Source: a virus. From it: 43,361 bases of DNA. This document shows positions 1 through 43,361 of this stretch, one piece after another; position 1 is the first letter of the stretch; each line of letters begins with the position of its first letter. The stretch is from positions 1 through 43,361 of the IMG/VR virus record IMGVR_UViG_3300018422_000113. One strand, 5' to 3'. Position numbers and translations under genes: made by a program. A model generated the notes under the pieces. That model ran no database searches and had not been told where the DNA came from. It saw only the letters and a list, made by a program, of their open reading frames with translations.

Positions 1-210
1 TCATGGCTGCATCCCCAGCCTGGTTTCGATCCGGGCGAGGACGGCGACCAGCGCCTTATCGGTTTCGAGCCGGTCCTTGTCGATCGCGTCGCGGCGCTCG
101 ACCTCGGCCTTGCGGTTCGCCTCGCGCCGGCCGGTGTCCCAGACGAGGTAGAAGATCAAAGCGATCAGCGGCGGCGCGCCGATCAAGGTCTGAAGGATTG
201 CGGGGTCCAT
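1..210 (-). CDS. Holin-like small membrane protein
   Basis: A 69-residue protein with one hydrophobic segment at about residues 8-25 (LIGAPPLIALIFYLVW), followed by a charged, helical tail rich in Arg, Glu and Asp. This single-span layout with a charged C-terminus is common among phage holins and spanin-adjacent proteins, and the position at the end of the late operon, after the tail spike, fits a lysis role. I chose ATG at 210 because a GGTGAG-type ribosome site lies upstream; a GTG at 216 is possible and adds two residues. The stop codon is the first codon of the window, so an endolysin may lie just outside. Function is inferred from size, topology and place only. Confidence 0.6.
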   Translation of the reverse strand: MDPAILQTLIGAPPLIALIFYLVWDTGRREANRKAEVERRDAIDKDRLETDKALVAVLARIETRLGMQP

Positions 211-242
211 TACCACTCACCCGGACCGATGGGTGGTGTGGA

Positions 243-767
243 TCATGGCCCGACGCTCCGCGCGGCGTCCCAGTCGGCCGCGTCATACGCCGCCCTCATC
301 GCCGCCGCCGATCCGGCGACGGCGATCGCGGCGATCGTCGCGTCGGCCAGCCCCTCGACCGCGACCAGGCGCGCGTTGTTGAGCGCGATCGCCGCCTCGA
401 CCGCATCCATTTCCTGCGCCAGCGTCCGGTCGAGCGACGCCGCCCGCGCCGCGCCGAGGGGGTAATCTTCCGGGTCGGGCTCCTCGCCGGCCGCGCGGTA
501 CGCGGCGAGCTCGGCGGCCTTGATGTCGTAGACCCGCGAGCGCTGGATGTTGGTCAGGTCGGCCGCGACCTCGGACCGCAAGGCGTCGACGCGGGCCGCG
601 AGGATGTCGGACAGGATCGCCGGATCCTCGGCGAGCGCGCCGTCGACCAGGATCAGGGCCGCGGGCTCCATCGCCTCGGTTACGGGAAGGAACGCGCCGT
701 CCTCGAGCCCGCCGGGCAGGCTCGGGACGATTTCGGCGATCGCGCCGTCTCGGATGATCGCATACAT
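243..767 (-). CDS. Tail-spike-associated hypothetical protein (possible tail fibre assembly protein)
   Basis: 174 residues, starting MYAIIRDGAIAEI, three bases downstream of the tail spike gene. The first 45 residues look like a small beta domain, and the rest is Ala-rich and helical (about residues 50-165), probably coiled. Genes of this shape directly after a fibre or spike often encode fibre assembly chaperones or head-domain binding proteins; that is an argument from position, and I do not recognise a named family. No signal peptide or membrane segment is visible. Confidence 0.6.
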   Translation of the reverse strand: MYAIIRDGAIAEIVPSLPGGLEDGAFLPVTEAMEPAALILVDGALAEDPAILSDILAARVDALRSEVAADLTNIQRSRVYDIKAAELAAYRAAGEEPDPEDYPLGAARAASLDRTLAQEMDAVEAAIALNNARLVAVEGLADATIAAIAVAGSAAAMRAAYDAADWDAARSVGP

Positions 768-770
768 GGC

Positions 771-3596
771 TCAGCCCTTCCTCATGAAAAGCTCGAAGCG
801 ATGCCCGGTGACGCTCGCCGTGGCGTTGCCCGCCATCGTCATCGTGTGCGCGCCGGCCAAATCGAGCGCGGCGACCCTGTTGTTGTAGAGCGCGAACAGC
901 GGCGAAGGGTTGTGCGGGTCGATCCACAGATAGTCGCCGACGCCGATCTCGCCGGCGAGCCAGGCCTGGTTGCCGTCGGGCCGGCGGAGGTTGGTCACAA
1001 CCGCGCTGCCGCTGGTGACGTCGCCGAGCAATATTTCGGAGGGCGTGTAGAAGCCGGTCTCGAGGAACTCGAAGACGCCGGTGGCGCCGTCGAACGGGAT
1101 GTAGAGCGCGTCATTGGCGCCGTCGTTGACGCCGGTCGTGTCGCGATAGCCGGTCAGCGCCTTGGCGATCACGGCGCCGGTCACATAATCCCAGCTCTCG
1201 ACATAATACCAGATGCCCGACGCGCTGTCGGAGAAGACTCGGCCGGGCTGCATCGAATTGTAGCGCGCGAACGGCTCGTTGACGCCCGAATAGCCGGTGA
1301 AGCTGAGGGTCCGCCCGCTGACGGCGTAGCCGGTGAAGTTCGACTTGATGACGGTGCCGACCCGCGACGGGACCAGGATTGCGTGGCGGTCGCTGAGGTG
1401 GGCCTTGGGGATCGCGCGGTGAAGCCAGTAGGGAAAGCAGGTCTGCCGGCTCGTCGCCCGATGGCCGAGATTGGTCCGAACGGCGCCGAGCCCGGTCGGC
1501 GCGGCGCCGCTGTCGAGATTGTAGTGGGACGCGGCGACGACATGCTCGTGGCTTCGCCCGCCGTGCGGCGTCACCAGGCCCAGGGTTCCGTTGTGCGCCA
1601 TCGCCCGCGCCACCGAAGGCGCCGCCGACTGGGCCGAAACCGCGACCAGGTTGAGGCCCTCGATCCTGAGCCTGACGACCATGAGCGGGCAAAGGTCGCG
1701 GACCGTGATCGTGCTGTCGGCGATCGAGAGGTTCGACGTGCCGTTGCCGTGCCAGGGCGCGGTCGGCTCGCCGACGACATAGGGCCAGACGCCGAGCCTG
1801 GTCGCCAGGTTGGGCGTCCAGAAGCCGAACGGGGTGCTCTCGATGCGCAGCGTCGCGTCGCCCGAGCCGCCATTGTAGAGGTCGCCCATATAGAGCGAGC
1901 CTTCCATTCGGATGCTCTGGAAGCCCATTTCGCCGCTCGAGGCGAGGCTGAAGTCGAACAGCTTGACGCAGGCGCCGATATCGCAATTCGACATGACCGC
2001 GCAGAACTGGCCGGTCTTTTCGCCATGGGCGCGGTTGGTGAAGGCGCAGTAGAGCCGCGCCATTCGCACCTTGCGCAGCTCGACCTGCCGGCTCTGCGTG
2101 TTGCCGATGCTGATGCCGTATTTGCAGCCTTCGATGCCGGCATTTTCGATCGTGACATAATCGCCCTGGCTGTTGCCCTGGCCGGGATGGACGACGATGC
2201 CGACGACCCAGCCGGTGATATAGACGCCGTCCATGTCGACGACCGACGTCTCGGGCCGGCCATATTGGGCCTGGGTGCCGATCCACGCCGGATCGCCGAG
2301 CGCCGGATAGGGGTCCGCCGGCGCCGCGCCCGAGAGAGCGTCGACCGCGACCCCGGCGCGGACCGCGTGCTGCAGGTCGCCGCCGGGGACCATGTCCCAG
2401 CTCGCCGACAGCGTTTCGTCGAGCAGGCTGGTCTGCATCCCGAGCAGATTGCCGAAGATGAAGGCGCGGTCCGGCCCCTGGATGCCGACGTCTTGGATCT
2501 GGACGGCGCGGCCGCCCTGGACGATCAGGCCGGGCCGGTCGAGAGCGGTGAACACCAGCTCGGTTCCGGCATGATGGAGCTGGCCGGCGAAGCCGCGGCC
2601 CGAGCCGCGCAGCCTGGACCGCGTCCAGACCGCGTCGGCGCCGTCCTTGAAGCCGCGGGTGACGAACAGGCTGTTGTCGAGCGTGAAGGTGCCGAGGCCG
2701 ACCTCGCCGTCGCCGCGCCACAGCGAAAGATAATCGCACCAGGCCTGGAGCCATTGCGCGTCGCTGTCCGTCGACAGCCGGAACGGCTCGGCGCGCTGGC
2801 TCGATCCGGCCAGCGTGAAGACCTTGCCGGCTGCGTCGGCGCGCCGGAACCGGAGCTCGAACGCGGCGATCGCCGCCTCCGCCGCCGGCGCCGTCAAGTC
2901 GTTGGCGACGCCCATGGCGGCGAGATCGGCGCCGCGCGCGGTGATCGCATCCTGCGATGCGTCGAGGACGTAATCGGCCGCGCCGCCGCCGCCGGGATAG
3001 GCTTTCGTCGTCGCGATCCGGTCGACGCCGGCGGGAATATCGAGCGTCGGCAGGATCGAAAATGCGCCGATCGCCAGGATGTTGCCGCCGGGATCGCCCT
3101 TCCATTCCTCGCCGACGTCGAGCAGCACGATCTCGCCGGTGGTCGGATCGGGGCCGAGCACCAGCCCGCCGCCGGTCCGCTCGGCCGCCGGCACCAGCTC
3201 GCTCTGCGCCTCGCCGCGCGGCACGCGCAGGGTCAGCGCCAGCGCCGCGTCCTGCTCCTGCTGGCTCATCGCGTTGCGGTCGGCGCTGTCCTCGTGGCTG
3301 GCATTGGGGAAATCGTCGCGGTCGGTATAGATGGTCGGCTGGGTCCTGGGCGTCACTCGCCGGATCTCGAGCGTCGCTCCGGCGACGCCCGCCGCGAGCT
3401 GGACCTTGCCGGTCGGCGCCGCCGCTTTGCCGTCGCCGGTCACCGCATAAGCGGAGACGGCGCTCTCGACGCCGGCGACCCAGCGCGACACGACGATCTG
3501 CGAGGCCGCCAGATATTGAAACGGGATGGCGTAGAGCGTCGCCGGATCCCCGGTCTCGACATAGGTGGCGCGCGTCGGCAATGCGGCGACGGTCAT
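771..3596 (-). CDS. Tail spike with T7-fibre-like N-terminal domain
   Basis: 941 residues. Residues 1 to about 125 match the pattern of the T7 gp17-type virion-binding domain: IPFQYLAASQIVVSRW, then TLEIRRVTPRTQPTIY and a helix with DRNAMSQQEQDAALAL. The rest reads like a right-handed beta-helix of the pectate-lyase-like spike class, with strand repeats such as GVYITGWVVGIVV and YVTIENAGIEGCKYG, and a separate C-terminal domain of about 200 residues. It should bind host surface glycan and may depolymerise it; catalytic residues cannot be assigned by eye. An AGGAGC ribosome site precedes ATG 3596. No C-type lectin variable tip is seen, and there is no reverse transcriptase nearby, so a BPP-1-style diversity element is not present. 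Confidence 0.85.
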   Translation of the reverse strand: MTVAALPTRATYVETGDPATLYAIPFQYLAASQIVVSRWVAGVESAVSAYAVTGDGKAAAPTGKVQLAAGVAGATLEIRRVTPRTQPTIYTDRDDFPNASHEDSADRNAMSQQEQDAALALTLRVPRGEAQSELVPAAERTGGGLVLGPDPTTGEIVLLDVGEEWKGDPGGNILAIGAFSILPTLDIPAGVDRIATTKAYPGGGGAADYVLDASQDAITARGADLAAMGVANDLTAPAAEAAIAAFELRFRRADAAGKVFTLAGSSQRAEPFRLSTDSDAQWLQAWCDYLSLWRGDGEVGLGTFTLDNSLFVTRGFKDGADAVWTRSRLRGSGRGFAGQLHHAGTELVFTALDRPGLIVQGGRAVQIQDVGIQGPDRAFIFGNLLGMQTSLLDETLSASWDMVPGGDLQHAVRAGVAVDALSGAAPADPYPALGDPAWIGTQAQYGRPETSVVDMDGVYITGWVVGIVVHPGQGNSQGDYVTIENAGIEGCKYGISIGNTQSRQVELRKVRMARLYCAFTNRAHGEKTGQFCAVMSNCDIGACVKLFDFSLASSGEMGFQSIRMEGSLYMGDLYNGGSGDATLRIESTPFGFWTPNLATRLGVWPYVVGEPTAPWHGNGTSNLSIADSTITVRDLCPLMVVRLRIEGLNLVAVSAQSAAPSVARAMAHNGTLGLVTPHGGRSHEHVVAASHYNLDSGAAPTGLGAVRTNLGHRATSRQTCFPYWLHRAIPKAHLSDRHAILVPSRVGTVIKSNFTGYAVSGRTLSFTGYSGVNEPFARYNSMQPGRVFSDSASGIWYYVESWDYVTGAVIAKALTGYRDTTGVNDGANDALYIPFDGATGVFEFLETGFYTPSEILLGDVTSGSAVVTNLRRPDGNQAWLAGEIGVGDYLWIDPHNPSPLFALYNNRVAALDLAGAHTMTMAGNATASVTGHRFELFMRKG

Positions 3597-3605
3597 TTTC
3601 TGCTC

Positions 3606-3836
3606 CTATCCATCGTCGTTGAAGGCCCGGGGGTGCTTGCTGGCTTTCTCGATCGGCAGCACCTTCTCCACTTCTTCGGTGATCAGCGTCAGCATGCAGC
3701 CGAGGTTCTCGGCCTGGACGTCGCAACCGCGCGCCTGATAGCTGACGAGGTCGGCGAGGCAGCGCAGCGCGCCCAGCACCATGGCGGCCTGCTCTTCGGT
3801 GTCGCGCGGGCATGGCCCGATATCGTCGGTCATCAT
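3606..3836 (-). CDS. Small hypothetical protein between antirepressor and tail spike
   Basis: 76 residues, starting MMTDDIGPCPRD and containing CLADLVSYQARGCDVQAENLGCM. A longer open frame exists upstream, but the ATG at 3836 overlaps the stop of the BRO gene (ATGA) and is preceded by GGGAGAGGC, so this is the likely start. It looks helical and soluble, with four cysteines. No family recognised. It is translationally coupled to the antirepressor and sits 9 bp before the spike gene. Confidence 0.65.
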   Translation of the reverse strand: MMTDDIGPCPRDTEEQAAMVLGALRCLADLVSYQARGCDVQAENLGCMLTLITEEVEKVLPIEKASKHPRAFNDDG

Positions 3837-4558
3837 GCCTCTCCCTCGCCGGAGGGACGGAACCAGACCTTGCCGTTCCAGTCGCCGCGCCGCTGCTGGC
3901 GGCGCTCCCAGCCGAGCACGGTCAGCAGCGAGCCGATCCGAAGCCTGGTCGAAGTGTCGAGGTCCTCGGGCGCGATGCCGAGCCCGGCCGCGGCCTCGGC
4001 GACGGTCGCGCTCTGATGTTCGGCCATCCACAGCTTGAGCGGCTCGGCCAAAGGCTCATCGGCATTGGGCTTGCTCTCCGCGACGGCGGGCGGCAGCCCG
4101 AGCCGGGTCCAGATCCGGCGCGCGCCGGCGGGCCCGTAGAGCCGCCGCGCCTCCCTCACCACCGCAACGGCGGCGGTGAGCCGCGTCGGATCGTAATCGT
4201 TGGGCAGCTCCTCGTAGCGCTCATGGCCCGCCAGCGCGTAGCTGCCATCGCGGCGCAGGCTCGGCAGCACCTCGGACGTGACCCATTTGCGGAACCGGCG
4301 CGCCTCGGCGCGGCGGGATTTGAGGATCGCGGCGTACAGGCCGCTCTCAGAGACGATCGAAATGTCCTGGTGACCGCCAAGGGTACTCAGAATGTGAGTA
4401 CCCTTTTCGTCGTCGTCGAGGTTGCGAGCCATGTTGAAGGCGTCGCGATACCCCAAAACCGCCGCGACATCGGTCGCAACGAACCAGGGATCGCCCGCGA
4501 TCATCACCACACGGACCGGATTTTCGTCGAATTGATAGCTTACAAGAGCGTCGGTCAT
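3833..4558 (-). CDS. BRO-family phage antirepressor
   Basis: 241 residues. Residues about 8-107 form a BRO N-terminal domain: VRVVMIAGDPWFVATDVAAVLGY is characteristic (first strands and helix), followed by the ISIVSESGLYAAILKSR segment and FRKWVTSEVLPSLRRDGSY. The C-terminal 110 residues contain a winged-helix-like end (RIGSLLTVLGWERRQQRR, then VWFRP), as seen in several phage DNA-binding proteins. BRO proteins with such tails usually act as antirepressors that bind the prophage repressor or DNA. Its place is odd: it lies inside the late virion gene block rather than the control region. Ribosome site GGAG lies 8 bases before ATG 4558 and is embedded in RNA structure. The gene is preceded by a 254-bp non-coding leader shared with a divergent gene. 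Confidence 0.85.
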   Translation of the reverse strand: MTDALVSYQFDENPVRVVMIAGDPWFVATDVAAVLGYRDAFNMARNLDDDEKGTHILSTLGGHQDISIVSESGLYAAILKSRRAEARRFRKWVTSEVLPSLRRDGSYALAGHERYEELPNDYDPTRLTAAVAVVREARRLYGPAGARRIWTRLGLPPAVAESKPNADEPLAEPLKLWMAEHQSATVAEAAAGLGIAPEDLDTSTRLRIGSLLTVLGWERRQQRRGDWNGKVWFRPSGEGEA

Positions 4559-4749
4559 GACGGTCTCCTCAGTGAGAGTGACCGTCCGGCTCCAGTTTCC
4601 AATCTGGTGGCCGGACGTGACGGGTTGGAAAACCGCTCACTGAGCAAACGGCAGGCCCGAGGGCCTCCCGCGCACGCCCGACCATAGATTGTGAGCCCCG
4701 TAACGTGGGGCCGGTCGTGCTCAATGATTGCGGAGTTTCCAATCTCCGG
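4559..4749 (-). promoter_or_regulatory. Highly structured 5' leader of the antirepressor mRNA
   Basis: Non-coding stretch with five visible stem-loops. Next to the start codon, 4559-4565 pairs with 4580-4586 and places the GGAG ribosome site in the loop or at the stem edge. 4583-4590 pairs with 4610-4617 and encloses CCAG-TTTCCAAT-CTGG (4592-4607), which excludes the first hairpin because they share 4583-4586. CTCAGTGAG at 4568-4576 is complementary to CTCACTGAG at 4636-4644, again covering the ribosome site. Upstream are perfect hairpins at 4653-4666, 4695-4711 and 4731-4748; the last has the same 8-base loop as the one at 4596-4603. TTGGAAA at 4625-4631 is complementary to both loops. The design resembles RNA-controlled antirepressors (P1 c4, P22 sar) in principle; no homology is claimed. 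Confidence 0.6.
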
Positions 4750-4750
4750 C

Positions 4751-4778
4751 TTGGGATTTACCAAGCACCTGCTAGAAT
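4751..4778 (+). promoter_or_regulatory. Sigma70-type promoter for the plus-strand cargo gene
   Basis: TTGGGA at 4751-4756 and TAGAAT at 4773-4778 are separated by 16 bp, giving a reasonable -35/-10 pair pointing at the gene starting at 4813. The predicted transcript would start near 4785 and contain the ribosome site AAGGGGGG at 4801-4808. It points against the late operon, as expected for an autonomously expressed cargo gene. Confidence 0.55.
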
Positions 4779-4812
4779 GCGCGCTCGGGACTCGGTTGGC
4801 AAGGGGGGTGCG

Positions 4813-5100
4813 ATGCTTGGCCTGCTCATCATCCTGGCGGCCGCGTCGACGATCAAAAAGGTGTGGCCCGACGCGATCATATTCATACTGGCATACGTCG
4901 TGATCGCTATGACGCTGAGGACCCTCATCGAATATGGAAATGCCAGTGATCTTGGGTTCGAATACGAAATCACAGTCGAGACCGTCGCGATCAGCTTCGG
5001 GGGAAATCTTGTCTTCACATGTGTCGTGTTCTTTGCCGCGTTTGGTATTGCGAAGCTGATCCGCCGACGGCGCGCGAAACAGGATGGCACCTCTTTGTGA
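4813..5100 (+). CDS. Small membrane protein, autonomously expressed cargo gene (moron)
   Basis: 95 residues on the strand opposite to all neighbouring late genes. Two hydrophobic spans are visible: about residues 2-33 (MLGLLIILAAAS, then AIIFILAYVVIAMTL) and about residues 62-82 (GNLVFTCVVFFAAFGIAKLI), ending in a positively charged RRRRAKQDGTSL tail. Start ATG 4813 is preceded by a strong AAGGGGGG site. Base composition is less GC-rich than the flanking genes. The gene has its own promoter and lies between large inverted repeats, which is the usual look of a moron inserted between late genes. Such proteins often alter the lysogen's surface or exclude other phages; no specific family is recognised, so function is open. 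Confidence 0.75.
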   Translation: MLGLLIILAAASTIKKVWPDAIIFILAYVVIAMTLRTLIEYGNASDLGFEYEITVETVAISFGGNLVFTCVVFFAAFGIAKLIRRRRAKQDGTSL

Positions 5101-5102
5101 CC

Positions 5103-5156
5103 AAGGGGTATGCACAATGTGCACCCCCTTTACTGTATTGATACAGTAAAGGGGGT
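5103..5156. repeat. Nested inverted repeats downstream of the cargo gene
   Basis: ACCCCCTTTACTGTAT at 5123-5138 is perfectly complementary to 5141-5156 with a 2-base spacer: a 16-bp palindrome. Its left arm also takes part in a second, imperfect pairing with 5103-5116, which includes the perfect 6-bp palindrome TGCACA-A-TGTGCA (5111-5123). The two structures are mutually exclusive. It begins just after the stop of the gene at 4813-5100 but has no U-run, so a classical terminator is not clear. A protein-binding palindrome or a switch is equally possible. Confidence 0.6.
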
Positions 5157-5186
5157 CCATATTAGCGACACCCTTTGGAAACACGT

Positions 5187-7676
5187 TCATTCCGGCGCCT
5201 CCTCGAGCGCGGTCCCGAAATCCGGCCCGCGCTCCGGCGCATCCTCGCCCGGCCCCCACCACATGCCCTGCCCCTGCCGCTCGGCGGCCCTCTCGACCCG
5301 GCGCTGGCTGTCGCGGTAATCGGGGTGGGTCCAGCTGCGCAGCTCGTCGATCCACAGCCGCTCCTTGACGAGGTCCAGGAACCAGATCGAGCCGCCCGGA
5401 ATGTAGCGCCGCGCGACGTCCGCCTCCTCCATCGTGCCGGCGCCGTAGCGGAAGGCGTCGCCGACCGTGCCGACCACCGGCCCCGCCACCGCCTCGGCCA
5501 GGCTGCCGGTGCGGCCGCTCGTGCCGGCGGCGGCGAAATCGCCGAAGATGCCGAAGCCGCCGCCCTGGAACATCGCCCGCGCCCAGAAGCCGCCTTCGAA
5601 CCGCCCCTTCTCCTCGTTCCACTCCGGCGCGTCGGCCATCGGCAAGGGATCGCGGCCCCTCTTGATTTCCTTCGATTGCACGACCAGCGCGCCGAGCATG
5701 GTCAGCGTGATCGACAGCCCGGCGCCGTACACCGCCGCCTCGAACGGCTTGTGGCTCATCATCCGCCGGCCGTGGCTCAGCAGCATCGACACCCCGAAGC
5801 TCTTGAACAGGAAGGCGTTGCGGCTCGCTTCGCCGGCGAAGGTGCCGGGCTGGCCCCAGCTCATCAGCGAGCGGGCGCGGACCGACGCCACCGGCACCGC
5901 ATAATCGGTTTCGGTGAGCACCATCGCCAGCAGCCGGTCGGCCAGCTTGCCCGCTTTCTCCGGCCCCCACTGGCCTTCCATCGCGGCGATGTCCTCGGGC
6001 CGCATGAAGCTGGCGCCCTTATGCTCGTAGAGCGGCGCCGAGCGCATGATGTCCCAATCGTCGGCGGAGAGGCCGTAGCGCTCCAGGGCGCGCCGGAGCG
6101 GCCCTGACAGCGCGTCGAACCGGACCTCGACATTGTCGGCGAGATGGCCGAGAAATTCCATTCCGAACGCCCAGCGCCCGGCCTGCGTCCACGGCGAGAG
6201 GCCCGAGACGCGCAGCACCCCGTCCGCCAGCCGCCGCGCCCATTCATGGCCGATGCTCTCGCCCAGATAGCGCTGCTGGGCCGTGCCCATCTTGCTCGCC
6301 TCCTCGGCGATCAGCCCGAGCCGCACCGCGATCCGCTGGTTCGCCTTGTTGGCCGGCGTCAGCAGCTTGAGATAGCCGGTCAGCGCGCCCGTCACCGGCA
6401 GCCCGTTGAAGGCGCGCGTGATCGCCTGGAAGCCGGTGTCGGTCAGCGCCGAGAGGACGGCGCCGCCGAGGAATTGCGAGACGTTGAGCGAGCGCCAGGT
6501 CCCGAAGCGGCGCGCCCACTTCGTGCTCACCGGCGAGTTCAGCGCGCCGGACGTGGTGTCGTAGAGCTGCTGGATGCGGAGCGCGCCGAATTTCGCCTTG
6601 TCGATCAGGCCGCCCGCCGGGTCCGCGTCGACCTGCGCGTCCTTGATCAGGCCGTCCTTCAACCAGCGCACCGTCGCCGCCGGGTTCGGGCCCAATATCT
6701 CCATATGGGCGGTGTCGCGCGCCATCCCTTCGACATGGCCCATCATCGCGTCGAACGGCGCTGCCTCGCCGCCGTCGCCGAACCGGGCCTGGTAGGCGAG
6801 CCAGCCTTCCGGCGTGAAATGAAGGAAGCGATGGTCGGCCCGCCGGTTCGCCAGCTTCTTGCCGCCGCCCGCGCCGCTCGGGGCGCGCCCCGCCCAGCCT
6901 TCCGTGCGGATCGTCTCGAACACGTCGCCCAGGACGAGGGCCAGCGTCTCGTCGTCGAACGGCTTCCCGGTCGCCTCGTCGATCATCCTCGACCGCTCGA
7001 ACACCGGGATCGTCGTCCCCTCGACATCGCCGAGGACGAACGGGCGCCACTCCTCCAAGCCGGCGGCTCGCACCCTTGCCGAGCTGTGCGTCTGCGGAAA
7101 CCATCCCTCGATCTTGCCGATCTTGCCGCCGGCGGCGTTGAACCGAAGCCGCAGATCCTCGGCGACCTGCCAGAACGCGTCCGCCATCTCGCGCGCGTTG
7201 AGGTTGCCGGTGTCCCGCCCCTTGGCCTCGCGCACCAGGTCGCCCAGATCGTCGGTGTTGCGCACGGCCCCGGCGAGGTTGCGGCGGTGGCGCTCCAGGA
7301 TGGCGGGCATCTTGGCATGGGCGCGGCCGACGATCGTCCGCCTTAGCGCCTCGACATTGAGGTAGGGGGCCTGGCCGTCATGATCGAACAGGGCGGCGGC
7401 GGCCCGGCCGCGGCTCTTGCCCTTGAACGACGCCATGTCGGCGATGATCCGCTTCTGGGCCGCGACCTGGAGCAGCGCGTCGCGCTTGGCGAGCAAGGCG
7501 TCGCGTTCGATCGCCGCGACCGCATCGGCGCTCGCCAGCGCCTCCGCCGAGACCGGCCCCATGCTGCGCTCGTGGTGGCGCCGGAGCCGTCCATAGACTT
7601 CGCGCGCCCGCTCGGCCTGATCGGGCGTCAGCTTGCCCTCTTTCTCGAGGTCGACGATGCAGCGCTCGAGGCTCAT
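5187..7676 (-). CDS. Large internal virion (ejection) protein
   Basis: 829 residues. No catalytic motif seen. The N-terminal third is helical and charged, the middle has conserved-looking blocks (EGWFPQTH, TRAFNGLPVTGALTGYLKLL), and hydrophobic stretches lie in the C-terminal third (AAVYGAGLSITLTMLGALVV; GGGFGIFGDFAAAG). Proteins of this type follow the transglycosylase-bearing ejection protein in several podoviruses and are packaged for DNA delivery through the envelope; that role is inferred from order and size. Its start codon overlaps the stop of a 13-codon frame, and its stop overlaps an ATG (ATGA) whose frame runs into the cargo-gene region, suggesting that the cargo gene entered an originally continuous operon. 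Confidence 0.75.
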   Translation of the reverse strand: MSLERCIVDLEKEGKLTPDQAERAREVYGRLRRHHERSMGPVSAEALASADAVAAIERDALLAKRDALLQVAAQKRIIADMASFKGKSRGRAAAALFDHDGQAPYLNVEALRRTIVGRAHAKMPAILERHRRNLAGAVRNTDDLGDLVREAKGRDTGNLNAREMADAFWQVAEDLRLRFNAAGGKIGKIEGWFPQTHSSARVRAAGLEEWRPFVLGDVEGTTIPVFERSRMIDEATGKPFDDETLALVLGDVFETIRTEGWAGRAPSGAGGGKKLANRRADHRFLHFTPEGWLAYQARFGDGGEAAPFDAMMGHVEGMARDTAHMEILGPNPAATVRWLKDGLIKDAQVDADPAGGLIDKAKFGALRIQQLYDTTSGALNSPVSTKWARRFGTWRSLNVSQFLGGAVLSALTDTGFQAITRAFNGLPVTGALTGYLKLLTPANKANQRIAVRLGLIAEEASKMGTAQQRYLGESIGHEWARRLADGVLRVSGLSPWTQAGRWAFGMEFLGHLADNVEVRFDALSGPLRRALERYGLSADDWDIMRSAPLYEHKGASFMRPEDIAAMEGQWGPEKAGKLADRLLAMVLTETDYAVPVASVRARSLMSWGQPGTFAGEASRNAFLFKSFGVSMLLSHGRRMMSHKPFEAAVYGAGLSITLTMLGALVVQSKEIKRGRDPLPMADAPEWNEEKGRFEGGFWARAMFQGGGFGIFGDFAAAGTSGRTGSLAEAVAGPVVGTVGDAFRYGAGTMEEADVARRYIPGGSIWFLDLVKERLWIDELRSWTHPDYRDSQRRVERAAERQGQGMWWGPGEDAPERGPDFGTALEEAPE

Positions 7677-7714
7677 TCCGGGGCCCCCGCGAGCTTGTTC
7701 GTGGGGACGTTCAC
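7673..7714 (-). CDS. Possible 13-codon coupling micro-ORF
   Basis: A GTG-started frame (MNVPTNKLAGAPE) overlaps the stop of the upstream gene by GTGA and ends in an ATGA that is the start of the 829-residue gene. It may only carry ribosomes across the 35-bp gap. The same residues, APE followed by an overlapping ATGA, end the 829-residue protein itself, so it could be a remnant of a duplicated gene end. Low confidence as a protein. Confidence 0.3.
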   Translation of the reverse strand: MNVPTNKLAGAPE

Positions 7715-10242
7715 AGGCACCCCTTCAGCAGGTTGGCGAAGCCCAGCTCCGCATCGGCTTCGTCGAGCACGCGCGCGGCCGACAATTCGTCGCCTTCCTC
7801 GCCGAGGCGGAAGGCCGGCCCGGCGCCCGCCTCGGCGTCTATCTTCAAATCGTGCTCGATGCTGGCGATCTGCGCGCGCACGCCTTCGCTGTCGGGCGCA
7901 TCGAACCGCGCCAGCGCCGGGCTGTCGATCTCTTGGCGGCGGCTACCGATCTGCTCTCTGTAGTCGAGGGCGTCGAGCTGGCCCTCCATATTGTCAGAGG
8001 GGCTCACCCGGCCTTCATTACGATCCACCCAATCGAGGGCCTGCTCGCGGCTCAGAAACTCGCCGCGCGGCGAGATGAAACCGACCTCTGCCCAATCTCC
8101 TCGCTCCGGCGTGTGGGGGAAGGCTTCGTCGATCAGGAAATGAATGGTGTTTCGGCGGCCGACATAGACGACGCCATGCTCACTCAAATTTGCCGGGGCC
8201 AGACCCGCCGACGGCAGCTCCTCGCCGCGCATCGGATACGCATTGCCGGCCACATCGGTCGCCCGCTTCGGCACCGTCGCAGAAGCCCGCTCAGGCTCGG
8301 CGTCCGCCGAGCGGCCTTCCGGGGCCGGCGCCGCCGTCTCGCGCGCTGGCGGCCCGTTTACGCCCATGGAAGCGGCAATTTCCTCGGGTTGGTCGAGTTC
8401 GCGGTTGAACCTGAGTTGCGCCTCGGCCCAATCCTCGTCGCTCTCGAACAGGTCGCGGCGCAGCGACGGCAGCGGCTCGGCCATCACCACGGGCGCTTCG
8501 TCGGCCGCCTCGTCCTGCAGGCGCTCCAGCGCCTCGCGCCAATCCTCGCTCGGCTCGGGGTCGCGGCGGGCCATTGCCGGCTCGGCTTCGCGCGCCAGTC
8601 CGGGCGCGGCATTGCCGCCGCCCAAGCGCGCCGGCGCCGGGGCGTCGCCGCCAACGGCGCGGTGCGCCCAGGCGATCACGTCGGCCGCCGTACGCCCTCG
8701 CAAATGCGGGTTGGCGGCGATCGCCGCCGCGCCGAGAACCCGACCGGCGGGAGTGTCCGGCGCCGCGCGCAGCAGCGCCACGCCGCCGCCGTCCCCGGCG
8801 AAATGCAGCAGATAGAGGTTGCCGGCGCTCTCCTCATGGCCGTGCCGGCGCAGCACCGCCCCGTTATGGGCGGTGAGATCGTCCATCAATTGCTCCTGCA
8901 GCCGGGGGTCCCGCCGTAGCGCCAGCACCTCGCCGTCGCTGAGACCCTGGCTGGCGTAGCGGCGGCGGTAGAGCCTGAGCCAGGTCCTGTCGACGAACTG
9001 ATAGCGCCCCGTCGCCGACGAGCGTGGATTGCGCGCCGCATCGTCGCCGCCGCTCTCCGCCCTGCGGATGCGCGCCTTGAGCTGCTCCCGCGCCGCCGAT
9101 GTTCCACGTGAAGAGACGGAGCGCGGGATCGAAGCTTCGGGCAGCGGCCCCGGGGGCAGCGCCGCTTCTGCCCGCAGCCGAGCGGAAAGCGGCGGCGGCA
9201 TATCGTCGGTCAGCGCGTCGAGCGCCACCGACAGCCGCCGCAGATGCTCGGCGTCGCCGGCATGGTCGGCCGCGAACGGCGAGCTTTCGCGCACTTCGGC
9301 GTTGCGCTCGATCACGGCAACGGCCGCTCGCTCGTCGGGCAACCACTCGTCTTCCGGCACGGCGCGCCGGAAGCCTTCGAGGATCCGCCTGCCCTCGAAC
9401 GTGCCCGCGTCGGCCCAGCGCCGCTGCAACGCTTCGGGGACGGCGTTGAACGTCGCCTCGGCCGTGCGGTCATAGACCCGGCCGAGGATGCGGCCTGCCG
9501 GACGCGCGCCCTCGAAAAGGCCGCGCACGGCCGCGCCGCCGGTCGCCGCCATGAGCACCGAGATCGCGGCGTCGCCGAGCCCGTAATCGACGCCGAGCGT
9601 CCGATAATTGTGCGCGACCGATGGCTGCAGCGCCAGCTCCACGCTTCCGCTGACCAATCCCTCGGTAAGGATGCGCTGAAACGGGGCGCGACCGAAACCG
9701 CCGAACGGCAGCGTCACCGCGACCGGCGGATCGAGCAGCGACCCGGCCATGCCGCCGGCAAACCCTCCGATTGTGCCAAGCGTCGTCGCCCGCCTTTGTA
9801 CGTCGTGGATCTCGGCCAGGCGGGCCCGAGCGGGAGCGTTGATCTGCTCGCGATATTCGTCCGCCGTGTTCGGAATGCCGGCCAGGAAGCGAGGATCGGT
9901 CCGGCGGCGCCGAGCGATCTCGGCGAAGATCAAGGCTTCGGCCTCGGCGCGGGATTGCGCCCGCCCCCGATTGGCGATCTGCAGGTGGCGCCCCGGGGCG
10001 ACGCTTTCCGGGTTCTCGAACCGCTGGCCTCGCGGCCTGCCCTCGTTGATCGCATCGAGCAGGACATCATAGCCCTCGCGGAAGCGCCCCGCCTCCGCGT
10101 TGCTGTTGCCGACCAGCAGCCTCTCTTCGAACATCGCGCCGAGGTTTTCGAGAATGCCGGTGCTCGGCTCGGGCGCGCCGATCGGCGTCAACGCCTCGGG
10201 AAGCTCCTCGTCCCAGCTCAGCGGGTTGGCCTGCTGCAGCAT
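7711..10242 (-). CDS. Internal virion protein with lytic transglycosylase domain (T7 gp16-like role)
   Basis: 843 residues. A soluble lytic-transglycosylase-like domain sits at about residues 383-540: RIRRAESGGDDAARNP with the probable catalytic Glu396, then SSATGRYQFVDRTW. Hydrophobic helices occur at about 155-175 and 225-245. A further C-terminal module (about 680-770; VVYVGRRNTIHFLIDEAF, then WAEVGFISPRGEFLSREQAL) is unrelated and unassigned. The protein should be ejected into the periplasm to open peptidoglycan for DNA entry, as T7 gp16 does. ATG 10242 overlaps the previous stop (ATGA) and follows GGGAGGGTG; the longer open frame upstream is rejected. Confidence 0.85.
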   Translation of the reverse strand: MLQQANPLSWDEELPEALTPIGAPEPSTGILENLGAMFEERLLVGNSNAEAGRFREGYDVLLDAINEGRPRGQRFENPESVAPGRHLQIANRGRAQSRAEAEALIFAEIARRRRTDPRFLAGIPNTADEYREQINAPARARLAEIHDVQRRATTLGTIGGFAGGMAGSLLDPPVAVTLPFGGFGRAPFQRILTEGLVSGSVELALQPSVAHNYRTLGVDYGLGDAAISVLMAATGGAAVRGLFEGARPAGRILGRVYDRTAEATFNAVPEALQRRWADAGTFEGRRILEGFRRAVPEDEWLPDERAAVAVIERNAEVRESSPFAADHAGDAEHLRRLSVALDALTDDMPPPLSARLRAEAALPPGPLPEASIPRSVSSRGTSAAREQLKARIRRAESGGDDAARNPRSSATGRYQFVDRTWLRLYRRRYASQGLSDGEVLALRRDPRLQEQLMDDLTAHNGAVLRRHGHEESAGNLYLLHFAGDGGGVALLRAAPDTPAGRVLGAAAIAANPHLRGRTAADVIAWAHRAVGGDAPAPARLGGGNAAPGLAREAEPAMARRDPEPSEDWREALERLQDEAADEAPVVMAEPLPSLRRDLFESDEDWAEAQLRFNRELDQPEEIAASMGVNGPPARETAAPAPEGRSADAEPERASATVPKRATDVAGNAYPMRGEELPSAGLAPANLSEHGVVYVGRRNTIHFLIDEAFPHTPERGDWAEVGFISPRGEFLSREQALDWVDRNEGRVSPSDNMEGQLDALDYREQIGSRRQEIDSPALARFDAPDSEGVRAQIASIEHDLKIDAEAGAGPAFRLGEEGDELSAARVLDEADAELGFANLLKGCL

Positions 10243-12308
10243 CAGAACACCCTCCCGACGCCAACGCCGCGAACCGGCGCGCGTCCCCTGCCGCGCGGCA
10301 GCCGGCCGACGTCGATCATGTAGCGCCCGCCGCCGCGGCGGCCGACGAAGCCGGAGCCGGTCCACAATATGTAGCGGCCATTGGCGACCGGAACCGGAAC
10401 CATGCCGAGGAACTCGTTGCGGGTTATCGCCGTCCTGCCGTCCGGCCTGACGGGCACTCCGTTCGCTGCGTCGACGGCGGCCTGAGGAGTGATGCCGAAC
10501 CATGCCGCCTCGAACCGCGCCTGCGTCCAACCCACCGGCAGCGTCACCAGCGCGCGCTGGCGGCCGAACCGCAACTCGCGAAAGCCCCCGGTCATCCCTT
10601 CGCCTTCGCCGACCGCGCCGACCGCCTGGTGGAACGCCATTCGATAGGCGTCCTCGTTCCACGCCGTGTGGCCGTGCCGCGAAGCCTGGGCGCCATAGAG
10701 GTTGCGCGTCGTCTGCACGATGGCGGCGCGCGTCGCCTCCGGCAGCCACCGCAGCGCCGGCGCCACCTCGGCGATCACCTCGTTCGCTTTGTCCTGGTTC
10801 CAGAGGCTCGGATTGGCCGCGAGCGCGTCCGCGCCGGCCAGCGCGTCGCGCATGCGGCGCGGGCCGACGACGGGCAACGTGCCGAGACGCAGGGCCATCT
10901 GGAAAGGTTCGTCGCGGGGCGCGACCTGCCGGGCCGTAGCCTGAATGAGGCCGCCATCGTCGCCGGCGTCGCGCACGATCATCGCCGCGAGCTCGGCGCG
11001 GGCGGCCGTGCCGTCATCGAGAAGGGCCGTGCGCGTCGCCGCCTCCTCGCTGGTGTAGATGCCGGTCTGCTGCCCGCTATTGCCCCACGTCCGGCGCGCC
11101 CAGCGACGGCGCCCCTGCAGCGCCTCCTGGCTTGGATTGGCCCAATCCACGGGAGGCGGCCGATCGCCGTTCGACGAAGCGAAGCCGCCCGGGTTGCGGC
11201 GGAACTCCTCGGCATGCGCTTCCTGCCTGGCCTTGAGCTGATCCAGGCGAACGGCATCGTCCGGCGAGATGTCGTCGCCCAGCGCGGAGAGCCGGTTGAT
11301 CTCGCCTTCGACCCATTCGGGGCGGCGGCCGCGCAGGTCGCGGTTGGTCAGGTTGCGGATGCGCGTGACACCGACATCATATTCCTGCCGGTCGAGCTGG
11401 GCGGTCCCTGCCGCTTGCTGCAGCCGCTCGAGCGTCGCATCGTCGACGGGGATGCCGTCGCGGATCTGCGCCTGGATGATGCCGATGTCCTCGCGGAGCT
11501 CGGCGCGCTGCTGGTTGACCAGCTCCTGGCGCGCATTCTCCTGGCGCCGGATTTCCACGACCCCGCCCTGGCGCAACGTGTCGATGTCGCCTTCGGTCAG
11601 GAAACGGTTGTAAGTGCCTTGCTCGATCAGCCCGATCAGCCGTTGCGGATCCTGCAGCTGCAGCACGTTCAACGAGGCGCGGACATTGTCCCGCTGCAGC
11701 GCGAACACCGCCTCGGCGCGATTGTTCGCGGGAATGCCCGTCATCATGTCCGCCGTGACGGCTATGCTCTGGTTGAAGGCGTCGAGCTGCTGCTGGTTGA
11801 ACCCGCGCGACAACTGCCCGACATGGATGCGGCCCTGCTCGGCCAGCATGCGCGCCTGATAGCCGGCGCGCTGCCCGCCTGCCCAGGCGCGCTCCCGGCC
11901 GATCGTGCGGACGAGGAGGTTGTCGCCCTGCGCCTCGAAGGCCTGCCGCACCCGGTCGTTCTGGATCGTGCCGAGGAAGGCGCCGAGCCGCTCGTTGACC
12001 CGCTGCTCGATGGTCTCGGCATGGCCGACCGCTTCGCCGGGATTTTGCGCCCGGACTTGCTCGACCATCTCGTCGACGTCCAGTTCGAGCTGCGCATAGT
12101 CCTTGCCTGATCGCGCCGCCTCGGCCTCCATCCGCCGCTGCAATTCCAGCCGCTCGGCGCGCAGATCGTCCTCGCTCCACTCGGCGCCGACGCGCTCGAT
12201 CGCCTGCCCGACGCCGGCGCCATAGGCTTCCGGCGACGCGCCGGCGCGCGGTGCGGCTTGGCCGGGCCCGAGCTGGCGGCGATAGCCCTGGGTCGGTGCG
12301 ACCGCCAT
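10242..12308 (-). CDS. Internal virion protein (T7 gp15-like position)
   Basis: 688 residues, strongly helical and charged, Gln/Arg-rich (ELQRRMEAEAARSGKDYAQL; VNQQRAELREDIGIIQAQI), with a basic Gly/Arg-rich C-terminus (GRLPRGRGRAPVRG). No enzyme motif. In order it is the counterpart of T7 gp15, an ejected core protein that would form a periplasmic conduit with the transglycosylase protein; this is inference from synteny. It is coupled at both ends by ATG/TGA overlaps. Confidence 0.75.
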   Translation of the reverse strand: MAVAPTQGYRRQLGPGQAAPRAGASPEAYGAGVGQAIERVGAEWSEDDLRAERLELQRRMEAEAARSGKDYAQLELDVDEMVEQVRAQNPGEAVGHAETIEQRVNERLGAFLGTIQNDRVRQAFEAQGDNLLVRTIGRERAWAGGQRAGYQARMLAEQGRIHVGQLSRGFNQQQLDAFNQSIAVTADMMTGIPANNRAEAVFALQRDNVRASLNVLQLQDPQRLIGLIEQGTYNRFLTEGDIDTLRQGGVVEIRRQENARQELVNQQRAELREDIGIIQAQIRDGIPVDDATLERLQQAAGTAQLDRQEYDVGVTRIRNLTNRDLRGRRPEWVEGEINRLSALGDDISPDDAVRLDQLKARQEAHAEEFRRNPGGFASSNGDRPPPVDWANPSQEALQGRRRWARRTWGNSGQQTGIYTSEEAATRTALLDDGTAARAELAAMIVRDAGDDGGLIQATARQVAPRDEPFQMALRLGTLPVVGPRRMRDALAGADALAANPSLWNQDKANEVIAEVAPALRWLPEATRAAIVQTTRNLYGAQASRHGHTAWNEDAYRMAFHQAVGAVGEGEGMTGGFRELRFGRQRALVTLPVGWTQARFEAAWFGITPQAAVDAANGVPVRPDGRTAITRNEFLGMVPVPVANGRYILWTGSGFVGRRGGGRYMIDVGRLPRGRGRAPVRGVGVGRVF

Positions 12309-12766
12309 CAGCCCTTCTTTCCTGTGAAGCCGAACTCGCTCTGCGCTGCCGCATAGTCGCGCCGGTGATTGGCGATCGCGCCGGCGGCGCCGAAGAAGCC
12401 GCCCAGAAGCCGGCTCGTGCCCTCGGCGGCGGCGTTCCGGCCCTGCTCGCGATAGGCGATCGCTCGGCCGCGGGCCTTTCGGCGCGCGTTCTGGATGTCC
12501 ATCTCGGCCGCGATCGCGCTTTCCTCGAGCCGGGTCAGCGCAGAGCCGGTGCCGATCTCGAAGCCGTTGCCGGCGAGGCTGCCGATCTGCTCGCCCATCG
12601 CCTCGCGCGCGCTGTCGCTTATGTCGCCGGCCTCGGCGGCGCCCTCGTTGAGCGCGTTGACGGCGTTGGCCTCGCCCGCGCGCTTGCCCGCGCGGCCAGC
12701 CCTATAGCCGGCGATGCCCTGGATCAGGCTGCCGCCGGCCTGGATCACCATCGGGAGCGCCTGCAT
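12308..12766 (-). CDS. Internal virion protein (T7 gp14-like position)
   Basis: 152 residues. N-terminal amphipathic or weakly hydrophobic helix (ALPMVIQAGGSLIQGIAGY), long Ala-rich helix, and another small-residue-rich span near the C-terminus (LLGGFFGAAGAIA). Size, composition and place before the gp15-like gene match T7 gp14-type ejection proteins that insert in the outer membrane. Starts with a TAATG overlap to the upstream gene. Confidence 0.75.
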   Translation of the reverse strand: MQALPMVIQAGGSLIQGIAGYRAGRAGKRAGEANAVNALNEGAAEAGDISDSAREAMGEQIGSLAGNGFEIGTGSALTRLEESAIAAEMDIQNARRKARGRAIAYREQGRNAAAEGTSRLLGGFFGAAGAIANHRRDYAAAQSEFGFTGKKG

Positions 12767-13269
12767 TAGTGATCCCCTCGCTGGTCGGGCTGCGGGGCAG
12801 CCCGAACGGGGATCACCCTCTCGTAGAGCAGATGCGGCGCGCCTTGCGGACCCCAGCGCCTCAGCAGCGCCCGCCGGCGCAATCCGATCAGCCGGGCCCA
12901 GCAGGCCTCGGCGGCGACGTCGGCGCGGACGATCGCCTCGATCCGGGCGATCGGGCTCTCGGCGATCCGAGCCGCGCAGAAGCGGCTGATCGCGAGATGG
13001 GCGGCGCCGATCCCCTCGGCGAGCAAAGCCCAGGCGACGGCATGGCCGGTGAAAACGCCCGCCGGCGGCCAGAGATATCTGGCGCCGAAGCAGGCGAGCA
13101 TCCGGCCGTCGGCGCCGAGCGCCGACCAGGCCGGCCCGCCCTCCGCCAGCTCCTCGCCATCCTCATAGGAGAGCACCGGCCGAGCCAGCCCGAGCGTGAC
13201 ATGCTGCGAGCGCTGCAGCACCAGCTGCACCACGTCGCCTGCCAACATCTCGCGGAAGCTCACGGTCAT
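12766..13269 (-). CDS. T7 gp13-like virion protein (DUF2833-type)
   Basis: 167 residues from ATG 13269 (GGAG eight bases upstream; it overlaps the stop of the 72-residue gene). The fold pattern, TVSFREMLAGDVVQLVLQRS then HAVAWALLAEGIGAAHLAIS and an IARIEAIVRADVAAEACWARLIGL block, is that of the GNAT-like DUF2833 proteins found at the gp13 position in podoviruses. Probable role: virion morphogenesis or a minor virion component. A longer frame to 13350 lacks a matching ribosome site. Confidence 0.65.
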   Translation of the reverse strand: MTVSFREMLAGDVVQLVLQRSQHVTLGLARPVLSYEDGEELAEGGPAWSALGADGRMLACFGARYLWPPAGVFTGHAVAWALLAEGIGAAHLAISRFCAARIAESPIARIEAIVRADVAAEACWARLIGLRRRALLRRWGPQGAPHLLYERVIPVRAAPQPDQRGDH

Positions 13270-13484
13270 GGCCGATCTCCGCGGGCGGCAATGAGTCGAC
13301 GGCGGGTGGCCGAGGCGGCGGCCGACCGGCTCAGTCCTATGGCTTTGCAACGTTGCCGGCGGGCCGCTCTTTCGAGCTGCCGGGCGTAGCCATCCCTTGC
13401 TGCGTTAGTGGGGCGAGGCTTGTCTAAGCGCACCCGCTCCCCGCCGCCTAACCGGCTCAAAGTACCACTTTGAGACGTAATCAT
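13266..13484 (-). CDS. Small basic protein coupled between tail nozzle and gp13-like genes
   Basis: 72 residues, MITSQSGTLSRLGGGERVRL onward, very rich in Arg and Ala (RQLERAARRQRCKAIGLSR). Its ATG overlaps the stop of the tail nozzle gene (ATGA) and its stop overlaps the ATG of the next gene (ATGA), so it fills the apparent 210-bp gap exactly. High positive charge suggests nucleic-acid or envelope contact; no family recognised. A palindromic repeat lies at its very start (codons 3-9). Confidence 0.6.
   Translation of the reverse strand: MITSQSGTLSRLGGGERVRLDKPRPTNAARDGYARQLERAARRQRCKAIGLSRSAAASATRRRLIAARGDRP
13456..13474. repeat. Palindrome CTCAAAGT-ACC-ACTTTGAG
   Basis: Perfect 8-bp inverted repeat with 3-base spacer inside the start of the 72-residue gene. 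Its core AAAGT-N3-ACTTT is shared with the palindromes at 18482-18514 and 32655-32679, so the three look like one dispersed family. Confidence 0.6.
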
Positions 13485-15898
13485 TCGCTCACCGCCAGCC
13501 GCGGCATCGCCGCCACCACGATGCACGGCACCGGATCCTCGCTGATCAGCTCGAACTGGCCTTCGCGGTCCCACTGCCCGTCGACCTCCCGCTCCTTGTC
13601 GCCCGAGAAGAAGGCCGGGCCTTCGCCCATCGGCACGTCGATGCCGCGCTGAAGCCATTCGTCCTCGACCCCGGCCTGGGCGCTGACCCGGACGCCGAGC
13701 GTCTCGAGCAGGCGCAGGGCGAGCCTGAACAGCTTTTGCATCTTGCCCTGCATGGTGTTGCCGCGCGGGTCGCGCAGCTCGGGCTTCAGCGTCCTGAACG
13801 AGGCGCGATAGTTGAGGCCGACCGTCACGGTCCCGGGCAATTGCGCCATGGGCGGCAGGGTCAGCGCGCCGCCCGCCGTCACGCTGAGCCCGCGGATCAC
13901 GGCGCCGTCGCTGAGCACGCCGACCGCTCGGCCCGCCAGCCAGCCCAGGCCGGTCAAAGTAAGGCTCGCCGGACTTTCGACCGTCACGCCGCTGTCGACG
14001 AAGAAGGCGGTCCCTTTCGGCCCGCCCTCGACCCACCAGGGCGCTCGCTGCTCGACGCTCTTCGCCCCGGTCGCTTCATTCTCGACCAGGATCCATTGCT
14101 CGTCGAGCGTTCCGTCCTCGCTCGGAACGCAGCAGGTCGAAAGCACCGGCCCGGCCGCGTGGATCCGGCGCGCGAACCCCTTGATGTCCTTGCTCGGCTC
14201 GGGCGCGTGCGGATGGGCGGCGAGGACGCCGTCGGCGCGAAGCGCCCAGAGCATCTCCTCGCTGTCCTGCTCGTAGGCGAGCTGGACGCAGCCCGTTTCC
14301 AAAACGTGGCGGGCGAACACGGTGAGGTCGAAGGCGGCGTAGCGGTCGCGCTCGAACGAATAAGTGGCCTGGCGAAGCACCCGTCCGCCCTTCTGGACGA
14401 AGATCGTCTCGCCGGCGGCGTCGATCGGGAAGACGGCGGCCGAGCCGTGCCGGGTCTGCTTGACGCACTGGATGTTCTCGGCCGAGACGATCGCCGAGGG
14501 ATTGATCGGGCCGATCAGATATTCGCCGTCCTGGGTGCCGACCAATATGTTGCCGCGGTCCTCGCGCGCCCAGATCACCGGGTTGGAGATCGAGAGCCGG
14601 CGGCGGAACGCCATGTCGACCGTGGCGGCGTCGTTGTCGGCATATTCGGCGAAATTGGCCCGCCCCCCCGCATAATCGCCGACCACCGAGCCGATGATCT
14701 CGAAATCGGTGAACAGGACCAGGCGCCCCCAGGCGAGAAGCACCGCGACGGGCCAGCCGGCGGCGTCGGAGATCGCGGCGTGGGCCCAGCGCCAGCTGCC
14801 CGGATATTGGCTTCCGGCGGCGCCGGTCGGCGGCGTGAAGCCGCCGGAGCCGGGCGCGATCGGCGTGAACTCGCCGGTCTCGGGATCGACGCTCCAGTTC
14901 GGGAAAAAGCCGGTGTCGTCGTCGCCCGAATAAGGCGGCTCGTAATCGATGACGCCGCCGGGGTCGGCATAGGCATTGGCCGCCGCGGCGCTGTCCGGCA
15001 GCCGCTTGATCACGGTGCATTCGAACTGGGTCGGGCCGACATAGGTGTCGAGCCTCACGATGCCGAACCGGCCGTGGACGAACAGCCACTGGGCGCCATA
15101 GGGGCCGTCGCCATTGACGTCGGTGCCGGCGCCGTCGCCGTCCCAGGCCGCGCCCTCGCGGTGCGACGGCGCCTTGTCGCCGGTCCGGTCGGCACCGCCG
15201 ATCTTGAGGTAGACGCCGCCGGCCGAGGCGCGCAGCTGGCCGTCCGAGACCTCGAGACCGGCCTGCCATTGCGGGGTCTCGGCGGTGTCGCGCGTCTCGA
15301 CGAAGAAGAGCGAGCCTTCATGCTCCTCGAGGAACATCGCGCCGCTCGCATAAGCGGTCGCCGCCCCCGACGAGGCGGTGAAGGCGACGCTCAGCGTCTC
15401 GTCCTTGTTGACGTCGCCGAACGGCCCGTTCTCGAGCTCGAGCGCGGCAAAAGAGAAGGTCGTCGCGGTCAGCCTGGTCAGCGACGCCAGCGCGTGCGCC
15501 CGGTGCGCCAGATAGAGCCGGTCGTAGCTCTGCTGGGCGGAGACGAAGGGCGCCTCGGCCGCGGCGTAGGGAATTGCGAGCTCGTAGGGTTCCTCCGCCC
15601 CAGCCTCGATCCGGCCGCCATTGGTGTAGAAGCGCAAGAGCTGCTCGCCCCATTCCAGCACATAGGCCTGGGTCCGCGAGAAGACGAACGGCGACAGCCA
15701 GGCCGCCGAGGCGGCCGCCGCGCGGATGTAGCGGAAGCCCGGACACTTGACCGCCGGCCCCTCGACCGACGGCGCGAAACCGATCATCTCGGCGAGTGAG
15801 ATCGGATAGATGGCGGTGTCGGTCCGGCCCTGCATCCGGGACGAGATCTCGCCGCCGTTGAAGTTGTTGTAGATCGGGTTGATGTGCTGGTCGGCCAT
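13481..15898 (-). CDS. Tail tubular protein B / nozzle (T7 gp12-like)
   Basis: 805 residues. The N-terminus IYNNFNGGEISSRMQGRTD, then YPISLAEMIGF and CPGFRYI, is the signature opening of podoviral nozzle proteins. Later blocks typical of the family: WRWAHAAISDAAGWPVAVLL, the surface-coordinate segment MAFRRRLSISNPVIWARED, and ENIQCVKQTRHGSAAVFPID. It should form the hexameric tail nozzle on the gp11-like gatekeeper. Length is close to the T7 protein. It is followed downstream by the 72-residue gene with an ATGA overlap. Confidence 0.92.
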   Translation of the reverse strand: MADQHINPIYNNFNGGEISSRMQGRTDTAIYPISLAEMIGFAPSVEGPAVKCPGFRYIRAAAASAAWLSPFVFSRTQAYVLEWGEQLLRFYTNGGRIEAGAEEPYELAIPYAAAEAPFVSAQQSYDRLYLAHRAHALASLTRLTATTFSFAALELENGPFGDVNKDETLSVAFTASSGAATAYASGAMFLEEHEGSLFFVETRDTAETPQWQAGLEVSDGQLRASAGGVYLKIGGADRTGDKAPSHREGAAWDGDGAGTDVNGDGPYGAQWLFVHGRFGIVRLDTYVGPTQFECTVIKRLPDSAAAANAYADPGGVIDYEPPYSGDDDTGFFPNWSVDPETGEFTPIAPGSGGFTPPTGAAGSQYPGSWRWAHAAISDAAGWPVAVLLAWGRLVLFTDFEIIGSVVGDYAGGRANFAEYADNDAATVDMAFRRRLSISNPVIWAREDRGNILVGTQDGEYLIGPINPSAIVSAENIQCVKQTRHGSAAVFPIDAAGETIFVQKGGRVLRQATYSFERDRYAAFDLTVFARHVLETGCVQLAYEQDSEEMLWALRADGVLAAHPHAPEPSKDIKGFARRIHAAGPVLSTCCVPSEDGTLDEQWILVENEATGAKSVEQRAPWWVEGGPKGTAFFVDSGVTVESPASLTLTGLGWLAGRAVGVLSDGAVIRGLSVTAGGALTLPPMAQLPGTVTVGLNYRASFRTLKPELRDPRGNTMQGKMQKLFRLALRLLETLGVRVSAQAGVEDEWLQRGIDVPMGEGPAFFSGDKEREVDGQWDREGQFELISEDPVPCIVVAAMPRLAVSE

Positions 15899-15925
15899 CA
15901 GCGGGCCGATCCATCGGTGAGGCGC

Positions 15926-16549
15926 TCAGACATTTGGCGGCCTGCCTTCCCACCAGCCGTGGCGCGCCGTCAGCCAGCTGCTGTCCTCATGCTCGATCGG
16001 CGGCTGCTCCTTGCTGTCCGCGCCGCCGGCGGCCTTGCGCGCCGCGGTGTAATCGCTTTGGCAGCGTCGGACCCGATCGAGGTCGCAGGTGATGCGGTCG
16101 GCGATCTGGCAGCCGAGCCGGTCGGCGAAGCTCTGCAGGAAGAGCGGGTCCCAGCGCGCCGGATCGGCGAGGTCGATGACATATTCGACGCCGAGCCCGC
16201 CGCTGCAATCGGCGAGGATCTCGAAGCCCGAAACGTCCTCGCCGATCAGCCGGTAGTCCGCGCGCGACATGGCCGGCGAAAGCACCTCGAGCAGTCGCAG
16301 GAAGCCCGCCGGCACCGGATAGGCGTTCGAAAAGCCGATCACCGGCCGCGCGATCGTGATCTCGCGCGCCGGCAGCTCGGCGCGCCGCTTCGCGCAAGTC
16401 GGGGTGAGCTCGCGCAAACAGATCTTGCGGATCAGGTCCCAGCTCGCCCGCAGCGTGCGGCCGGCATGGCTTTTCTCGTCCGGGTCGACCAGCTGGTCGC
16501 GGGCCCCGATCTTCTGCAGCGTCAGATTGGCGATCGCGACGTCGATCAC
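15926..16549 (-). CDS. Tail tubular protein A (T7 gp11-like)
   Basis: 207 residues. The opening IDVAIANLTLQKIGA, with WDLIRKICLRELTPTCAKRR, ADYRLIGEDVSGFEIL and WDPLFLQSFADRLGCQIADRI, is the classic pattern of the gp11 family, which forms the dodecameric ring between portal and nozzle. It lies directly before the nozzle gene, as in T7-like and Bbp-like phages. Confidence 0.9.
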   Translation of the reverse strand: MIDVAIANLTLQKIGARDQLVDPDEKSHAGRTLRASWDLIRKICLRELTPTCAKRRAELPAREITIARPVIGFSNAYPVPAGFLRLLEVLSPAMSRADYRLIGEDVSGFEILADCSGGLGVEYVIDLADPARWDPLFLQSFADRLGCQIADRITCDLDRVRRCQSDYTAARKAAGGADSKEQPPIEHEDSSWLTARHGWWEGRPPNV

Positions 16550-16564
16550 TTTTGGACTTTCGGA

Positions 16565-16768
16565 TCAGGCGGCGGTCTGCGGCCACGGGGATTGGTGGAT
16601 ATGCTTCCTCAGCTCCTCGAGCTGCTGCAGCGCCTCGCCTTTCGACAACAGGTCGCTGTCGATGTTGAGGAACATGGCGTCGCCGCCGGCGATCGTCGCG
16701 CCGGCGGCGACGACGACATGCTGGGCCCGCTGGCCGCGCTTGATGCTGAGCTTGATCTGGACCGCCAT
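16565..16768 (-). CDS. Small hypothetical virion-region protein
   Basis: 67 residues (MAVQIKLSIKRGQRAQHVVV, then AMFLNIDSDLLSKGEALQQL). Beta-strand N-terminus and a helical C-terminus. No family recognised. It lies between a transcription terminator and the gp11-like gene and is probably the first gene of the tail subunit transcript. Confidence 0.65.
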   Translation of the reverse strand: MAVQIKLSIKRGQRAQHVVVAAGATIAGGDAMFLNIDSDLLSKGEALQQLEELRKHIHQSPWPQTAA

Positions 16769-16785
16769 TCCGCCTCTCCCGCCTG

Positions 16786-16803
16786 TCCCGGCGAAGGCCG
16801 GGA
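16786..16803. repeat. REP-like palindrome TCCCGGC-GAAG-GCCGGGA
   Basis: Perfect 7-bp inverted repeat with a GAAG loop, between two late genes. Near-copies lie at 21842-21859 and 22546-22565. I recall this unit as a common dispersed repeat of sphingomonad-type genomes. Confidence 0.75.
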
Positions 16804-16809
16804 TCCCGC

Positions 16810-16851
16810 TTCAAAAACTGCGCCCGCCGGGCTCGTGGCTCCGGCGGGCGC
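16810..16851 (-). terminator. Rho-independent terminator after the decoration-like gene
   Basis: GCGCCCGCCGG at 16820-16830 and its exact complement at 16841-16851 form an 11-bp stem with a 10-base loop. On the minus strand the stem is followed by AGTTTTTG, giving five U residues. It ends or attenuates transcription of the head genes before the tail genes. Confidence 0.75.
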
Positions 16852-16871
16852 CTCCAACGTCCGCCGAAACT

Positions 16872-17318
16872 TTACGCCGGCGCGGTGAAGAACAATTCGA
16901 AGACAAGCGTGCCGGCCGCCGCCAGCGCGTCGGCGGCGATCGTCGCGATCACCGTCTCCTCCGCCGCCAGCGGGCCCTGCGCCATCGCCGAGGCCTTGCC
17001 GTAGAGGGTCGGCGTGTCGACCGCCGTGAACACCGCCGCCGCCTTGTACTTGGCGGTCGAACCGGCGATGCCGATCGCGATCGTCGCGGTCGCGCCGGCC
17101 GAGGCGCTGGCGGTGATCCGCACGCCCTTGAACACCGCGCCCGCCGGCAGCTTGCCGAGCACCAGGATGCTGCCCGAGGCCTGGGCGGCCATGGTGAAGA
17201 TCTCGGTGGTGCAGCGCTGCTTGCCGGTGACGAGCGCGCTGCTCGGGATCGAGTAAGGAGGGACGGCCGCCGCATCGAGCGGAGAGCCGGTGAAGGTGGT
17301 GCCGTAGAAAGTCGCCAT
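16872..17318 (-). CDS. Head decoration-like or fibre-like protein
   Basis: 148 residues, beta-rich and small-residue-rich (GSILVLGKLPAGAVFKGVRI; ATIAIGIAGSTAKYKAAAVF). Proteins of this composition directly downstream of podoviral capsid genes are often head decoration or stabilisation proteins. I infer this from place and composition; no diagnostic motif is visible. It sits between a strong hairpin (17370-17398) and a terminator, so it may be expressed at its own level. Confidence 0.6.
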   Translation of the reverse strand: MATFYGTTFTGSPLDAAAVPPYSIPSSALVTGKQRCTTEIFTMAAQASGSILVLGKLPAGAVFKGVRITASASAGATATIAIGIAGSTAKYKAAAVFTAVDTPTLYGKASAMAQGPLAAEETVIATIAADALAAAGTLVFELFFTAPA

Positions 17319-17369
17319 TGTCTGTCTCCCGGGCCGGAGGGCCCAAATTGCTCAGTCCGCTCGGGGTTT

Positions 17370-17398
17370 GGGTCGCGCGCCCTGCTCGCGCGCGACCC
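17370..17398. repeat. Strong hairpin between capsid and decoration-like genes
   Basis: GGGTCGCGCGC and its perfect complement (11 bp, 7-base loop CCTGCTC). No U-run follows on either strand, so it is more likely an mRNA processing or stability element, or a factor-dependent pause, than an intrinsic terminator. Confidence 0.55.
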
Positions 17399-17410
17399 GC
17401 CCCACGCGCG

Positions 17411-18340
17411 CTACTGGACCTTGTTGAGGACGTAACCGACCTTGCGGTCGTCGGTCCGAGTCACCGCACCGCAGAACGAGGCGTAGACCTGGATCGAGTG
17501 GTGTTTCTGGGGCAGCGGGTCGATCGACGTCTTGATGTCCCACCACGGCACCCGGACCAGGCCGCCCTGCACCCAGAACGGCGTCTTGCGGTTGCCGCTG
17601 CCGGCGTCGACCAGCGCCGCATTGTGGAGCAACGGATTGTCAGTCTCCATGTCGACAAACGTGAAGCCCATCAGCTTGCGCAACTTGCCGTCGCGCAGCT
17701 CGCCGCCCTCGGCGCCGAAATCCCGCGAGGTGACCGGCATTTCGTTGAGCAGCTGGTCGGTGTCGTCCGCGGTGAGCACCATGAACCGCTGGGCGTTCAT
17801 GTCATTGAAGTTCTCGGCGACCAGCTTGCGCGCAGCGCGCAACTTGGCGATGTTCATGCCGGTCGCTGTCGCGGCGACACCGCCGACGTCGGCGCCGACC
17901 ACGTTGCCGCTCGGGAACGGCGAAGTCGTCGTGCCAGCCTTGCCGGTAATCATGGAGCCGAAGAAGCCGGCCAGGACCTCGTCGTCCTTGCCGCGGTTGA
18001 TCGTCGTCCGAGCGGTTTCCATGTAACCGCTGGTCAACGAGATCATCGCCTGCACCTGGTCGTTATTGTCGACGAGATCGGCGTAATAATGGAAATCGGG
18101 CTTCGCGACCCATACTCGATCGTGCGGCGTGTTGGCATATTCGACGTCGCCGTGCCGGCCGTCGTCCGAGCCCTTGCGGCTCTTCACCATGCCGACGATG
18201 TCGTCGAGCTGCTTCTTCTCGCTGCCCGTGCCGGTCTTTTCCGGCAGCAGCGGCCACAGCAGGGACTGATGCTGGTTGAGCGCCAGCCGCATATTGTTCT
18301 CGAAAAGGGTGACGAAGGTGGTCGGTACTTGGTCGCTCAT
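17411..18340 (-). CDS. Major capsid protein
   Basis: 309 residues from ATG 18340, preceded by GGAGGG; a 5-residue-longer frame lacks a site. The sequence FVTLFENNMRLALNQHQSLL, SGYMETARTTINRGKDDEVL and LRAARKLVAENFNDMNAQRF, with a C-terminal LVRVPWWDIKTSIDPLP segment, is typical of the podoviral capsid proteins found with Bbp21-type portals. It should adopt the HK97 fold. It is flanked by multiple stem-loops on both sides, consistent with high and separately tuned expression. Confidence 0.88.
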   Translation of the reverse strand: MSDQVPTTFVTLFENNMRLALNQHQSLLWPLLPEKTGTGSEKKQLDDIVGMVKSRKGSDDGRHGDVEYANTPHDRVWVAKPDFHYYADLVDNNDQVQAMISLTSGYMETARTTINRGKDDEVLAGFFGSMITGKAGTTTSPFPSGNVVGADVGGVAATATGMNIAKLRAARKLVAENFNDMNAQRFMVLTADDTDQLLNEMPVTSRDFGAEGGELRDGKLRKLMGFTFVDMETDNPLLHNAALVDAGSGNRKTPFWVQGGLVRVPWWDIKTSIDPLPQKHHSIQVYASFCGAVTRTDDRKVGYVLNKVQ

Positions 18341-18481
18341 GGCGCCCTCCAACAAAACGGTTGATCCGGATTGCGAAGGGCTTGGGGACCAGGAGGTCCG
18401 GCCGCTCTATCAGTTTACGCCTGCGATCGGCGGATGCTTCCACATCAGATCCCGGGCCGTCTCAGGCTTGGCGGGCGCTGC

Positions 18482-18580
18482 GGGCCCCATCAAAGTGTTA
18501 CTTTGATGGGGCCCTGAATGGGGCCGGAGTTCGCATGGAACCCGGCCCCTTGTCAAGAGTTAGCGCGATGCCGGCGCTAA
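18482..18580. repeat. Three consecutive stem-loops between scaffold and capsid genes
   Basis: In a 258-bp gap without a gene: a perfect 15-bp palindrome (18482-18496 with 18500-18514, spacer GTT, core CATCAAAGT); an imperfect stem pairing 18520-18532 with 18538-18549; and a 7-bp stem, 18560-18566 with 18574-18580. The rest of the gap (18341-18481) contains no convincing frame. The first palindrome shares its core with those at 13456 and 32655. Confidence 0.65.
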
Positions 18581-18598
18581 TTCCAAAAACCGCGAAAA

Positions 18599-19669
18599 TC
18601 AAGCCGCCGCCAGCTTCCTCGCTTCCTGCTCCTTATGCGCGGCGACGGCGGCGTTGAGCCGGTTCCAGCGCTCGACCGCCGCCGGATCCTTGGCCATCAG
18701 CTTCGCGCCGAAATCGGTGTCAACGGTCAGCTTGTCGATCTCGGCCTGCGCCTCGGGCCCGGTGATCCCGAACCGGCGCTTGCCGTCGCCGCCGAGCAGG
18801 GCATCCTCGGCCATGCCGTCGCCCAGCCTGGCGAGCAGGCCGAGCACTTTGGCCGACCCCGGCTTGCCCTGCAGCCCGAAACCACGCTGCATCGCCGCTA
18901 CGTCGGCCGCACTCAGCTCGAGCGCCCGCATCGCAGTGGTGACAGCGGCGAGCTTGGCGTCCTTCTGCGCGCCCTGCGCCTTCAGCCATTCCGCCGCGTC
19001 GGCATCCTCGGTCGCCTTCAGCGCTTCGAGCTGGTCGAGCTGCACGGCGACCAGCCCCTCGGCCAGCGCCTTGAAGCCCGCCGCCGGCACGCCGGCCTTC
19101 AGAGCCACCTCGCGCAGCGGCGTCACGATATCGCTGTCGAGCTCGGCGCCCTCGGGCGTCTCGAACGTGTAGCCTTCGACCTTCTCCGGAACCCCGATCG
19201 CCTTGTGGAAGGCCGCGATCTCCTCGGGCTTGGCGCCCTCGCCAGGCACCACGATCTTGCCGCTCGCGCGGTGCGCCTTTTCGAGCTCGCGATAGCCCTT
19301 CGCCAGATCGTCGGGCGTCTTGATGCCTTTCGACTTCACCCAATCCCTGGTCGACGGGTTCTCCGCGTCGCCGCCGTCTGCCGACAGGCTCGCCAGCCAT
19401 TCGGGATCCGCGCCGCCGCCAGCGGCGGCCGCCGCTGCCGCGGCCGCCTCGTCCCCACCGCCGCCGCCAGCCAGAGCGGCCGCAGCGCCACCTGCCGCCA
19501 CGGCCGCCGCGGCCGCCGCAGCCGCGTCATCGCTGCCGCCAGCACCGCCGCCAGCACCGCCGTCTTCACCCTCGATCGAGCAGACCGAGCCCGAGGCCCA
19601 ATCCTCTGCCGCCAGCGCGCCGATCGCCAGCGCCACACGTGAAACACCGCCCCTAATCGTCCAAACCAT
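18599..19669 (-). CDS. Scaffold-like protein with Ala/Gly-rich low-complexity segment
   Basis: 356 residues. About residues 33-90 are almost pure Gly and Ala with scattered Asp. The remainder is helical and acidic, with the pattern WVKSKGIKTPDDLAKGYREL, GYTFETPEG and LDSDIVTPLREVALKAGVPA, which is well known in phage scaffold-type proteins encoded between portal and capsid. It should guide procapsid assembly. ATG 19669 has GGAG eight bases upstream and overlaps the end of the Bbp19-like gene by 17 bp. The exact first codons are less sure; a GTG 36 bases inside is possible. Confidence 0.78.
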   Translation of the reverse strand: MVWTIRGGVSRVALAIGALAAEDWASGSVCSIEGEDGGAGGGAGGSDDAAAAAAAAVAAGGAAAALAGGGGGDEAAAAAAAAAGGGADPEWLASLSADGGDAENPSTRDWVKSKGIKTPDDLAKGYRELEKAHRASGKIVVPGEGAKPEEIAAFHKAIGVPEKVEGYTFETPEGAELDSDIVTPLREVALKAGVPAAGFKALAEGLVAVQLDQLEALKATEDADAAEWLKAQGAQKDAKLAAVTTAMRALELSAADVAAMQRGFGLQGKPGSAKVLGLLARLGDGMAEDALLGGDGKRRFGITGPEAQAEIDKLTVDTDFGAKLMAKDPAAVERWNRLNAAVAAHKEQEARKLAAA

Positions 19670-19964
19670 CGTCTATCTCCACGAGCTTCTGGATCCTCGC
19701 CTCGTCCAGATTGAGGTGCTGCGTGATCCGCAGCCAGACTTCCCGCCGACCCTGCAGGCGCGCCGCGTCGCAGTGGTCGAGCCGAAACGTTGTCGTCATC
19801 GCGCGGCAGAAATCGCGCAGGTCGGCGAGCACGATCTCCCGGTCGCGATCGACGGCGCCGCGGGGCGCGAGCACGGCCTGGTAGGACCGGGCCCGCAGCA
19901 GCACCTTGCGCCGGAACAGCCGCACGGCCTCCTCTAGCCCGCGCTGGATCAGGTTCGGATGCAT
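19653..19964 (-). CDS. Bbp19-like phage protein
   Basis: 103 residues. The segment IVLADLRDFCRAMTTTFRLD followed by LQGRREVWLRITQHLNL matches the pattern of the Bordetella phage Bbp19 family (VLxDLxxxF..TTF..D...EGRReVxLxI). Its function is unknown; the family is found near portals. The start is a TGATG overlap with the preceding gene; the longer open frame upstream is antisense-like in composition. Confidence 0.78.
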   Translation of the reverse strand: MHPNLIQRGLEEAVRLFRRKVLLRARSYQAVLAPRGAVDRDREIVLADLRDFCRAMTTTFRLDHCDAARLQGRREVWLRITQHLNLDEARIQKLVEIDDGLDD

Positions 19965-20155
19965 CACAGGCCACCCTCCAGCTGAAAGAAGCCCGTCGGG
20001 CCCGGCGCCGGCGTGGCGGTGAACACGAAGAGCCCGCGCTCCAAAATAGCTTCTACGTTGACCGCGACGGGACGGCCGAGAACGCGCTGTGCCCGCACTA
20101 TGAACGGCCACACCTCGTGAAGGGTCGGCTTTGCGTCCATATAATAATCCGGCAT
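19964..20155 (-). CDS. Small hypothetical protein after the portal gene
   Basis: 63 residues, MPDYYMDAKPTLHEVWPFIV onward, ending in FTATPAPGPTGFFQLEGGL. Start ATG 20155 is eight bases behind an AGGAGGG site that lies inside the last codons of the portal gene. Beta-rich; no family recognised. Likely a minor head component given the place. Confidence 0.65.
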   Translation of the reverse strand: MPDYYMDAKPTLHEVWPFIVRAQRVLGRPVAVNVEAILERGLFVFTATPAPGPTGFFQLEGGL

Positions 20156-20157
20156 CC

Positions 20158-21825
20158 TCACATCCCTCCTCCGCCGGCCAGCTGCCCCTGCAGCTGGTTC
20201 GCCTTGGCGAGATCCAGCGCCGCGGCGGCCGCGTCGGGCACGACTTGGGCGAGCTCGACCGCCTCCTCCTTCTGCGCGCGGGCCTGGCGAAGCTCGGCCA
20301 GCTCATCGTCGCTCAGGATCCAGCTTGGCCGAACGCCGAGCACTTCTCCGACGCCAGCCATGCCTCTGTCGAAATCGATCCGGTCGAGAGCGTCCGTCCT
20401 GCCGGCCGAGGCCGCCTGCACGCCCACCTCGACCCAGCGCGTGAAGGCAGACGCCTCCTGCGCCCGCGCCATCCGCGCCAGTGGATTGGTCATGACGATG
20501 ATCGGCTTCGCGCCCGCCTCGACCATCTCCGGCGGCATCGGGTCGATCTGGCCGGCGCGCATCAGGATATCGAGCTCGCGCTCGACCATGACGCCGAGCT
20601 TCTCGGTCTCATAGGCGTCGGCGAAGGGCTGGATCAGCACCCCCTGCTTCGAAACCATCTCGAGCACCTGGGTCGCCGTCATCCGGTCGCTCGGGTCGGT
20701 CAGTATCTTGAAGAATTCCTCCAGAAACTCGGTCTTGACGACCGATCGTTCGCTCTCCTGGATGTCGCGGCCTATCATCAGATTGCCGCCTTGGGGGATG
20801 GCCTGCACGAGCAGGCGCCCCTCGCTGTCGACCAGTCCCGGATTGAGCCCGCCGGGCCTGGTGATCAGCTTGGTGATGTCACCGTCGTCATAGAAAGCGA
20901 GCGCGGGATCCACTGCCTTGTGGCCGGCGCGCAGGATGGTCCTGGCGATCTCGTTGAGGCCGCGCTGGGTCCCGATCACGGTCATCGCCGGCGAATTTCC
21001 ATATTTGCGGCCCGGCGCGGTCGAATTGCGCGACACGACGATCGGCATCGTGTGATAACCGCCCTTTCGGACGATCCATTTCTCGTCGATAGCAATATAG
21101 CGGCTGACGATCGGCTTGCCCCGCCAGTCCAGCCGTTCGGTCTCGTAGCTTTCGTTGGGCCGGATCACGTGCAGGAACTGGAATTTTTCTCCGGCCTTCT
21201 TCGGATCGGCGCAGGCCTCGCGGATCTTGGGCGGCAGATTGTCCTCGCCGAACTCCTGCTTCGCCTGCCGCGCGGTATATTCGAACTTGCGATGCACGGT
21301 GTCGATGCGGCCGCGGAAATCGACGTCGACCCAGACCTCCGAAAAGTGGATGGGCTTGTAGAACAGGGCCCGGCCCCGCCATTCGTCGACCCAGAGCGGC
21401 GCGGTGCCGTAGGAGCCTAGCTGACGGCGATCGCCGCTGAACGCCGTGCCGGCGCCGCCGTGCGGCGCATAGCGGCATTCGAACAGCCTGTCGGTCGCGT
21501 GCTCGCACCAGCGGGTCACGCCGGGGATCCGCCCGAGGTCGCGGCTCAGCACGGTGGTCCCGTGCCAGCGCGCGTTCTTGGGCGTCGTCACATAGCCGAG
21601 CGCGGCGTCGAAACGGCCGAGCATCTGCATGCCGGTCGCATCGTAATTGTAATTGTCGACGCCAGCCGACGACATCGCGCCGCCGAACCCGCCGGCCGCG
21701 CCGGGATCGAAGAACCGCTCGATATCGCGCAACGTGCCTTCGATCGGCGCCCGCTCATTCTCCATGTCCGACTGGCGGAGCAGGTCCGATTTGACCAGGT
21801 CGCTGTCCTGAATTTGCTCCGCCAT
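20158..21825 (-). CDS. Portal protein (head-to-tail connector, Bbp21 type)
   Basis: 555 residues from ATG 21825 (GGAGGG upstream). Family-typical segments: RDIERFFDPGA, GFFDSA-like region replaced by GMQMLGRFDAALGYVTTP, the wing segment HFSEVWVDVDFRGRIDTVHR with FEYTARQAKQEFG, NSPAMTVIGTQRGLNEI, and GGNLMIGRDIQ with DRMTATQVLEM in the crown region. It forms the dodecameric vertex for packaging. An extra four-residue GTG start upstream is unlikely. Confidence 0.92.
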   Translation of the reverse strand: MAEQIQDSDLVKSDLLRQSDMENERAPIEGTLRDIERFFDPGAAGGFGGAMSSAGVDNYNYDATGMQMLGRFDAALGYVTTPKNARWHGTTVLSRDLGRIPGVTRWCEHATDRLFECRYAPHGGAGTAFSGDRRQLGSYGTAPLWVDEWRGRALFYKPIHFSEVWVDVDFRGRIDTVHRKFEYTARQAKQEFGEDNLPPKIREACADPKKAGEKFQFLHVIRPNESYETERLDWRGKPIVSRYIAIDEKWIVRKGGYHTMPIVVSRNSTAPGRKYGNSPAMTVIGTQRGLNEIARTILRAGHKAVDPALAFYDDGDITKLITRPGGLNPGLVDSEGRLLVQAIPQGGNLMIGRDIQESERSVVKTEFLEEFFKILTDPSDRMTATQVLEMVSKQGVLIQPFADAYETEKLGVMVERELDILMRAGQIDPMPPEMVEAGAKPIIVMTNPLARMARAQEASAFTRWVEVGVQAASAGRTDALDRIDFDRGMAGVGEVLGVRPSWILSDDELAELRQARAQKEEAVELAQVVPDAAAAALDLAKANQLQGQLAGGGGM

Positions 21826-21841
21826 CGAACCCTCCACGTCA

Positions 21842-21859
21842 CCCCGGCGAATGCCGGGG
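21842..21859. repeat. REP-like palindrome CCCCGGC-GAAT-GCCGGGG
   Basis: Perfect 7-bp stem with a GAAT loop in the gap between the portal gene and the coiled-coil gene upstream of it. Same family as 16786-16803. Confidence 0.75.
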
Positions 21860-21872
21860 CCCAGACCTCAAA

Positions 21873-22526
21873 TCAGAATGCGAACCGGATCGTGTTCGCC
21901 GGGACCTGCACCCGGCCGTTGCGCGGCACGACGATCGGCTCGGGCAGCGGGCACCAGCCGACCTGCCGGCCCGCCTCGTCGAGCAGGCCGAACCCGGCGA
22001 TCTCGACCAGCGGCTTGGCCATCTCGCCGGGCTCGAGCAGCGGCTCGTGATCGAGCAGGTGGCCGCGCGCCGAGCTCCGCCAGGCGCCGCCGTCGACGAT
22101 CAGCGGGGCGAGCTCGCGGATCTCGCGCTTCCCGTCCGAGAAGACGAGCGTCGTCGGCCCGCCATAGATCGCCTTCTCGAACCGCTCGCCGGCGGCGCGA
22201 CGTTCGGCGTCGTCGGCCGACGCCGGCAGCTCGGTGACCGCGCGTGCCTGAGGAGGCTTCTTGCCCTGCAGGACATGGGCCTCGTTGCGGGCCCTGGTCG
22301 CCGAGCTCTTATAGGCCCTGAGGCTGTTCGAGAGCACGCGGATCTCCTCCGCCTGCGCCTTGTTCTGCGCGGTCAATCCCTTGACCGACGCGGCGGCCTC
22401 GTCCCGCTGACCAGTCACGGTCGCCAGATCGGCGCTGGCCTTTTCGTGCGCCTTCACCGCGGCCGCGCGCTGCTTCTCGCTCGTCTCGAGCTGCTGTTCC
22501 AGCTCTGCAGTTGTCGGTTTAACCAT
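21873..22526 (-). CDS. Coiled-coil hypothetical head-region protein
   Basis: 217 residues from ATG 22526 (GGAGGGTGA upstream). Residues 5-75 are a heptad-like coiled coil (ELEQQLETSEKQRAAAVKAH, LTAQNKAQAEEIRVLSNSL). The C-terminal 100 residues form a beta-rich domain ending VPRNGRVQVPANTIRFAF. Its place between terminase and portal suggests a minor capsid or head-assembly function; no family recognised. Confidence 0.65.
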   Translation of the reverse strand: MVKPTTAELEQQLETSEKQRAAAVKAHEKASADLATVTGQRDEAAASVKGLTAQNKAQAEEIRVLSNSLRAYKSSATRARNEAHVLQGKKPPQARAVTELPASADDAERRAAGERFEKAIYGGPTTLVFSDGKREIRELAPLIVDGGAWRSSARGHLLDHEPLLEPGEMAKPLVEIAGFGLLDEAGRQVGWCPLPEPIVVPRNGRVQVPANTIRFAF

Positions 22527-22545
22527 CGTCTCACCCTCCATCCTC

Positions 22546-22565
22546 ATCCCGGCGAAGGCCGGGAT
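22546..22565. repeat. REP-like palindrome ATCCCGGC-GAAG-GCCGGGAT
   Basis: Perfect 8-bp stem, GAAG loop, lying between the coiled-coil gene and the small gene at 22572-22805. Third member of the family at 16786 and 21842. Confidence 0.75.
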
Positions 22566-22571
22566 CTCTGT

Positions 22572-22805
22572 TCAGCTCCCCAAGCTCTGCTTCCCGCCGG
22601 CGCCGGCCTCGGCGCCCATCGCGCCGGTCACGATGTCGGCCGCGCCGCCGCGCCGCCGGCGCAATTCGTCGCGCCGGTCCGCCTCCTCGCGCGCCGTGTC
22701 GCGCGATGCGATCGGCAGCGGCCGCGCAGCCTCTTCCTTTTTCTTTTTGCCAATCAGTCCCGTGGCCGCGAGAAGCGGGCTCACCAGCCATGCTGCCGCC
22801 TGCAT
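22572..22805 (-). CDS. Small phage head-region protein
   Basis: 77 residues: short hydrophobic N-terminus (AAAWLVSPLLAATGLIG), a KKKKEE stretch, and an Arg-rich tail with RRRGGAADIVTGAMGAEA and KQSLG. Small proteins with this RRGxAxTxLTG..G...LG ending are very common between terminase and portal in podoviruses; their function is unknown. Confidence 0.65.
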   Translation of the reverse strand: MQAAAWLVSPLLAATGLIGKKKKEEAARPLPIASRDTAREEADRRDELRRRRGGAADIVTGAMGAEAGAGGKQSLGS

Positions 22806-22809
22806 CGTC

Positions 22810-24363
22810 CTACCTCCCCAAAACCGGATAATCGCTGTCGTTGACGATCGCCCGCCCCTCGCGCCGGCTTTTGCCGCGGATGTCGGCGATCACATGCTCG
22901 CCCTCGAGCGCGTAATATTGCTCGCCGTCGCAGACGTGCGTGTAGATCGTGTCGGCGATGACCAGGTGGCCCCGCGCCTCCGCGCCGGTCGCGCCGGCGA
23001 TTTCGGCCTTGCGGTAATGATAGCCGCCCAGATGGCCACGGATCAGGTGCCTGCAGGCGGGATCCACGGCATAGCCGTCCCGCTCCGCCTGAGCCCGCCA
23101 GATCGCTTCGTTGCGCAGCTGGGGGCTGTTGCTCTTCGCGCGGTGGATCGGGAGGCCCAGCGCCTTACGGACCGCCAACACCCAGTCATGCTCGTTATCG
23201 AGCCGGTCGCCGGCCGCGAAGGCCGCGGGATCGCAGACGACACGGATCCAGTCGGGCCGCACGTCGGGGAAGTGGTCGGAGAGCATCGCCTTCAGAGCCT
23301 GCCCGAAGGCGGTCGGGCCGATCTTCTCCAGCGCCTTGCCGTCCTCGCGCATGAAAACGGTCTCGCGCAGCGATCGCAGCTGGCCCATCGGCGTGCGCTG
23401 TCCCGCCACCGCCGCGGCGAACAGACCCTGGTCCAGCCCGATGATCAGCTTCCGCCGCGGATCGAATTCGAGCGGGCGGACATGCTCGCTATATTTGAAC
23501 CCGGGATTGACCGGCTGCCCGAACTGCATCGGCACCGGTTTGTTGTGGATCATGCGATCGACGTAGCCGGGCCGGTGCTTGTTCGCCGCGATCTGCAGGT
23601 GATAATAACCCACGCCGCCGGGCAGATTGTGGATGTTCTCCGCGTCGGTCTCGAGGCCGCCAGGCTGGATGAACACCTCGAGCAAGGGCCGGCCGTTGAG
23701 CGCCGCGGCGAGCTCGGGATATTTGACCGGGTCGAACTCACCCAGGACCCGCTCGATCAGCAGCCGATAGGAGTGATTGTCCATATAGGGCATGTTGAGC
23801 GTGAGGATGATCTGGGGATCGACCACCAGATCCTGATCTACGCCGCGGCCTACACGGCCAGAGAGGAAAGAAAGCAGCTCGGCAGGCTGTAGGTCGTATT
23901 CGTCGATCCAGACAACGATGACTTCCCAGCCCCGCGTGACCTCCTCGACACTCTTGTCGCCGATCGCCCGAAATTCGACTTCCATTTCGAGTATGTCGAT
24001 CGGCTGCCCGTCACGCTGCCCGCCCTCGCGCCGAAGTATCTTGCCGAAATTGTGGGTATAGGGAGCCCGCCAGTTGAACTTCCCCTCCTCCTCGGGGACG
24101 ATGTTGAACCAGGACTTGAGGATATTCGCCTCAATGTTCGGATAGCTTTCGCGGATCACGCCGCCGCGCGCCTTTCGGCGAAGGACCCCCCGTTCGTCCT
24201 TCCGCCCGCCCTGCAGGGCGCCGGCGCGCAGCACCTTCTGCCCCGCTGTCATCGTCTTGCCGGAGCCGACCGGCCCGATCAGCGCGACGATGAACGCCCG
24301 CGACCGCAAAAACGCATCCGCGATCGGACCAGGCGAGTTGAGGCGGCGGAGCGGGGCGCTCAT
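22810..24363 (-). CDS. terL: Terminase large subunit
   Basis: 517 residues. Walker A GPVGSGKT at residues 30-37; Walker B VIVVWIDE at 148-155 with the catalytic Glu155; coupling motif region near LTLNMPY (187-193). RNase-H-like nuclease domain with Asp311 (IIGLDQG) and Asp378 (VVCDPA), and a later acidic residue in HLVIADTIYTH. The enzyme pumps DNA through the portal and cuts the concatemer. Overlaps the small subunit gene by four bases (ATGA). Confidence 0.95.
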   Translation of the reverse strand: MSAPLRRLNSPGPIADAFLRSRAFIVALIGPVGSGKTMTAGQKVLRAGALQGGRKDERGVLRRKARGGVIRESYPNIEANILKSWFNIVPEEEGKFNWRAPYTHNFGKILRREGGQRDGQPIDILEMEVEFRAIGDKSVEEVTRGWEVIVVWIDEYDLQPAELLSFLSGRVGRGVDQDLVVDPQIILTLNMPYMDNHSYRLLIERVLGEFDPVKYPELAAALNGRPLLEVFIQPGGLETDAENIHNLPGGVGYYHLQIAANKHRPGYVDRMIHNKPVPMQFGQPVNPGFKYSEHVRPLEFDPRRKLIIGLDQGLFAAAVAGQRTPMGQLRSLRETVFMREDGKALEKIGPTAFGQALKAMLSDHFPDVRPDWIRVVCDPAAFAAGDRLDNEHDWVLAVRKALGLPIHRAKSNSPQLRNEAIWRAQAERDGYAVDPACRHLIRGHLGGYHYRKAEIAGATGAEARGHLVIADTIYTHVCDGEQYYALEGEHVIADIRGKSRREGRAIVNDSDYPVLGR

Positions 24364-24974
24364 TCCCGGCCCTCCCGCTGGTCTTCCACTTGGACGAACT
24401 CGGCATCGACGATGCCGCGAACCTCTTCGCGATCATGCGTCACGCCCTCGATGACGAGGTCGCCGAGGCCGGAGAAACCGTGCTCGATCACAACTGGCTT
24501 CTTGCCGTGGATGAACGGCATCAGCGCCTCGGCGCACCTCACCCGCAGCGATTGCGCCTCGGCGAAGGTCATCCGCTCGGTCACGACGCGCGCCTCGCCC
24601 AGTTTCGAGAAGCTGTGAACCTTCTCCTGCTTCGACGCCTCGATCAGCAGCTCGGGCTGGGTCGAGGCGATCTGGATCAGGGTGATCGCCGGATCCTGGC
24701 CGAAGCCGAGGATGTAGCGCGCGAAATCGTCCGTCCTCTTGTTGCGCGCCCCGGGCGGCCGGCCGCGCTTGCGCTCCTCGCGCGCGTCGCGCACCAGCGC
24801 CAGCCGCCCAGCCTCCGGCCCGAGCCGCTCGCGCGCCTCGAGCATCTCCTCGGCCGACACCGGCTCGAGCAGGCTCAGCTGCTCCTCCGCAGCCGAGGCC
24901 GCCTCGAACAGCGCCTTGGCCTCGGCCAGCACCTGCCCCGCCACCCCGGCTCCGCCTGTTTCGGGCGCGGTCAT
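24360..24974 (-). CDS. terS: Terminase small subunit
   Basis: 204 residues. The basic segment RKRGRPPGARNKRTDDFARYILGFG followed by DPAITLIQIAS and a helical core (RVRCAEALMPFIHGKKPVVI) fits podoviral small terminase subunits of the Bbp25 type. It recognises the packaging site. It lies immediately before terL with coupled translation. Confidence 0.82.
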   Translation of the reverse strand: MTAPETGGAGVAGQVLAEAKALFEAASAAEEQLSLLEPVSAEEMLEARERLGPEAGRLALVRDAREERKRGRPPGARNKRTDDFARYILGFGQDPAITLIQIASTQPELLIEASKQEKVHSFSKLGEARVVTERMTFAEAQSLRVRCAEALMPFIHGKKPVVIEHGFSGLGDLVIEGVTHDREEVRGIVDAEFVQVEDQREGRE

Positions 24975-25240
24975 GAGCCGTAATCCATGCTCTGCAGGGC
25001 CTTGCTGACCAGGTGCCAGACATGAAGGTCGAGGCTGCGATGCCGCTCAACCCGGCCTTCGCGCGTCATGCTGTTCGACAGCATTGACCGCGTCAGCGCG
25101 GCCTCATCGCGGCCCCGCCAGGTGCGGCAATGATAGTCACGAACCCGCCCGCCGCCGCTGACATTGTCGATGCCCATGCGGGCGAGCTCGGTGACGGCGC
25201 CACTAACGGCCGACCACAGCTCGGCGCGAACGATGATCAT
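24971..25240 (-). CDS. Small hypothetical protein upstream of terminase
   Basis: 89 residues (MIIVRAELWSAVSGAVTELA, then MSDG-less core GGRVRDYHCRTWRGRDEAAL). Ends in HVWHLVSKALQSMDYGS. Overlaps terS (ATGA) and an upstream frame. The N-terminal VRAELWSAVSG pattern recurs in small phage proteins near terminases in my memory, but I cannot name a family. Confidence 0.65.
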   Translation of the reverse strand: MIIVRAELWSAVSGAVTELARMGIDNVSGGGRVRDYHCRTWRGRDEAALTRSMLSNSMTREGRVERHRSLDLHVWHLVSKALQSMDYGS

Positions 25241-25578
25241 GCCCCCGGCCCCGCGCCCGAATTGACACGCCGCCGAGCCGCGCCCGAATTGACACGCCGC
25301 CGAGCCGCGCCTAGCGTCTGGAGACCGCCATTCGGCGCCTGCTCATCCGCCGGGAAGAAGATCACCCCGGCCCGTTCGACTTCAGCCGAATGACGCGACC
25401 GCGGCGCCCCTGCGCGCCTGCCCTGAGCCCGGCCGAAAGGCCGATCGGACCCCGACAATCCCCCCGGCCCCCTTCCGCACTGACAAACGAAGCGCCCGTC
25501 TCGACCCTCGAACGATCGGTTATGAAGGCAGGCTGGGCCGAAACGATGTTCGATCCAAATCCGGCCAACATCCAGCAT
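25237..25578 (-). CDS. Uncertain small gene with tandem duplication and embedded repeat
   Basis: A 113-codon frame from ATG 25578 whose stop overlaps the next gene's ATG. It contains HNRSFEGRDGRFVCQCGRG, then a CCTGAGC..GAAAGGCC repeat translated as RPFGRAQG, then GVIFFPADEQAPNGGLQTLG and two copies of AARRRVNSG. An alternative reading is a 69-codon frame (25362-25571) followed by a GTGA-coupled 42-codon frame (25237-25365). Codon-position base bias does not clearly choose between the frames, so confidence is low. Confidence 0.35.
   Translation of the reverse strand: MLDVGRIWIEHRFGPACLHNRSFEGRDGRFVCQCGRGPGGLSGSDRPFGRAQGRRAGAPRSRHSAEVERAGVIFFPADEQAPNGGLQTLGAARRRVNSGAARRRVNSGAGPGA
25253..25306. 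repeat. Two tandem copies of a 27-bp unit
   Basis: Units 25253-25279 and 25280-25306 are identical (each starts GCGCCCGAATTGACACG). Being a multiple of three, the duplication keeps the reading frame. Recent slippage or unequal exchange is likely. Confidence 0.85.
25421..25445. repeat. CCTGAGC..GAAAGGCC dispersed repeat
   Basis: Variant of the unit also found at 31711-31737 and 33351-33375. It is translated within a doubtful small gene. Confidence 0.6.
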
Positions 25579-26591
25579 TAGGGTGCAAGGGGCGGGGCGC
25601 GCGGCGATGGGGGGGGTGCCCCCCGCCTCGCCGCGATCGCGGCCGAGATCGGCGGCCAGGCCGGCCGCGATCGGCGCCGGCTGGACGCGCGCGCCGGCGC
25701 CGCGCAGCTGCTCGAGCCCGGCGCCTTGGTCGGGAGCGGTAAGCCTGCGAAGCTTCTGCGCGGCGAGCCCAAAGCGTTGATCGGCCACGCTTTTCGCGAG
25801 CCTTCCAACATCGGCCCTTCCAACATGCCCGCTCCGCGGCCCGGAAAACGGCGGAAAACCGCCATTCCTGCCCTCGGCCGTGGATCCGGCCGCGCCGGCC
25901 CGACCGCGCTCGATCGGCGGCGCCAGGCCGACGTCGCCGGCGGCGCCCAGCCCGGCCGCCTGGACGGCCGCGGCGCCGCCCAGGGCGCGATCGCGGGCCC
26001 GAAAGTTTCGCCGCGCACCCCCAGCGACGGACCCCAAATCGGCATATCCGGGCGCTATTTTATTCCGCGCGCCGCCCAGGCGGTCAGAGGAGTGGCCGAG
26101 CGCCTCCTTGCGTTCCCGCGTTCCCGGCGCCGAGGCCCCCGGAAACGGCCGCAGAAACGGGCCAACCTCTTCTAATACCAAGGAAATATACCTCTGTTCC
26201 CATGTTCCCAGAGAGAGAGAGAGAAGGCATAGCGCGCGCGCGTGCGAGCGTATCACGTGCGCGCGTCCGGGCCGGGAACGCTGGGAACAATGGCATAAAG
26301 TGAGACAATTCAACCGCTTGGGTGTTCCCGGCGACGTTCCCGAGGCTGTTCCCGTTCCCACTCCCCCCGGCCCGCCGCTCCGGTGAGCGCTGGCCAGCCA
26401 ATATAATCGACATCGAACGGGTCGGGGCGGAACGAGCGCAAAAAAAAGAGGCGGCGGAAGCGGGGCGACGGCGGCCGCGGGCCGGGGCGCGGCCGGGAAG
26501 CGAAGGGATGTCGCGCGCGGCCGTACCGCGGCGCTGCGCGCCGCTGGCCGCGCAGGTTTCAGCCCTGACGGGCCGGGGCGCTGCACGGAGC
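25579..26591. other. About 1 kb without a confident gene; candidate replication-origin region
   Basis: Several long frames are open here on both strands because of high GC, but none has a good start, ribosome site and codon bias together (for example a 155-codon minus frame at 25578-26045). Distinct features: ten GTTCCC/GGGAAC hexamers at 26112-26359, an AG repeat (26209-26224), alternating GC runs (26231-26265) and short AT-rich patches near 26172-26195. A direct repeat of CCTTCCAACAT lies at 25803 and 25818. The region separates terminase from replication genes. Confidence 0.55.
26112..26359. repeat. Ten GTTCCC/GGGAAC hexamers (possible iterons)
   Basis: GTTCCC starts at 26112, 26120, 26196, 26204, 26324, 26336, 26348 and 26354; GGGAAC starts at 26274 and 26283. 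Many occur in pairs 8 to 12 bp apart, one turn or less of the helix. The cluster lies directly downstream of the helicase gene and is non-coding. Iteron-like binding of a replication initiator is a reasonable guess. Confidence 0.5.
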
Positions 26592-28457
26592 TCATCGCCC
26601 CTCCTCCGCGTCGAGCAGCGCACCGATCGGCACCAAAGTCGCCTTGGTGCTCTTCTCCGCGATCCGCACCTGGACGCGCCGCTTCGCCTCGGCGATCACC
26701 TCGCCGGCCGCGTTCACCAGGCGCACCCGCGAGAAGGTCTGCGACCACACCCCGTCCGCCCATCTCTTGTCGCGGAACAGCCGGGCCAGGGCCTCGTGGC
26801 TGTTGGCGATCGCGACGTAGAGATCGTCGCCCGACGCCGGATCCCTGACCCCGAACCTGCCCTCGCCCTTGTCGACCAGGCCGACGACGCGCAGGCCATG
26901 GTTCTCGAGCCGCCGCCGCGCATTCCTGACGGCGAGCTCGTCCGCCCCGTCCCTGCCGATCGCTCGGGCGATGAAGCGGGCGATCGGCTCGGGCTCGTCG
27001 CCGCCGCGCAGCTGAAGCATCGAGGTGGCGAGGAAATGGCACGCCTCCTCGCTGTCGCTGGCATTGTCGGCGGTCTCGGCGAGCGTGTCGGCGCGAAGCG
27101 CCTCGGCCCATTCCATGAGCAGGCTGCCGTCCTCGTCGCCGTCGCGCGGCATGCCCGGCGCCGCGTCGTAGAGCAGCAGGTCGGCGAAGGCGAGCAGAGT
27201 GCCGAACTGGATGCCGCTTCGCCCCTGATGCCCGGTCGAGGCCAGAGCGGCGCGATAGGCGGCGAGAGTCTCTTCCCAGCGCTCCCATTGCTCGATCACT
27301 CGCCGTCGAAGCCGCCGGCCGAGCTCGATCATTCGCGGCCGCTCGATCATCGGCTCGATCGCGCCCTTGGGGATCGGCTTCAATTCGAGGATCGCCATCC
27401 GGTTGCGGTCCTGGCTCAGCATCGGCGGGATCAGGATCGACGAAAAATAGAAGCATGAGCGCGCGGTGAACTCGACCGCCTTGTGGTCGGATCCGCCGCG
27501 GAAGATCACGCCTTCCGAGCTCGCCAGCCTGGCGAGCGCGATCACCTTCAGCGCCCGGTCGCTGTTCGCCTCGGCCTCGATCTCGTCGAAGAAGACCGGC
27601 AGGGTCTGGTTGCCGAGCACCTGGCGGATCGCCGCCTCGGTCGCCTGGTGGGTGCGGAGCGACGAGCCCTCGAACAGCCACATCAAGAGCTTCTTCTCGA
27701 GCGCCGATTTGCCGGTCGAAGTGTCGCCCGACACAAAGATGTGCGATCGCCAGTCGAGCGCCCCGCCGAACGGCGCCATGGCGATGAAGCCGATCGCCAG
27801 ATAGGGGTCGATCTTCGGCCGCTCCCAGAACCATTTGCGCACCAGACCGAGCAGCTCGGTGCCGGCGCTGTCGTCCTGGGCGAGCGGATCCGGCCGGGCC
27901 ATCGACGGCGCGGTCGGATAGACATAGCCGTCGATCTTGCCCGGATCCTGCCAGCCCTCGCCGACCGGCATCGAGGGGCGGTAGATCTTGTCGCCGCAAT
28001 GGAGCACGAGCTCGCCATTGGGCCCGGCCCAGGCGCCGCGGCCCCGGACCTTGCCCTGGGGATCGAACAGGCCTTCGTGAGCGCAGGCCGCCATCAATTG
28101 CTCGGCGGCGAGCTCGGCCTTGAAGCCGTCGAGGATCCTGTTGCCCTCATTGTCGACCTTGGCCGAATATTTCGGCCAATAGGGCTCGGATTGGCAAAGG
28201 TGCGACTGGCGGCCGAACAGGTTGAGGATATGGCCCTTGCCATGCTCGGGCCCGGGCTTGAGCGCAATCAGCTGGCCGGCCTCGTCGAGATAGTAGCAGA
28301 GCTGGCCCAATTTGCCGAGCGGCGTCACCGGGCAGCCGGCGGGGAGCAAGGGCAGCTCGCGCTGCTCCTCCTCCTTTCGGCCGCGCTTGAGCTTGGGCGC
28401 CGGCGCCGCCCTGTCGAGCGCGTCCTTGACGACCTGGAGGGGCGGGCGCGCGGCCAT
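26592..28457 (-). CDS. Phage P-loop replicative helicase (DUF927/SF3-like)
   Basis: 621 residues. Walker A GDTSTGKS at 244-251 and Walker B VFFDE at 288-292, followed by a sensor-like region (RSCFYFSSILIPPMLSQDRN). The N-terminal 200 residues are a phage-specific domain, and the C-terminal 130 residues contain a winged-helix-like segment (ELAVRNARRRLENHGLRVVG). It should unwind DNA at the phage origin and works with the primase encoded two genes upstream. Its start overlaps the MazG-like stop (TGATG). Confidence 0.82.
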   Translation of the reverse strand: MAARPPLQVVKDALDRAAPAPKLKRGRKEEEQRELPLLPAGCPVTPLGKLGQLCYYLDEAGQLIALKPGPEHGKGHILNLFGRQSHLCQSEPYWPKYSAKVDNEGNRILDGFKAELAAEQLMAACAHEGLFDPQGKVRGRGAWAGPNGELVLHCGDKIYRPSMPVGEGWQDPGKIDGYVYPTAPSMARPDPLAQDDSAGTELLGLVRKWFWERPKIDPYLAIGFIAMAPFGGALDWRSHIFVSGDTSTGKSALEKKLLMWLFEGSSLRTHQATEAAIRQVLGNQTLPVFFDEIEAEANSDRALKVIALARLASSEGVIFRGGSDHKAVEFTARSCFYFSSILIPPMLSQDRNRMAILELKPIPKGAIEPMIERPRMIELGRRLRRRVIEQWERWEETLAAYRAALASTGHQGRSGIQFGTLLAFADLLLYDAAPGMPRDGDEDGSLLMEWAEALRADTLAETADNASDSEEACHFLATSMLQLRGGDEPEPIARFIARAIGRDGADELAVRNARRRLENHGLRVVGLVDKGEGRFGVRDPASGDDLYVAIANSHEALARLFRDKRWADGVWSQTFSRVRLVNAAGEVIAEAKRRVQVRIAEKSTKATLVPIGALLDAEEGR

Positions 28458-28957
28458 CAGCTATTCAACCCCACAGCGGCATCCGCTTCGGCCCTAACGT
28501 CGGCCAGATGCTTGCCGGTGTAGCGGTGTGGGCGAACGTCGAAGGGCGGCAAGCAATCGCGGGTGCGAGCGGTCTCCTGATCCACCCCGCAATAATCGCA
28601 TCGATAAGCAGGCAGCCTTTCGGGGAAGCCAACCTTCTCGGAGGTGCGGTTAAACTTAGACGCAATCGCCGCCCCGAGGTCTATCCCCTCGGATGCGGCC
28701 ATGATGTCGAGATAGATCGCGACGTCGGCGAGCTCGTCGGCCAGATCCTGCTTCAGTTCCTCGATCGTCTTGTTGTTGCCTGAGATGCCGTCGCGCTCGC
28801 GGTTGAGCTTCTTCACTACGTTCAGCGCTTCGCCCATCTCGCCCGCGGTCGCCACGCCCCAGTCACTAAGTGACCATTCCGAAAGACCGCCTCGATGCCA
28901 ACGCCGGCACCGACTGAGGTTCGTCAAGCGCAGCAAGGCGAAAGTCAGCTCGCTCAT
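28457..28957 (-). CDS. MazG-like nucleotide pyrophosphohydrolase
   Basis: 166 residues. The metal-binding pattern of all-alpha NTP pyrophosphatases is present: E40xxE43 (TAGEMGEAL) and E75xxD78 (LADELADVAIYLD), with the preceding WSLSDWG helix. After the domain (about residue 110) there is a short CDYCG-containing tail with C120 and C123, perhaps zinc-binding. Such enzymes hydrolyse non-canonical or excess nucleoside triphosphates, or alarmones, during phage replication. Coupled by ATGA to the primase and by TGATG to the helicase. Confidence 0.8.
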   Translation of the reverse strand: MSELTFALLRLTNLSRCRRWHRGGLSEWSLSDWGVATAGEMGEALNVVKKLNRERDGISGNNKTIEELKQDLADELADVAIYLDIMAASEGIDLGAAIASKFNRTSEKVGFPERLPAYRCDYCGVDQETARTRDCLPPFDVRPHRYTGKHLADVRAEADAAVGLNS

Positions 28958-30060
28958 GCCACCGCCCTCAGCGCGTCGTTGACGTCCTTGAAGCCCGCCG
29001 GCGGCGGCGTCAGCCAGACGTCGCGGCCGCCCGCCTGCTGGGCGACGATCGCGGCCTCGAGCGCGTCGGTCTCGGGCCCGGGCTTGTAGCGCTGGCCGAC
29101 GATGATCAGCCGGCCCATCCCCTCCGGCAGGCGCAATTTGCCGATATTGCCGAGCGTGACCGCGGCGATCACCCGTTGCTCGGGCGAGGCGCAGGCGGTC
29201 GACAGGCCGTCCTCGATCCCTTCGCTGACATAGACGTCGGTTCCGGGCGCGAGCTCGCCCATCGCCTTCGGGCAGCGCCCCTTCCAGAGCGGAATGAAGC
29301 CGCCGGCGAACGAGCCCAATGCCATTTTGGCGTTCTCGAGGTCGGCCTTGGTCCAGCCGCCTTTGCTGTCCGGCGCGATCCAAATGCGGTGGGTCGCGAT
29401 ATGGCGCCCGTCCAGATCGACCACCGCCGCGAGCAGGCAGGGCAAAGCCCGCGCCGCCTCCTTGTTGTAGACGTCGGCTCGGAAGCGAAGGCTGCCGGGC
29501 GCGCGGCCCAATATTCGCAAGTCGATGCCGCGACCTCTCAAGTAAAGCTCGGCGGGCGTGCCGGCGATCGGCGCGGCGGAAAGGAACAAAGCGTGGGCCG
29601 AGCGGCGCCGGTCCTCGCGCTGCCTGGCCTGCTTCTCGGCGCCGTCCACGGCCTGGCGCCTCGCCTGCGCCCGGACCGTCGCCAGCCGGCCGGGGTCGAG
29701 CCCGTCCAGCCCGAGGAAGCTCTTCAGCCAGGCGATCGCCGCCTTGATGTCGCCGCCAAACCGGGTCCAGGCGATCAGCTGGAGCACGTTGCCGCCGCCC
29801 TCGGGCCCGGACGCCGCATGGTCGCACCATAGGCCGCGGTCGGCGCCGTCCAGAGTCACCGCCAGGCTCTGGCCGGGCTCGTCGGCGATCGAGCCCGTCC
29901 GCCAGTAGATCCCGTCCGGCCGCCCGTTGGGCAGGCATTCGGCGGCGATCGCGCGGATCTGCGCGCCGCCGAGCGCCTTCAATTCGTCGATCGAGACCGC
30001 GAACGCGCGATCGCCGCCCTGGCGAGCGCCACCGGCAAAAGAGGGGCTGGCGCGGCTCAT
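28954..30060 (-). CDS. Toprim-like phage primase
   Basis: 368 residues. N-terminal DNA/primer domain with YWRTGS, RGLWCDHAASGPEGGGNVLQ and the linker of helical charged residues (125-160). The LFLSAAPIAGTPAELYLRGRGI segment and DLDGRHIATHRIWI are typical of phage DUF7146/Toprim primases. The Toprim Glu is E280 (VYVSEGIEDGLS), and the end PPAGFKDVNDAL is conserved. However, where an Asp-x-Asp pair is expected (LIIVGQRYKPG, about 318-328) no Asp is present. Probable role: primer synthesis for replication with the neighbouring helicase. Confidence 0.8.
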   Translation of the reverse strand: MSRASPSFAGGARQGGDRAFAVSIDELKALGGAQIRAIAAECLPNGRPDGIYWRTGSIADEPGQSLAVTLDGADRGLWCDHAASGPEGGGNVLQLIAWTRFGGDIKAAIAWLKSFLGLDGLDPGRLATVRAQARRQAVDGAEKQARQREDRRRSAHALFLSAAPIAGTPAELYLRGRGIDLRILGRAPGSLRFRADVYNKEAARALPCLLAAVVDLDGRHIATHRIWIAPDSKGGWTKADLENAKMALGSFAGGFIPLWKGRCPKAMGELAPGTDVYVSEGIEDGLSTACASPEQRVIAAVTLGNIGKLRLPEGMGRLIIVGQRYKPGPETDALEAAIVAQQAGGRDVWLTPPPAGFKDVNDALRAVA

Positions 30061-30317
30061 TCGCCGTAATGCTGGGCCGAGCGGACTTCGTTCCGGGCGC
30101 GCCGCAGCTTGATCTCGAAGCTCGTTCCGCCGGTGACGATCAGGTCATATTCGCCCTCGCTCGACACGAAGAGATGGCGGCCCTCCTCGTCGCTGAACGC
30201 CTCGATCTCGGCGCCGAGCGCCTCGCGGACGAGGGCCGGGGTGCCGGCGCGGTTCGCCACCTCGGCTTGGGCGGAAGCCTTGTCGGCGGCGGTCAGCGCG
30301 AAATTCCAGGCGGCCAT
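30057..30317 (-). CDS. Small hypothetical early protein
   Basis: 86 residues (MAAWNFALTAADKASAQAEV, a mixed alpha/beta protein with EGEYDLIVTGGTSFEIKLRR). ATGA overlap with the primase. No family recognised. Confidence 0.65.
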   Translation of the reverse strand: MAAWNFALTAADKASAQAEVANRAGTPALVREALGAEIEAFSDEEGRHLFVSSEGEYDLIVTGGTSFEIKLRRARNEVRSAQHYGE

Positions 30318-30329
30318 GTAGAAGCTCCT

Positions 30330-31079
30330 TCATTGGGTAACTGAAAAACTGTCGATCACATTGCCTGCAAAGAAGTCCTCGATAAGTATCCACTGCCCAT
30401 CAACCGCCGTGACGTTGATAACTTCATCGACCAGGTTGCCTAACCCGTTATAAAGAGTGCCATCTGAGACCCCGCCCGGCGCTGAAGCCCCGAACCTTAG
30501 CCGGTACGCCTCCCCGGGGGTTGAGGTGCTAAGGGAAACCGTCACGCTGCCAGTGACAAGTGTTTCCGCCGGGACCCAGGCGGCATAAGCTATGCTTTCC
30601 TGGGCGGGATCGAAGATCAGCTGCCCTCCTGCAATCGTGGGAGGAGAACCAACGAGTGACAACAGATCAGGCGGTGGCCCGGCGCTGGCGAAATCGCCAT
30701 TTTCTATGAGCTCGCTTGCCGCCTCGCTTACATCCGTTACCGTGATCGCGATGACCGTGTCGTGGGGGCTGTTCGTGGCGCCGTCGAGCGTCTCGCGCAG
30801 CGTGATCGTCGGCGCCGGCGCGGTCTCATGGTCGAGAGCCGTCGCCCCCGCCTCGATGTCGTTCCCGTCCTTGGCGAACATGGCGGCGTTCGACTGGGCG
30901 TGAAGAGTGACCGTCGAGCCCGGTGTCGCGCCGGTGATGGCGCCGACCCTGGTTCCCGGCGGCTGATCCTCGGCGATGCTGAGATCGTCGAGCGAGAGCG
31001 GCCCGAGCGTCGGCGGCGGCGCGCGCCCGGCAAGGCCGAGCCCGCCGCCGCCGGCGCAGAAGGCGAGGCCGCCGCGCAT
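30330..31079 (-). CDS. Cadherin/Ig-like repeat protein with C-terminal jelly-roll-like domain
   Basis: 249 residues. Gly-rich N-terminus (FCAGGGGLGLAGRAPPP), then a cadherin-like module at about 30-120 (LSIAEDQPPGTRVGAITGAT, ALDHETAPAPTITLRETLDG, DTVIAITVTDV), then a beta-rich domain (130-249) resembling carbohydrate-binding modules. Such proteins usually sit on virions or cell surfaces, yet this gene lies between early regulatory genes and the primase. Start is a TGATG overlap with the gene upstream. The role is unknown; virion decoration is a guess. The base composition of the 3' half (30330-30700) is less GC-rich than its surroundings. Confidence 0.6.
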   Translation of the reverse strand: MRGGLAFCAGGGGLGLAGRAPPPTLGPLSLDDLSIAEDQPPGTRVGAITGATPGSTVTLHAQSNAAMFAKDGNDIEAGATALDHETAPAPTITLRETLDGATNSPHDTVIAITVTDVSEAASELIENGDFASAGPPPDLLSLVGSPPTIAGGQLIFDPAQESIAYAAWVPAETLVTGSVTVSLSTSTPGEAYRLRFGASAPGGVSDGTLYNGLGNLVDEVINVTAVDGQWILIEDFFAGNVIDSFSVTQ

Positions 31080-31702
31080 CAAGCCTCGGTGACGCTGATG
31101 ACGATCGCCAGCGCGTCGTCATTGCCGTTGGCGTCGGTGGCGGTGATTTCGACCTCGTAATCATTGTCGGTGTCGGCGTCGGCCGGCGCCGAGAAATCCT
31201 GCACCCCGTCGGCGAGGAAGCGAAGCACCGCTTCGGGCGAGGGCGCGTCGGGCTGGGAGATTTCGAACAAGGCGCCGTCGGCGCCGCCCGAAATGGTGAA
31301 GTCGACCGCCTCGTCGGCGGCGAGCGGATGAGCGAGCGCCACCCCTTCCTCAACCGATCCGGCCGCTTCGGCGTCGATCGTCGGCGTCACGCTGTCGGCG
31401 AGCGCGATCGCGGCGAGCACCTGGCCGCCGGCGACGTCGAACGCATATTCCAGGCCGGCGTTGAGCTGGCGCGTCGACGCGAAGCCGTTCAGCGCCTCGG
31501 TACCCGGCGCGCCGATCGCGATCCGGCAGTCGGCCGAGACCGCGCTGATCACGATCAGCTGGGTGCGCGCGTCGAACGGCGCCGAGGCGGCGCTGGCGGC
31601 GCCGATCGCGACGCTCCGGGTGGCGATCTCCTGGCCGCGCGGCAGCGGCGCGACGCTGCCGTAGCGCGACTGCGGATAGAGATATTCGGTGAATTCAAGC
31701 AC
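31079..31702 (-). CDS. Second Ig-like protein, paired with the cadherin-like gene
   Basis: 207 residues. N-terminal beta domain (LEFTEYLYPQSRYGSVAPLP, QLIVISAVSADCRIAIG) and a cadherin-like C-terminal module (SVEEGVALAHPLAADEAVDF, DNDYEVEITATDANGNDDAL, IVISVTEA). Directly coupled to the next gene. N-terminal residues resemble small phage structural proteins. Likely partner of the downstream protein. Confidence 0.6.
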   Translation of the reverse strand: MLEFTEYLYPQSRYGSVAPLPRGQEIATRSVAIGAASAASAPFDARTQLIVISAVSADCRIAIGAPGTEALNGFASTRQLNAGLEYAFDVAGGQVLAAIALADSVTPTIDAEAAGSVEEGVALAHPLAADEAVDFTISGGADGALFEISQPDAPSPEAVLRFLADGVQDFSAPADADTDNDYEVEITATDANGNDDALAIVISVTEA

Positions 31703-32519
31703 TGGCTGCCTCCCTGTCCTGAGCGAAGTCGAAGGGCCGTTCCACGTGTGTCAGCCCGCCCGCGCCTTCTGCTTCGATCGCGGACAGGCCGCGATCGAGC
31801 GCGTCGTAAAAGGCGCTCGCCGGCGTCACGCCAAGGGCGCGGCCGAGTGCGACCGCGCGCCGCCACAGATCCGGATGCCGGCGGCGAACCGCGGCCATCG
31901 CCTCCTCCGGCGTCTCGGCCAGCGCCGACTGGATTGCCTCGACGGTCGGCCGCATGCCCTCCGGCAGCGCTATCCGCCACCGCCGGCCGCGTCGGCGACG
32001 CCCCGCCGGCGGATGATATTGGTCGGCCATGGCGATGCCGGCCTGGTTGAACGCGCTGTTCTCGTCATCGACAGCCCCGCAACAACACAGCTCCTCGCCG
32101 CATTCGGGACAGGCCGTTTCGTTCATAGCGGAAATGGGCGGGGAGAGGGTCCGCTTAGCACCATCGGCCCTATCGGGCGACCCGGTTGCGCTTCCGCTCT
32201 CCCCGGGGATGGAACTGGAGCCATCCCCTGTCGCGGTCGTTTGCCGATCGGCGGCTGGCTCTAGCGCCGGTCGATCGGTCGCCGCATCTCGCATCCTCGC
32301 GTCCGGCCCAGGCGGCGCCGGATCCGCCCGCATGTTCGGGCTCAGCGCCAGGCCGGTGAAGCCGATCTTGCCGCTATAGCGCAGCCGGTAGATCGCCGCC
32401 TTGAGCTCGGCCGCGGTGCAGCCGATCGCCGCCTTGAGCGCTTTCGGATCGCCTTTCTCGCCGGGCCCGAGCTTGCGCAGCTCGGCGACGACGGCATCGG
32501 CCAGGACCGTCCTGCTCAT
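31695..32519 (-). CDS. Early protein with winged-helix-like N-terminus and cysteine cluster
   Basis: 274 residues from ATG 32519. Residues 1-55 (LADAVVAELRKLGPGEKGDP, LKAAIGCTAAELKAAIYRL) look like a small winged helix. A disordered Pro/Ser/Gly segment follows (about 60-130), then CPECGEELCCCG, a probable zinc site, and a helical C-terminus (EEAMAAVRRRHPDLWRRAVA). The last 14 residues (RPFDFAQDREAASA) are encoded by a dispersed repeat, which also supplies the stop region. Possible regulator; not a recognised family. Confidence 0.55.
   Translation of the reverse strand: MSRTVLADAVVAELRKLGPGEKGDPKALKAAIGCTAAELKAAIYRLRYSGKIGFTGLALSPNMRADPAPPGPDARMRDAATDRPALEPAADRQTTATGDGSSSIPGESGSATGSPDRADGAKRTLSPPISAMNETACPECGEELCCCGAVDDENSAFNQAGIAMADQYHPPAGRRRRGRRWRIALPEGMRPTVEAIQSALAETPEEAMAAVRRRHPDLWRRAVALGRALGVTPASAFYDALDRGLSAIEAEGAGGLTHVERPFDFAQDREAASA
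31711..31737. repeat. CCTGAGCGAAGTCGAAGGGC dispersed repeat
   Basis: This unit, whose translation FDFAQD on one strand and LSEVEG on the other is familiar from many alphaproteobacterial proteins, forms the 3' end of the gene at 31695-32519. Related units lie at 25421 and 33351. Confidence 0.75.
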
Positions 32520-32520
32520 C

Positions 32521-32869
32521 TCAGCATCTCCCGCAGCACGGGCAGCGCTCGCCGGCTCGGCCGTAGAGCGCATCGAGCAGGTCCCGGAATGGCTGCTCGG
32601 CGCGGTAGCGCCGCGCATAAGCGAGGCCGGTGGCCCGCCCCCCCCTCCTTCATTCCCACGAAAGTGGTACTTTCGCGGGGACCCGATATTTCAGCAGAAA
32701 GGGCGTCCGCCCCGGGAGGCCGACCCGCGTCCGGCCTGTCCGGGGGACAGGCAGCGGGCTCGACGGGAAGTCCAAGACCGGGACGGACGCCAGGGCCACC
32801 CGCGAAAGCAGGGCTTTCGCGGGGACCCTCAGGCTGGGCGGGCGCCAGGGAGGAATACCCGCCGGTCAT
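32521..32869 (-). pseudogene. Small gene disrupted by a REP cluster
   Basis: A frame starting ATG 32869 (overlapping the previous stop, ATGA) encodes MTGGYSSLAPAQP and then runs through two REP palindromes. The gene-like ending, AYARRYRAEQPFRDLLDAL followed by GERCPCCGRC, is in another frame, separated by a run of eight G at 32638-32645. Removing one G would join this ending to an ATG at 32653. The frame that stays open ends at 32516 instead. Probably a broken small zinc-ribbon gene. Confidence 0.4.
32655..32823. repeat. Cluster of palindromic repeats
   Basis: CCCACGAAAGT at 32655-32665 pairs with 32669-32679 (one mismatch, spacer GGT). CCCGCGAAAGC at 32799-32809 pairs perfectly with 32813-32823 (spacer AGG). 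Between them lie a GGGCG-TC-CGCCC palindrome near 32700 and a CCTGTCC-GGG-GGACAGG palindrome near 32737-32753. A dense mosaic of REP-like units in 170 bp. Confidence 0.75.
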
Positions 32870-33045
32870 TGCACTTGCGCCCAGATGCGCGCCGCCACGT
32901 CATCCTCGGGGACGACGCTGCCGTCGACGATCCGCGCCAGCGTCTCGCCGCCGACCCCGGTGAGCAGCACCAGCTCCTCCTCGCTTCGCCCGGGCAGCCA
33001 GGCGCCCAGCGCCGAGCGCAGCAACAGGGGATGGGCGAAGCTCAC
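32866..33045 (-). CDS. Small helical protein, GTG start
   Basis: 59 residues: MSFAHPLLLRSALGAWLPGR, then EEELVLLTGVGGETLARIVD and VVPEDDVAARIWAQVQ. It starts at a GTG that overlaps the upstream stop (GTGA) and ends in an ATGA. The helix-turn-helix-like spacing (LVLLTGVGGETLARIVDG) suggests a small DNA-binding protein, but this is weak. Coding bias is strong. Confidence 0.65.
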   Translation of the reverse strand: MSFAHPLLLRSALGAWLPGRSEEELVLLTGVGGETLARIVDGSVVPEDDVAARIWAQVQ

Positions 33046-33338
33046 AGCGCGCCGCCCCGGCGCAGCCGCGCGACCAAAGGTCCGACCGCGGCTTCGCTCA
33101 GCTCGGTATCGAACGCGGCCCGGAACTGGTCCCGCACCGCCTTCCGGGCGCGCGCCTCGCGCCGGTCCTCGATCAGCAGCCAGGCCAGGCCGAGCGGCCA
33201 GACCGGCGCCAGCCAGGCCTGCCGCATTTTGGTGATGCGCTGCGGCCAGCCGACCGAGACCGCAAGCACCCAGGCGGCGGCGCCCGCCGCCCAGATGAGG
33301 CCGGCGGGCAGCAACAGCAAGAGATCGACCCCCCGCAT
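33042..33338 (-). CDS. Small membrane protein
   Basis: 98 residues. Two hydrophobic spans: about 4-28 (VDLLLLLPAGLIWAAGAAAW) and 42-56 (WLAPVWPLGLAWLLI), followed by a basic helical tail (EDRREARARKAVRDQFRAAF). Early gene in the leftward operon. No family recognised; envelope-directed early function (for example exclusion) is possible but unproven. Confidence 0.65.
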   Translation of the reverse strand: MRGVDLLLLLPAGLIWAAGAAAWVLAVSVGWPQRITKMRQAWLAPVWPLGLAWLLIEDRREARARKAVRDQFRAAFDTELSEAAVGPLVARLRRGGAL

Positions 33339-33341
33339 CGT

Positions 33342-33614
33342 TCAGCCCCCCTGTCCTGAGCCGGCCGAAGGGCCGCTCTGGTGAGCGCGGATCCGCTCGA
33401 TCAGCTCGCTTACCGGCGTCGGCACGTAATCAGCGGCGCCTTGCCCCGCCCCGGCCATGCCGGCAGCCAGCCGCTCGGCCGAGCGCTCGCGCCAGTCGCG
33501 CGCAATTTTTTTCGCCGCCGCGGCCTTTCGGCCGCCGGCGCTCCGGTTCCTGCGGGTTTGCTCCGAAACGGATTGTGTGGCCGGGTCGGAATGCGGGCTG
33601 TTTTTCCGAGCCAT
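33342..33614 (-). CDS. Small basic early protein with repeat-derived C-terminus
   Basis: 90 residues from ATG 33614: MARKNSPHSDPATQSVSEQT, RRNRSAGGRKAAAAKKIARD and ELIERIRAHQ. The final SGPSAGSGQGG is the translation of the dispersed repeat at 33351-33375. The basic middle suggests nucleic-acid binding. First or second gene of the leftward operon after the Cro-like gene. Confidence 0.6.
   Translation of the reverse strand: MARKNSPHSDPATQSVSEQTRRNRSAGGRKAAAAKKIARDWRERSAERLAAGMAGAGQGAADYVPTPVSELIERIRAHQSGPSAGSGQGG
33351..33375. repeat. CCTGAGC..GAAGGGC dispersed repeat
   Basis: CTGTCCTGAGCCGGCCGAAG and following bases, a relative of 31711-31737. It encodes the last residues of the gene at 33342-33614. 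Confidence 0.7.
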
Positions 33615-33744
33615 TACCGTGTTTTCCCCGTATCGTTCATCCTGCAGCAAGGTTCGGAGTCCGAAACGGAGGGAGTTGCCACTCCGGGAGAAGGCGCTGG
33701 GAGAGCCCGACCCCTGCGAAAGGGAGAGGGAGATGCAGCGTGTT

Positions 33745-34059
33745 TCATGCGGCCGCCTGCAGTTCGGGCGCGAGAGCGGCACCCTCCAACAGCGGCGCAG
33801 GCGCCAGCACCCGAAGCGAAGCCGGCTGGTCATCGCCCATTGGCAGGACAAGCTGCTCAAGCACCGGCAGGTTGTAAAAATCGTTTGGCGTCACCGCTCC
33901 GAAGGTCAGCCGAAAGATCGACAGCATGAAGCGGCGCCGCGGGATCATCGGGTCATGCGCGCGCTCTATTTGGCTGATAAAGCTTTGCTCGCAGCCGAGG
34001 CGATCCGCCAGCTGCGCCTGCGTCATGCCCTCGCTAATTCGCCATTCCGCCAGCCGCAT
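33745..34059 (-). CDS. Cro-like XRE-family regulator
   Basis: 104 residues from ATG 34059 (a GTG at 34068 is possible). Helix-turn-helix at about 2-37: RLAEWRISEGMTQAQLADRL followed by GCEQSFISQIERAHDPMIPR. The C-terminal part (FRLTFGAVTPNDFYNLPVLE) is unique. It is the first gene of the leftward early operon, directly behind promoter PL, and faces the repressor gene, the classical Cro position. Confidence 0.78.
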   Translation of the reverse strand: MRLAEWRISEGMTQAQLADRLGCEQSFISQIERAHDPMIPRRRFMLSIFRLTFGAVTPNDFYNLPVLEQLVLPMGDDQPASLRVLAPAPLLEGAALAPELQAAA

Positions 34060-34090
34060 CGAAATCACTCGCCCAAACCCAACTGGCAGC

Positions 34091-34118
34091 GATATGTCGG
34101 GCCGTTATATTACGTCAA
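34091..34118 (-). promoter_or_regulatory. Leftward early promoter/operator PL
   Basis: On the minus strand: TTGACG (34118-34113), TAATATAACG, then CGACATATC ending at 34091. The -35-like TTGACG and a CATATC-type -10 are about 16 bp apart. It matches the rightward element at 35237-35264 in 23 of 28 positions. A further GACATA lies just upstream (34121-34126). Confidence 0.65.
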
Positions 34119-34142
34119 TGGACATAGCGACAAGGAGGGTGC

Positions 34143-34167
34143 AGAATATCACGCCGTGGCATATTCT
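34143..34167. promoter_or_regulatory. Inverted repeat AGAATAT-N11-ATATTCT before the repressor gene
   Basis: Perfect 7-bp half sites in the 5' region of the repressor gene, ending nine bases before ATG 34177. It is not related to the GACATA motif. It may be an autoregulatory operator or part of an RNA structure controlling the repressor. A strong AAGGAGG at 34132-34138 lies in front of it, unusually far from the chosen start. Confidence 0.5.
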
Positions 34168-34176
34168 GTACTCGTC

Positions 34177-34518
34177 ATGCGACCGGGCAACAGACTTCGT
34201 GCGATGCGCAAGGCGGTCGGGCTCACACAGGTCGAGCTCGCCGACCGAGCCGGCACCAAGCAGGAAACGATCAGCCAGTATGAGAATGGCCGGCGGCCGC
34301 TGACGCTGGACTGGATGAAGATATTCGCGCGCGAACTCGGCTGCAGCGCCGCCGATCTCCTGGACGAGGATGATAATCCGGATCGTCTCGCCGACGACGA
34401 ACGCGAGATTATCGGCCGCTACCGATCGGCTAACAAGTTGCAGCGCGAAACCCTGCAGCGAGTGACGGAAGCCGTGGTCCCATACCACGCGGCTCCACCT
34501 GAAGAAGAGGCAGCGTGA
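34177..34518 (+). CDS. CI-like XRE repressor without peptidase domain
   Basis: 113 residues. Helix-turn-helix at about 5-60: RLRAMRKAVGLTQVELADRA, TKQETISQYENGRRPLTLDW and FARELGCSAADLL. A short acidic and helical tail follows (DDNPDRLADDEREIIGRYRS), with no S24/LexA-type self-cleavage domain. It should hold the lysogenic state by binding the twin operators. The start is uncertain: ATG 34177 has no ribosome site nearby; GTG 34156 is in frame, and AAGGAGG at 34132-34138 is too far for either without structure. A leaderless transcript is an alternative. Confidence 0.8.
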   Translation: MRPGNRLRAMRKAVGLTQVELADRAGTKQETISQYENGRRPLTLDWMKIFARELGCSAADLLDEDDNPDRLADDEREIIGRYRSANKLQRETLQRVTEAVVPYHAAPPEEEAA

Positions 34519-34694
34519 AAACAGCCTTCATCGTTTGGCAACTGGGCTCGCTTGCGACCTTTGTTTATCTGACCTTCTTCGACGGCTACAATTACAATGC
34601 CTGGAACTGGCTCATTGCAATACCAGTGAACGTTTTCCTCGGCGAAATCTGGCCGATTTATTGGGCAATCCTCCGGCCCTTCGTCGAAACATAA
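34515..34694 (+). CDS. Small membrane protein co-expressed with the repressor
   Basis: 59 residues, GTG start overlapping the repressor stop (GTGA). Two hydrophobic spans, about 3-21 (AFIVWQLGSLATFVYLTFF) and 31-54 (WLIAIPVNVFLGEIWPIYWA), joined by DGYNYNAWN. Very similar small WxIAIPVNxFLxxIWPIYW proteins occur beside phage repressors and in prophages in my recollection. Expression from the lysogen makes superinfection exclusion or lysogenic conversion plausible. Confidence 0.7.
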   Translation: MKTAFIVWQLGSLATFVYLTFFDGYNYNAWNWLIAIPVNVFLGEIWPIYWAILRPFVET

Positions 34695-34695
34695 G

Positions 34696-35220
34696 GTGCG
34701 CATCCCGACTGCCCTGTCGCTGTCAGTTCTGGCCCTAGCGTGCTCGGATGATTTTGTGGTCGCAGACGGCAATGGATCCTTGGCAAGAGATCCCAGTCAC
34801 CAGATCGAAAACCGTCAAATTTCAACGGGCACCGCGAGGCTGTCCAACGAGCGCGAACCGGCGGCTACACGCCCCGAGCTGTCGATCGGGAATGGCTATG
34901 AGGCCATCGACCCAGAGCGCGCCGCGACGGTCCGCGAGGCGACCAACGCATGGCATGGCTGCATCATCTACGGAATCGGGCAAGTCGACGATCTCAGCGA
35001 GCCGGCGATCGCCGTCGCCGAAGCCGCCATGGCAGGTTGCATTCGTGCGGAGACCAACCTCGAGGATCGCCTGTTCGAGGCGATGCGCGGGAGCGACGAC
35101 CCACGCGAGGTCCGCGCCGTCGCGCATGATATGGTCGCGGGTTTTCGAGAACGGATGCGCTCCTATGCAATCCGAATGGTGTTGGCCAAACACCGAGAAG
35201 AACGCGGGGCCGCGCACTGA
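34696..35220 (+). CDS. Putative secreted lipoprotein, lysogeny operon
   Basis: 174 residues from GTG 34696, one base after the preceding stop. N-terminal signal MRIPTALSLSVLALAC with a Cys at 16 in an LALAC context, an imperfect lipobox, then a polar region. The mature part is helical with conserved-looking cysteines (HGCIIYGIGQ, AGCIRAETN) and an ELSIGNGYEAIDPERAATVR segment. The likely location is the periplasm or membrane surface. Part of the repressor transcript, so probably made in the lysogen. Function unknown. Confidence 0.6.
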   Translation: MRIPTALSLSVLALACSDDFVVADGNGSLARDPSHQIENRQISTGTARLSNEREPAATRPELSIGNGYEAIDPERAATVREATNAWHGCIIYGIGQVDDLSEPAIAVAEAAMAGCIRAETNLEDRLFEAMRGSDDPREVRAVAHDMVAGFRERMRSYAIRMVLAKHREERGAAH

Positions 35221-35236
35221 CTCTGAACATAACAGC

Positions 35237-35264
35237 TTGACATAAAATAACGCTGCGACATATC
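35237..35264 (+). promoter_or_regulatory. Rightward early promoter/operator PR
   Basis: TTGACA (35237-35242), TAAAATAACG, then CGACATATC ending at 35264; a -10-like TATCAA begins at 35261. It matches the PL element position by position except at five places. It also contains GACATA twice (35239, 35257), and ACATAA lies 18 bp further upstream (35228). It heads the gene chain that starts at 35295. Confidence 0.65.
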
Positions 35265-35294
35265 AAGACTCCACGACCACTCGTGGAGGTCTCA

Positions 35295-35537
35295 ATGCCC
35301 GACCCGTTCAGCCTCGCCGCGCTCGGCCTCGCCATCCTGGCGCTGGGCCTCGCGCTTCGCCCGGACCTGCGCGACTGGCGGCACCGGCGCTGGCTCGACT
35401 CCCCCGAGCACCGCGCGCTCAGCGACGCCAATTTCAAGGAGCAGTTCAGGGAACTGGCGGAGCGTCATGCAAACCGTCTCGATCGATTAGGCGTAACAGC
35501 TCATCGACCTGATCCCGAAGCGGAAGCATCGCGGTGA
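35295..35537 (+). CDS. Small membrane-anchored early protein
   Basis: 80 residues. One hydrophobic span at about 4-21 (PFSLAALGLAILALGLAL) followed by a charged cytoplasmic tail (DLRDWRHRRWLDSPEHRALS). GGAGG lies six bases before ATG. First gene behind PR. Its last 92 bp overlap a convergent gene on the other strand. Confidence 0.65.
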   Translation: MPDPFSLAALGLAILALGLALRPDLRDWRHRRWLDSPEHRALSDANFKEQFRELAERHANRLDRLGVTAHRPDPEAEASR

Positions 35538-35706
35538 CGATCTCCGGAGCCAGCGCCATTTGCTCGTCGGCCCCGTCGCGCAGCCGTTCCAGCTTCGCTC
35601 GCGCTTCCGGCCCGATCGCCACCGCCAGGGCGGCGAGCGCCAGCTCGAAGCCGAGCAGCCGCCCCTCGATGTGGATCAGGGCCGCCTCGATCTGCCTTGC
35701 GTCCAT
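35446..35706 (-). CDS. Small helical protein convergent to the first rightward gene
   Basis: 86 residues: MDARQIEAALIHIEGRLLGF, ALAALAVAIGPEARAKLERL, ALAPEIVTAMLPLRDQVDEL. Codon-position bias is strong and GGAGAAGGGG precedes the ATG at 35706, so it seems real although it runs against the operon and overlaps the tail of the gene at 35295-35537. Helical, no family recognised. Interesting as a possible antisense control of the PR operon. Confidence 0.55.
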   Translation of the reverse strand: MDARQIEAALIHIEGRLLGFELALAALAVAIGPEARAKLERLRDGADEQMALAPEIVTAMLPLRDQVDELLRLIDRDGLHDAPPVP

Positions 35707-35763
35707 CCCCTTCTCCCGAGCCGCCCCTGCCGCGCCTCGCCTTTCTAGCATGGGAGCCCTTTG

Positions 35764-36114
35764 ATGTCTCTCGCACCGGCCCGGACCGATCTCTTGCCCG
35801 CCGAACGGCAGGCCGGCGTGTCGCTCTGGTATATCGCCAACCGCGCCGGTTATGGCGAGCGCGGCGCGGACTGGATCCTCAATTATGTGCGGCTGCTCCA
35901 CGCCAATGAGAGCTTCCCGCCGCCGCTGCCCTTCTTCCCGCTCAACGGCAGGAAGAAAGCGGGCATCCATTTCAAGTCGCGCTGGCTGCGCGCCGCGGTC
36001 GACGCCTGGTTCGACGGCTTCATGCCGCCCCAGCTCGCCCTCGTCGCCGGCAACGCGCAGGCGGCGCGCGACGCCGAGCTCCTCGACGCCCGCGCCGCGG
36101 AGCTGGCGGCATGA
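35764..36114 (+). CDS. Hypothetical early protein
   Basis: 116 residues: LWYIANRAGYGERGADWILN, then FPPPLPFFPLNGRKKAGIHF and SRWLRAAVDAWFDGFMPPQL. The region resembles phage DNA-binding or excisionase-like small proteins in its aromatic and basic pattern, but no firm family. ATGA coupling to the next gene. Confidence 0.65.
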   Translation: MSLAPARTDLLPAERQAGVSLWYIANRAGYGERGADWILNYVRLLHANESFPPPLPFFPLNGRKKAGIHFKSRWLRAAVDAWFDGFMPPQLALVAGNAQAARDAELLDARAAELAA

Positions 36115-36344
36115 GCGCTTCGTCCGACCGCGCAGCCGCTGATGCGGCTTCTGCTCGCTCGGCCGGGATGAAAGGCAAGCCGGTCAAATGCCGGTATTGT
36201 CAGGACACCGGCTACATCCACGCGCTTGAAGGTGATGCGACTGGAAGGGCGGCGAGCAGCCGCGTCCGGTGCAGCCATCGCCGCCACCCGCTTCGCCGGG
36301 CTGCCGAGCAGAGCGCAGCGCGCGGGAGGACGAACCATGTCTGA
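36111..36344 (+). CDS. Small protein with CxxC and repeat-encoded N-terminus
   Basis: 77 residues. The first 19 (MSASSDRAAADAASARSAG) come from a 47-bp repeat copy; then VKCRYCQDTGYIHALEGDAT and a basic tail with another Cys (VRCSHRRH). The CxxC and CxH residues suggest a small zinc-binding fold. Overlaps both neighbours. Confidence 0.6.
   Translation: MSASSDRAAADAASARSAGMKGKPVKCRYCQDTGYIHALEGDATGRAASSRVRCSHRRHPLRRAAEQSAARGRTNHV
36121..36167. repeat. 47-bp dispersed repeat, copy A
   Basis: Contains the palindrome core AGCCGC-TGAT-GCGGCT. It shares 43 of 47 bases with copy B (36673-36719) and is related to copy C (39537-39583). It encodes part of a protein N-terminus. Confidence 0.8.
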
Positions 36345-36666
36345 TACCCGGGCCGGCCTGATCAAGGTCGCGGCGCTCGCCCTGCAGAAGCTCTACGGCC
36401 ACGACGCACTCAGCGCCGCCGGCGACCAGTGGATCGCCGGCGCCGAGATCCGCCGCATCTATACGGAGACGCTTCGCGACGACGCCGAGGGCGGGCCGCA
36501 GAGCTGCACCCGGATCGAATTGAAGGACGGCACGATCGTCCGCACCCTGGCTCCGATCGAGGGCGAAGGCGGCCTGCTCGAGATCGCCGAGACCGCCCAG
36601 GCCGCCGCCGCGACCGCCCAGTTCCAGCCGCTCGTCGACGAGCTCGAGGAAAGGAACGAGCCGTGA
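36337..36666 (+). CDS. Hypothetical early protein
   Basis: 109 residues from ATG 36337 (GGGAGGA upstream). GLIKVAALALQKLYGHDALS, GAEIRRIYTETLRDDAEGG, SCTRIELKDGTIVRTLAPIE. Mixed alpha/beta; no family recognised. Overlaps the next gene by GTGA. Confidence 0.65.
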   Translation: MSDTRAGLIKVAALALQKLYGHDALSAAGDQWIAGAEIRRIYTETLRDDAEGGPQSCTRIELKDGTIVRTLAPIEGEGGLLEIAETAQAAAATAQFQPLVDELEERNEP

Positions 36667-37160
36667 GCGCATCGTCCGACCGCGCAGCCGCTGGCGCGGC
36701 TGCTGCTCGCCCGGCCGGGCAGGCTCCCCTGTCCGAAGGGGACGCGAGGGAGGCGCTTATAGCTGCGCTGGAGCCGTTCGCCGAGACTGAGAAGGGGCTT
36801 TCTCCCGAGCTGCCCGACAATCAAAAACCCGGCATTTGGGCGCTTCACCCAGCGGGCGACTTTCGCCGCGCCGCCGCCGCCCTCGCCGCCATCGCCAAGC
36901 CATCCGAAGGTGCCGACCTCCGCGTCGATGATCCTAAGACAGTCGCCGATTTCGTCCAGGCGATGGCGCAAGCGGGCGTGACGTTGCCCCTCGATCTGGA
37001 CCCTGACGACGCCGGATCGATCATCGACGCGACGGGCGCGGAAATGCTGGTCGCCGATCCGAACAATGAGCTTTCGGACGCACAGTGCCGGCGGCGTGCG
37101 ATGTGGATCATTTGCGCCGTCAACACATGCGGCGGCTTCATTGCGGAGCGCACGTCATGA
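36663..37160 (+). CDS. Hypothetical early protein with repeat-encoded N-terminus
   Basis: 165 residues from a GTG overlapping the previous stop. Residues 1-19 (MSASSDRAAAGAAAARPAG) are copy B of the 47-bp repeat. The C-terminal half (VADFVQAMAQAGVTLPLDLD, LSDAQCRRRAMWIICAVNTC) is a separate domain. No family recognised. Confidence 0.6.
   Translation: MSASSDRAAAGAAAARPAGQAPLSEGDAREALIAALEPFAETEKGLSPELPDNQKPGIWALHPAGDFRRAAAALAAIAKPSEGADLRVDDPKTVADFVQAMAQAGVTLPLDLDPDDAGSIIDATGAEMLVADPNNELSDAQCRRRAMWIICAVNTCGGFIAERTS
36673..36719. repeat. 47-bp dispersed repeat, copy B
   Basis: Same unit, same reading frame and same position (protein N-terminus) as copy A. Differences at four positions only. 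Confidence 0.8.
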
Positions 37161-37348
37161 AAGCAGTTTGGCGCACGCCGCCGCGGCGGACCGGGCCGGT
37201 CGAGCCGGCGCCGCAGCTCTGCGGCCTCTCCTTCTACGGCCAGATCCTGGGCGGCGCCATGCGGGCCGCGCGCGTCCTCGCCGCGCCGCGCGCGATCGCC
37301 GCTTTCGCCTTGCTCGTCGCGGCCGCGATCGCGGCGGCGCTCGGATGA
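37157..37348 (+). CDS. Small single-span membrane protein
   Basis: 63 residues. Polar N-terminus (KAVWRTPPRRTGPVEPAPQL), then a C-terminal span at about 44-63 (AIAAFALLVAAAIAAALG). ATGA overlap with the previous gene and with a 36-codon frame behind it. Confidence 0.6.
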   Translation: MKAVWRTPPRRTGPVEPAPQLCGLSFYGQILGGAMRAARVLAAPRAIAAFALLVAAAIAAALG

Positions 37349-37455
37349 GCGTCTTTCCCTCCCTCCGCGCGCGGCCGTCTCATCGCCGCGCGCGGCGCCT
37401 GGCGGCACGGTGTTGGCCCATCGCGCCGCCATTTTCGACCCGGAGCGGGGCATGA
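37345..37455 (+). CDS. Possible 36-residue Arg-rich peptide
   Basis: MSVFPSLRARPSHRRARRLA onward, ATGA-coupled at both ends. Another frame in the same stretch (AHRAAIFDPERGMTDMF) also looks coding, so the assignment is doubtful. Confidence 0.3.
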   Translation: MSVFPSLRARPSHRRARRLAARCWPIAPPFSTRSGA

Positions 37456-37482
37456 CCGATATGTTCGACACACGTGAAACAT

Positions 37483-37554
37483 GCGCGGGTAGCTCAGCAG
37501 CAGAGCGCCAGGGCCCCACCCGGGAGGTCGGAGGTGCAACTCCTCCCCCGCGCT
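37483..37554 (+). tRNA. tRNA-Gly(CCC)-like gene, atypical
   Basis: A complete cloverleaf can be drawn. Acceptor stem GCGCGGG pairs with CCCGCGC (7 of 7); D arm GCTC-AGCAGCA-GAGC; anticodon stem CCAGG with CCGGG (one A-G mismatch) and loop GCCCCAC with anticodon CCC; variable AGGTC; T arm GGAGG-TGCAACT-CCTCC (5 of 5); discriminator T, as usual for tRNA-Gly; CCA is not encoded. Odd: C at position 33 instead of U, no GG pair in the D loop, and TG instead of TT at the start of the T loop. It sits inside the coupled gene chain. Confidence 0.6.
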
Positions 37555-37586
37555 CCCTACCCTTCGACCACCCCGACGAGGATTTC

Positions 37587-38030
37587 GTGCCTGAGCCGGA
37601 TCCCGCCGAGGCCGAGCTCGGCCCGGCCGCCGACCCAGAAGCCGCGCCGCCGCTCCATCCCGCGCCGCCTGCCGCGGCCGGCGAAGAAGCGCCGGCCTGG
37701 TCGCCCGACATCGACGCTCTGATCCGCCGCCAGGTCCGCCTCCACGCCAGCGGCGCGATGGCCGCCTTCCTCGAACGGCGCGACGCGCTCGACGCCAGAC
37801 ATGGCGAGCTGGCGGCGACCTCGCCGGACCGCCAGCCTTATCTGATCGCCCGCGACGCCGAGGCGCGGCTGATCGCTGCGATGGACCGGCTTCGCGGCCA
37901 TCCCGACCGCGACACGCTGGCGCTCGCCCGAGGCTCGGTCGAAGGCGCCGGCGCCCTCCTCACCAGCCTCCACGACGCGATCCAGCTTCGGATCGCCGCT
38001 CTGCCGGCAGGCGACGGCGAGCCCGCATGA
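37587..38030 (+). CDS. Hypothetical early protein with Pro/Ala-rich N-terminus
   Basis: 147 residues from GTG 37587 (GAGGA five bases upstream). Pro/Ala/Glu-rich first 45 residues, then a helical domain (DIDALIRRQVRLHASGAMAA, EARLIAAMDRLRGHPDRDTL). The frame is open further to an ATG at 37452 that overlaps a previous stop, but this would place the tRNA-like sequence in the coding region, so the downstream start is preferred. No family recognised. Confidence 0.6.
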   Translation: MPEPDPAEAELGPAADPEAAPPLHPAPPAAAGEEAPAWSPDIDALIRRQVRLHASGAMAAFLERRDALDARHGELAATSPDRQPYLIARDAEARLIAAMDRLRGHPDRDTLALARGSVEGAGALLTSLHDAIQLRIAALPAGDGEPA

Positions 38031-38278
38031 GCGGCATGGCCAACCCTTCCCAGCTCACCGGCAAGGAGCGCTGCGTCCTCGAATTGTGGGACGAAGGCCT
38101 CGGCAGCCGCGCCGTCGCGCGCCAGCGCGGCCTGACCAACGGCAACGTCTGCAAGATCCTCAACACCTATATCGGCGGCGAGGACGGCCAGTTCGACCGC
38201 CACAAGCGCGCCGGAAGCCAGGCCCTGGCTGACGCGATCCGCCGCCACCACCCCGAAATGGCAGGAGCCGCCGCATGA
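38027..38278 (+). CDS. Small helix-turn-helix protein
   Basis: 83 residues. KERCVLELWDEGLGSRAVAR followed by QRGLTNGNVCKILNTYIGGE is a good helix-turn-helix of the homeodomain-like or sigma-region type. C-terminal QALADAIRRHHPEMAG. ATGA overlaps at both ends. A likely DNA-binding regulator of the right arm. Confidence 0.65.
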   Translation: MSGMANPSQLTGKERCVLELWDEGLGSRAVARQRGLTNGNVCKILNTYIGGEDGQFDRHKRAGSQALADAIRRHHPEMAGAAA

Positions 38279-38664
38279 ACGCCGCACCCACAGCGCCGGA
38301 ACCTTTCACCGTCGGCACCTATTTGCGCGCGCGCCGCCTGGCTCAGAACGTCCAGATCGGCGCGCAGGATCTCGACCTTCCCGAGGCCGTGATCGAGGCG
38401 ATCGAAACCGATGCGCGCGAACCGACCCTTGCCGAGCTCGGCGAGCTGATGATGGCGTTCGAGTTCGACATCTCCATCCTGACGGCGATCGCCCATGGCG
38501 GCCAGTCGGCGATCGAGGCAAGCGAAGAGGCCTGCAGGGTCTGTGGCTGCAGCTATTCCGATCCCTGCCAGCATGACGAGCGAGGCCCTTGCTCCTGGTC
38601 GGAGGAATATGACGGCGTTTGCACCGCGACCGCCTGCATCGAGAAAGCGACGGCGGCGGCATGA
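38275..38664 (+). CDS. XRE-like domain fused to a Cys-rich zinc-binding tail
   Basis: 129 residues. Residues 10-70 read like an XRE domain (TVGTYLRARRLAQNVQIGAQ, LPEAVIEAIETDAREPTLAE, MAFEFDISIL). The tail CRVCGCSYSDPCQHDERGPC and SWSEEYDGVCTAC-type region has about seven cysteines and one His, a pattern common in small phage zinc proteins. Possible regulator. Confidence 0.65.
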   Translation: MNAAPTAPEPFTVGTYLRARRLAQNVQIGAQDLDLPEAVIEAIETDAREPTLAELGELMMAFEFDISILTAIAHGGQSAIEASEEACRVCGCSYSDPCQHDERGPCSWSEEYDGVCTATACIEKATAAA

Positions 38665-38987
38665 CGAAGCGGCTCATCAAGGGCGCCGCCGCCTGGGCGC
38701 TGGCCGACAAGCTGCTCGGCGAGGTCCTGGGCGACCGCGCCGAGATCGGCCTCGCCAAGGCGATGGGCAACCTCGATCGCGCCGCGCGCGATGTGGCGCG
38801 TTCCTCGGCATCGGTGCGCGCCTCGGGCGCGGTCCATGATGCCGATTTCATTGTCGCCTGCCTCGACGGCAAGGCGGGCGCCGACGCCGTCTCGCGGCTC
38901 CTCAGGCAGCGCGGCTTCCGGAAGGCCGGGATGACCGGCAGCGCCCTCACCTACGATCGCCAGCCACTCTACCGGAAGGACGGCTGA
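38661..38987 (+). CDS. Hypothetical early protein
   Basis: 108 residues: RLIKGAAAWALADKLLGEVL, LAKAMGNLDRAARDVARSSA, DADFIVACLDGKAGADAVSR. Alpha/beta; C-terminus MTGSALTYDRQPLYRKDG. No family recognised. Coupled at both ends. Confidence 0.62.
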   Translation: MTKRLIKGAAAWALADKLLGEVLGDRAEIGLAKAMGNLDRAARDVARSSASVRASGAVHDADFIVACLDGKAGADAVSRLLRQRGFRKAGMTGSALTYDRQPLYRKDG

Positions 38988-39613
38988 TGCTCCGCTACGA
39001 TTTCCCTCTCTATTCGCTGGGTTCGCTGACCCTCTCCGAGCAGCCCGACACCGCTTTGCTCGCGGCCGAGGTCGAGCGAAGCGCGGCCGCTCACCGCGCC
39101 GCGGCGCCGGCCCGGGTCGCGCGCGGCGCGATGACAAGCGAGGAGGCCGAGCGGATCGGCCTGGTGCTCGACTCGATCGCCGCCGATCTCGCCGCCGTCG
39201 CCGCGCTCCGGCCCGGCGAAAGGCTTCGCGACCGGGTGCCGCGCCCGGGCGATCGCTGGACCTGGGAGGACAAAATCCACGTCTTGAGACGCGAGATCCA
39301 CTTCCGCCGCGCCTTCGACCCCGGCCATGTCGAGAAAGGCCGGCTCACCGCCGCAGCCGCCAAGGAACGGCTCGAGCGGCTCGAGGCGGTCCACGACGCC
39401 TATTGGCGCGAATGGCTGCTCGCCTGGCCCTGGCCGGACGGCGGCGCCGATCCCGACTGGGCCTCCATCGCGCCGAGCCCCGCCGCCCGCCTCACCCGCG
39501 AAGCGCTGCGCGCCCACTGGCGATCAATCGCGACTTCGTCTGTCGGCGCAGCCGCTGACGCGGCTTCTGCTCCGCCAGCCGGGCAAGAAGAATTGCAGGG
39601 AGCGCTGGTATGA
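38987..39613 (+). CDS. Hypothetical protein with repeat-encoded C-terminus
   Basis: 208 residues. The N-terminal half is helical (LAAEVERSAAAHRAAAPARV, LVLDSIAADLAAVAALRPGE). A conserved-looking core follows, WTWEDKIHVLRREIHFRRAF and AYWREWLLAWPWPDGG. The last 25 residues contain copy C of the 47-bp repeat (SSVGAAADAASAPPAG). Starts with a TGATG overlap. No family recognised. Confidence 0.62.
   Translation: MLRYDFPLYSLGSLTLSEQPDTALLAAEVERSAAAHRAAAPARVARGAMTSEEAERIGLVLDSIAADLAAVAALRPGERLRDRVPRPGDRWTWEDKIHVLRREIHFRRAFDPGHVEKGRLTAAAAKERLERLEAVHDAYWREWLLAWPWPDGGADPDWASIAPSPAARLTREALRAHWRSIATSSVGAAADAASAPPAGQEELQGALV
39537..39583. repeat. 47-bp dispersed repeat, copy C
   Basis: More diverged than copies A and B at its flanks, with the palindrome core intact. 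Here it encodes a C-terminus instead of an N-terminus, in the same frame relative to the unit. Confidence 0.7.
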
Positions 39614-39885
39614 GTCTCAGCGACGGCCTCTCGGTCTGGCGCGACCTTGCGGGCAGGCTGTTCACCGGCCGCAACGGCACCATCCCGCTTCACCCGGCGA
39701 GCTTCCGGCCGATCGACGACGCCGCTCGCGATGGCGCGCGGCGCCTCGTCAAACGCGGGGACGACTATGCCGCCGCCTACTGGACGGGCGCCTTCTGGGC
39801 CTATGCCGGCGTGGATGAACGCCGCCCCGCCAATCTTCCCGCCGGAGCGAGGCTTCGGCGGGGACCAAGGAGGAGAATGAGATGA
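39610..39885 (+). CDS. Hypothetical early protein
   Basis: 91 residues: LSDGLSVWRDLAGRLFTGRN, HPASFRPIDDAARDGARRLV, DDYAAAYWTGAFWAYAGVDE. The Arg-rich end (LRRGPRRRMR) is encoded by a palindrome at 39838-39862. ATGA-coupled. Confidence 0.62.
   Translation: MSLSDGLSVWRDLAGRLFTGRNGTIPLHPASFRPIDDAARDGARRLVKRGDDYAAAYWTGAFWAYAGVDERRPANLPAGARLRRGPRRRMR
39838..39862. repeat. Palindrome CCCGCCGGAGC-GAG-GCTTCGGCGGG
   Basis: 11-base arms with one G-T position. It lies at the 3' end of the 91-residue gene, 19 bp before the next ATG; another REP-like unit embedded in coding sequence. Confidence 0.65.
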
Positions 39886-40151
39886 GCGGACAGAGTGAAA
39901 CGCACGGCAAGGCGATCGTCGTGCTCGAGCGCGGCTTCGTCTTCGTCGGCGAGGCCGCCAGCGACGACAAGTGGATCCGCATCTCCGGCGCGCGGTCGAT
40001 CATCCGCTGGGGCACCAAGAACCATCTCGCCCAGCTCGCCAATGAGGGGCCGCAGCCCAGCACCCACCTCGGGGATCCGGCCGACGTGAAGGCGCCGCTC
40101 GGCTCGCTGATCGCGATCCTCCCGGTGGACGCCGCGAAATGGAACGGCTGA
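39882..40151 (+). CDS. Hypothetical early protein
   Basis: 89 residues. Beta-rich: KAIVVLERGFVFVGEAASDD, WIRISGARSIIRWGTKNHLA, and LGSLIAILPVDAAKWNG. Proteins with an IRxWGTxxGLAxLA-type core are common small phage proteins in my memory; function unknown. GGAGGAGA precedes the start, and the gene overlaps the next frame. Confidence 0.65.
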   Translation: MSGQSETHGKAIVVLERGFVFVGEAASDDKWIRISGARSIIRWGTKNHLAQLANEGPQPSTHLGDPADVKAPLGSLIAILPVDAAKWNG

Positions 40152-40371
40152 TCATCGGTCAGGAAGGTCGCGGCTACGGCGACGGCTACGGCGACGGCTA
40201 CGGCGACGGCGACGGCGACGGCGACGGCGCGTCCTCGCCGCTTTGCCCTGGCTGCGCGGGCGCGACGTCGAATGCTGGTGCCCGCTCACCAGCCGCTGGT
40301 GTCACGTCGACACGCTGCTGGACCTGGCCGCGTCCGCGGCCGGGATCGAAATAGCCGCGCGAGCGGCGTAA
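40139..40371 (+). pseudogene. Small gene with frame break at a GGCGAC microsatellite
   Basis: The ATG at 40139 opens MERLIIGQEGRG and then a run of Tyr/Asp/Gly codons from three GGCTACGGCGAC units and further GGCGAC units (40172-40228). After it, the original frame reads poorly and ends at 40354. A different frame (phase of 40231) gives LPWLRGRDVECWCPLTSRWC and LLDLAASAAGIEIAARAA, which looks coding and ends at 40371, just before the next gene's ribosome site. A single-base shift or programmed slip is needed to join them. Confidence 0.45.
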
Positions 40372-40385
40372 GGGAGGAGAGCAGG

Positions 40386-40958
40386 ATGAAGGAGTATCAG
40401 CAGCGCGCCCTCACCGCGATCGACGCCGAGCGGCGGCGCCAGATCGAGGGCGAAGGCTTTTCGGCCGAGCGCGACGACGCCTATGCCGGGCACGAGCTCG
40501 ACCGCGCCGCCTCGAGCTATTACCGCCGCACCTGGTACGGCGAGACCGAGCCCAAGGCCTGGCCATGGCCGATCGAATGGTGGAAGCCGCGATCGGCCGA
40601 GCGGGACCTGATCCGCGCCGGCGCGCTGTGGCGCGCCGAGCATGACCGCCTCGAGCGCCTGCCCGCCAAGACCAGGGACCGCGCCGGCGACATGATGTCG
40701 GCGCGGATGAACATCGCCGACGCCGTCCGGGCGCTGGCGCTGATCTATCGCGATCGCAATGAGAGCGCGACGACCGCAGTTGACCGCCGGGTCGCCGTGG
40801 CCCAGCAGCTGGAGCGCGCGCTCCCGTTTCTTTTCGAGCTGCGCGACTGCCCCGATCCGGCCCTGTGGCCTGCAGCCGCCATGCGGCAGGCACTGGGCAC
40901 CCTGCTGCTCCGCCTTCCACCCCACCCAATTGACGAGGAGTCCGCGCCGGCGCAGTAA
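40386..40958 (+). CDS. Conserved phage protein with WPWPxEWWKP motif
   Basis: 190 residues from ATG 40386 (GGGAGGAG upstream). AIDAERRRQIEGEGFSAERD, then DDAYAGHELDRAASSYY, WPWPIEWWKPRSAERDLIRA and GALWRAEHDRLER. This is a widespread phage family; I recall it as hypothetical. The C-terminal third (residues 100-190) is an extra helical segment. Last gene before the integrase. Confidence 0.65.
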   Translation: MKEYQQRALTAIDAERRRQIEGEGFSAERDDAYAGHELDRAASSYYRRTWYGETEPKAWPWPIEWWKPRSAERDLIRAGALWRAEHDRLERLPAKTRDRAGDMMSARMNIADAVRALALIYRDRNESATTAVDRRVAVAQQLERALPFLFELRDCPDPALWPAAAMRQALGTLLLRLPPHPIDEESAPAQ

Positions 40959-40982
40959 AAGCGCAGAAAGGGCCACCCTGCT

Positions 40983-42281
40983 ATGGCGAAATTCACCATC
41001 TCCCGGCTCGTCGGCAAGAGCAACAAGGCCGGCCTGACCACCTGGTACTGGCAGCCCAGCGCCACCCTGCGCAAGCGCGGCTGGGCGCCGACCCGGCTCG
41101 GCGCCGGCATCGGCGAGGATCCGCCGCAGGACGTGGTCGACGCCGCCCGCAAGCGCAACGCCGAGGCGGACGGCCCGGCCATCCCGGCCGCGCAGCTGCG
41201 CCGGATCCAGCGCCCGCTGACGGTCGCGGAGGCGATCCGGCGCTTTCGCGAAGCAGGCTATCCTTCGGTCAAGACGCCGGGCTCGGCCGTCGCGCCGGCC
41301 ACCGCCCGCCAGTACAAATCGAAGCTCGCCCGCCTCGAGGCCTGGGCCGGCGCCGTCGCGCTCTCGTCGATCACTCCGGCGCGGGTCGCGATCTGGCGCG
41401 ATACTCTGATGAAGCCGGCCAGGAAGGGCCGCTGGGCCGGCCAGGTCCGCCACCATGCCGCCCACGAAACTCTGCGCGTCGGCCGCACCCTCTTCGCCTG
41501 GCTCGAGCAGAAGGGCCTGGCGCCGCGCGGCTCCAACCCGTTCGCCGCCTTCGGCCTCGCCGCGCCGGCGCCGCGCGACGCGATCTGGTGGCCGGCCTCC
41601 CGCGAGGCGATCGCCGCGGCCGCCAAGGACAGCCCGAGCATGGCGCTCGCCATCGACCTCGCCTTCCAGATCGGACAGCGCGAGGCGGACCTGCTGAAAC
41701 TGTCGATCGCCCAATATGTCGAGATCCCGCGCTACAAGCTCGATCCCGACGTCGCCGCGGCGCTCGCCGGCGCCGACGGGCGGGTGACCGGCATCCGCCT
41801 TCGCCAAGCCAAGGGCAAGAGATGGGTCGAGATCCCGGTCGTCGGCGCCACCCGCGCGGCGATCGAGCGCGAGATCGCGGCTGCAAGGAAGGCCGGCCGG
41901 ACGACTTTGCTCTGGGACGAGGAGCGGAAAGCGACCTGGGGCGCGCCGAGCCCCGAGGCCGGCCAGCGCTACTTCATACGCCGTTTCGCGGAACTTCGCG
42001 CCGACGCGGCCGCGGCCGCGGCCAAGGCCGGCGACGAGGCGCTGGCGGCCGAGCTCGCCACCCTCCAATATCGCGACTTCCGCCGCACCTGCGTCGTCCA
42101 TCACGGCGAATTGGGCGCCAGCGACATCAACATTGCCGCGATCACCGGCCACATTCTGGACGAGGTCAGGAAGATCCTCGAGACCTACATGCCGAGGACG
42201 ACGGGCAGCGCGGCGCGGGCGATCGCATTATCCGCGTCTCGAAGTATTACTTCGAGCCGAGCAGAGGAGAGGAAGGCGTGA
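40983..42281 (+). CDS. int: Tyrosine integrase
   Basis: 432 residues. N-terminal arm-binding part (1-75), SAM-like core-binding domain (about 78-190), catalytic domain from 200. Catalytic residues: Arg233 in IGQREADLLKL, Lys near 277-279 (RQAKGKRWVEIP), Arg367 in YRDFRRTC (the usual His of HxxR is replaced by Arg364), His390 in AAITGH and Tyr402 in ETYMPRT. It should integrate the phage at an att site that I could not identify in the window. The GTG of the next gene overlaps its stop. Confidence 0.9.
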   Translation: MAKFTISRLVGKSNKAGLTTWYWQPSATLRKRGWAPTRLGAGIGEDPPQDVVDAARKRNAEADGPAIPAAQLRRIQRPLTVAEAIRRFREAGYPSVKTPGSAVAPATARQYKSKLARLEAWAGAVALSSITPARVAIWRDTLMKPARKGRWAGQVRHHAAHETLRVGRTLFAWLEQKGLAPRGSNPFAAFGLAAPAPRDAIWWPASREAIAAAAKDSPSMALAIDLAFQIGQREADLLKLSIAQYVEIPRYKLDPDVAAALAGADGRVTGIRLRQAKGKRWVEIPVVGATRAAIEREIAAARKAGRTTLLWDEERKATWGAPSPEAGQRYFIRRFAELRADAAAAAAKAGDEALAAELATLQYRDFRRTCVVHHGELGASDINIAAITGHILDEVRKILETYMPRTTGSAARAIALSASRSITSSRAEERKA

Positions 42282-42505
42282 ACAGTGGGCTAAACGACGA
42301 GTCCTTTCCGACCGTCGAAGTTCGGCCGACGCGGGGCTATGCGCTGGCGATCAGGGACCGCGACGATCACGATCTCGTCCTCGTCGATTGGGAGGGCCGC
42401 ACCACCTTCGCCGATGATCTGACCCGCGACAAGGTCGAGGCGCTAGAACCGATCCAGCGCGCCCTGACGCTCGCCCTGTTGGCAGCTGGGGAGAAGAAGG
42501 CATGA
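42278..42505 (+). CDS. Small hypothetical protein after the integrase
   Basis: 75 residues from GTG 42278 (GAGGAAGG upstream, overlapping the integrase stop). Beta-rich core VEVRPTRGYALAIRDRDDHD and LVLVDWEGRTTFADDLTRDK, then a helix. Could be an excision-related or immunity-related small protein; no family recognised. Confidence 0.62.
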   Translation: MNSGLNDESFPTVEVRPTRGYALAIRDRDDHDLVLVDWEGRTTFADDLTRDKVEALEPIQRALTLALLAAGEKKA

Positions 42506-42789
42506 CCGGGCGCGAGCATCTTGTCGCCGAGCTCGCCGCGATCGCCGACGCGATCGACTTCCCGCCGCGCCGCTGGCGGCTTTGGCCGTGGCCACGCCGG
42601 GAGGCCGTCAGGATCGACACGATCGGCGCCGTCGTCGCCGCCATGCGCGACGAAACCAGGCCGGTCGACCAGGACGTATGGGACGCCCTGTGGCGGCGGT
42701 CGCGGGCAACGAGCACGCGGGCGCGCGTCACCATGCAGAACGACATCCGATTGGCGTCGAACGAGAAAGGGCTGCCGATCCTGCTCTGA
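42502..42789 (+). CDS. Small hypothetical protein
   Basis: 95 residues: REHLVAELAAIADAIDFPPR, RLWPWPRREAVRIDTIGAVV, VWDALWRRSRATSTRARVTM. ATGA overlap with the previous gene. Basic, helical. No family recognised. Confidence 0.62.
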   Translation: MTGREHLVAELAAIADAIDFPPRRWRLWPWPRREAVRIDTIGAVVAAMRDETRPVDQDVWDALWRRSRATSTRARVTMQNDIRLASNEKGLPILL

Positions 42790-42857
42790 CCGGCTTAACG
42801 CCAGCCGTTCAGTCGCCGGGGCTTGCGTCCGTTCCACTTTCGTTCCTATGTGCGCCG

Positions 42858-43361
42858 ATGGCCGCCGCCGAGTCGCTCCCCGATCTGTGCGCGCGTCTCG
42901 AGCGCGAGATCGAGGCGGCGTGGAAGCGCACCACCGACAACGGCCGAATGCAGATCCACGCCGGCGAGCTCGCCCGCCTGTTCGCCGTGTTCCGCGCTTA
43001 TGGCGGCCGCGCCGACTGGCGGCCGACCGATCAGAATGTCGCGATGCTGGCGGCGCCGGTGCGCTCCTATATCGACGCCCTGCTCGGCGAGATCGTCCGT
43101 CTCCAGAAGCAGAACCTCGCCTTCGTCGGCGCTCCGCCGCCGCTGCCGGCCGAGGCCGCCGCTTTGGTCGACCCGATCGCGGCGATCGTCGATTATGCCA
43201 GCTTCGTCCCCGCCGCCGGCATGGACGGCCCGGCCACCCGCGCCGGCCGCCGCCGCGCCCGCGACACCGCGCGCCAGATCCTCATTATGCTCCAGCGCCG
43301 CGACTGCCTGGTCGATATGCGCCCGATCGAGCCGCTTGCGGCGCCGCGATCGCGCGGCTAA
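42858..43361 (+). CDS. Hypothetical protein ending at the window edge
   Basis: 167 residues: SLPDLCARLEREIEAAWKRT, LARLFAVFRAYGGRADWRPT, then YIDALLGEIVRLQKQNLAFV and an Arg-rich C-terminal helix (RAGRRRARDTARQILIMLQR). It is separated from the previous gene by 68 bp, so it may have its own promoter (TTGCGT and CTATGT about 17 bp apart just before it). The stop is the last codon of the window. Phage or host gene is not clear. Confidence 0.6.
   Translation: MAAAESLPDLCARLEREIEAAWKRTTDNGRMQIHAGELARLFAVFRAYGGRADWRPTDQNVAMLAAPVRSYIDALLGEIVRLQKQNLAFVGAPPPLPAEAAALVDPIAAIVDYASFVPAAGMDGPATRAGRRRARDTARQILIMLQRRDCLVDMRPIEPLAAPRSRG

Follow-up and report, generated by a model that had tools for sequence, protein, structure and literature searches.

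The window analysed here is the whole 43,361-nucleotide stretch of the IMG/VR virus record IMGVR_UViG_3300018422_000113. A gene on the plus strand (34177-34518) codes for a 113-residue repressor with a helix-turn-helix (HTH) of the 434/SinR type followed by a C-terminal pair of helices. Divergent from it on the minus strand (33745-34059) is the first gene of a leftward operon, which codes for a Cro-like HTH protein of 104 residues whose relatives are 46-79% identical. Onward from the Cro-like gene the left strand carries terminase, head-tail adaptor, tail and virion genes. The right strand comprises mostly small genes with no assigned function, and an integrase-like gene at 40983-42281 in the distal part of the right operon. 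Between the repressor gene and the right promoter lies a slot for variable accessory genes (34535-35220, plus strand), recognised as open reading frames only.

Two elements of 28 bases are situated at the heads of these operons. The left one, on the cro side and comparable to lambda PR, occupies 34091-34118 on the minus strand and reads TTGACGTAATATAACGGCCCGACATATC from 34118 to 34091. The right one, comparable to lambda PL, occupies 35237-35264 on the plus strand and reads TTGACATAAAATAACGCTGCGACATATC. A -35 box (TTGAC in the left element, TTGACA in the right) is followed in both by a spacer of 16 nt and a -10 box CATATC, and both elements are conserved in the loci L021 and L003. The identity of 23 out of 28 positions given for the pair in the preliminary description is exact, the mismatches being at positions 6, 10, 17, 18 and 19 as claimed. 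A single GACATA motif had also been placed beside both elements; it is present exactly on the left (34121-34126), but the sequence upstream of the right element is GAACATA. No third copy at three or fewer mismatches occurs in the whole 43,361-base record.

Of 60 dinucleotide-shuffled versions of the 2-kb region, 2 contained an inverted pair of 28-mers of equal or better similarity, so that the similarity by itself is only moderately unlikely and constitutes weak evidence. This frequency is what a recent duplication or a chance resemblance of no regulatory meaning would have in its favour. Such an origin is refuted by the seven other loci in which both promoters keep the sites and their geometry, and is left with practically no probability. 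The pair is judged to be real because it is conserved in relatives, and not because of the similarity alone. A search for the pattern in related phages, as had been proposed earlier, revealed both elements at the same places in IMGVR_UViG_3300049434_000092 (TTGACGAAATATAACGGGCCGACATAAC and TTGACATAAAATAACGCTCCGACATATG), whose Cro-like protein and repressor are respectively 78% and 77% identical to those of the window over the matched segments only. When 2.9 million viral contigs were searched for the exact 17-base pattern, this close relative was the single match, since other lineages have a different operator core. The looser pattern ATAA-N9-ATA occurs three times in the 43 kb, every time at the twin promoters, against 0.1 occurrences in shuffles. 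At the nucleotide level the region had no match among GenBank phages, and a scan of the genome collection from a two-sequence alignment gave no relatives.

The twin elements appear to represent two members of a set of five putative operators, referred to as L1, R1, R2, M1 and a weaker M2. L1 (34092-34108, minus strand, ATAACGGCCCGACATAT), which is comparable to OR1, lies over the spacer and -10 box of the cro promoter. M1 (34148-34164, plus strand, ATCACGCCGTGGCATAT), comparable to OR3, lies across the predicted repressor promoter. The OR2-like M2 (34124-34138, plus strand), a weak site or half site beginning ATAGCG, is located 24 bp upstream of M1 with its centre near position -41 relative to the predicted start of the repressor transcript, and only its left half is good. 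On the right, R1 (35229-35245, plus strand, ATAACAGCTTGACATAA) overlaps the -35 box of the right promoter and R2 (35247-35263, plus strand, ATAACGCTGCGACATAT), 18 bp from R1, lies over its spacer and -10 box. The description of the operator as one block of 28 bp reaching from -35 to -10 is thus rejected: the right element is made up of two adjacent sites, and the left one has L1 only. M1 and M2, both at the repressor's own promoter, had been overlooked.

A matrix derived from the sites L1, R1 and R2 has M1 as its sole strong further match in the 43-kb scan (18.1 bits, the next match scoring 10.5). With matrices trained only on other lineages, R2, R1 and L1 are the top three matches in the window and M1 is outside the top matches; in L025, L030 and L074 the four best matches to such matrices are precisely the four sites.

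The elements had been described as devoid of dyad symmetry. An imperfect dyad, ATAACG-NNN-CGACAT, is in fact centred on the variable positions 17-19, and in the left copy, at L1, it is seen from the sequence to extend to ATATaaCGGcCCGacATAT with 7 of 9 pairs. Complementary pairs over 24 sites from six phages amount to 51% for a 15-bp centre and 42% for a 17-bp centre, compared with 18-36% for other centres. The position of the dyad centre therefore appears ambiguous between the 15-bp and the 17-bp frame; the ATA conserved towards the 3' end would also serve as part of the -10 box. Every site has a degenerate right half.

A sister group of six loci (L069, L071, L075, L076, L078 and L080), with repressors 41-49% identical, has near-perfect palindromes of 17 bp, GTAAGC-N5-GCTTAC, in the same layout, on the cro side and around the right TTGAC. 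Together with the imperfect dyad of the window, these palindromes at the corresponding sites leave the unusual mode of recognition that had been suggested without support. In L069 the palindromes are found at -89, +672 and +705 from the repressor start, as they are in the five other members; the two at the right promoter of these prophages are 33 bp apart around TTGAC, and the Cro-like proteins of the group are very divergent. The recognition helix tracks the operator, the form Q-x-x-I/V-S-Q occurring with ATAA sites and S-K-x-x-I/V-S with GTAA sites.

The proposal that the twin elements are predicted promoters heading the cro-like leftward operon and the rightward operon, with operators embedded in them, is supported. 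In comparison with sigma-70 promoters, which have hexamers similar to TTGACA and TATAAT at a distance of some 16-18 bp, both elements have TTGAC, and CATATC matches the -10 consensus at 3 of 6 positions at a spacing of 16. An automatic simple promoter scan listed neither element; their -10 boxes are not E. coli-like. Transcript starts are predicted near 34084 (minus strand) for the left element and near 35271 (plus strand) for the right one. The repressor gene is predicted to have an extended -10, TGG-CATATT at 34157-34165, with a weak -35 and a transcript start near 34172, about 5 nt before the ATG, which would make the transcript near-leaderless.

The comparison of loci covers eight members of the clade in five lineages (the window with L021; L023, L024 and L029; L025; L030; and L074). 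L1, the weak M2 and M1 lie between 34059 and 34177, and the same arrangement is present in the seven other loci, which belong to phages or prophages. The spacings are invariant in all eight (L1-M1 54 bp, M2-M1 24 bp, R1-R2 18 bp), and the counterpart of M2 begins with ATAA in 7 of 7 related loci. A tandem of the R1/R2 type is present in all eight loci, and the distance by which R1 follows the start codon of the repressor ranges from 392 to 1052 bp. Core positions 5-6 are CG at four of the five sites of the window and at all five of L021, at none of the 15 sites of L024, L030 and L074, and are mixed in L025. This concerted drift of the core within phages (ATAACG or ATAAGC) has a Fisher P of 0.001 with one sequence per lineage, a test that depends on a single main change (CG/GC) in a few lineages.

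Such joint drift would be expected if a protein acts in trans on all sites of a phage, and not if the elements were promoters only. The cross-phage comparison thus argues well for the earlier proposal that one repressor acts at both early promoters. The alternative that the elements are near-consensus housekeeping promoters of alphaproteobacterial type, with no shared operator and agreeing only because promoters agree, accounts for part of the identity through TTGAC and the xATAxx -10 at 16-nt spacing; promoters of the form TTG-N(16-18)-TATA and an extended -10 box of the GCTATA type are known in alphaproteobacteria (PMC4842269). The best conserved part of the elements is nevertheless the spacer word ATAACG, which is no promoter element and recurs at R1 and M2 with no -10 box after it. 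This drift across the sites of a phage and the full palindromes of the sister group also stand against it, and we consider such promoters lacking an operator very improbable.

The preferred reading, considered highly probable from the sequence comparisons, is that of sigma-70 promoters overlapped by sites for the repressor, and probably for the Cro-like protein as well, in a mirrored immunity region of the lambda type. The sources of the relatives are Sphingomonas sanguinis, S. parapaucimobilis, Croceicoccus mobilis and metagenome bins of Sphingomonas, and the hosts are therefore probably sphingomonads.

The structure model of the repressor, built from an alignment of the proteins of the window and the related loci, comprises the HTH and two helices at 73-84 and 87-100. 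The HTH matches dh434 (1sq8) by sequence (E-value 3.7e-8) and also by fold. A C-terminal peptidase domain, which in two-domain repressors serves cooperativity and RecA-dependent cleavage, was looked for and not found, Pfam giving HTH domains only, and for this reason the repressor is placed outside the two-domain CI family, even though the system has the lambda layout. In phage 434, a glutamine contacts the A at operator position 1 and the site starts with ACAA. The likeness to 434 lies in the type of HTH and in the glutamine that starts the recognition helix, together with an A as the first base of the site (here ATAA); the differences are sites of 15 or 17 bp as against 14 and a short repressor that has no C-terminal domain. 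For the 933W repressor, a modelled contact between a lysine and position 2 of the operator, a G-C pair, has been described (PMC3317979).

The recognition helix of the Cro-like protein (QSFISQ) closely resembles that of the repressor (QETISQ), the two proteins of the window having 17 of 38 HTH residues in common, including the Q and the I-S-Q of this helix. The Cro-like protein may bind the same sites as the repressor. It could even be proposed that the sites are operators mainly for the Cro-like protein, or for another phage regulator, and not for the 113-residue repressor; the similar helices would permit this, and the Cro of PY54 binds a single operator (PMC4488713). A location of M1 over the repressor's own promoter argues against such an assignment, as does the sister group, in which the repressor helix changes with the operator whereas the Cro-like proteins diverge much further. 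We regard it as quite improbable, and the 113-residue repressor is retained as the presumed binder.

In lambda, the repressor gene is flanked by OR and OL, the latter 2.3 kb away (PMC3708714), and CI bound at OR1 and OR2 represses PR and activates PRM, which is shut by OR3 (PMC3708714; PMC4488713). The region described here is similar in having the repressor gene between two operator clusters, with divergent cro and repressor genes separated by three sites, of which one covers the cro promoter, another the repressor promoter and the third lies in between. The second cluster (35229-35263) follows at a distance of about 1 kb, beyond the repressor gene and the accessory slot, over the other early promoter, and the integrase-like gene is near the end of that early operon. 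It differs from lambda in its mirror orientation, a distance of about 30 bp between L1 and M2, degenerate right half-sites, another operator sequence, and two OL-like sites 18 bp apart in the place of three. Unlike lambda CI, the 113-residue repressor has no C-terminal domain for cooperativity and looping.

Under the lambda scheme L1, M2 and M1 would act as OR1, OR2 and OR3, and R1 and R2 as OL. In the lysogen, the repressor would occupy L1 and R1/R2 as an HTH dimer and keep RNA polymerase from using the two lytic promoters. From M2, whose centre falls at an activator position, it may stimulate its own promoter with the weak -35 and extended -10. In the order of affinity presumed here, M1 would be filled when the repressor is abundant, limiting its own synthesis. 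The Cro-like protein would probably favour lytic growth from the same sites.

Other phages offer partial parallels. The immB regions of N15, phiKO2 and PY54 also have a lambda-like cro/repressor region with operators between the divergent genes (PMC4488713), but with other operators, and the second cluster downstream of the repressor is a feature of the present region. PY54 has leaderless transcripts (PMC4488713), comparable to the near-leaderless start predicted here for the repressor. Phage 933W has a switch of the lambda type in which cooperative binding was not seen (PMC3317979) and is a possible model for a repressor that has no cooperativity domain, though its repressor is a different lambdoid one with its own operators.

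The region is a clear fresh example of a familiar type of switch in little-known phages of Sphingomonas-type bacteria and not a new mode of recognition. It provides five putative sites with exact coordinates and natural variants, and a recognition helix that co-varies with the operator, for uncharacterised temperate phages. If the repressor is sufficient, the lambda layout would work with a much smaller protein that has no domain for cooperativity, looping or SOS induction.

A stem-loop is predicted at 35266-35291 (plus strand), where the right transcript would begin; its 3' arm includes the Shine-Dalgarno sequence GGAGG. Its energy is -14.6 kcal/mol (z -2.2) in the window and -16.0 (z -2.95) in L021. 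Most of the 14 loci compared retain it, with compensatory changes; in L023, L024 and L029 it is weak. The stem pairs were counted relative to the Shine-Dalgarno sequence; MAFFT misaligned the hairpins and RNAalifold was thus uninformative. No Rfam family matched in the region. The stem-loop suggests translational control of the first gene of the right operon. It is also present in L021, L025, L030 and L074 and in the sister loci L069, L071, L075, L076 and L078, and the compensatory changes (A-T, G-C, C-G, T-A) are at stem positions adjoining the Shine-Dalgarno sequence.

A more far-reaching possibility, which we consider rather unlikely, is that a repressor of about 113 residues with no cooperativity domain runs a full switch of lambda layout by means of adjacent, strongly asymmetric sites, each with an ATAA half-site and a promoter-derived half, 18 bp apart, together with a leader stem-loop hiding the ribosome-binding site. 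The asymmetry of the sites would then be functional.

A 1337-residue open reading frame at 3-4016 (plus strand), at the left end of the record and on the strand that does not carry the structural genes, has no PHROG family, is overlapped by other long frames and may not be a gene. A small protein of the right operon (35764-36114, plus strand), with no Pfam or PHROG family match, resembles, on visual comparison, the proteins encoded first in the right operons of L024 and L025 (FP-PLP ... SRW...AVD-WF) and is perhaps a small DNA-binding, excisionase-like protein. The accessory slot holds different small genes in L021, L024 and L025, on either strand and some of them membrane-like; it occupies the position of lambda rex, and its genes are possibly involved in exclusion or conversion.
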